A stretch of DNA of 32,111 bases. It comes from Caldisericum sp. (GTDB lineage Bacteria; Caldisericota; Caldisericia; Caldisericales; Caldisericaceae). Below are positions 1-32,111 of the stretch, one piece after another. The translations under genes and the position numbers were made by a program. The notes beneath the pieces were generated by a model. It saw only the letters and a list, made by a program, of their open reading frames with translations. It did no database searches and was not told the DNA's origin. Positions within the stretch are counted from its first letter, which is position 1. Each line of letters begins with the position of its first letter. The stretch is taken from contig JAEMPV010000062.1 of the NCBI GenBank assembly GCA_022759145.1, forward strand, positions 58,300-90,410. The letters are read 5' to 3'.

Positions 1-1460
1 AATCTTTCAAGGTCTTTAACTTCTCCAAATCCTTTTGAAATACTGTCGATAATCTTGTACATTTCTTCAGTTCCAACACGGCAAGGTGTGCATTTGCCAC
101 AGGACTCATGTCTGAAGAAGTAGGCAATGTTTTTTGCAATATCAACAATGCACCTATCCTCACTTAAGACAACAATAGAACCTGATCCAGGACCTGCTTC
201 AATTAGAGCAAGCGAGTTGAAGTCAACAGGAGTATCAATTTCGTTTGGAGTAATAAGGCTTCCTGAAACACCTCCAAGTATAACTCCTTTAAGTTTCTTC
301 CCACCTTTAATTCCAAATCCTACATCATTAATTATGGATGAAAGTTTCACTCCAAATGGTATTTCAATAACGCCTTTGTAATTTACATCGCCCATAAGGC
401 TAAAAAGTTTTGTTCCGTAAGAGCCCGGCACACCGAATTTCTTAAACCACTCTGCCCCGTTAACAACTATCGGTGGAACATTTGCAAGAGTCTCAACATT
501 ATTAATTACAGTTGGTTTTCCCCAGAGTCCACAGGTTGGCGGATATGGAGGCTTTTTCCGTGGCTCACCACGTTTACCTTCTATTGATTCAATAAGTGCG
601 GTTTCCTCTCCACAAATATAAGCGCCTGCTCCCTTTTTAATTTCTATGTCAAAACTAAACCCAGAGCCTAAAATATTTTCACCAAGGAAGCCGTATGAAC
701 GAGCCTGGTTAATAGCTTTCTGGAGCCTCCTGATTGAAAGGTCGTATTCGCCTCTAATATAGATATACCCATAATTTGCACCTGTTGCAAAACCAGCCAA
801 AATCATTCCCTCAATAAGAAGGTGAGGGTCTCCTTCCATTATTACCCTATCTTTAAAAGTCCCTGGTTCACCTTCATCAGCATTGCAGATAACATATTTA
901 ACATCACTTTTTGCTTTTGCCGTAAATTCCCACTTTTTACCAGTAGGAAATCCAGCCCCACCACGCCCTCTTAATTCAGATGCCTTAACTTCTTCCAAAA
1001 CCCATTGAGGCCCTTTTTCTATCGCCTTCTCTAAGGCAAGATAACCGTCCTCTGCAATGTATTCCTCTATGGACTCTGGATTGATAACACCTACTCTCTT
1101 TAATAAAACTCTTTTCTGAATAGAAAGGACTCTTTCTGCACGGCTTTCAGTTACTGTAACATCTTTCTTGCCAATTTCATGGGCAAGTTCCTTTACTATT
1201 CTTCCTTTTAAAAGGTGTTCTTTAATAATTCGAGGAACATCATTTTGAGTAACAGGTGCATATATAACGCCATCGGGATAAACCGCTATTGCAACACCGA
1301 TATCTTCAAAACCAAGACTACCGGTTGGCGCAACGAGAACTTCTTCATCAAGCCCGAGAGCTCTCAATTCTTTAGAAATAAGTTCTTCAATCTCCTTTGC
1401 ACCTTTTGAAAGGCTCTTTGAATCCTCTGCAACAAGAATGTGACTTCTGTACATTTTCAT
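1..1460 (-). CDS. nuoF: NuoF-like flavoprotein subunit (second copy), C-terminus cut by window edge
   Basis: Partial: it starts at ATG 1460 and runs off the left edge after about 486 codons. Visible are an N-terminal thioredoxin-like domain (residues 1-75), the FMN/NADH-binding core with GRGGAGFPTG and CNADEGEPGTFKDR, an SLBB-type region and the start of the [4Fe-4S] motif ESCGKCTPC. The EPGTFKDR form is that of complex I NuoF, whereas the neighbouring NuoF at 1851-3506 carries the HydB/HndC form DPGAYMDR, so the two are different paralogues. The N-terminal domain aligns without gaps to that neighbour, but its four cluster cysteines are replaced by Ala11, Ser16, Ser48 and Glu52. The start overlaps the upstream nuoE stop as ATGA, with GGGAGG upstream. 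Expected role: NAD(P)H oxidation or NAD(P) reduction by FMN in a soluble hydrogenase-type or bifurcating complex. Partner subunits, perhaps a hydrogenase, would lie beyond the edge. Confidence 0.9.
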   Translation of the reverse strand, partial: MKMYRSHILVAEDSKSLSKGAKEIEELISKELRALGLDEEVLVAPTGSLGFEDIGVAIAVYPDGVIYAPVTQNDVPRIIKEHLLKGRIVKELAHEIGKKDVTVTESRAERVLSIQKRVLLKRVGVINPESIEEYIAEDGYLALEKAIEKGPQWVLEEVKASELRGRGGAGFPTGKKWEFTAKAKSDVKYVICNADEGEPGTFKDRVIMEGDPHLLIEGMILAGFATGANYGYIYIRGEYDLSIRRLQKAINQARSYGFLGENILGSGFSFDIEIKKGAGAYICGEETALIESIEGKRGEPRKKPPYPPTCGLWGKPTVINNVETLANVPPIVVNGAEWFKKFGVPGSYGTKLFSLMGDVNYKGVIEIPFGVKLSSIINDVGFGIKGGKKLKGVILGGVSGSLITPNEIDTPVDFNSLALIEAGPGSGSIVVLSEDRCIVDIAKNIAYFFRHESCGKCTPCRVGTEEMYKIIDSISKGFGEVKDLER

Positions 1461-1885
1461 AGGACACCCTCCCGCACCTTCTTAAGTATGACCGGGATAT
1501 CTTCCTCCTTGAGATTTCCAAAAGGTACATCATCAATCATCATAGAAGGTGCAATAGAACACATTCCAAGGCAACTTGATTCTTCAAGCGTGAATTCTTT
1601 ATCTTCAGTTGTTTCGCCAAAATCTACCCCTAATTCCTCCTTGAGTTTTTTAACAATTTTTTCACCATCTGCAAGATGACATGATAAACTTCTACAAACC
1701 CTTATAATATGCTTTCCTCTTGGCTTTACAGAAAACATGGTATAGAAGGTAACAACACCATAAACTTTTGCAGGGCTTGTTTTAAAAGTATCTGCTACTT
1801 TTTTTGCCAGATTTTCTGGAACATAATTTTCAGGATTTGATTCCTGAATTTCATGCAGGACGTCTATTAACGACTTTCCCTTCAT
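1457..1885 (-). CDS. nuoE: NuoE-like [2Fe-2S] subunit (second copy)
   Basis: A 142-residue thioredoxin-fold [2Fe-2S] protein of the NuoE/HydC/HndA family. The helical N-terminal part leads into KVYGVVTFYTMF (40-51), a family signature. The four cluster ligands are present as C64-x4-C69 and C105-x3-C109 (SSCLGMCSIAP). It would carry electrons between the FMN of NuoF and other clusters. The start at 1885 lies 35 bases inside the 3' end of the upstream nuoF in another frame and has a GAGGGGGG ribosome binding site, so translation is probably coupled. The stop overlaps the next nuoF start by 4 bases. It is the second of two NuoE genes in this operon and pairs by position with the cysteine-poor NuoF that follows. 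The complex it belongs to is inferred from context. Confidence 0.92.
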   Translation of the reverse strand: MKGKSLIDVLHEIQESNPENYVPENLAKKVADTFKTSPAKVYGVVTFYTMFSVKPRGKHIIRVCRSLSCHLADGEKIVKKLKEELGVDFGETTEDKEFTLEESSCLGMCSIAPSMMIDDVPFGNLKEEDIPVILKKVREGVL

Positions 1886-3506
1886 TTTTTGCCCCCCTCA
1901 TTGAACAAACATTTGCAGGACACTTTTTGTCCTTTATATGTGCAATGTATTCATCCCTAAAGTATCTAAGCGTTGACAAAACAGGATTAGGTGCAGTTTG
2001 CCCTAAACCACAAAGAGATGTTAACTTAATAATATTCCCAAGTTTTTCAAGCCTGTCAATATCTTCCATTGTGCCATTTCCTGAGGTAATTTTTTCAAGG
2101 ATATTTAACATCTGCCTTGTTCCTTCTCTACAAGGAGTGCATTTTCCACAGGACTCATCAACTGTAAATTTCAGGAAGAACTTTGCAACATCCACCATAC
2201 AACTTGTCTCATCCATAATAATAAGCCCACCTGAACCCATAATTGTGCCAAGTTGTGGAAGGTTTTCGTAGTCCATAGGAACATCAAGATATTCTGCAGG
2301 AATAACTCCACCAGAAGGTCCGCCTGTTTGAGCTGCCTTAAACGTATGACCCTCGGGAATACCTCCTCCAATATCAAAGACTATTGTTCTAAGAGGTGTT
2401 CCAAGTGGCACTTCGACTAAACCCGTAATATTAACTTTTCCTGCAAGAGCAAAAACTTTTGTCCCCGGGCTTTTCTCCGTTCCAAATTTTCTAAAGAATT
2501 GGGCTCCCTTTTCTATAATTACAGGGACATTTGCAAGAGTCTCAACATTATTTATTACAGTCGGCTTACCAAATACACCTTTTTGTGCGGGGAACGGTGG
2601 CTTCTTTCTTGGCTCTCCACGCTTACCTTCAATAGAGTTTATAAGAGCCGTTTCTTCGCCGCATACAAACGCACCAGCACCCATTCTCAACTCAATATCA
2701 AAAGAAAAATTCGTTCCAAAAATATTTTTTCCTAATAAGCCTGCTGCTCTTGCTTGCTTTATTGCTATCTCAAGCCTCTTAACTGCAAGTGGGTATTCTG
2801 CTCTTACATAGATGTAACCTTTCTGTGCACCAATAGCGTATCCTGCAATAGCCATTCCTTCAAGGACTGAATGCGGGTCTCCTTCAAGAATCGACCTATC
2901 CATATATGCCCCAGGGTCCCCTTCGTCTGCATTACATATTATGTATTTGGTGTCGGACTGTTGTTTATACGCAAATTCCCACTTCTGACCAGTCGGGAAG
3001 CCTGCTCCTCCACGACCTCTTAATCCTGAATCCTTTATAACCTTAATCACATCTTCAGGAGTCATTTCTGTAAGTGCCTTAGCTAAGGCTTCATAACCAC
3101 CCTGTGCAATGTATTCGTTTATATCTTCCGGATTAATCAATCCGCAGTTTCTAAGAACTATTTTAGTCTGCTTTGCAAAGAATGGCACCTCGTTCAATGT
3201 AGGGAATTGTTTTTCTTCTTGTTTCCAAAGCAATCTTTTAACAGGTCTGCCTTTAAGGAAGTGCTCTTCAACAATTTCCTTTGCATCCTCTGGTTTAACT
3301 TTTGTGTAAATAACCCCCTCAGGATATACAACCATAAGAGGACCTAACTGACAAGAACCCATACAACCAGTTTCAACAATATTTACTTCCTCTGTTAAAT
3401 CGTGTTTTTTAAGTTCTTCTTTCAGTGCATCTTCAAATCCGTTACCACCCGCGGCAAGACATTGTGCTCCTGCACAAATAAGTGCATGAATTCTATAAAT
3501 TTTCAT
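1851..3506 (-). CDS. nuoF: HydB/HndC-type NuoF flavoprotein with shortened C-terminus
   Basis: A 551-residue NADH-binding subunit of the HydB/HndC type. Domains in order: thioredoxin-like [2Fe-2S] domain with C11, C16, C48 and C52 (TGCMGSCQLGP); FMN/NAD core with GRGGAGFPTG (164-173) and CNADEGDPGAYMDR (191-204); SLBB region; and a [4Fe-4S] site with ESCGKCTPC (C453, C456, C459) and C499. HydB and HndC proteins usually continue into a two-cluster ferredoxin domain. Here the chain stops soon after KKCPANVC (C529, C534), where that domain would begin, so only a remnant is left. It has an AAGGAG ribosome binding site and follows the HndB-like gene by 3 bases. The likely role is the FMN-bearing NAD(P)H site of a soluble hydrogenase-like or bifurcating complex. 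The family is clear; the physiological partner is not visible. Confidence 0.93.
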   Translation of the reverse strand: MKIYRIHALICAGAQCLAAGGNGFEDALKEELKKHDLTEEVNIVETGCMGSCQLGPLMVVYPEGVIYTKVKPEDAKEIVEEHFLKGRPVKRLLWKQEEKQFPTLNEVPFFAKQTKIVLRNCGLINPEDINEYIAQGGYEALAKALTEMTPEDVIKVIKDSGLRGRGGAGFPTGQKWEFAYKQQSDTKYIICNADEGDPGAYMDRSILEGDPHSVLEGMAIAGYAIGAQKGYIYVRAEYPLAVKRLEIAIKQARAAGLLGKNIFGTNFSFDIELRMGAGAFVCGEETALINSIEGKRGEPRKKPPFPAQKGVFGKPTVINNVETLANVPVIIEKGAQFFRKFGTEKSPGTKVFALAGKVNITGLVEVPLGTPLRTIVFDIGGGIPEGHTFKAAQTGGPSGGVIPAEYLDVPMDYENLPQLGTIMGSGGLIIMDETSCMVDVAKFFLKFTVDESCGKCTPCREGTRQMLNILEKITSGNGTMEDIDRLEKLGNIIKLTSLCGLGQTAPNPVLSTLRYFRDEYIAHIKDKKCPANVCSMRGAKNEGKVVNRRPA

Positions 3507-3509
3507 GAA

Positions 3510-3878
3510 TTACTCCTTTGCAATAACCCAATCGCTTACTATTTGTCCGTTAATTACATGAGATGCAACAATTTCTCTTGCCATATCGGGGGTAACATGC
3601 CCATAAAAAACCTTTACACCATCCCTTTCAACTACAACAACTGGCTCTTCAACATCAAGCCCCATTGAGCCCCTCTCTATGATCTGAACATCTGTAAAGT
3701 TCCTTTTCTGGAGTTCGTCAAGGATTGCAAGAAGCACATCCCTTGCTCCTGCTGCAATTCCAACAGTGCCCATGCTAATGTAGATTTTTACTTTTGCTTC
3801 TCCCTGTCTTGCTTTCAAAAATGACTGAGCCTGCTCTCTTAGTTTTCTCAATTCTTCAATTGATTTAATTTTGTCCAT
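3510..3878 (-). CDS. HndB-like thioredoxin-fold protein lacking all cysteines
   Basis: A 122-residue protein whose fold and motifs match HndB-type [2Fe-2S] proteins of hydrogenase operons: a helical N-terminus (SIEELRKLREQA), then a thioredoxin-like domain with MGTVGIAAGARDVL (36-49), ERGSMGLDVEEP (68-79) and a VTPDMAREIV segment. In the usual HndB form the corresponding places read TCGIA and TGCxGxC. Here they are Val39, Ser71 and Asp75, and the whole protein contains no cysteine, so it cannot bind a conventional [2Fe-2S] cluster. It sits between the HATPase gene (start adjoins the stop TAA, GGAGGT ribosome binding site) and nuoF (3-base gap). It may be a structural subunit or a sensor or adaptor within the complex; this is inference. 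Cysteine-free versions may exist elsewhere, which I cannot check. Confidence 0.85.
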   Translation of the reverse strand: MDKIKSIEELRKLREQAQSFLKARQGEAKVKIYISMGTVGIAAGARDVLLAILDELQKRNFTDVQIIERGSMGLDVEEPVVVVERDGVKVFYGHVTPDMAREIVASHVINGQIVSDWVIAKE

Positions 3879-4424
3879 TTAAGCACCTCCATGCAATTCT
3901 TTTATTCTTTCGCTTATGAATTCTTTAATTCCGTTCAAAACTAAAGGAGTACAAATAGTTTCATTGCAAATATTCCTCAACTCTTCTGTTGAGATTTCAA
4001 AAACATTCCCATTAACTTCATGCCTGTACTTCAGATTTACCTCGGGATGGGTTGCTAAAACCGTAACAATTGTACTTGGCAAATCACCAAGAGGAGGTGT
4101 ATCGATATGAGATTTTCTGAAACAAATTTTGACTCTTGTTCCCTTCCCTTTCTCGCTTTCAATATATACACCACCATCGCAGGACTCTGCTTCAAGTTTT
4201 AAAAGAGGAAGTCCCAGCCCGACCTTCTTATTTGTTGATGTTGTTGTAAAAGGATCAAAAACTTGTTTAATCAAGTTTTCGTCCATCCCACACCCATCAT
4301 CCTTAATTTCTATAGAAATTAAATCCTTGTAATCATCTTCTATAATATTTAATTCAATATTTTTCGCATTTGCCTTTAGAGAATTCTCTATTATATCAAG
4401 GATGTTGAGCGAAAGTTCTTTCAC
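3879..4424 (-). CDS. Stand-alone HATPase_c (GHKL) ATP-binding protein in hydrogenase-type operon
   Basis: A 181-residue protein that is essentially a histidine-kinase-type ATPase domain. It shows the N box (DIIENSLKANAK, 10-21), the G1 box DDGCGM (42-47), the F box DPFTTT, the G2 box GLGLPLL (69-75) and a GKGT G3-like motif near residue 93. No phosphoacceptor-helix domain, membrane segment or sensor domain is present. The last 70 residues form a separate small domain I do not recognise. Such ATPases are known as companions of [FeFe]-hydrogenase and NuoEF-type operons in anaerobes. They could phosphorylate a partner or act as an ATP-dependent switch or assembly factor. The start overlaps the upstream nuoE stop as ATGA. 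The domain call is firm; the function is unknown. Confidence 0.88.
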   Translation of the reverse strand: MKELSLNILDIIENSLKANAKNIELNIIEDDYKDLISIEIKDDGCGMDENLIKQVFDPFTTTSTNKKVGLGLPLLKLEAESCDGGVYIESEKGKGTRVKICFRKSHIDTPPLGDLPSTIVTVLATHPEVNLKYRHEVNGNVFEISTEELRNICNETICTPLVLNGIKEFISERIKELHGGA

Positions 4425-4888
4425 TCCATATACCTCTCAAGAATTTCTATTGCTTTTTCGGGGGTTAACTTTCCATAGATATCTTTTCCGTCAACTGCCA
4501 TAGCAGGCGCAAGACCACAGCAACCAAGACAACGCACAATTCTTACAGCAAATTTTCCGTCCTTTGTGATTTGATTTGGCTTAATGCCTAATTTTTCGCA
4601 AAGCGCGTTTAAAACAGACTCTCCACCTTTAACATAGCAGGCTGTCCCCATACACATCATAATGACATGATCTGCATCTTTTGTTAATTTGAAGAAATTG
4701 TAAAATGTAACAACACCATAAACCTTTGATAGTGGAACTTTTAGTTTTTCTGCGATGTAGACAAGGACATCTTTTGGAAGATAACCAAGAGCCTCCTGAG
4801 TACCATGCAAGACCTGAATTAGCGACTCTGGCTTTGCTCCCCATTTTCTTATTTCCATGTCTACCGCAGGGAAGTTTTTTGTATCCAT
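4421..4888 (-). CDS. nuoE: NuoE-like [2Fe-2S] subunit (first copy)
   Basis: A 155-residue NuoE/HydC/HndA-family thioredoxin-fold protein. It has the family segment KVYGVVTFYNFF (55-66) and the cluster ligands C79-x4-C84 and C120-x3-C124 (VRCLGCCGLAP). The start ATG at 4888 has a near-ideal AAAGGAGG ribosome binding site and lies 18 bases after the ArsR-type gene, so it is probably co-transcribed with it. It is the first structural gene of the operon and is followed by the ATPase with a 4-base overlap. Expected role: electron relay to or from the FMN of a NuoF partner. Its sequence differs clearly from the NuoE at 1457-1885, so the two are not a recent duplication. Confidence 0.93.
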   Translation of the reverse strand: MDTKNFPAVDMEIRKWGAKPESLIQVLHGTQEALGYLPKDVLVYIAEKLKVPLSKVYGVVTFYNFFKLTKDADHVIMMCMGTACYVKGGESVLNALCEKLGIKPNQITKDGKFAVRIVRCLGCCGLAPAMAVDGKDIYGKLTPEKAIEILERYME

Positions 4889-4906
4889 CTTTCCTCCTTT
4901 CGAAAA

Positions 4907-5236
4907 TTATACTTTTACTTTCTTTTCCTTACCCAAATAAAGTTCACTTACTTGCTCTATTATATCTCTGAACTTTTCGTTTTTTAATCTATAATACACA
5001 TTACGTTTCACTTTTCTTCTCGAAACCCAGCCTGCTCTGTAAAGCCTATAGAGATTTAAAGATACCGTTGGTTCTTTCATTTTTAATTTTTCGACAATTT
5101 CTTTCACTGTATGCTCACCAGTTGTTAAATAACACACGATTGCAACCCGTATTGGATTGCCAATAGCAGATAGGAATTCCGACGCTTGAACGCATTTACT
5201 AAAACTATCGCAGAGCAATTTCCTTTTTTCTTCCAT
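4907..5236 (-). CDS. ArsR-family winged-helix repressor
   Basis: A 109-residue winged-helix DNA-binding protein. AIGNPIRVAIVCYL is the typical ArsR helix entry, followed by the recognition helix region TVKEIVEKLKMKEPTVSLNLYRLYRAGWV and a basic wing RRKVKRNVYYRL. Cys10, Cys16 and Cys36 (numbered from the TTG at 5239) could form a metal- or redox-sensing site, but no classic CxC ArsR motif is present. It is first in the minus-strand operon and probably regulates it and perhaps the divergent DRTGG genes. I chose ATG 5236; a TTG codon directly before it (5239) is an alternative start. There is no ribosome binding site upstream, only a -10-like TAAAAT seven bases before the ATG, so the mRNA may be leaderless. 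The inducer is unknown. Confidence 0.87.
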   Translation of the reverse strand: MEEKRKLLCDSFSKCVQASEFLSAIGNPIRVAIVCYLTTGEHTVKEIVEKLKMKEPTVSLNLYRLYRAGWVSRRKVKRNVYYRLKNEKFRDIIEQVSELYLGKEKKVKV

Positions 5237-5243
5237 CAATAAT

Positions 5244-5272
5244 TATTTTATACAAAAATGAAAATTTTGCAA
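5244..5272 (-). promoter_or_regulatory. Putative promoter of the arsR-nuoEF operon
   Basis: On the minus strand TTGCAA (5272-5267) and TAAAAT (5249-5244) are 17 bases apart, a fair sigma-A pattern. The hexamer lies 7 bases before the ATG, giving a predicted leaderless transcript. The region is AT-rich, so a chance match is possible. Confidence 0.45.
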
Positions 5273-5400
5273 TATATTCAATAACTTTTTCACAAAAAAA
5301 TTTTAAAATAGAATAATGTTTATAAAGTTTTTTGATTTTTTATTTTGCTTACTTAATGTGAAAATTTTATCTCTTTTAATATATGAAATTTTTTCATTTT

Positions 5401-5409
5401 TGATAAAAT
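5401..5409 (+). promoter_or_regulatory. Extended -10 of DRTGG operon
   Basis: TGATAAAAT is an extended -10 element (TGn plus TAAAAT) placed six bases before the GTG start at 5416. No convincing -35 box or ribosome binding site is seen, which fits a leaderless transcript. Confidence 0.45.
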
Positions 5410-5415
5410 ATTAAT

Positions 5416-5784
5416 GTGAGAGTAGAAGAAATTATTAAAACAGTTAACGCCGAAGTGCTTCAGGAAGTTGGTAATTGGGATGCAAACATTAAATACGGAT
5501 TTGCTGCAGACCTCCTCTCAGATACACTTTTTGTTATAAGCAGGGAAGAAGAATCTATTCTATTAATAACTGGCGTAACGAATCCATCAGTTGTTAAAAC
5601 AGCAAAAATACTTGATATTCCCGTAGTATTAATTGCAAGAGGAAAACCCGTCGAGAAAGAAACAATTGAACTTGCAAGAAAAGAAAAAATAATCATCTTA
5701 AGGACGCCCCATATAGTGTTTGTTACATGTGGTCTTTTGTATAAGGCAGGACTGGAAGGAGCACCTTGGAAGATACAATACTAA
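5416..5784 (+). CDS. DRTGG-domain protein
   Basis: A 122-residue single-domain protein of the DRTGG type, related to domains found beside HPr kinase and CBS-domain proteins. It shows AADLLSDTLFVI, ITGVTNPSVVKTA, IPVVLIARGKP and ETIELARKEKIIILRT in the expected order. There is no catalytic domain, so it is probably a ligand-binding or interaction module. Such proteins are frequent in hydrogenase-linked gene sets of anaerobes together with RsbW-like kinases, as here. The start is GTG at 5416, because the nearby ATG is followed at once by a stop. No ribosome binding site precedes it. The 3' end overlaps the next gene by 19 bases. The ligand is unknown. Confidence 0.8.
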   Translation: MRVEEIIKTVNAEVLQEVGNWDANIKYGFAADLLSDTLFVISREEESILLITGVTNPSVVKTAKILDIPVVLIARGKPVEKETIELARKEKIIILRTPHIVFVTCGLLYKAGLEGAPWKIQY

Positions 5785-6602
5785 TTTCTGAATTTTTTGT
5801 TTTTGGAGACGATTTTGATCATCTCGGTGACGGGACATTAAAAACAAGAGAAAGTCTTAATTCAATGCTCGATGAGTTCGACATTTATAGAAATAATCCT
5901 GCACATAAGAAAGAGAATCTTAGAAGAGTGGGTGTGTGCTCATACGAAGCAGAGTCAAATATTGTAATACATGCAAAGTTCGGAATAATAAAAACTTTTG
6001 CAAATAAAGAGAAGATAAAGACCATTGCAAAAGACATTGGACCAGGAATATCAAAACTCCTTCTTGCGTTAACTCCAGGCTACTCTACTGCTTCTGAAAA
6101 AGCAAGAAAGTTGGGATTTGGGGCAGGGATGGGATTAAAAAATATCCAGAAAATTTCAGATTTTTTTATCATAACCTCAAAATTCGGAAAAGGGACATAT
6201 CTTGCATTCGAGGTTTGGAATAGAGAAGTTTCCAAAGGGGAGGTAAAAATGAAGATTAGAGACCTCATAGATGAACTTAAATTAGAGGTACTTACAAGTT
6301 TTAATGAAAAACAACTCGATAAAATTATTGATAGCGCTTATGCAGGCGATCTTTTAAGTAGAGTCCTTGCTAAAGCAAATGAAGATAGTGCATGGATAAC
6401 AATTCAAACTAATGTAAATGTGGTAGGCGTAGCGGTAATAAAGAGGGTACCAATCATAATCGTAACAGAGGGAGAACCTATACCAGAAGAAACAATTAAA
6501 AAAGCGGAGGAAAACTCCGTTATAATAGCACGGACAATGCTTCCAACATTTGAATTATCTGGAAAACTCTATACTCTTCTTGAAAGAGAAAGGTCTAAAT
6601 AA
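5766..6602 (+). CDS. RsbW/RsbT-like anti-sigma kinase fused to a DRTGG domain
   Basis: A 278-residue two-domain protein. Residues 1-155 are an anti-sigma-type serine/threonine kinase ATPase: SYEAESNIVIHA (N box), KDIGPGISK (G1), then GYSTASEKARKLGFGAGMGL (G2) and KFGKGTYL. Residues 162-278 are a DRTGG domain with AGDLLSRVLA, IIIVTEGEPIPEETIKKAEE and SVIIARTML, paralogous to the preceding gene. The start is TTG 5766, supported by GGAAGGAG four bases upstream and overlapping the previous stop. Residue 162 is a Met with its own strong internal ribosome binding site (see 6234-6251), so a separate DRTGG product is possible. The likely role is phosphorylation or partner switching tied to the divergent NuoEF operon, which is inferred from context only. 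It ends in an 8-base overlap with the convergent gene. Confidence 0.82.
   Translation: MEDTILISEFFVFGDDFDHLGDGTLKTRESLNSMLDEFDIYRNNPAHKKENLRRVGVCSYEAESNIVIHAKFGIIKTFANKEKIKTIAKDIGPGISKLLLALTPGYSTASEKARKLGFGAGMGLKNIQKISDFFIITSKFGKGTYLAFEVWNREVSKGEVKMKIRDLIDELKLEVLTSFNEKQLDKIIDSAYAGDLLSRVLAKANEDSAWITIQTNVNVVGVAVIKRVPIIIVTEGEPIPEETIKKAEENSVIIARTMLPTFELSGKLYTLLERERSK
6234..6251 (+). promoter_or_regulatory. Internal Shine-Dalgarno and in-frame ATG
   Basis: AAAGGGGAGGT at 6234-6244 lies four bases before an in-frame ATG at 6249, exactly at the boundary between the kinase and DRTGG domains. It could start a separate 117-residue DRTGG protein in addition to the fused product. Confidence 0.6.
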
Positions 6603-9600
6603 CTTCTTCAACTGAATAGATTGTTATACCCTGGTAATTCTTTAATTTTGGATTATCATCAACAACTACATCTGTAAGTCTTAATTTCTTTGCAATTAGT
6701 ATTGCTTCACCTGTGGAAAACTTGCCTGATACTCTTTTTGCAATGTCTTCAGCAAGCCTCTCCTCGATAGTAGTAAGCCCTATAACTGTAATCCTATATC
6801 TACCTTCGACGATATCTGCAACTTCACTCTTTTGAGAAGCCGAAATACATGCTTTAGATAATAAGTCGCTCTTAAGAGATGTTGGAATATCCTCTTTTCC
6901 ATAAATTTTTCGTAGAGCGCCTGCATCTGCAACAAATTTAGATTTTAGTTCAACCTTTATAAATGTTTTCTCTTCTCCCGTAGAAACTTCACCTAAACTT
7001 TCTTCTTTTTTAACCTCCGCAGTCTCTTCGGGCTTTATTTCTTCTTTCTTTAATTCTTTTTTCTTTTTATTCTCCTCTTCGAGTTTCTTTATGAGTTCTT
7101 CAAAAGTTGATTTAAACTCTTCTTTTTTGCCCTTCTCTTCTTTAACTTCTTCCTTCTCTTCAGCTTTAGGTTCTGCTATTTTACTTATCTCTTCAGGGAT
7201 TTCTTCAAGATTAGGTTGTGCAAAATCAGCAAAGGACGGTTCGTGTTCTTCTAAAATCTCTTCCCTGGGCGCCTCCACTTTAGCTTCTGTCGGTTTTTCC
7301 TCTTTAGGTTGCTCAATAACCTGAGGTGTTGCTTCTTCCTTTTCAGCCGGTGCGATTGTTCCTTCGGACGTTATTAGTTCCTGGGTAGTTTTCTCTTGCG
7401 GAAGGACCTGCTCTTCCTGAATTGTTTTTTCTGGAACCTTCTCTTCAATCCTCACCCCTTCTTCTTTCCCTACGGGTTTTTCGACTTCCTCTACCTTCGA
7501 TTCCAGAACTTCCGGTTTTTCTTTAATTAATTTAACAGGCTCTTTTACTTCTTCTTTTATCTCCTTAAGTTGTTCTTCCTCTTTTTCTTTGGGTTGTTCT
7601 TTCTCAATGGTTAGTTTTTCGGTTCTTCTTGGAGGGACTGGTCTAAAGACTCTTCTTGTTTTCTCAATCTCTTCTTTTGGTGTTTCTTCAATAATTTGCT
7701 CGGGTGGTTTAATAGGTATAGTTTTTACTTTCGGAGGCTCACCTACGCCAAACTCTTCCCTTGCAGCTTCTACCTTTTCTTCCTTTACTTCAAGATCTTT
7801 AACATTAAATGCAATCGGCTTTTTCTTCACTTCTTCAACGCTTACAACAGGGATGTTCCTCTTTTTGCCTTTCGGAATGATGAGGATTATGACAATCAAA
7901 ACAAATAGGAAGAATATTATTGATGAAATCAAATCTACAGTTATATCTGGAATATAGTTTTTAACATATGGGTATATTTGTTCAGAAATCGGTCGTAAGA
8001 AACTGAGAATATTTGATGCAACACCTTTGAAGAATGTACTCAAGACACCTCCAATATTTTTTAAGTTGTCATTGGAAAGTATTCCTACAAAAAATGCAGA
8101 AACACTTTTAGAAATTTGGATAATGTAGTTTTTTACATTGTTAATCAAATTATTGAAATTATTACCTGTTGAAGGTTTCTCTGTGTTATTATTCTGAGAT
8201 TGCGTTGTCCCGCTTGCGTTGTTGTTACCACTTGCTACGACAACCTTTAAAGGATTGTAATTATCAACCGGCAAAAGTGTTGTAAAAATTTCTTTGTTAC
8301 CCTCGATACCAAGGTCAAAAACTGCAATCGGTTTATTTGAACTTATATTTACTGGAGAGAAACTTTCAGAAAATAGGAATGTTTTAGACTCAAAAGCATT
8401 TAAAGTAAAACTGTTTCCGTTTAAAGATACACTTGTAGATGGATCAATGCCGATTATAACAACTCTTCTTTTTCTTTCTCCGAATGTATTAGTAACCTTA
8501 CCTGTATGGAATTTAAAACTCGTGCCATTTGCAAATGACGGTATTTGTTCACCATCAACATTCCCAAATTGACCGTAAGTGTATATTAATACGGGCTTTG
8601 TAAATTCTACAAAAACCTGTTTGTATTCTGTTTCGTTGGGCTTATACTCATTTGAATTCAGAATATCAAAATACTTGAAATCATTTGCCTTTTCTAACTT
8701 TACGGTGCTACTTTTATCATTATATTTAACAGTAACCTCTGTATCATCAAAAATCGAAGACACCCCTAACCCACCAAAAGAGATAGCATTTGCCGAGTTT
8801 ATCCCATAAAGAGTTGAAAACACATTATCTTCTGCGTAACCAAATTCAATAAGAACAGGGGCACTTGATGTAACTGTATAAACTCCTTCCTGTAGCTTCG
8901 TATTACTGTAATATGAATTTGCTTTTAAAAGTGTTTCAGCAATTACACTTCCATCGCTTTTCACAATCTTAATGTTTGTGTCGGTAGTTGCTGTAATGAA
9001 AAGCGTTTGCGGAATGTAAAGCGTGAAATATGTTCCATAGACTGAGGACATATCATCAGACGAATTCTTTTCAAAAGGTGGTGTAAGTGTAGAAAGTTCG
9101 GCAAAAACGGGCAATGTTGATTTTAGTTCAAAAACTGAATCGTAAGTTAATTCAACAAATGTAAATTGAGATGTATCAAGATCTTTTTCGAAAATGGTCT
9201 TCGAGTTTTTGGTATCTACTACGGCTATATGGTTCCCATCGCCATAAGATACAATAAAAACTTTTCCTTTTTGAGGAATAATAAATTTGGTACCGATAAA
9301 GTTAGGCACATAGAAATCTTTTAGATTACCTCCAGCACCTTCATTAACAAGGGTTAAAGTTTTCTTTTCGTTAGGTGCAAGAGAAATTGCGGATTTAAAA
9401 ACAAATTTATCACCACTTTGAGAGAAAACAAGAGGAAGGGGAGTATCGCCATAAGTTAATTTAAAGTTTTGGAAGCCTTGCAAATTGCTTTTATCGACTT
9501 CAAATGTAAAAGATTTAAAGATAGGCACATTAAGTGTATTTTCAACATTAACAGTTACCCCATCCGCCCCAAATACACTGGGCGCCATTGTCAATAAAAT

Positions 9601-9636
9601 CAGTAAAGTCAAAAAACAAACCCAAAACTTTTTCAC
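6595..9636 (-). CDS. Large signal-peptide membrane protein with Glu/Lys-rich tail and PIN-like C-terminal domain
   Basis: 1013 residues. A signal peptide (1-23, ending SVFGA) is followed by about 440 residues of predicted beta-rich extracellular sequence that loosely recalls IgGFc-binding-type repeats, with GTYFTLYIPQTLFITATTDT and KPVLIYTYGQFG. Then come an Asn/Ser/Thr-rich linker (470-495), one membrane helix (568-588, stop-transfer KGKKR) and about 300 residues of Glu/Lys/Pro-rich, probably disordered or coiled tail. The final 115 residues look like a PIN-type domain: FVADAGAL (D904), STGEAILIAKKL (E977), VVVDDNPKL (D993, D994) and a final strand ITIYSVEEVI. The tail would be cytoplasmic. 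GTG 9636 is chosen because GGAAGGGG lies five bases upstream. It has its own probable promoter just after rnfB. No function can be named; a surface sensor or anchor coupled to a cytoplasmic RNA-binding or nuclease-like domain is a guess. Confidence 0.75.
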   Translation of the reverse strand: MKKFWVCFLTLLILLTMAPSVFGADGVTVNVENTLNVPIFKSFTFEVDKSNLQGFQNFKLTYGDTPLPLVFSQSGDKFVFKSAISLAPNEKKTLTLVNEGAGGNLKDFYVPNFIGTKFIIPQKGKVFIVSYGDGNHIAVVDTKNSKTIFEKDLDTSQFTFVELTYDSVFELKSTLPVFAELSTLTPPFEKNSSDDMSSVYGTYFTLYIPQTLFITATTDTNIKIVKSDGSVIAETLLKANSYYSNTKLQEGVYTVTSSAPVLIEFGYAEDNVFSTLYGINSANAISFGGLGVSSIFDDTEVTVKYNDKSSTVKLEKANDFKYFDILNSNEYKPNETEYKQVFVEFTKPVLIYTYGQFGNVDGEQIPSFANGTSFKFHTGKVTNTFGERKRRVVIIGIDPSTSVSLNGNSFTLNAFESKTFLFSESFSPVNISSNKPIAVFDLGIEGNKEIFTTLLPVDNYNPLKVVVASGNNNASGTTQSQNNNTEKPSTGNNFNNLINNVKNYIIQISKSVSAFFVGILSNDNLKNIGGVLSTFFKGVASNILSFLRPISEQIYPYVKNYIPDITVDLISSIIFFLFVLIVIILIIPKGKKRNIPVVSVEEVKKKPIAFNVKDLEVKEEKVEAAREEFGVGEPPKVKTIPIKPPEQIIEETPKEEIEKTRRVFRPVPPRRTEKLTIEKEQPKEKEEEQLKEIKEEVKEPVKLIKEKPEVLESKVEEVEKPVGKEEGVRIEEKVPEKTIQEEQVLPQEKTTQELITSEGTIAPAEKEEATPQVIEQPKEEKPTEAKVEAPREEILEEHEPSFADFAQPNLEEIPEEISKIAEPKAEEKEEVKEEKGKKEEFKSTFEELIKKLEEENKKKKELKKEEIKPEETAEVKKEESLGEVSTGEEKTFIKVELKSKFVADAGALRKIYGKEDIPTSLKSDLLSKACISASQKSEVADIVEGRYRITVIGLTTIEERLAEDIAKRVSGKFSTGEAILIAKKLRLTDVVVDDNPKLKNYQGITIYSVEEVI

Positions 9637-9652
9637 TTTATCCCCTTCCTAT

Positions 9653-9680
9653 ATAATACAACTAAAACTTAAAATTTCAA
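9653..9680 (-). promoter_or_regulatory. Putative promoter of the 1013-residue membrane protein gene
   Basis: Minus-strand TTGAAA (9680-9675) and TATTAT (9658-9653) are 16 bases apart. The -35 box overlaps the rnfB stop codon. A short leader with GGAAGGGG follows before the GTG start. Confidence 0.5.
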
Positions 9681-9967
9681 GACTGCGATTTTGCCTCCTC
9701 CATAATTTTTCTTATTTTCTCTTCAACCTCTTTTCCACCAACAACACATGCATCATATGAAGCCCTTCCTTCAGCAATTGCTTCAGCGCAGGGATGACAC
9801 CCTGGAAAACCACATGCACCGCACTCTCCATGTGGAAGCACTTCATAGATTGCCTGTGCTAAAGGACTTTCCTCAACTTTAAATTTCTCATTAAAAACAC
9901 CCAAAAGCACGCCAAATAACGCTCCAAGGATTCCGAGAGTAAAAACAGAGATTAAAATATCTTTCAT
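9677..9967 (-). CDS. rnfB: RnfB, minimal form without ferredoxin domains
   Basis: The 96 residues correspond to only the N-terminal part of RnfB: a membrane anchor (about 5-24) and the conserved [4Fe-4S] domain with C49, C52, C57 and C74 (GECGACGFPGC; ASYDACVVGGKEV). Typical RnfB is about 270-330 residues or longer and continues into two or more ferredoxin-type clusters that accept electrons from ferredoxin. Here the chain ends in a short charged helix and a stop. Only about 40 bases separate it from the next gene, so no displaced remainder follows. It is the last gene of rnfCDGEAB, 9 bases after rnfA. Either this is the true minimal subunit and a separate ferredoxin or RnfC takes over the missing step, or the gene is truncated. 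The identification is firm; activity is uncertain. Confidence 0.9.
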   Translation of the reverse strand: MKDILISVFTLGILGALFGVLLGVFNEKFKVEESPLAQAIYEVLPHGECGACGFPGCHPCAEAIAEGRASYDACVVGGKEVEEKIRKIMEEAKSQS

Positions 9968-9976
9968 ATGCCGCTC

Positions 9977-10567
9977 CTATTTAATCATTCCACTAAATCC
10001 AAGGAAAGCAAGAGAAAGAATACCAGATATCATAAAGGCTATTGCCTTCCCTTTGAAAAATTCGGGAACATCGGAGTTTCTTAATCTTTCCCTAATGCCT
10101 GCAAGAAGAAGCATTGCAATTGCATAGCCAAAGGAAATTCCAAATCCTGAAACAATCGATTCTACAAAATCGTAATGGTTCATTGAATTAATAAATGTTA
10201 CTCCAAGTATAAGACAGTTTGTTGCAATCAAGGGAAGATAAATACCCATTGCCTTGTAAAGATTTGGGGATGCCTTTTTGATATACATTTCAACAAGACC
10301 TACAAAAGAACCAATAACGAGAATGAATGCAGTGATTTGAAGGGCAGATTGAAGTCCTGTTGGTATAAGAATCCAGTTGTCAATCATCCAGGCAAGAATC
10401 GAGGATGAAACAGTAACAAAAATAACTGCAAAACTCATACCAATGGAATTTGGCAAACTGTCAGTAAGACCGATATAAGAGCAAAGTCCCAAAAACTGAA
10501 TAAGAATAATATTATTTATAACTGCAGAAGATACAAAAATCTTAAGAAGATTCTCAATATAACTCAT
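9977..10567 (-). CDS. rnfA: RnfA, membrane subunit of Rnf complex
   Basis: The 196 residues contain about six membrane helices and typical RnfA motifs: NNIILIQFLGLCSYIG near the start, IYLPLIATNCLILG in the middle and a final helix. Cys29 and Cys118 correspond to the cysteines that, with two from RnfE, hold the intramembrane iron-sulfur centre in Rnf/NQR complexes. RnfA and RnfE form an inverted pair across the membrane and pass electrons between the ferredoxin side and the flavins on the other face. The length is normal for the family. The start overlaps the rnfE stop by 4 bases, so the two are translationally coupled. Confidence 0.95.
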   Translation of the reverse strand: MSYIENLLKIFVSSAVINNIILIQFLGLCSYIGLTDSLPNSIGMSFAVIFVTVSSSILAWMIDNWILIPTGLQSALQITAFILVIGSFVGLVEMYIKKASPNLYKAMGIYLPLIATNCLILGVTFINSMNHYDFVESIVSGFGISFGYAIAMLLLAGIRERLRNSDVPEFFKGKAIAFMISGILSLAFLGFSGMIK

Positions 10568-11169
10568 TTTTTACCTCCCTTTTTCCTGAGGTAGGTTTCA
10601 ATTGCACCTGTAAGGATACCAATCATAATAAAGCCTGAAGGCGGAAGCACCATAAGAAGCATCGGTTGGTATGAGTCGGGAAGAATTTGAATACCTGCAA
10701 GAGCACCTTTTCCAATAAGTTCTCTTACAACGGCAATTGTTAAAAGAACAAGCCCATAGCCAATTGTGTTGCCTACACCATCCAAAAATGAATCAAAAAT
10801 CCCATTTTGATAGGCAAACGCCTCTGCTCTACCTATAATAATGCAGTTTACCACAACAAGAAGGATATAAAGTTTTATTATCTGGTAAACGGCATTGAAG
10901 TATGCTTGAGAAATAAGTGCTGCTATAGTCGTAAATGCAGCGATAACCGTAACAAATATAGGAACTCTTATTTCGTTAGGAATTATTTTTCTCATCGCAG
11001 AAACAATTATGTTTGATGGTATCTGAACCATTGCAAATGCAAAAGTCATAAGAAGCGCACTTTGAACAGAATTAGAAACAGCAATAGTAGAGCATAAGCC
11101 AATCGAAATTATCAAAACAGGGTTATTTGGTATGATTGCATTCCAAATTATATCAAGTTTCTTTTTCAT
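10564..11169 (-). CDS. rnfE: RnfE, membrane subunit of Rnf complex
   Basis: 201 residues of full family length with about six membrane helices. NNPVLIISIGLCSTIAVS (Cys26) and LLVVVNCIIIGRAEAFA (Cys109) are the conserved segments that contribute cluster cysteines opposite RnfA. The C-terminal stretch MVLPPSGFIMIG is also typical. It belongs to the ion-pumping ferredoxin:NAD oxidoreductase in the cytoplasmic membrane. It overlaps rnfG upstream and rnfA downstream by 4 bases each. Confidence 0.95.
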   Translation of the reverse strand: MKKKLDIIWNAIIPNNPVLIISIGLCSTIAVSNSVQSALLMTFAFAMVQIPSNIIVSAMRKIIPNEIRVPIFVTVIAAFTTIAALISQAYFNAVYQIIKLYILLVVVNCIIIGRAEAFAYQNGIFDSFLDGVGNTIGYGLVLLTIAVVRELIGKGALAGIQILPDSYQPMLLMVLPPSGFIMIGILTGAIETYLRKKGGKK

Positions 11170-11765
11170 TGCCCTGCCTCCTTAAGATAAGAGACAATTG
11201 CCTGACCTGCAACTTTTACACCAGTCGATACTGCACGAGAAGTTATAGTTGCACCACTCATTGCAATAATATCCTCTTTAGGTATAAGTTTGTCTTTCTC
11301 AACATTTTTCCCTATAAACTGACCCAGAAAAGTTATTTTGTTCTTCTTATCAACATAATATTTAGGATTATCAGCATTCGCACCAAGTCCTGCAGTTTCG
11401 TTCAACTTAAGAATCTTAACTCCTGAAACAGTTCCATCACTTTTAATACCTACAAGCATCTCGATAGGTGCTTGAGAACCAGGAACTACAACTCTTGCAA
11501 CCATTCCAACGTTTTTCTGAGTTGACTTATCCTTTACAAGATAAGACTCAGTTATTTGAACAGATGGGTCTCCGGAGCTAATAGGTTTATCCAATTTTAC
11601 AAACTCATAATCGCCAGGAAAAATTTCAGAAAGTCCCTGTTGAAGAGCCTTTAGGTCCTGTGCTTCAATAATAGGTTTAGTTATCTGATAAACAATAGCA
11701 AGTGCAAAACCAGTAATAGCAGCAATAAGCCCCAAAGTTATAGCAAACTTAACAACACTTTTCAT
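11166..11765 (-). CDS. rnfG: RnfG, covalent-FMN subunit of Rnf complex
   Basis: 199 residues. One N-terminal membrane helix (about 5-27) precedes an FMN-binding domain exposed outside the cytoplasm. The flavinylation motif is SGAT at 170-173 (followed by ITS), where Thr173 would be linked to FMN by the ApbE flavin transferase; apbE itself is not in this window. GVKILKLNETAGLGANA is the other conserved stretch. Length and order in the operon are normal, with 4-base overlaps on both sides. Confidence 0.94.
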   Translation of the reverse strand: MKSVVKFAITLGLIAAITGFALAIVYQITKPIIEAQDLKALQQGLSEIFPGDYEFVKLDKPISSGDPSVQITESYLVKDKSTQKNVGMVARVVVPGSQAPIEMLVGIKSDGTVSGVKILKLNETAGLGANADNPKYYVDKKNKITFLGQFIGKNVEKDKLIPKEDIIAMSGATITSRAVSTGVKVAGQAIVSYLKEAGQ

Positions 11766-12751
11766 TTTGCCACCTCTTTTTTAGGGAAAACACCATAAAC
11801 CCTTGGCATAATCTTATCAAAATAAGGAACAACTGCGTTTCCTAAAAGAATTGAAAACATAACACCTTCTGGGTATGAACCAAACTGTCTTATCAATACA
11901 GTAAGGAAACCAATAAAGATTGCATAGTAAACTTTTCCAAGTGGAGTGATTGGTGAAGAACTGTAATCAGTTGCCATAAAGAAGGCACCGAGGAAAAGCC
12001 CACCTGCAAGAATCGAAAATAGCGGATCCCTTCCAAAAAGAGGAGAAAGAACAAATACAGTTGCAATATAAATCACTGGTATCTTCCAGTCGATAACTTT
12101 CCTTGCAATAAGATATATGCCGCCTATCAAGAGAAGTAGAGCGGAAGTCTCACCTAAACTACCTCCTATCGTGCCAAGGAAAAGTGCCTTGTAAAGATTT
12201 GCCTTTGTCCCAAACTCTGAAAGTAATTGTGCATATCCTTGTAACTTGACAACATTTAAGGGTGTTGCAGTGGTAATTACATCGAGTGGCTGATTAAAGG
12301 CTGAAAAGGGCTTCACCCAGGTAGTCATTTGGGTTGGCCAGGAAACCATTAAAACCGCTCTCCCCACAAGAGCAGGGTTAAATGGATTCGACCCAATGCC
12401 ACCAAAAATCATCTTTCCTAAAAGGATCCCAGAAAATGCACCGATAACAACCATCCACCATGGAGATGATGGAGGCAAGGTCATCGCAAGAAGAAGCCCC
12501 GTAACCGATGCGGAAAGGTCGTTTAAAGATGGCTTTTTATGGAAAAGTAAGTTTCCAACAACTTCAGCAAGTACTGATGATACAACAGAAACTAAAACTA
12601 CAATCAATGCCCTTATACCGAATATAAAAATACTTCCAATAAGAGCAGGGGTAAGTGCGATTATCACATCTCTCATTATGGAGGTGGTTGTAACTTTGTC
12701 TCTTATGTGTGGCGCTGATGTAACAACAAGGTCTATATCGTAATTAGCCAT
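11762..12751 (-). CDS. rnfD: RnfD, membrane flavin subunit of Rnf complex
   Basis: 329 residues with many membrane helices. Family motifs include SAPHIRDKVTTTSIMRDV at the start, DLSASVTGLLLAMTLPP, and FGGIGSNPFNPALVGRA. The covalent FMN site is DVITTATPL (157-165), with Thr163 the probable acceptor. RnfD forms the main membrane channel of the ion-pumping complex together with A and E. The gene overlaps rnfC by 8 bases and rnfG by 4. Length is normal and no motif is damaged. Confidence 0.95.
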   Translation of the reverse strand: MANYDIDLVVTSAPHIRDKVTTTSIMRDVIIALTPALIGSIFIFGIRALIVVLVSVVSSVLAEVVGNLLFHKKPSLNDLSASVTGLLLAMTLPPSSPWWMVVIGAFSGILLGKMIFGGIGSNPFNPALVGRAVLMVSWPTQMTTWVKPFSAFNQPLDVITTATPLNVVKLQGYAQLLSEFGTKANLYKALFLGTIGGSLGETSALLLLIGGIYLIARKVIDWKIPVIYIATVFVLSPLFGRDPLFSILAGGLFLGAFFMATDYSSSPITPLGKVYYAIFIGFLTVLIRQFGSYPEGVMFSILLGNAVVPYFDKIMPRVYGVFPKKEVAK

Positions 12752-14156
12752 TTTTTACCTCCTTTTGGGAGTTCTCTTTTTCTTTCATTCTCTGTGCCTT
12801 TAACTTTTCAAAGGCTGCCTGTTTTGCTGCTTCAATCTTTCTTTGCTTTATAATTGCCTGCTTTACCTTCTTTATGTTCTCTGTTAAATGCCTCTTTGCT
12901 GGACATACATAAGAGCATACACCACATTCGATACAGTCAAGAGCATGAAGTGATTCTGCAGTTTTGAGGTCGTTCTTTCTTGAGGCATGATCAATGAGAA
13001 CTGGCATAAGTCCCATAGGACAAGAGTCAACACAACTTGCACACCTAATGCAGGGTGATTCTTCTTCCGGTGCCATTTCAAGGGCTTCATCACCAAACAT
13101 AAGAATGCCGGAAGTTCCCTTAAGAACCGGCACATCAACTGTTGACTGGGCAATTCCTGTCATAGGACCACCAAATATGAGTTTTCTTAATTTTCTATTA
13201 AGTCCAAGCGTTTCTATGATAAATGAAGCAGGAGTTCCAATCCTGATAATGTAGTTTCCTGGCTTTGAAACTGCATTTCCTGAAACCGTAACGCCTCTTT
13301 CAATAAGAGGTTTGTCCTCGAGCACTGCCTCGGTAATTGCTTTGAGTGTCCCAACATTTTGGACAACCACTCCAACATCAAGAGGCAAACCACCTGAAGG
13401 AACCTCTCTTCCAAGGACAGCCTTGATGAGTTGTTTTTCTCCTCCCTGAGGATACTTGGTTTTTACAAGGACAACCTCAACATCTTTTACCCCTAACTCA
13501 TTTATCTTATTTTGAAGCACATTTGCTGCATCGATTTTGTTCTCTTCGACTGCAATAATACCCTTCTTTGCACCGGTTATCTTCATCTCAATGAGAATTC
13601 CTTTTATTATCTTCTCAGGGTATTCAAGCATATTTCTGTGGTCAACAGTAAGGTATGGTTCGCATTCAGCACCATTTCCAATGATTGTATCAATAACCTT
13701 TCCCTTTGGAGGAGTTAGTTTTACAGCAGTTGGAAATGCCGCACCACCTAAACCGACTATACCTTTTTCTCTAATAATTTTTACAAGTTCCTCACCCGAA
13801 AGATCCTCAAAAGATGATCTTGGGGTAAGTTCAACCCAGTCGTCTTTGTAATCGTTTTCAATTACAACACTTTGAACTTTTGCACCAGTTGGGCACAATC
13901 TCTCTTCAATTGCAATTACTTTTCCAGAAACGGTTGCATGCACAGGCGCAGAAACAACTTGTGTAGAATCCCCAATCTTTTGTCCAACCTTTACATAGTC
14001 ACCCACTTTTACTGTTGGAGTATTGGGTGCACCTGTGTGTTGCTGGAGCGGAATAACTGCAATTGGAGGAGCATTAAAAACTTCAAAAGGCAGATCTTTT
14101 GTTAGTTTACTCTCATCCGGATGAACGCCACCGGGTGAATAAGTAAATACTTTCAT
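12744..14156 (-). CDS. rnfC: RnfC, NADH-side iron-sulfur flavoprotein of Rnf complex
   Basis: 470 residues. Order of domains: N-terminal barrel-sandwich domain; a NuoF-like Rossmann core with GIVGLGGAAFPTAVKL and NGAECEPYLTVDHRNML; an SLBB domain; and two [4Fe-4S] sites with C369, C372, C375, C379 and C408, C411, C414, C418. It exchanges electrons with NAD at the cytoplasmic face of the Rnf complex. The C-terminus is a short Lys/Gln-rich tail, without the long repeats of some proteobacterial RnfC. It is the first of the rnf genes and starts 3 bases after the zinc-ribbon gene, so the two are probably one transcript. Confidence 0.95.
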   Translation of the reverse strand: MKVFTYSPGGVHPDESKLTKDLPFEVFNAPPIAVIPLQQHTGAPNTPTVKVGDYVKVGQKIGDSTQVVSAPVHATVSGKVIAIEERLCPTGAKVQSVVIENDYKDDWVELTPRSSFEDLSGEELVKIIREKGIVGLGGAAFPTAVKLTPPKGKVIDTIIGNGAECEPYLTVDHRNMLEYPEKIIKGILIEMKITGAKKGIIAVEENKIDAANVLQNKINELGVKDVEVVLVKTKYPQGGEKQLIKAVLGREVPSGGLPLDVGVVVQNVGTLKAITEAVLEDKPLIERGVTVSGNAVSKPGNYIIRIGTPASFIIETLGLNRKLRKLIFGGPMTGIAQSTVDVPVLKGTSGILMFGDEALEMAPEEESPCIRCASCVDSCPMGLMPVLIDHASRKNDLKTAESLHALDCIECGVCSYVCPAKRHLTENIKKVKQAIIKQRKIEAAKQAAFEKLKAQRMKEKENSQKEVKNG

Positions 14157-14159
14157 ATT

Positions 14160-14639
14160 TCACTCCTTTCGTTCTTCAAAGATAAAGCCACAGTAAGGAC
14201 AAATTTTTGCATCCTTCTCTACGATTGCTCCACATTGTGGACACTTCTTCTTTAACTGAGTAAAACAGTGCGGACAGAACAAATAGTCACTTCTCACTTC
14301 TTCACCACAAACTGGACATTTGTACAACTCTTTCTCGATCTGTATTTTGTAGTATTTCTTCTGAAGTTCTAACACCTCCTTCCTTTCTTTTTCCTCGTTT
14401 AATTCTTCGAGTGTATAAGGACTCCTTACCATAAGGTAAAATACAAGAGGCAGGATTCCACCAAGCAGGATTGTTGCAATTAACCAGCCTTTAGCGTTAC
14501 CTCCTCTTAGCCTGCTGTCGTTATACACATAAATCGCAATGGTTACAATTAGTGCTAAAAGCGAAAGAATAATGATTAAGATATCTGCCGTTGAAAAATT
14601 AGGTAAAACTGTTTTAATTACTTCAATAATTTTTTCCAT
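14160..14639 (-). CDS. Membrane protein with double zinc ribbon, leading the rnf genes
   Basis: 159 residues. Two membrane helices (about 20-38 and 52-70) are followed by a charged helix (78-104) and two zinc ribbons of the DZANK type: C108, C111, C122, C125 and C133, C136, C147, C150. The zinc ribbons would face the cytoplasm if the short loop NDSRLRGG is inside. I do not recognise a specific family. It sits 3 bases before rnfC and 15 bases after folC, with a TATAAT box eight bases before its ATG, so it may head the rnf transcript. AAGGA touches the ATG directly, too close for a normal ribosome binding site. A role in Rnf assembly is only a guess from position. Confidence 0.8.
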   Translation of the reverse strand: MEKIIEVIKTVLPNFSTADILIIILSLLALIVTIAIYVYNDSRLRGGNAKGWLIATILLGGILPLVFYLMVRSPYTLEELNEEKERKEVLELQKKYYKIQIEKELYKCPVCGEEVRSDYLFCPHCFTQLKKKCPQCGAIVEKDAKICPYCGFIFEERKE

Positions 14640-14647
14640 TCCTTACT

Positions 14648-14653
14648 ATTATA
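14648..14653 (-). promoter_or_regulatory. -10 element before zinc-ribbon/rnf operon
   Basis: Perfect TATAAT on the minus strand, eight bases before the ATG at 14639. The best -35 candidate is TTTACT (14675-14670, 16-base spacer), which is weak. It would give a leaderless or nearly leaderless rnf transcript. Confidence 0.4.
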
Positions 14654-14654
14654 T

Positions 14655-15971
14655 TTAATTTGTTGTAAAAGTAAAAATATTTTCAAGAGTTCTTACAAAA
14701 CCAACAAGATAAAGCGACCCTGTAACAACAAGCGGTGTGTTGGAAGCATATACTTTTGCACGAAAATACGCACGTCTTGGGTCTTCCTCTATAGAAATCT
14801 TCTCGGGAGGAAAAAATTCCCTTGCGCAGGCATAGAGATCCATCACATCCATTGCCCTTGAATAGGAATTTGGCGTTGTTGTAATAAATATATGCGAAAC
14901 TACATCCTTAATGTTTGAAAGAAAATCTCTTACATTTTTATCCGAAAGCATCGAAAAAAGCAATACAACATTACCCTTAACTACGCTTTCAATCGACTCT
15001 TTTAAAGCAAGAGACGAAGCATCATTATGTGCACCATCAAGAATAATGAGCGGTTTTTCAGAAATGATCTCAAACCTTCCCGGCCAAAAAGCCTTTACAA
15101 GGCCTTTTCTTATAGATTCAAATGAATACTCAACTCCGCTTACAATTATAGATTGAACTGCAAGAGAGGCATCTATAACCTGATAATCCGCAAGCCCTTT
15201 AATTTCCAGGTTTCTAATCTCTATTTCTGGATTCTTTGAAACAAAATCAAAAATAGATTTCCCATTTTCTTTCCTTACGTTTATGGCTTTAAAATCCTTT
15301 CCATATTCATAGTAAGGCGAATCATTTGCAATTGCCTCTTTTACGATAACTTCACGAGCATCCCCCGACTTTACGCTAAACACTACAGGGGATTTATGTT
15401 TAATAATCTTAGACTTTTCGTAAGCAATCTCTTTAAGAGTATTTCCAAGATATTTCTGGTGGTCAAAACTTATGTCTGTAATAATAGACACAACGGATTT
15501 TTCGATTACATTTGTTGCATCAAGCCTTCCACCAAGACCAACTTCAAGAACTCCAAAATCAACTTTATTTCTAAGAAAATACAGAAATGCCATTATGGTA
15601 AAGGTCTCAAATGTCGATGGAAGAAAATTCTCTTCAAGCGTCTCGTATATCTTCTTTAGTTCAACCCAAAGAGAAACAAACTCTTTTGGTGTGATAAGTG
15701 AACCATTTATGCTTATCCTTTCGAGGGTGGAAATAAGGGAAGGAGAGATGTAAAGCCCCGTTTTATAATCATGCGCTCTAAGTATTGAGGCAATGTAATT
15801 CGAAGTTGAACCTTTACCTTTTGTCCCTGTTATATGAAAATAGGGCACTTTCTTTTCTGGATTATCCAGTATCGAAAGTACCCTTCTTATGCTTTCAAGC
15901 CCGTATTTTGCAGGCTGATTTATTTTTCCACCTAAAGCAAAAATTTCATCTAAACTTTCTGAAAGTCTCAC
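14655..15971 (-). CDS. folC: Folylpolyglutamate synthase / dihydrofolate synthase
   Basis: 438 residues of normal FolC length. The ATP-binding loop is HITGTKGKGSTSNYI (46-60), followed by GLYISPSL, a VLEVGLGGRLDATNV segment that binds substrate, ITDISFDHQKYLG, and ILDGAHNDAS at the start of the C-terminal domain. It adds glutamate to dihydropteroate or folates in the cytoplasm. The start is GTG 15971, sharing one base with the valS stop (TAGTG), so translation is coupled to valS. A valS-folC order is common in Firmicutes and related bacteria. Confidence 0.94.
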   Translation of the reverse strand: MRLSESLDEIFALGGKINQPAKYGLESIRRVLSILDNPEKKVPYFHITGTKGKGSTSNYIASILRAHDYKTGLYISPSLISTLERISINGSLITPKEFVSLWVELKKIYETLEENFLPSTFETFTIMAFLYFLRNKVDFGVLEVGLGGRLDATNVIEKSVVSIITDISFDHQKYLGNTLKEIAYEKSKIIKHKSPVVFSVKSGDAREVIVKEAIANDSPYYEYGKDFKAINVRKENGKSIFDFVSKNPEIEIRNLEIKGLADYQVIDASLAVQSIIVSGVEYSFESIRKGLVKAFWPGRFEIISEKPLIILDGAHNDASSLALKESIESVVKGNVVLLFSMLSDKNVRDFLSNIKDVVSHIFITTTPNSYSRAMDVMDLYACAREFFPPEKISIEEDPRRAYFRAKVYASNTPLVVTGSLYLVGFVRTLENIFTFTTN

Positions 15972-18607
15972 TAACCTTCAAGATCCTCGATGTGGCTTAA
16001 AAGTGCAGCCTTTGTCTTCTCAAGTTCTTTCTGTCGCTCTCTATCTTTTGCTACAACTTCAGGTGATGCCTTCTCAAGGAATACAGGATTCATAAGCCTT
16101 GAACTAATGGATTTTAATTCTGCATCAACCTCTTTTAACTTCTTTGCAAAACGCTCTTTTTCTTTTTCAAGATCTACATCAAATGGAAGTTCCATATAAA
16201 CTGTTGTCCCTTGAACAACTGTCTTTAAAACCCTGGTTGGCTTTTTATCAACATAAGTAAGATTTGAAAGGTGGGCAAGTTTTAGAATCTTATCTTTTTC
16301 GGTGTTTATAAGATTTACTTCATTCTCGTCAAGAGAGGCAAAATATGCGTTAAGAGGAGTAACAACAGGAATTCCCAACTCTGCCTTCAAACTTCTTAAC
16401 CCTCTTACCACTCCAAAAATGAACTCTGCATCTTTTTCAATTTTGTCGTTTATAAGGCTTTCCTCAACCTTTGGGAACTCTGCTTTTATAAGAGGCTTTT
16501 CAACAAATGGCACATAAGAGTAGATTTCTTCTGTTGCAAATGGCATATACGGATGAAGCATCTTTAAAATTGAAACAAGCGACTTCCACAAAAGATACTG
16601 CACTGTTTTCTTCTTTTTCTCATCGTCCCCGTAGAGCCTTACTTTCGACAATTCAATATACCAATCGCAAAATTCTCCCCAAACAAATTCGTAAATTCTT
16701 CTTGCAGCCTCTCCAAGATCGTATGCATTCAAATACTCAACTTCCATCTTAAGATGCCTGTTTAATCTGCTTAAGAACCACTTATCTTCAAGTTCAAGGT
16801 CGAGGTCTTTTTCGTCAATTTCATTTGGGTTAAATCCCTCAAGGTTCATAAGAACAAATCTTGAGGCATTCCATATTTTATTTACAAAGTTCCTTGAAGC
16901 CTTCAGTTTTTCTTTCGAGAGATTAATATCCTGACCGCCAACCGTCGTAAGCGAAGCAAGTGTAAACCTTAAAGCATCAGCGCCGTATTCATTAATAAGG
17001 TCGAGTGGATCAACGATGTTCTTAAGGGATTTACTCATCTTTCTTCCCTTTTCATCCCTTACAAGTCCGTGTAACATTACTGTATAGAAAGGCTCTTTTT
17101 TCATAAAGTGCATTCCGCTCCAGATCATTCTTGCAACCCAGAAGAAAAGGATATCATATCCAGTAATGAGAAGTGTAGTTGGATAATAGTAATTGAGTTC
17201 CGCAGTATCTTCTGGCCAGCCAAGTGTAGCAAAAGGCCAGAGAGCAGAAGAAAACCAAGTATCGAGTACATCTTCATCCTGTTTTATATGCGTGCTTCCA
17301 CATTTTGGACACGTTGTAACAGGCTCTTTTGAAACGATCACTTCACCGCAATCCTCGCAGTAGTAAGCAGGAATCCTGTGCCCCCACCACAGTTGCCTTG
17401 ACACACACCAATCCCTTATGTTGTTCAACCAATCATAATAAACTTTAACCCATTTTTCTGGTGTTATTTTTACTTTTCCTGAAGCTACCGCCTCTTTTGC
17501 CTCTTCTGCAAGCGATTTCATTGAGAGGAACCACTGCTTCGAAACAAGCGGCTCAACAACAGTATGGCACCTCTGACAATGTCCTACTGAGTGGACATAA
17601 TCCTCAACCTTAAGAAGATACCCATCTTTTGCAAGGTCCTCTACGACTTTTTCTCTTGCTTCCATCGTTGTAAGTCCAAGGTACGGCTCAGGAACATTTA
17701 TCATCCTTGCAACATCGTTAATAACAGTTAACGAAGGAAGGTTATGCCTCTTTGCGATTTCAAAGTCATCGGGAGAGTGGGCAGGAGTTACTTTTACTGC
17801 GCCTGTCCCAAACTGAGGGTCAACTGCAGTGTCCTGAACAATCGGTATCCTTCTTCCAACGATGGGAAGAATTACATATTTTCCAACAAGATTTTTGTAG
17901 CGCTCATCTTCAGGGTGGACTGCAACAGCAGTATCGCCAAGCATTGTTTCTGGTCGGGTCGTTGCAACAACGATATAATCGTTACTATTTTCAAGTGGAT
18001 ACTTTATGTAGTAGAGTTTTCCTTTTTCCTCTTCGTACTCAACTTCAATATCGGAGAGTGCTGTGTGACATCGAGGACACCAATTGATTATTCTTTCGCC
18101 CCTGTAAAGCAAACCTTCTTCGTAATATCTTACAAAGGCTTCCAATACCGCATTTACATATTTCTCATCAAGTGTAAAACGCAATCTTCTCCAATCTGCG
18201 GACACCCCAAGTTTTTTAGACTGTTCAATGATAGTATTGCCGTATTGCTCTTTCCATTTCCAAACCTCTTCAAGAAACTTTTCCCTTCCAAGGTCATCCT
18301 TCTTTATGCCTTTCGAAAGCAATTCTCTTTCTACAACCGATTGCGTTGCTATACCTGCATGGTCAATGCCTGGAAGCCATAAAGTCTCTTTTCCAAACAT
18401 CCTGTTAAATCTCACGAAAATGTCCTGCAAAGTGAAGTTCAAGGCATGTCCTATGTGTAATTTTCCAGTGACATTCGGGGGAGGCATAACTATAACAAAA
18501 TTTTCTTTACCGGGGCGAACCTCTGAATCAAAGCAGTGCCCCTCCTCCCACATCCTATAAATCTTATCTTCTACATCCTTATGGCTGTATTCCTTTGCAA
18601 GTTCCAT
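15971..18607 (-). CDS. valS: Valyl-tRNA synthetase
   Basis: 878 residues, full length for ValS. The HIGH signature is at 51-54 within PPPNVTGKLHIGHALN, and KMSKS is at 523-527. Between them lie the CP1 editing domain (ATTRPETMLGD near 215; GTGAVKVTPAHSPDD near 267) and zinc-binding cysteine pairs (C177/C180, C344/C347, C417/C420, C433/C436). The C-terminus has the coiled-coil arm (VDLEKEKERFAKKLKEVDAE). It charges tRNA-Val in the cytoplasm. It starts 12 bases after the PPC-domain gene, and the gap is too short for a T-box leader, so regulation must come from the upstream promoter. Confidence 0.97.
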   Translation of the reverse strand: MELAKEYSHKDVEDKIYRMWEEGHCFDSEVRPGKENFVIVMPPPNVTGKLHIGHALNFTLQDIFVRFNRMFGKETLWLPGIDHAGIATQSVVERELLSKGIKKDDLGREKFLEEVWKWKEQYGNTIIEQSKKLGVSADWRRLRFTLDEKYVNAVLEAFVRYYEEGLLYRGERIINWCPRCHTALSDIEVEYEEEKGKLYYIKYPLENSNDYIVVATTRPETMLGDTAVAVHPEDERYKNLVGKYVILPIVGRRIPIVQDTAVDPQFGTGAVKVTPAHSPDDFEIAKRHNLPSLTVINDVARMINVPEPYLGLTTMEAREKVVEDLAKDGYLLKVEDYVHSVGHCQRCHTVVEPLVSKQWFLSMKSLAEEAKEAVASGKVKITPEKWVKVYYDWLNNIRDWCVSRQLWWGHRIPAYYCEDCGEVIVSKEPVTTCPKCGSTHIKQDEDVLDTWFSSALWPFATLGWPEDTAELNYYYPTTLLITGYDILFFWVARMIWSGMHFMKKEPFYTVMLHGLVRDEKGRKMSKSLKNIVDPLDLINEYGADALRFTLASLTTVGGQDINLSKEKLKASRNFVNKIWNASRFVLMNLEGFNPNEIDEKDLDLELEDKWFLSRLNRHLKMEVEYLNAYDLGEAARRIYEFVWGEFCDWYIELSKVRLYGDDEKKKKTVQYLLWKSLVSILKMLHPYMPFATEEIYSYVPFVEKPLIKAEFPKVEESLINDKIEKDAEFIFGVVRGLRSLKAELGIPVVTPLNAYFASLDENEVNLINTEKDKILKLAHLSNLTYVDKKPTRVLKTVVQGTTVYMELPFDVDLEKEKERFAKKLKEVDAELKSISSRLMNPVFLEKASPEVVAKDRERQKELEKTKAALLSHIEDLEG

Positions 18608-18619
18608 ATTTAATCACCC

Positions 18620-19039
18620 TTATGCGGGATTTAAGCCCTTAAGGCCGCTTGGTTCTTCTTTTCGAAGAAGTGATATATTATGAAGTCTTTCAATAAAAAT
18701 TTCTCCGTTATACAGGATAGCATTTACAAGATGACCACCTACAACGGAGTGATCGCGTAAGCCTATTGCAGTATGTACATGGATTACAAGGTCTCCCTCT
18801 TTTTCTGTTACGCCTATATTACCCTGGAGTGAAACAATTTCCGAAAGACCATCAAAGACCCTCGTTTCATACTCGTGACCATTCCAGAAGCCAATTTCTA
18901 CTTTTCTAAACATTCCAATACCAGAAATAACTGCACTGTCAATTTTGTAATTTTTGCATGCAATTTTCAAGGACTCCATAAAGTCCTCGCCATCATAAAG
19001 CCTTATTGCAATAGTACTGTTACCTTCTTTTATAGTCAT
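18620..19039 (-). CDS. PPC/DUF296-domain protein (putative DNA-binding)
   Basis: 139 residues forming one PPC (DUF296) domain. The conserved core is IHVHTAIGLRDHSVVGGHL, with the His residues and GGHL that mark the family, preceded by SAVISGIGMFRKVEIGFW. Such single-domain proteins form trimers; in plants the domain accompanies AT hooks, and in bacteria the role is mostly unknown, with DNA binding predicted. No AT hook is visible here. ATG 19039 is chosen because GGAGG lies six bases upstream; a TTG at 19045 would leave no spacing. It leads an operon with valS and folC under a good sigma-A promoter. Confidence 0.85.
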   Translation of the reverse strand: MTIKEGNSTIAIRLYDGEDFMESLKIACKNYKIDSAVISGIGMFRKVEIGFWNGHEYETRVFDGLSEIVSLQGNIGVTEKEGDLVIHVHTAIGLRDHSVVGGHLVNAILYNGEIFIERLHNISLLRKEEPSGLKGLNPA

Positions 19040-19070
19040 ACTCAACCTCCTATGCGTTTATACAAGGTAT

Positions 19071-19099
19071 ATTATACTATATAGTAAGAATAAAATCAA
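19071..19099 (-). promoter_or_regulatory. Promoter of PPC-valS-folC operon with adjoining palindrome
   Basis: Minus-strand TTGATT (19099-19094) and TATAAT (19076-19071) are 17 bases apart, a strong sigma-A promoter. The perfect palindrome TACTATATAGTA (19075-19086) overlaps the spacer and the edge of the -10 box and could be an operator. A 25-30-base leader with GGAGG follows. Confidence 0.65.
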
Positions 19100-19128
19100 A
19101 AGCTATTTTAAATTAAAAGCAAATCTAA

Positions 19129-19134
19129 TAAAAT
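19129..19134 (+). promoter_or_regulatory. -10-like element before lspA operon
   Basis: TAAAAT lies six bases before the lspA ATG (19141), a spacing that predicts a leaderless mRNA. GGAG at 19136-19139 is only one base from the ATG and cannot act as a normal ribosome binding site. No clear -35 box is seen. Confidence 0.4.
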
Positions 19135-19140
19135 TGGAGT

Positions 19141-19581
19141 ATGAAAAACGATAGATATTTTTACATGGTTGCAATTTTGGTTTTGCTTGTTGACCAGATT
19201 TCTAAGATTATTGTAAGAAAGGCAATTCCTCCTGGAAAAGAGATTCCAATAGTAAAAGGGGTCTTTTCTCTTACTCACATTATTAATCCCGGGTCACTTT
19301 TTGGCTTATTCCAAAATGGGACATCAATACTTATCGTTTCTAGTTTTTTCGTCATGGCTGCCATAATATACATCGAGAGGATAATAAACATTCCTTATAA
19401 GGAATTGGCATTTGGGTTAATTTTGGGAGGAATTGCGGGCAACCTTATCGATAGGATAATTTTTAGAGGCGTAACCGATTTTTTGTTCATACACCACTTC
19501 CCGGTATTTAACATAGCAGACGCCTCAATCGATATAGGCATTGCAGTATTCATAATTGCGTATTTGAAATATGGAAAATAA
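19141..19581 (+). CDS. lspA: Lipoprotein signal peptidase II
   Basis: 146 residues with four membrane helices, a normal LspA. Catalytic aspartates are D113 (GVTDF) and D127 (FNIADASI), with GGIAGNLIDRI before them and INPGSLFG (Asn49) as the conserved asparagine loop. LspA removes signal peptides from diacylglyceryl-modified prolipoproteins in the cytoplasmic membrane, so the organism makes lipoproteins. The gene is first in a five-gene plus-strand operon and overlaps rluD by 11 bases. Confidence 0.96.
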   Translation: MKNDRYFYMVAILVLLVDQISKIIVRKAIPPGKEIPIVKGVFSLTHIINPGSLFGLFQNGTSILIVSSFFVMAAIIYIERIINIPYKELAFGLILGGIAGNLIDRIIFRGVTDFLFIHHFPVFNIADASIDIGIAVFIIAYLKYGK

Positions 19582-20482
19582 AATTGTTGCAAGCACTTCT
19601 GATAGATTAGATAAGGTTTTAGAAAATGCTCTGCCTCAGATGAGCAGAAGTTATATACAGAAATTGATAAAAGAGGGCTTTGTTTCGGTAAACGGCAATG
19701 TTATCGAAAAGCCATCGCACAAAGTAAAAGAAGGCGATTCAATAGAAGTTAGAGAAAAGCCTCCAGAAGTGCTTAATGTAGAAAAAGAAGACAAGCCTTT
19801 AAAGGTTGTTTATGAAGATAAATATTTGCTTATTATTGATAAGGAAGCAGGAGTTACGGTTCATCCTGTTGGGAAGAAAACAACAGGCACTCTTGTAAAC
19901 AGGCTCCTTTACCATGTTGAAGAACTTTCACAAATAGGGGGAGTTATTCGGCCTGGTATTGTTCATAGGCTTGATAGGGATACATCAGGACTTATGGTTG
20001 TTGCAAAAGAAGACACAGCCCACAGAGCCCTTTCTGAAATGCTTAAGAAGCATGAAATTAAAAGAAGATACATATGCCTCGTAAAAGGGACATTCAAGGA
20101 ACGCACGGGCACTATAAACCTCCCTTTAAAAAGAGAACAGGGCACAACGAAAATGAGAGTGTCCGTTATGGGAAAAGAGGCAATTACGCACTTTAAAGTG
20201 CTTGAAGCAATTGGACCTTATACGCTTCTTCAAGTTGAACTTGAAACGGGAAGGACACACCAGATAAGAGTACATATGGCTCATATTGGACATCCTCTTG
20301 TAGGGGATACGGTTTACGGTAAAAGGGACAAAAATATAAATCTCGAAAGGCAATTTTTGCACTCTTATGAGATTTCGTTTATTCATCCTATAATTGGTAA
20401 GGAGTTGAGATTCGTTTCTCAATTGCCCAATGATTTAAAGGAAGTGCTTTTTGATATAAGGGAAAAATGGAAGAAAAAGTAA
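19571..20482 (+). CDS. rluD: RluA/RluD-family 23S rRNA pseudouridine synthase
   Basis: 303 residues. An S4 RNA-binding domain (10-60; SRSYIQKLIKEGFVSVNG) is followed by the catalytic domain with HRLDRDTSGLMVVAK, in which D135 is the catalytic Asp. GRTHQIRVHMAHIGHPLVGD is the second family motif. It converts uridines to pseudouridine in 23S rRNA; the exact target within the RluA/C/D group cannot be set from sequence reading alone. The lspA-rluD pairing is common in Gram-positive and deep-branching bacteria. It overlaps smpB by 16 bases. Confidence 0.93.
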   Translation: MENKIVASTSDRLDKVLENALPQMSRSYIQKLIKEGFVSVNGNVIEKPSHKVKEGDSIEVREKPPEVLNVEKEDKPLKVVYEDKYLLIIDKEAGVTVHPVGKKTTGTLVNRLLYHVEELSQIGGVIRPGIVHRLDRDTSGLMVVAKEDTAHRALSEMLKKHEIKRRYICLVKGTFKERTGTINLPLKREQGTTKMRVSVMGKEAITHFKVLEAIGPYTLLQVELETGRTHQIRVHMAHIGHPLVGDTVYGKRDKNINLERQFLHSYEISFIHPIIGKELRFVSQLPNDLKEVLFDIREKWKKK

Positions 20483-20901
20483 TTGCGGTAAACAAAAAAG
20501 TTTTAAGGGACTTTGAGATACTCGACAAACTCGAGGTTGGTATTGAATTAAAAGGCTTTGAAGTAAAATCAATAAGAGAAGGAAAGGTAAGCCTTGATGG
20601 GGCTTATGTAAAGGAATCGAACGGTGAATTTTACATATACAAGATGTTTGTTGCAATGCCTCCATCAGTTCACACAAACTTAAGCGAAAAAAGAAAAAGG
20701 AAACTTCTTATGCACAAAAACGAGATTATAAGGTGGTCAACAAGAGTAAAAGAGCGAGGCTTAACCATACTTCCCATAGATGTCCACACCGCAAATAACA
20801 GAATAAAACTCACTATTGCACTTGTAAGAAAGAAAGTTCTGCATGGCGATAAGAAGAAATTGGAAGAAAAAATCACAAAAAGAGAAATGAGGAAGTACTG
20901 A
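20467..20901 (+). CDS. smpB: SsrA-binding protein SmpB
   Basis: 144 residues, near the usual length. Family motifs are VGIELKGFEVKSIREGKVSL, the KRKRKLLMHKNEI segment and a basic C-terminal tail (EEKITKREMRK). SmpB binds tmRNA and loads it on stalled ribosomes for trans-translation. The segment before the tail, LHGDKKKLEEK, departs from the usual YDKRE form but keeps the basic pattern. The ssrA RNA gene is not in this window. It overlaps rluD and shares one base (TGATG) with the amidase start. Confidence 0.93.
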   Translation: MEEKVIAVNKKVLRDFEILDKLEVGIELKGFEVKSIREGKVSLDGAYVKESNGEFYIYKMFVAMPPSVHTNLSEKRKRKLLMHKNEIIRWSTRVKERGLTILPIDVHTANNRIKLTIALVRKKVLHGDKKKLEEKITKREMRKY

Positions 20902-23387
20902 TGAAAAAGATAATTTCAATTTTGCTTTTGGTTATATTCACCATCACAAACATTTTTGCTATACCTTATGCAAAATCAGAAACTGCGCAGGAACTTCTCA
21001 TTGTTAATACAGATGGAGTAAATGTAAGAAGTGCGCCTGGGACATATAACTCAGTACTTTTCAAATTGAGTAAAGGTACATATGTATTAAATATAGGAAG
21101 TGGAAAAGACCGAGATTCTGCACTATGGTATAAGATATACGACTTTAACACAAACAAATCTGGATATGTTGCATCGTACCTTTTGGATAAAACGGGGGTA
21201 ACCATAAAGGGAGAGGATACAAAGCTAACCGTAAAAGTTAATGCAGACTACCTTAGTGTGAGGACAGGACCTGGTACTCAATTCAATCTTGTAAAAAGGC
21301 TTAACTACGGCACAAAAGTAAGTGTTGTTAGAATCGTTAAAAGAAGTGATGGAGAAGTCTGGTATAAATTCAAAGACGGAAATAACTACTACTTTATCGC
21401 AAGTTGGTACACGGTTAAAGTAGAGGAAACTTCAAATAATGAGGGAAATAATAATTCAAACCAGGGAAATAACAACAACCAGGGTAATAATACGAATAAC
21501 CAGGGAAATCAAGGGACCACTCCTCAAAAGCAGAGTATCAACATTGCCGCAACCTCAACTGATTTCGTAAATTTGAGGTCTGGACCTTCAACAGATTACG
21601 AAAAAATTATACTCATCAACAAAGGAGACCCAATCACAATTATAGGCTTTGCAAAAAATCATAATGGAGAACTGTGGCTTCAGTGTACCTATAACGGCAA
21701 AGAAGGATTCGCAATTGGTGATTATTTCAAGTTTGATACAACAAAAGTAACTCTCGACCTTTCAACGCTTGGGACAGATGCAAAAACAAACGATAATACG
21801 AATTTAAGAGCAGGACCGCAAATCTCATACAATGCCTTAAAGGTTGTTCCTGTAAATACCTCCCTTAAAATTGCAGGAGTTGCACTGAACAAAGAAGGAG
21901 AAACATGGTTTGAAGTAAATTTTAACAACGCATATTATTGGGTTAGAAGCGACACATTAACCACAGTCAAAAAGGAAAAGGGATTAATTGAAAATGTCCT
22001 CTGGCAAATCTCTGAACAGGGTATAGATATCGTAATTAATGGTAAAAACTTACCAAAACCAAACATAAATATTTTAAGCGACCCAATAAGAGCAGTTCTT
22101 ACATATGAAAATACGAATCTTCTAAATGCGCCAAAACAAACAGATTTAAATATATATCCTTTCACAAGGTATGTAGTCGAGGCTAATAACAACAATTCAA
22201 CCATAACAATATACCTTTTAACAGAAATTCCTTATGAGTTTGAGGAAAAATCTAATACACAACTTGTTCATTTTAAACTCCCTAAAGTAAACGAAGAAAT
22301 CGTCGAAATAGGCGGAAGCGTCATATTCACAAACATTCAAAAAATTGAAAATACAACTTATATTAGTCTTGATGACTTTTTAAACTTTTTCAACACAAAA
22401 ATTGACGGCAATAACTCAGTAAGTTTCTTTGGAAGAACGGTTGAAATAAACAAAGACGACATTAAAGTTATAAACGACGAAAAATTTATTTCTGTTAAAT
22501 CTCTACAAGATTATTTTGATGTATCAGTTACGGTAACACCAAATGAGATATACATAGACCCAATTTTACTTAACTTTAAAAAAGATAGTTCCGGCTCTAT
22601 ATTCACTTTTAGTTTCCCTGTCAAAGCAAAGAAAACCGTTCTTGGAAATAAAGATTACCTCGTCCTTTTAGCGGACACCTCAATAGAAATTCCTTACAAG
22701 AGCACAAAGAGAAACAATACGACCCCACCACAAATACAAATAGAGTTAAGCGAAGGTATAACCTATGAAGGCAAAGATAATGTCTTTATCTTAAAAGAAG
22801 GAGAAAAACCTTCAACAGGAATACTTTCAAATAGAATAATAGTTATTGACCCAGGGCATGGAAGTTACTCAGGGCAATACCTTGATGTTGGCGCAATTGG
22901 CTATTCAGGAACAAAAGAGGCATACATAGTCCTTGATATTGCATTGAGGCTGAAAAAACTGCTTGAAAGCGCAGGAGCAAAAGTTATCCTTACACATTCA
23001 ACCGTAGATGATCCAAACAATCCAACTCTAAAAGGTAGAGCAGACTTAGCAAACTCATCTGGAGGAGACCTTTTCATTTCAATTCACCTAAACTCAAGCG
23101 TCAATAATGATGCCTCAGGAACTGAAACATATTACTGGTACGACACTTCAAAAAGACTTGCAGATACAATTCAAAACGCACTCGTAAACGAACTTGGCAC
23201 TTACAACAGGGGCACAAAAAAAGATTACCTCTATGTCTGTAGAGAAGTAACTACGATGCCTGCAATTCTTACAGAGATTGGCTTCATCTCAAATCCAAAA
23301 GAAGAGGCGCTCTTAAAAGATCCAAACTTCCTCGATAAGGTTGCACAGGCGCTTTTTAAAGGAATTGTGAGGTACCTCAATGGCTAA
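20901..23387 (+). CDS. Secreted N-acetylmuramoyl-L-alanine amidase with SH3b repeats
   Basis: 828 residues. A signal peptide (1-20) leads to SH3b-type repeats near 32-97 and 112-172, an Asn/Gly/Gln-rich linker (178-210), and further SH3b repeats near 213-280 and 295-355, each with a variant of VNxRxGP. A region of AMIN-like and copper-amine-oxidase-N-like character follows (365-640; uncertain). The amidase_3 domain is at 645-828: IDPGHGSYSG (H653), KEAYIVLDIA (E673), FISIHLNSS (H729) and AILTEIGFISN (E792, catalytic). It cleaves the bond between MurNAc and L-Ala in the cell wall. It sits between smpB and murI, overlapping both, and links the operon to peptidoglycan turnover. Confidence 0.93.
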   Translation: MKKIISILLLVIFTITNIFAIPYAKSETAQELLIVNTDGVNVRSAPGTYNSVLFKLSKGTYVLNIGSGKDRDSALWYKIYDFNTNKSGYVASYLLDKTGVTIKGEDTKLTVKVNADYLSVRTGPGTQFNLVKRLNYGTKVSVVRIVKRSDGEVWYKFKDGNNYYFIASWYTVKVEETSNNEGNNNSNQGNNNNQGNNTNNQGNQGTTPQKQSINIAATSTDFVNLRSGPSTDYEKIILINKGDPITIIGFAKNHNGELWLQCTYNGKEGFAIGDYFKFDTTKVTLDLSTLGTDAKTNDNTNLRAGPQISYNALKVVPVNTSLKIAGVALNKEGETWFEVNFNNAYYWVRSDTLTTVKKEKGLIENVLWQISEQGIDIVINGKNLPKPNINILSDPIRAVLTYENTNLLNAPKQTDLNIYPFTRYVVEANNNNSTITIYLLTEIPYEFEEKSNTQLVHFKLPKVNEEIVEIGGSVIFTNIQKIENTTYISLDDFLNFFNTKIDGNNSVSFFGRTVEINKDDIKVINDEKFISVKSLQDYFDVSVTVTPNEIYIDPILLNFKKDSSGSIFTFSFPVKAKKTVLGNKDYLVLLADTSIEIPYKSTKRNNTTPPQIQIELSEGITYEGKDNVFILKEGEKPSTGILSNRIIVIDPGHGSYSGQYLDVGAIGYSGTKEAYIVLDIALRLKKLLESAGAKVILTHSTVDDPNNPTLKGRADLANSSGGDLFISIHLNSSVNNDASGTETYYWYDTSKRLADTIQNALVNELGTYNRGTKKDYLYVCREVTTMPAILTEIGFISNPKEEALLKDPNFLDKVAQALFKGIVRYLNG

Positions 23388-24174
23388 CCCAAAACCAATC
23401 GGCGTGTTTGATTCAGGTGTTGGAGGGCTGAGTGTTGTAAGAAGTCTCAAAAAGGTGCTTCCTAATGAAAATATCATATATGTGGGCGATTTAAAGCATT
23501 TCCCCTATGGAACCAAAGATGAGGAAACCGTAAAAACCTACGCAAAAAATATTACAAAATTCTTACTCGATAATGGCGTAAAACTAATAATTGTTGCATG
23601 TAACACAGTTTCTTCTATTGCCGTGGATGATTTGAAAAAGATTTCGAATCCCGTAAATGTTATTGGAATGATTCAATCAGGTGCAGAGTATGCCGTGAAA
23701 ACAACAAGAAACAAAAAAGTCGGAGTTATCTCAACGCCTCTTACTGCAAAAAAACATGCCTACAAAATAGAAATTCAAAAACTCGATAAAGACATAGAGG
23801 TGTTTGAAGTTGGCTCACAGGAACTTGTTAACCTTGTTGAAGATGGTGTAAGTTTTAATGATTATGCCTGTGCCCTTGCAAGGGAAAAATTAGATGAGCC
23901 TCTCAAAAATGGAATTGATACTCTTGTCCTGGGATGCACTCATTTCCCCTTCCTCTACAAGGTTGTAAAAAGTGTTGTAGGCAACAATGTTGAAGTTATC
24001 GACCCTGCAGAGTATATTGCAGATAAAACAGTTAACTATCTTAAGGAAATCGGCTTTAACGAAGGAAATAGCAAAACCATATTTTACACAACAAAAGATA
24101 GAGATGCTTTTAAAGAGAAGCTTTCACTTTTCCTTAATATCGAAAACCCAGAAGTTTACGAAATTGATATCTAA
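23380..24174 (+). CDS. murI: Glutamate racemase
   Basis: 264 residues, normal MurI. IGVFDSGVGGLSV (7-19) is the substrate-binding start, followed by HFPYGTK. The two catalytic cysteines are C74 (VACNTVSS) and C186 (GCTHFP). It makes D-glutamate for peptidoglycan. The start overlaps the amidase stop by 8 bases. The stop interdigitates with the stop of the convergent alcohol dehydrogenase gene (4-base overlap), leaving no room for a terminator between the two operons. Confidence 0.96.
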   Translation: MANPKPIGVFDSGVGGLSVVRSLKKVLPNENIIYVGDLKHFPYGTKDEETVKTYAKNITKFLLDNGVKLIIVACNTVSSIAVDDLKKISNPVNVIGMIQSGAEYAVKTTRNKKVGVISTPLTAKKHAYKIEIQKLDKDIEVFEVGSQELVNLVEDGVSFNDYACALAREKLDEPLKNGIDTLVLGCTHFPFLYKVVKSVVGNNVEVIDPAEYIADKTVNYLKEIGFNEGNSKTIFYTTKDRDAFKEKLSLFLNIENPEVYEIDI

Positions 24175-25187
24175 GAAATTTTTAAAACAGCAGCACCTTT
24201 GATTTTACCGTGCTTTACTGAGAGAAGCGCTTCGTTTGCATCTTCCAATTTGAAAAGTGTAACTTCAGGCACTATCGGGATTTTTGATGCAAGATCAAGT
24301 GCCGAAACAACATCTTCCCTTGTCACATTTGCAACACTTAAAACACTTCTTTCTCCCCAGATAAGCGTATAATCAAAGGCATTTACAGGAGTAACTTTTC
24401 TTATTGCATTTACAACAATCAAGCCACCTTTGTTTAAATACGACAGTGCATATGGAATAATCTCACCAATCGGTGTTGTGTCGATTGCCTTATCAAACTT
24501 GATTGGAATTTCCGTAAAACTTTCAAATATGTAATCTGCACCCATTTCCTCTGCTAATTTTGTAGCATTATCACCCAATTTCCTTACAAAAACTACAATC
24601 TTTGAAGAAGGATTTAAATAGCGTATGTATTTATAAACTATGTGGTTTGAAGCGCCAAACCCAAAAAGAGCAACAGTCTCTCCATCCTTAATTGAAGCAA
24701 GTTTATATGCCCTGAATCCAACTGCACCAGCACACAAGATTGGAGGTGCTACCTCATCTTTAAGATTTTCAGGAATTCTATACGCAAAGTCTTCCTCCAC
24801 AACCATATACTCTGCATAGCCACCATTTGCATCTGCACCTGTTGCAACAAATTCTTCGCAGAGATTTTCTTTACCTTCCTTGCAATAAGTGCATTTCCCG
24901 CAGGCATGGTAAATCCATGCAACACCAACTCTATCCCCTATGTCTAACTTCGTTACTGCACTTCCCTTTTGAACGACCTTACCTACAACCTCGTGCCCAG
25001 GAATGACAGGAATTTTTGGGAGCCTTCTTCCCTCAATTTCGTCAATTTCTGTATGACAAACACCACAATATGAAACCTTTATGAGGACCTCTTTTTCCTT
25101 TGGGTAGGGAACATCTACTTCACGCAAAACAAGAGGCGTTTCCTCTAATTTCCCAATTTTCTCTATAAACATTGCCTTCATCTTCAT
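24171..25187 (-). CDS. Zinc-dependent alcohol dehydrogenase
   Basis: 338 residues of the medium-chain dehydrogenase family. Catalytic zinc ligands are C41, H65/E66 (PGHEVVG) and C152. Structural zinc ligands are C96, C99, C102 and C110 (ACGKCTYCKEGKENLC). The Rossmann loop reads LFGFGASNHIV, with Asn where most relatives have Ala or Gly. It resembles the AdhP/AdhA-like NAD(P) enzymes; the substrate is unknown. It is the last gene of the tsa operon, starting with an ATGA overlap on tsaD, so it is translated from that transcript. Why an alcohol dehydrogenase follows tRNA-modification genes is not clear. Confidence 0.92.
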   Translation of the reverse strand: MKMKAMFIEKIGKLEETPLVLREVDVPYPKEKEVLIKVSYCGVCHTEIDEIEGRRLPKIPVIPGHEVVGKVVQKGSAVTKLDIGDRVGVAWIYHACGKCTYCKEGKENLCEEFVATGADANGGYAEYMVVEEDFAYRIPENLKDEVAPPILCAGAVGFRAYKLASIKDGETVALFGFGASNHIVYKYIRYLNPSSKIVVFVRKLGDNATKLAEEMGADYIFESFTEIPIKFDKAIDTTPIGEIIPYALSYLNKGGLIVVNAIRKVTPVNAFDYTLIWGERSVLSVANVTREDVVSALDLASKIPIVPEVTLFKLEDANEALLSVKHGKIKGAAVLKIS

Positions 25188-26191
25188 AACTCCAACCTCG
25201 AAATTGCATCAAGAGTAAGGTCTGAAGTTTCTCCGTTAATTGTGTGCCTGAGATAGCCAGTCAAAGCAATCATTGCAGCATTATCTGTTGAAAGTGCTTT
25301 TTGTGGGAAGTACACAGGAACAGGCGAAACTTTCGAAAATGTCTCCCTTAGCCTTTTATTTGCTGACACTCCGCCAACAACACCAATTCCTTTGACATCA
25401 AAATCGGTTGCTGCTTTAATTGTCCTTTCAACAAGTATTCTTACAAGTGCATTTTCAAAACTTGCCGCAACACTTGCAAGGTCGTTTTGTATAATATCGG
25501 GGTGATTCTGGATGAAATAAACACCCGCAGTCTTTAGACCGCTAAAACTAAATTCATAAGGACTTCCCTTGAAAGTAAGATTAGGAAACTGGTATTTGTT
25601 TGGGTCACCTTCGAGCCCTAATTTCTCAATGATTGGACCACCCGGATACCCATAACCTAAAAAACGAGCAAACTTGTCGATTGCTTCGCCTGCTGCATCA
25701 TCACGAGTCCTTCCAAGAACTCTATATTTCAAAAATCCGTCCATAAGGACAAGCTCTGTGTGTCCTCCTGAAACAATAAGAACAAGAAGTGGAAAAACAT
25801 CTTTTCTTTTATAAAGTGGCGCTCCCTCAAGAAAAAGCGAATATATGTGTCCTTCAAGATGATTTACACCAATAAGAGGTTTATTAAGTGCAAAACTAAG
25901 TGACTTTGCAGCTTCAAGCCCAACAAGGAGAGACCCAACAAGCCCAGGTCCCTTTGTTACAGATATAAGGTTAATGTCTTCAAGCGATAAACTTGCAAGT
26001 TTTAATGCTTCAAGAATCGTATATCCAATGAGTTCAGCATGTTTTCTTGAGGCAATCTCGGGGACAATTCCACCAAAATCCCTGTGAAAAACATCCTGAG
26101 AAGTTAAGACATTTGAAAGAATTTTCCCATCACTTTCTATTATAGCAACTGCGGTATCATCGCACGAAGTTTCAATGCCAAGCGTAATCAC
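25184..26191 (-). CDS. tsaD: tRNA N6-threonylcarbamoyladenosine synthase TsaD
   Basis: 335 residues of the Kae1/TsaD family. It opens with LGIETSCDDTAVA; metal-binding His111 and His115 lie in NHLEGHIYS, and a C-terminal DNAAMIALTG supplies the third ligand (Asp). VTKGPGLVGSLLVG and GVSANKRLRE are also typical. It transfers the threonylcarbamoyl group to A37 of ANN-decoding tRNAs, working with TsaB and TsaE from the same operon. The TsaC/Sua5 partner is not in this window. It overlaps rimI and the dehydrogenase by 4 bases. Confidence 0.97.
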   Translation of the reverse strand: MITLGIETSCDDTAVAIIESDGKILSNVLTSQDVFHRDFGGIVPEIASRKHAELIGYTILEALKLASLSLEDINLISVTKGPGLVGSLLVGLEAAKSLSFALNKPLIGVNHLEGHIYSLFLEGAPLYKRKDVFPLLVLIVSGGHTELVLMDGFLKYRVLGRTRDDAAGEAIDKFARFLGYGYPGGPIIEKLGLEGDPNKYQFPNLTFKGSPYEFSFSGLKTAGVYFIQNHPDIIQNDLASVAASFENALVRILVERTIKAATDFDVKGIGVVGGVSANKRLRETFSKVSPVPVYFPQKALSTDNAAMIALTGYLRHTINGETSDLTLDAISRLEL

Positions 26192-26655
26192 GATTCCTTC
26201 TCCTCCTTCGGAACACTCAACTCCATTCTTATACCATCCTCACCGTCCTGGTAATATCCTTTTAATTCCTCTTTATCTTTGAAACCAAGTTTCCTATAAA
26301 GGCGTTGAGCAGACACATTTGACTTTCTTGCTTCAAGATAAACTGCTTCATAGCCAAGTTCCTTTGCAAGATTTATAGCAAAGAGAAGTAAATTTGTTCC
26401 GATACCTTTTCCTCTTTCGTCTGGATGGACTGCAACATTTATAACATGAAGTTTTTTCCCTTCATACCAGATACCGATAAAGCCAACAATCTTCCCATGC
26501 ATTTTAGCAACAAAATATTCAGAAGAAGAATTGAAAAGATAATCAACCATAAAAATCTCTCTCGGCCAGGGGTCGCTATAAGAAAGTTCCTCAATTTCAA
26601 TTATTCTCTTTATGTCCGATACTTTTGCTTTAACAATTTCTATTTCGCTAATCAT
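26188..26655 (-). CDS. rimI: RimI-type ribosomal protein S18 alanine N-acetyltransferase
   Basis: 155 residues of GNAT fold. The acetyl-CoA loop is VAVHPDERGKGIGTNLLL, followed by YLEARKSNVSAQRLYRKLGF, the usual RimI C-terminal signature. The N-terminal SYSDPWPREIF is also common to RimI. It would acetylate the N-terminal alanine of S18, though RimI-like GNATs can have other targets. Its place between tsaB and tsaD is a widespread bacterial arrangement. It overlaps both neighbours by 4 bases. Confidence 0.92.
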   Translation of the reverse strand: MISEIEIVKAKVSDIKRIIEIEELSYSDPWPREIFMVDYLFNSSSEYFVAKMHGKIVGFIGIWYEGKKLHVINVAVHPDERGKGIGTNLLLFAINLAKELGYEAVYLEARKSNVSAQRLYRKLGFKDKEELKGYYQDGEDGIRMELSVPKEEKES

Positions 26656-27278
26656 CGCATCTTCTTAAATAATTTATCCTCTGCCCTTAAATAAATTGGC
26701 TTTAAAGACAGTGGATCAGGGACAAACTCTTCTCTTCTAATTAAATCATACGAAAAATCCCTTACCACCTCAGGATTAACATAAACCTTCTCAAACTCTT
26801 TCAAATTTAGATTGCTCCAATCCTCAAAAGAAACAATCTTCCCATTAAACTCCTCAAGTTCTTGAATGGTAAGTATTCTATCTTCAGACTTTCTTACGCC
26901 TTTCTCAAACAATGCTCCAAAATATTCCTTACGCCCAGCAGATAAAATCGCAAGAATTGATTCTTTATCTCTGTGCCTTGCAATAAGTTCAAGAGAATTA
27001 AGAGCTACTAACGGGATATTCAGCGCAAATGCAAGAATCTTTGCATCAACTACACCAATGCGTGTCCCTGTAAAACTTCCAGGTCCATTTACAACAACAA
27101 CGTGCGTAAGGTTTTTTCTTTCAAACTTAATAAGGTCAAACATCACTTTTGTAATATAAAGGAGATTGTTCGGGCTTTCATCGTTTGGGTACTGAATCAC
27201 GGAGTAATGGATTTTCTCCTCTGAAAATAGGATACTTACTGTTGGATAAAAAGCCTGATTAAGGAATAGACAGTTCAT
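26652..27278 (-). CDS. tsaB: TsaB, t6A synthesis partner
   Basis: 208 residues. VVVVNGPGSFTGTRIGVVDAKILA is here in shortened form as NGPGSFTGTRIG, the TsaB signature. The protein has the ASKHA-like fold of TsaD without its metal site and acts as a dimerisation and scaffold partner of TsaD. The C-terminal half is poorly conserved, as usual in this family. It overlaps tsaE by 20 bases and rimI by 4, inside the t6A operon. Confidence 0.93.
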   Translation of the reverse strand: MNCLFLNQAFYPTVSILFSEEKIHYSVIQYPNDESPNNLLYITKVMFDLIKFERKNLTHVVVVNGPGSFTGTRIGVVDAKILAFALNIPLVALNSLELIARHRDKESILAILSAGRKEYFGALFEKGVRKSEDRILTIQELEEFNGKIVSFEDWSNLNLKEFEKVYVNPEVVRDFSYDLIRREEFVPDPLSLKPIYLRAEDKLFKKMR

Positions 27279-27723
27279 TTAAAACACTCTCCAGATTAAA
27301 AGCTTTTATTGTAATTTTTCTTTCGCTACTTTCTAAGATCTCAAAGTTTATCTCCATATCAAAATCAAGCAATCCTTCAACCTTATCTCCCCACTCTATC
27401 ACATGGACGCCCGTTCTTGAAACCATCTCAAAAATACCAAGTTCATCAAGGTCTTTTGGGTCGTTTACCCTGTAAAGGTCATAGTGATATAGAGGCAAAT
27501 CACCATTATAAATGTTAAGGAATACGAATGTCGGGCTTTCAACAAAATCCCTTGCTTTGAGCCCCTCTGCAATGCCTTTTGTGAGTGTTGTTTTACCTGC
27601 ACCAAGTGGTCCAATAAGCCCTATAAGATAATTCGAGGCACTTTTCAATAGTTCCTCCCCAAGTTTTCTACCCAGGGCAATCGTTTCATCTTCGCTTTTT
27701 AGAAATAACACAGCTTCTTTCAC
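27259..27723 (-). CDS. tsaE: TsaE ATPase for t6A synthesis
   Basis: 154 residues. The Walker A loop is GPLGAGKTTL (38-47), with ESPTFVFLNIY, YHYDLYRV and VIEWGDKV as TsaE hallmarks. It drives the cycling of the TsaBD complex by ATP hydrolysis. The start is GTG 27723; the ATG just upstream runs straight into a stop. No ribosome binding site precedes it, and a TATATT hexamer lies six bases upstream, so the operon transcript may be leaderless. Confidence 0.94.
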   Translation of the reverse strand: MKEAVLFLKSEDETIALGRKLGEELLKSASNYLIGLIGPLGAGKTTLTKGIAEGLKARDFVESPTFVFLNIYNGDLPLYHYDLYRVNDPKDLDELGIFEMVSRTGVHVIEWGDKVEGLLDFDMEINFEILESSERKITIKAFNLESVLNELSIP

Positions 27724-27729
27724 ACCATA

Positions 27730-27735
27730 AATATA
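27730..27735 (-). promoter_or_regulatory. -10-like element of tsa operon
   Basis: Minus-strand TATATT lies six bases before the GTG start of tsaE. No strong -35 box is seen. The spacing predicts a leaderless transcript. Confidence 0.4.
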
Positions 27736-27777
27736 ACAAAAAAAGTATGTTTTTAAAAGTCCGTAAGAAAAAATTAC

Positions 27778-27786
27778 TGGTATAAT
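27778..27786 (+). promoter_or_regulatory. Extended -10 promoter of small DUF3783-like gene
   Basis: TGGTATAAT is a perfect extended -10 element (TGn-TATAAT). No clear -35 box is seen, as expected for this class. A leader of about 22 bases with AAAGGAG precedes the ATG at 27816. Confidence 0.55.
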
Positions 27787-27815
27787 TAAATTGAAAAAAA
27801 CGAAAGGAGAAAACT

Positions 27816-28019
27816 ATGGCTAAAAAATTCCTTCTTTTAGGCAATTTTACAAACGAAGAGATAGTTAAAATAATGCAAAAAGTAAAAGAAGCAGTTGATA
27901 CAAAAGATGTGATTTTTGCAACCTTGACCGATACAGTTAAGGAATGGAAGGTAAAAGAGTGGCTTGAGGAATTAGAAAAAGAAGACGAATACTTCAAAAA
28001 CAGTAAAGAAACAAAGTAA
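27816..28019 (+). CDS. Small DUF3783-like protein
   Basis: 67 residues, acidic and lysine-rich. FLLLGNFTNEEIVKIMQKVKEA followed by VIFATLTDTVKEWKVKEWLEEL resembles the DUF3783 pattern, in which a conserved Thr and Trp precede a helical LLEEL segment. No enzyme motif, cysteine or membrane segment is present. It has its own extended -10 promoter and a well-spaced GGAG ribosome binding site. It lies between the divergent tsa operon and groESL but is probably separately transcribed. Function unknown. Confidence 0.7.
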   Translation: MAKKFLLLGNFTNEEIVKIMQKVKEAVDTKDVIFATLTDTVKEWKVKEWLEELEKEDEYFKNSKETK

Positions 28020-28051
28020 AAACTGATCAATTCTCATTTTTCAAAAAATTA

Positions 28052-28120
28052 TTAGCACCCTCTTGACACAGTTGCTAAACTCTATATAATAAATTAGCAA
28101 ACTTAATATAAATTTGCTAA
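28052..28120 (+). promoter_or_regulatory. groESL promoter with two CIRCE-like operators
   Basis: The promoter is TTGACA (28063-28068), a 16-base spacer and TATAAT (28085-28090). CIRCE-like element 1 is TTAGCACCC (28052-28060), 9 bases, AGTTGCTAA (28070-28078), so it encloses the -35 box. Element 2 is TTAGCAAAC (28094-28102), 9 bases, ATTTGCTAA (28112-28120), at the start of transcription. Both keep the TTAGCA/TGCTAA core of the HrcA operator, which predicts heat-shock control by HrcA; hrcA is not in the window. Confidence 0.88.
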
Positions 28121-28155
28121 AAATTCACAAAAAAACAAGAAGGGAGGTTGGTTGT

Positions 28156-28446
28156 ATGGCAGAAATTATACCGATTTACGACCACATCGTAGTAAAAATT
28201 GAAGAGGAAGAAGAAAAAACAAAGACAGGTATCGTATTACCTGACACAGCAAAAGAAAAACCCCAAAAGGGTAAAGTTGTTGCAGTAGGTTCTGGAAGGC
28301 TTCTTGACAACGGTCAAAAAGTCCCTCTCGAAGTAAAAGTTGGCGATACAGTTATTTTCTCAAAGTATGCAGGAACTGAAATCAAATTAAACGATGAGAA
28401 ATACCTCATCCTCTCTGAAAAAGAAGTACTTGCAATCCTTAAATAA
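28156..28446 (+). CDS. groES: Co-chaperonin GroES
   Basis: 96 residues, normal GroES length. [22 protein letters not shown] is the standard opening in shortened form ([18 protein letters not shown]), followed by [18 protein letters not shown] and [18 protein letters not shown]. It caps the GroEL folding chamber as a seven-subunit ring. ATG 28156 follows GGGAGG at a good distance. An in-frame TTG at 28114 lies inside the second CIRCE element and cannot be the start. Confidence 0.97.
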
Positions 28447-30072
<1,626 letters not shown>

Positions 30073-30093
30073 TACAATGATTTAGATTCCTGA

Positions 30094-30125
30094 GCCCTCC
30101 GTTTGGAGGGCTTTTATTTTTTTGT
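30094..30125 (+). terminator. Intrinsic terminator after groEL
   Basis: Perfect 7-base stem GCCCTCC (30094-30100) and GGAGGGC (30105-30111) with loop GTTT, followed by a T-rich run. It closes the groESL transcript. Confidence 0.92.
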
Positions 30126-30160
30126 TTTATGTGTAACATTTTTAAGAGGTGAAACATATT

Positions 30161-30670
30161 ATGGATGTGGAAAGTAAGCTAATAGAACTTGTGCCAAAAC
30201 TCAGGAAAGGAGATGTGGAGGCTTTTGAAATGTTTTACAATTTGACTTATAGGTATGTTTACAAAATTGCCTATGCAATAACCCTCTCAAAAGAGGATGC
30301 AGAAGATATTGTTCAAAACACATACCTCAAAATATACGAAAAGAGAAAAGCGCTTAACGACGGCATTTCAGTTTTAGGGTACCTTAAAAGGATTGCTGTA
30401 AATTATGCTTTGCAAAATGCAAGAAAACAGGATCCAAAATTTATTGAAAGAGAAACAAAATTTGATTCAAATGAATATAAAGAGTTAATTGAAGAAGCGT
30501 TAGCACAGTTAGACCCAAAAGATAGAAGCATAGTAACCCTTTTTTACATAGATAATATGAGCACAAAAGAAATTGCATTTTTACTTAACGAATCAGAAGA
30601 AAATATTAGAGTAAGACTTCACAGAGCAAGGAATAAATTAAGGGAGGCGATAGAGAATGGAGAAGTTTGA
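30161..30670 (+). CDS. ECF-type RNA polymerase sigma factor
   Basis: 169 residues. Region 2 is at about 20-60 (FEMFYNLTYRYVYKIAYAIT; SKEDAEDIVQNTYLKIYE), and region 4 near 110-165 (LDPKDRSIVTLFYIDNMSTKEIAFLL; NIRVRLHRARNKLREAI). It recruits RNA polymerase to specific promoters. The start is ATG 30161; an in-frame GTG at 30149 overlaps the only ribosome-binding-like sequence (AGAGG). It overlaps the anti-sigma-like gene by 14 bases, the usual pairing for ECF systems. The target promoters cannot be read from this window. Confidence 0.92.
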   Translation: MDVESKLIELVPKLRKGDVEAFEMFYNLTYRYVYKIAYAITLSKEDAEDIVQNTYLKIYEKRKALNDGISVLGYLKRIAVNYALQNARKQDPKFIERETKFDSNEYKELIEEALAQLDPKDRSIVTLFYIDNMSTKEIAFLLNESEENIRVRLHRARNKLREAIENGEV

Positions 30671-31943
30671 AAGGCAGTTTAAAGAGTTTTTAGAAAAGAC
30701 GGACCCCGAAAATAGCAACTTAAAAGAAAAAGTTATGGGAACAATAAACAGGAGAAGAAAAGTTGAAAGATTTAGAAAGGCTATCCTCTCGACATTGATT
30801 GTAGCAATTGTATTTACTTTTGGCCTTTCTTTTGTTACTCCAGTTTTTGGTAAAGCAGGAACACTTCCTCAACTCATTAAGAGCGTAAAGATAGAAAGCA
30901 CAGCAAAGAGTTTTGAGGGAGTTATTGAAATTGACGAAACTATCCTTCAAAAAATAACAGACGCAAATCTTAGTTTTGCAGATGCGGTTGTTATCTCTGC
31001 TCTTTCCAAAGACAAAAATATTGATATTGATAAAGTTATCGAAATGAGAAAAGAGGGCTTTAGCTGGGGAAAAATCCTTGATACACTTAATGCAACACTT
31101 AACGAAAACGACATAAAAGGGACAGATGTAACAAACGAGCAACCCTCTAACAGCACAAATAACAACTCAAGCAATCAAACACAAACTGTCCAGAGCGAAA
31201 ACGAACAAAACAAGAATGAAAATAAAAACGCAAACCAGGGAGAAACAACAGCACCTCAAAATAAGGAGCAGGAAACAGAACAAGAGCAAAATGAAAATGA
31301 ACTTATCATCGTTATAAAAGGGACGGTTTCTGCAATTAACGGGAACACTTTAACAATATCAGGAGAAACAGTTACGGTTAACGACAACACAACTGTAAAA
31401 TACCTCGGAAAGAGTGTTAATATTTCGCAGATTAAAGTTAACGACCCCGTTCTTGTGCATGCAGCAAAAGTTGGTGATAGCCTTGTTGCAAGAGACATAA
31501 TTCTCTATAAAAACACCCCAGGTAAGCAGAACCAGACGAACCAAGAAAATAAAAATGAAGAGAAAAATAAGGAGCAAAACGAATCACAATCTTCACAAAA
31601 TGAGGAGCAGAACCAGGAACAAAATTCTCAAAAAGAATTTGAATTGAATACAGTTATTTTGAGTGTTCAAGAAGGAACAATAACCCTCAAAGATTTTACA
31701 AATCCTGTTATTGTAGACGATTCAACCAAGGTTGAACAGGTTGGGAAAGGCAGAGTTGATAAAACAGTCCTTAAGGAAGGGCAAACTGTCCAAATCCATA
31801 TAAGATTTGATGGAACAAACTACAAAGCAACGCAAATAATAGTGCAGGAAAAAGCACAGCAAAAAGGAAACCCTGATAGCACAGAGGAAACTAATTCAAA
31901 TAAACCTAATAACGATAATTCCAACAAAGGCAAAAAGCCATAA
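30657..31943 (+). CDS. Membrane anti-sigma-like protein with two OB-type domains
   Basis: 428 residues. A short N-terminal cytoplasmic part (1-40, basic end NRRRKVERFRK) is followed by one membrane helix (about 42-64) and an outside part with a helical segment (85-150) that ends in EMRKEGFSWGKILDTL. Two similar beta domains of DUF5666-like type (216-285 and 327-398) follow, separated by Asn/Gln/Glu-rich linkers (155-215 and 288-327), and the protein ends in an Asn/Lys-rich tail. No zinc-binding HxxxCxxC motif of the classic ZAS anti-sigma domain is seen. By position, overlapping the ECF sigma gene, it probably restrains that sigma factor and senses something outside the membrane. The identity of the signal is unknown. 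Confidence 0.82.
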   Translation: MEKFERQFKEFLEKTDPENSNLKEKVMGTINRRRKVERFRKAILSTLIVAIVFTFGLSFVTPVFGKAGTLPQLIKSVKIESTAKSFEGVIEIDETILQKITDANLSFADAVVISALSKDKNIDIDKVIEMRKEGFSWGKILDTLNATLNENDIKGTDVTNEQPSNSTNNNSSNQTQTVQSENEQNKNENKNANQGETTAPQNKEQETEQEQNENELIIVIKGTVSAINGNTLTISGETVTVNDNTTVKYLGKSVNISQIKVNDPVLVHAAKVGDSLVARDIILYKNTPGKQNQTNQENKNEEKNKEQNESQSSQNEEQNQEQNSQKEFELNTVILSVQEGTITLKDFTNPVIVDDSTKVEQVGKGRVDKTVLKEGQTVQIHIRFDGTNYKATQIIVQEKAQQKGNPDSTEETNSNKPNNDNSNKGKKP

Positions 31944-32111
31944 AAATAATGGAGGAGGGAAAAAGACTCTCCTCAACCAATTGAGGGGTGAGAAGATCCC
32001 CCTCAACACTCCCCAAAAACGACTTTATGCCTTTGGGAAAAAGTTAGAAAGGGGGCTTCGCCCCCTTTAATCATTGGAGGAGGGAAAAGTCCCCTCCTCC
32101 AACTCCACCCA
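31944..32111. repeat. G/C-rich cluster of inverted repeats
   Basis: A non-coding stretch with several hairpins, unlike the AT-rich surroundings. GGAGGAGGG occurs at 31951-31959 and 32076-32084; the second pairs with CCCTCCTCC (32092-32100). CCTCAA/TTGAGG (31971-31986) and TTGAGGGG/CCCCTCAA (31981-32006) share an arm and exclude each other, and CCCAAA/TTTGGG pairs across 32012-32037. The two GGAGGAGGG copies share the neighbourhood ATGGAGGAGGGAAAA or ATTGGAGGAGGGAAAA, as in a dispersed REP-like repeat. The window ends inside it. Confidence 0.6.
32048..32068 (+). terminator. Possible terminator hairpin after anti-sigma gene
   Basis: Perfect 9-base stem AAAGGGGGC (32048-32056) and GCCCCCTTT (32060-32068) with loop TTC. 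No long T run follows, so it may be a rho-independent terminator of either direction or part of the repeat cluster. Confidence 0.5.

Follow-up and report, generated by a model that had tools for sequence, protein, structure and literature searches.

What function can be served by a membrane protein that is predicted to reach from outside the cell into the cytoplasm and to end there in a domain with the fold of PIN ribonucleases is the question raised by this locus of Caldisericum sp. The window, i.e., the whole stretch of 32,111 nucleotides that was analysed, contains on its minus strand a gene (6595-9636) for a protein of 1013 residues with a GTG start, as read from the list of open reading frames and the translation. 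A preliminary description of this DNA, in which the strand was not given, had proposed that this reading frame joins a signal peptide, a large outer beta region, a membrane helix and a charged tail to a PIN-type domain, coupling an outside receptor-like part to a nuclease-like or RNA-binding one. The reading frame is real and the succession of parts from outside to inside was recovered, as follows:

9568..9636, minus strand: signal peptide with the GTG start (residues 1-23; sequence by eye, hydrophobic segment in the hydropathy scan)
8227..9564, minus strand: ectodomain, predicted all-β, IgGFc_binding-like (PF17517) (residues 25-470; AlphaFold2 and Pfam)
7858..7953, minus strand: single transmembrane helix (about residues 562-593, then KGKKR, positive-inside; hydropathy scan)
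7789..7869, minus strand: conserved cytoplasmic juxtamembrane motif KGKKRNIPVVSVEEVKKKPIAFNVKD (about residues 590-616; orthologue alignment)
6961..7788, minus strand: Glu/Lys/Pro-rich cytoplasmic tail, poorly conserved (residues 617-892; composition)
7072..7110, minus strand: short helical tail motif STFEELIKKLEEE (residues 843-855; alignments, by eye)
6598..6960, minus strand: C-terminal domain with predicted PIN fold (residues 893-1013; acid positions D904, E938, E977, D994)

The topology was assigned from the hydropathy scan and from the signal peptide, in which a positive n-region, a hydrophobic core and a cleavage-like site between VFG and AD were recognised by eye (VKKFWVCFLTLLILLTMAPSVFG followed by AD). 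The position of the transmembrane helix is conserved across orthologues, and the motif that follows it is present even in those that have no ectodomain. The charged tail, counted over the 295 residues 599-893, consists of 28.5% Glu, 17.3% Lys and 8.8% Pro; it varies, with frequent gaps even in comparison with the nearest species, and its short helical motif is recognisable in relatives as SSLDLLLEKVKRE or SSADLLSRLLDDE (alignments, by eye). Identity to the two nearest species amounts to 77-82% in the C-terminal domain, 83-88% in the juxtamembrane motif, 61-64% in the ectodomain and 48-49% in the tail, the C-terminal domain being among the best-conserved parts of the protein.

A PIN fold for this domain, as the preliminary description had anticipated, is supported by structure prediction as well as by profile comparison. 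The AlphaFold2 model (14 sequences) has a pLDDT of 91.4, a pTM of 0.86 and the predicted topology β-α-α-β-α-β-α-α-β-β-α, and the leading matches of a Foldseek search against the PDB are PIN/VapC structures (probability 0.99-1.00, TM about 0.52-0.61, E from 7e-4), including PAE2754, Shigella VapC and P. horikoshii VapC4. Searches of other kinds were negative: the fold search of the domain against viral models gave nothing below 0.001, a PDB sequence profile search with the domain gave chance matches only, no PIN match was returned for the protein by Pfam or NCBIfam or for the domain by Pfam, and neither DUF3368 (PF11848) nor PF01850 was matched by protein or domain at the curated Pfam cut-offs. 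When the profile of the domain was compared by hhalign with a DUF3368-type PIN alignment, a score of 38.6 (E 1e-5) was obtained, against at most 21.0 in 300 column shuffles and 9.7 for the reversed alignment; the β1 Asp, the Glu of GE(A/S) and the subsequent Asp of the DUF3368-type proteins are paired with the C-terminal domain. Since this link is calibrated by shuffling, the fold assignment does not depend on the predicted model alone.

The gene is universal in the class Caldisericia. The domain profile detects one copy in 43 of 49 genomes of the class, among them every one of the 23 good-quality genomes (E 6e-27 to 3e-44), and none in five genomes of the other family of the phylum. Families are given here by the anonymous labels f1 to f7, the genus of the window belonging to f1. 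The f6 genome, which has rnf genes, gave no match, but these genes lie on a contig of just 8 kb, so that a copy could have been missed. Roughly 330 further bacterial genomes were sampled with no convincing match and three weak ones (E 0.002-0.007), the best of which (G361, E 0.002) has the appearance of a DUF3368-type PIN protein truncated by the end of its contig; it agrees with the homology but was discarded as an orthologue. The gene is apparently restricted to the class, within a sample of genomes in which distant PIN relatives below the reach of the profile would escape.

Catalysis by PIN nucleases involves four canonical acids, which in SMG6 are D, E, D and D (PMC12923823). In the DUF3368 alignment the acids at positions 2, 3 and 4 are invariant (E45, E90 and D108 of L064) and position 1 is mostly Asp; these correspond to E938, E977, D994 and, for the first, D904 of the window protein, which has an acid at all four. 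The preliminary description had singled out D904, E977 and D993/D994 together with the patterns GEAxxIAKKL (GEAILIAKKL in the protein), VVVDD and ITIYSVEEV, all of which are found where it had located them; according to the profile alignment and the orthologues, D904, E977 and D994 do belong to the acidic set, while D993 is not the conserved acid and E938 had been overlooked.

The nuclease-like character suggested there is doubtful. The window protein has the four acids, but in 35 of the 43 orthologues one to three of the positions carry no acid (in one truncated copy, no residue at all). The loss of these residues in homologues, which had been named as evidence against the proposal, was thus found for most of the family and not for the window protein. 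Eight orthologues have acids at all four positions, namely those of three species of the genus, of G009 and of four f3 genomes; 13 have three, counting the truncated f3 copy of G019 whose first position is unreadable, 13 have two and nine have one. The sole invariant acid is D904 (Asp in 42 of the 42 orthologues that reach this position), and it is the only one of the four kept in f4 and f5. Read in order, the four positions are DEED in G000, G002 and G003, DKFD in two congeners, DNEY or DNEH in f2, DIKA or DLRA in f4 and DKKY or DRKY in f5. At position 977, two species of the Caldisericum genus have Phe, and f4 and f5 have Lys or Arg; Tyr, His or Ala occupies position 994 in f2, f4 and f5, and position 938 is seldom acidic. 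Such repeated loss speaks against cleavage as the function common to the family. Judging from its residues, cleavage of RNA by the window's own domain is possible, as a property other than the conserved function.

On the outer side, residues 25-470 are predicted with moderate confidence (pLDDT 72) to consist nearly entirely of strands. The IgGFc_binding family (PF17517) matches the window protein with E=4e-4 and 20.1 bits, under the curated cut-off of 25.6 bits, whereas the ectodomains of the orthologues L043, L024, L026 and L027 match above it (e.g., E 1.9e-8); the domain search that had been suggested therefore yielded a PF17517-like ectodomain and, as described above, no Pfam PIN domain. 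Cytoplasmic PIN domains are not known in the usual members of PF17517. A fold search of the PDB with the ectodomain gave no meaningful match (TM about 0.1, generic β-proteins), and a RodZ_C-like stretch was seen in some ectodomains. The ectodomain is absent from genus g7 and from most f2 orthologues. The g7 proteins (L014-L017) have lost the β-region and kept a signal peptide-like start, the membrane helix, the tail and the PIN-fold domain. Given that the ectodomain is dispensable in these lineages, sensing of the outside cannot be the sole job of the protein.

The gene lies at the end of a cluster of rnf genes, and the features upstream of it are:

9677..14156, minus strand: rnfC-D-G-E-A-B (open reading frames, synteny and the Pfam FeS domain of RnfB; other Rnf names by eye)
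14160..14639, minus strand: membrane protein with a double zinc ribbon (Pfam DZR/Zn_ribbon_3; synteny)

The gap between rnfB and the gene is about 40 bp in the window, and the gene is probably co-transcribed with rnfC-D-G-E-A-B. Within the reach of the contigs, f1, f3 and f5 all share the order valS-folC-zinc-ribbon-rnfC-D-G-E-A-B-gene. In the f4 loci that were read (L036/L065 of G020, L037/L066 of G028 and L067 of G024), valS, folC and the zinc-ribbon gene are followed directly by the gene, the whole rnf cluster being missing; the zinc-ribbon gene still adjoins it in this family. The five f4 genomes have no full RnfC, only short ferredoxin-like cross-matches, and all five have the gene. An obligate part of Rnf was therefore discarded as an identity for the protein.

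Several other features of the neighbourhood were observed. In f2, rnfB is separated from the gene by a reading frame of the opposite strand (MPLAGDLSGFSVDEV..., DUF4388-like by eye), placed as follows:

L034, 7920-8774, strand opposite to the gene: f2 reading frame, by eye
L030, 7525-8766, strand opposite to the gene: f2 reading frame, by eye
L031, 4930-5775, strand opposite to the gene: f2 reading frame, by eye

The RnfB of the window (9677-9967) has only 96 residues, with a membrane helix and a PF04060 FeS domain, and in all of f1 the matches of this short form leave hardly any space before the following gene; RnfB reading frames of about 270-300 residues with extra ferredoxin-like Cys motifs occur in f2, f3 and f5. 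In f1, RnfB thus seems to have lost its ferredoxin part. Downstream, convergent DRTGG/HPr-kinase-N-like genes (5416-6602 of the window), one of them with a HATPase-like part, stay beside the gene in the genus and in g7. No antitoxin gene was seen next to it, the neighbours being rnfB and a convergent DRTGG/HPr-kinase-N-like gene.

The closest sequence relatives found are the DUF3368 (PF11848) PIN proteins, of which none above the cut-off occurs in the same genome. They share the β1-Asp, GE(A/S)xxI and (D/E)D/DE positions but are small (about 155-200 residues in the reading frames of most alignment members) and have neither ectodomain nor tail, and their second Glu, third Glu and fourth Asp are invariant, whereas here only D904 is, in a domain fused to a membrane protein. 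The VapC/PF01850 toxins supply the best PDB fold matches; the protein described here differs from them in having no Pfam PIN match and no adjacent antitoxin, and in being a membrane-anchored, single-copy core gene product. A PIN domain on a membrane protein also occurs in YacL-type PIN-TRAM proteins, but these begin with several helices, lack an ectodomain and continue beyond the PIN domain with a C-terminal extension, in contrast to the one helix, the long tail and the terminal PIN domain of the present protein; L075 contains a protein of 377 residues that looks like this type. The degenerate PIN domain of SMG5 resembles the present one in fold and in having mostly lost the acid set, one Asp being left (the Asp positions are not equated), but SMG5 is eukaryotic and soluble and has an active PIN partner.

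These features are best accounted for by an envelope-spanning tether or receptor with a PIN-fold docking module, nuclease activity being possible in a few lineages only; the chances of this reading are judged to be about even. It has to be weighed against an active endoribonuclease tethered to the membrane, whose PIN domain would cut RNA there whether or not the ectodomain controls it. The four acid positions are intact in the window protein, the two close species, G009 and four f3 genomes, D904 is invariant, the fold is like that of active VapC toxins, and the same genome yielded no ordinary PF01850 PIN protein that would cover such a role; however, a site that is repeatedly lost (positions 938, 977 and 994) while the gene is universal is unexpected for a conserved enzyme, and this reading is regarded as unlikely. 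Were binding by the ectodomain to control a cytoplasmic PIN endoribonuclease on its long tether, as in the coupling first proposed, the protein would be active in Caldisericum and f3 and a pseudo-enzyme adaptor elsewhere, an arrangement that appears very unlikely. The lone invariant D904 in an eroded PIN domain is reminiscent of SMG5, which gives one Asp to SMG6 (PMC12923823), and would suit a composite enzyme whose active site, in a partner or in the domain's own dimer, is made complete by the degenerate domain; but no partner PIN protein extends across the class, PF01850 matches being present in 16 of 49 genomes, and the chance of such an enzyme is slim.

The neighbourhood and the architecture suggest roles of other kinds. 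An accessory subunit or regulator of the Rnf complex would be in keeping with the gene's place at the end of the operon, with the order retained in f1, f3 and f5 and with the short gap behind rnfB; it is made decidedly improbable by the f4 genomes, where the gene stands without full RnfC at the same valS-folC-zinc-ribbon place where this was read, and by the opposite-strand reading frame of f2. A membrane helix, a long linker and a C-terminal globular domain are also the architecture of a ZipA-like tether for the division or shape machinery, for which the RodZ_C-like stretch of some ectodomains and the distribution of SepF (PF04472) could speak: SepF is missing from all f1 genomes (G000 included) and f2 genomes searched. 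Most f3, f4 and f5 genomes have SepF, however, and the gene as well, a co-occurrence by which a substitute for SepF was ruled out, and no known FtsZ-binding domain could be linked to the protein by sequence; a tether of this kind is considered a remote prospect.

According to the preferred reading of an envelope-spanning tether or receptor, the β-domain would bind or sense the envelope's outer layer, and on the inner side a partner, protein or RNA, would dock on the PIN-fold domain, which a tether of ~300 residues holds at its end. The membrane anchor, the tether and the PIN-fold domain are the conserved features, the surface β-domain being usual. Since erosion of the acid set has left D904 as its one constant member, the PIN-fold domain of most lineages would not cut RNA; this absence of catalysis is inferred from the residues alone, and the composite active site formed with a partner PIN domain in SMG5-SMG6 (PMC12923823) is a point against it. 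The position behind rnf would reflect a transcript shared in several families and not an obligate role in the Rnf complex.

The protein presents a PIN-fold domain in an unusual setting, a membrane protein with an outer β-domain, and its orthologues form a natural series of active-site states, with four, three, two and one acids, which makes the evolution of PIN pseudo-enzymes testable. The envelope of Caldisericum exile shows an outer-membrane-like layer in electron microscopy, yet no BamA was found (PMC4104836). Present in one copy across the class, to which it is apparently confined, and extending through the membrane from the outside to the cytoplasm, the protein makes a good candidate for a missing component of this envelope.

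Follow-up and report, generated by a model that had tools for sequence, protein, structure and literature searches.

The window analysed here, a stretch of 32,111 nucleotides from a Caldisericum sp. genome (G000; 1.62 Mb, 99.2% complete), encodes six Rnf subunits together, in the operon order rnfCDGEAB. The genes and features on which the analysis turns are the following:

14160..14639, minus strand: 159-aa membrane/zinc-ribbon protein, directly upstream of rnfC
12744..14156, minus strand: rnfC, 470 aa, with a Complex1_51K domain and two 4Fe-4S motifs (CxxCxxCxxxC sets)
12747..12836, minus strand: family-specific C-terminal extension of RnfC, residues 441-470, with an invariant AAFEK
11762..12751, minus strand: rnfD, 329 aa, with a TTATPL flavinylation-type motif
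11166..11765, minus strand: rnfG, 199 aa, with an SGATIT flavinylation motif
10564..11169, minus strand: rnfE, 201 aa, Cys26 and Cys109 kept
9977..10567, minus strand: rnfA, 196 aa, Cys29 and Cys118 kept
9677..9967, minus strand: rnfB, minimal form, 96 aa, with an ATG start and the stop at 9677-9679
9884..9964, minus strand: N-terminal transmembrane helix of RnfB, residues 2-28 (AlphaFold2 helix 2-28; hydropathy peak 2.6)
9788..9790, minus strand: codon of Cys60, the family-specific fifth cysteine of RnfB
9743..9838, minus strand: one-cluster FeS domain of RnfB, residues 44-75 (PF04060), equivalent to FdI/B8
9683..9736, minus strand: C-terminal helix of RnfB, residues 78-95 (AlphaFold2 model), with the protein end just after
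6595..9636, minus strand: large membrane protein with a C-terminal PIN-like domain, a conserved neighbour of rnfB

The SGATIT sequence of RnfG and the TTATPL sequence of RnfD are what we take to be flavinylation motifs. With these, the two 4Fe-4S motifs of RnfC and the membrane cysteines of RnfA and RnfE all in place, the first-pass annotation was right that the other Rnf subunits are intact. The membrane [2Fe-2S] cysteines, Cys29/118 of RnfA and Cys26/109 of RnfE, have as their Acetobacterium woodii counterparts Cys25/113 and Cys25/108, as described for that complex (PMC11889175).

The window RnfB, with a predicted mass of 10.25 kDa, combines one transmembrane helix with one iron-sulfur domain of the pattern CxxC(x4)C(x16)C. 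PF04060 (Pfam FeS) is its only Pfam domain (residues 44-75, E 1.4e-10). Residues 2-92 align to positions 2-91 of the 190 in the NCBIfam rnfB model TIGR01944, scoring 82.7 bits against a cutoff of 68.7 despite the missing second half. No ferredoxin-type cluster lies downstream of the FeS domain, where the long form of RnfB carries C-terminal ferredoxin domains; the protein stops at residue 96, before the next gene. This is the minimal form of the subunit, of about 10.5 kDa, with an anchor and a single predicted 4Fe-4S site; the first pass had likewise described RnfB as reduced to its anchor and first cluster.

An AlphaFold2 model based on 15 sequences of the family (moderate confidence, mean pLDDT 78.6) predicts a long N-terminal helix followed by a small cysteine domain with a terminal helix. 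The best PDB match of the model is A. woodii RnfB (9eri_B, E 1.7e-3), and it also matches the one-cluster domain of a corrinoid/iron-sulfur protein (E 0.03-0.1); we regard the support of these matches for the predicted fold as suggestive rather than strong. By sequence, the RnfBs of A. woodii (9eri_B), Clostridium tetanomorphum (7zc6_B) and A. vinelandii (8ahx_B) align over most of the window RnfB. The anchor and the FdI/B8 domain are what they have in common with it, whereas their polyferredoxin C-terminal domain is lacking in the window protein. The RnfC match of the long-RnfB complexes runs over nearly the whole of the window RnfC.

It should be noted that a truncated gene of this kind could have arisen through a frameshift at 9677, a misassembly or the decay of a pseudogene. 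We consider this exceedingly improbable. The gene is present in all 18 genomes of the family Caldisericaceae, which span nine genera; one copy is cut by a contig end, and the other 17 are complete at 95-103 aa, including that of G009, a genome assembled as a single contig. Substitutions point the same way, with dN far below dS (0.10 and 1.46 between the window gene and that of L043; 0.014 and 0.239 between L044 and L045, six of the ten pairs compared being saturated at synonymous sites), and they indicate that rnfB is under purifying selection in the family. Moreover, only 40 bp separate the stop from the next conserved gene. We found no evidence for a frameshift, misassembly or pseudogene, and the short frame in 17 of 17 complete genes argues that the short rnfB is real and inherited rather than an error. 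Nor does a second or full-length rnfB make up for it: PF04060 matches once only in the 99.2% complete genome of the window, and a family RnfB profile matches once each in G000 and G009. Both objections that could have overturned the first reading thus fail.

The comparison of lengths among relatives suggested at first pass shows a long RnfB in the sister families. In 20 genomes of families f2, f3 and f6, the open frame that contains the rnfB-like match is 273-299 aa long; weak matches in f5 and f7, which cover only part of the FeS domain, were excluded from the RnfB count. The ten sister-family RnfBs that were read (of 20) all have 24-26 cysteines and, in addition to the FeS domain, three CxxCxxCxxxC sets; all ten genes lie in an rnf cluster with the operon order of the window. 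The frame lengths suggest that the C-terminal polyferredoxin part of RnfB was probably lost on the Caldisericaceae branch. In a tree of RnfA, RnfE and RnfD from 37 loci, Caldisericaceae form one clade (UFBoot 100), and the nearest full-length group is supported at UFBoot 40-56 only. Three of the ten sister loci (L071, L074 and L077) and eight of 20 loci from a second phylum (L126, L127, L128, L131, L135, L139, L140 and L144) are outside this tree, a subunit having not been called at E<1e-15.

The second phylum was reached through locus L041, the exception among ten loci from a contig scan for relatives that were otherwise all of Caldisericum/Caldiserica type; a scan of viral contigs gave no match, and a plasmid scan gave 14 records. 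The survey of short RnfBs thus covers two phyla. In the second, that of genome G054, an RnfB match is present in 75 of 100 sampled genomes, and at nine of 77 places the frame is 99-146 aa long, or 95-131 aa when trimmed to start codons. Like the window RnfB, these nine proteins consist of an anchor and one FeS domain; unlike it, they lack the fifth cysteine. At L126, L129, L130 and L133 the short gene adjoins rnfA, and the RnfC of the operon has two clusters. In the tree, L125, L129, L130 and L132 group with long-RnfB complexes of their own phylum and not with Caldisericaceae, which argues that at least one further phylum acquired a short RnfB independently. L133 falls with L143 and f3.

The remaining short-RnfB loci of this phylum differ in their surroundings. 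At L125 and L132 the gene lies beside RnfA/E/D/G-like genes, ApbE and a 64-67-aa four-cysteine protein, and the part of the locus that was read has no RnfC; these loci perhaps represent an Rnf/Nqr hybrid. L131 runs into the end of its contig, and at L127 and L128 other rnf genes were not called within about 12 kb.

The minimal form of RnfB has a published precedent. Thermotoga maritima RnfB is described as a 10.56-kDa protein with one predicted cluster (Kuhns et al. 2020, PMC7414866), and a structural study states that it consists of FdI only (Vitt et al. 2022, PMC9588780). According to the former account, both the T. maritima membranes and the enriched enzyme use C. pasteurianum ferredoxin to reduce NAD+, and the complex transports Na+; the mass spectrometry reported there identified three of the six subunits (C, D and G), RnfB not being among them (PMC7414866). 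Likened by its published description, the T. maritima Rnf resembles that of the window in its rnfCDGEAB order, its one-site RnfB (10.56 and 10.25 kDa) and its thermophile lineage. It differs in that its ferredoxin activity was shown experimentally, while that of the Caldisericum Rnf is predicted. Structurally characterised RnfBs are said in a review to carry two to seven clusters in the C-terminal domain (PMC12174285). In C. tetanomorphum the mobile FdI domain is regarded as the shuttle that links the polyferredoxin part to RnfA/E (PMC9588780), and in A. woodii mutation of the B8 cluster is reported to abolish activity, making B8 essential (PMC11889175). Taken together, the T. maritima, FdI and B8 findings make a direct handover from ferredoxin to the one-cluster domain the simplest mechanism.

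In our opinion, the window RnfB is likely to be a minimal but complete subunit of an ion-coupled ferredoxin/NAD+ Rnf, in which soluble ferredoxin docks directly on the one-cluster domain. Alongside the published work stand the observations made here: an intact gene, its conservation and selection, the intact motifs of its partners and the presence of a one-cluster ferredoxin. RnfB is cut down to its membrane anchor and the mobile one-cluster domain, the FdI of C. tetanomorphum and B8 of A. woodii. Reduced soluble ferredoxin, for which a 66-aa one-cluster protein is the probable candidate, would dock on this FeS domain, which would then swing to the [2Fe-2S] site of RnfA/E; the electron would go on to reach NAD+ by way of RnfG, RnfD and RnfC. 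The polyferredoxin part would be a docking arm and wire, lost in Caldisericaceae and missing too in T. maritima. For the Caldisericum complex, we infer the occupancy of the cluster, the docking, the direction and the ion. Of the two possibilities raised at first pass, a minimal Rnf with an external ferredoxin is thus the better supported, by the T. maritima precedent, and nothing found favours the other, a different donor.

A candidate ferredoxin is encoded in the family. One-cluster ferredoxins, in frames of 64-73 aa, occur in 16 of the 18 family genomes, the two without being 55-56% complete. In the window genome the ferredoxin frame (66 aa; C50:35772-35972) precedes, by about 50 bp, genes that we read from their sequence as putative pyruvate:ferredoxin oxidoreductase subunits. 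The separate ferredoxin with Rnf linkage envisaged earlier was not found next to rnf; what the genome offers is this ordinary one-cluster protein elsewhere. Its distribution does not track RnfB length. A one-cluster ferredoxin is also present in 13 of the 15 genomes of f3, where any RnfB found is of the long kind, and none was found in five f2 and five f6 genomes; in the second phylum, it occurs in five of nine short-RnfB genomes and in many with a long RnfB. The notion that such a ferredoxin goes with short RnfB is therefore not supported.

Loss of the usual ferredoxin-docking domain might also mean that the complex takes electrons from another donor, for example a flavodoxin-like or specialised Fe-S protein. 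The invariance of Cys60, which like His46 is missing from the ten sister-family RnfBs, could be read in this sense. Yet the T. maritima complex works with a clostridial ferredoxin (PMC7414866), and flavodoxin (PF00258) is too patchy to be an obvious family-wide donor, being matched in 11 of 18 family genomes, six of them above the cutoff. The only partners joined to the operon, the PIN-like and zinc-ribbon proteins, are found with full-length RnfB as well. We consider a different donor unlikely. Alternatively, the complex might be split rather than minimal, with a separate Fe-S protein, dedicated to this role and bound to RnfB or RnfC, providing the polyferredoxin module in trans. The family genomes do encode many ferredoxin-type proteins, and the RnfC extension might bind something. 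However, a 179-position profile of the missing part gave only partial matches, mostly to larger or operon-bound proteins; none resembles the whole missing part, and the surroundings of rnf in the 17 family loci read contain none of them. Such a module thus appears very unlikely.

A further reading, unlikely in our judgment, is that the electron-input head of the complex was rebuilt: the polyferredoxin arm was dropped, a fifth cysteine common to soluble FeS/DUF5320 proteins of the family was gained through domain exchange or common descent, and a C-terminal helix of RnfC compensates. Cys60, three residues past the third ligand, is present in all 17 complete family RnfBs and in none of 30 others (ten from sister families, 20 from the second phylum), and eight of nine other FeS-domain proteins of the family genomes have it. 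The family RnfB FeS domain groups with these proteins (support 0.966, on 57 columns only). The RnfC extension, about 25-40 residues long and containing AAFEK, is found in 15 of 15 family RnfCs and 0 of 9 sister RnfCs, and A. woodii RnfC is described as contacting RnfB through a short C-terminal helix (PMC11889175). Nevertheless, A. vinelandii RnfC also continues past the point where the family extension starts, and the second-phylum complexes L126, L129 and L130 combine a short RnfB with an RnfC lacking the extension. A need of short RnfB for the extension is therefore not supported, and compensation by it stays speculation. If the head was indeed rebuilt, it would be a one-cluster head with altered potential or donor, and a natural minimal model of a donor docking directly on the shuttle domain. 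The invariant fifth cysteine and the family-specific RnfC extension are details that may be new.

Minimal, direct docking on the one-cluster domain, which we prefer, leaves the accepted Rnf mechanism unchanged. What is new here is that a one-cluster RnfB is fixed through Caldisericaceae, the kind itself being already known from T. maritima; in open-access full-text searches, the titles and abstract openings of the papers retrieved gave no report of short RnfB in Caldisericaceae, and a search for RnfB of Treponema or Spirochaeta found no paper. The one-cluster RnfB is thus no oddity of T. maritima but a fixed trait of an entire family in another thermophilic lineage. Minimal complexes bear on the role of the variable RnfB polyferredoxin domain, which in T. 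maritima is evidently dispensable for ferredoxin oxidation and Na+ transport. They would also offer small, possibly stable complexes for structural work on the shuttle domain.

Other PF04060 proteins of the family genomes were considered as RnfB candidates and rejected, since none aligns to the anchor; the two that were scanned both carry DUF5320, one with a FUR domain also. Loci L059 and L061-L067 encode soluble proteins whose FeS domain has the same fifth cysteine and whose N-termini are rich in glycine and arginine; some of them are fused to a FUR-like domain. Neighbours of L061 belong to the FUR, DUF5320, Nitro_FeMo-Co and radical SAM families.

The gene that follows rnfB was called close and unrelated at first pass. 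The first of these terms holds, at 40 bp; the second does not, the gene being a phylum-wide syntenic partner that also stands beside full-length RnfB, as does the zinc-ribbon gene. It lies directly after rnfB in the window and in all 16 family loci that reach that far, and is recognised in nine of ten sister-family loci, with another ORF between it and rnfB in those of f3. The 1013-aa product has an N-terminal hydrophobic segment, a strong hydrophobic segment near residue 569, a charged linker and a C-terminal domain for which a PIN-like fold is predicted (pLDDT 89.4; PAE2754 and VapC-type PIN proteins lead its PDB matches, the lowest E value being 9.9e-4); the whole protein has no Pfam or NCBIfam match. 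This putative membrane-anchored PIN-like neighbour is a conserved detail that may be new. On the other side of the operon, an ORF sized like the 159-aa zinc-ribbon protein occupies the same position in most loci read.

The vicinity of the rnf operon also contains NuoE/NuoF-like genes and one for the alpha subunit of a formate dehydrogenase, which would fit a ferredoxin/NADH hub. Elsewhere in the genome (G000:C126, locus L113), Complex-I-like genes (NuoD and its neighbours) lie beside the gene for a 610-aa protein in which ferredoxin and NAD(P)H-oxidoreductase-type domains are fused; the locus is a candidate for a second ferredoxin-dependent membrane complex.
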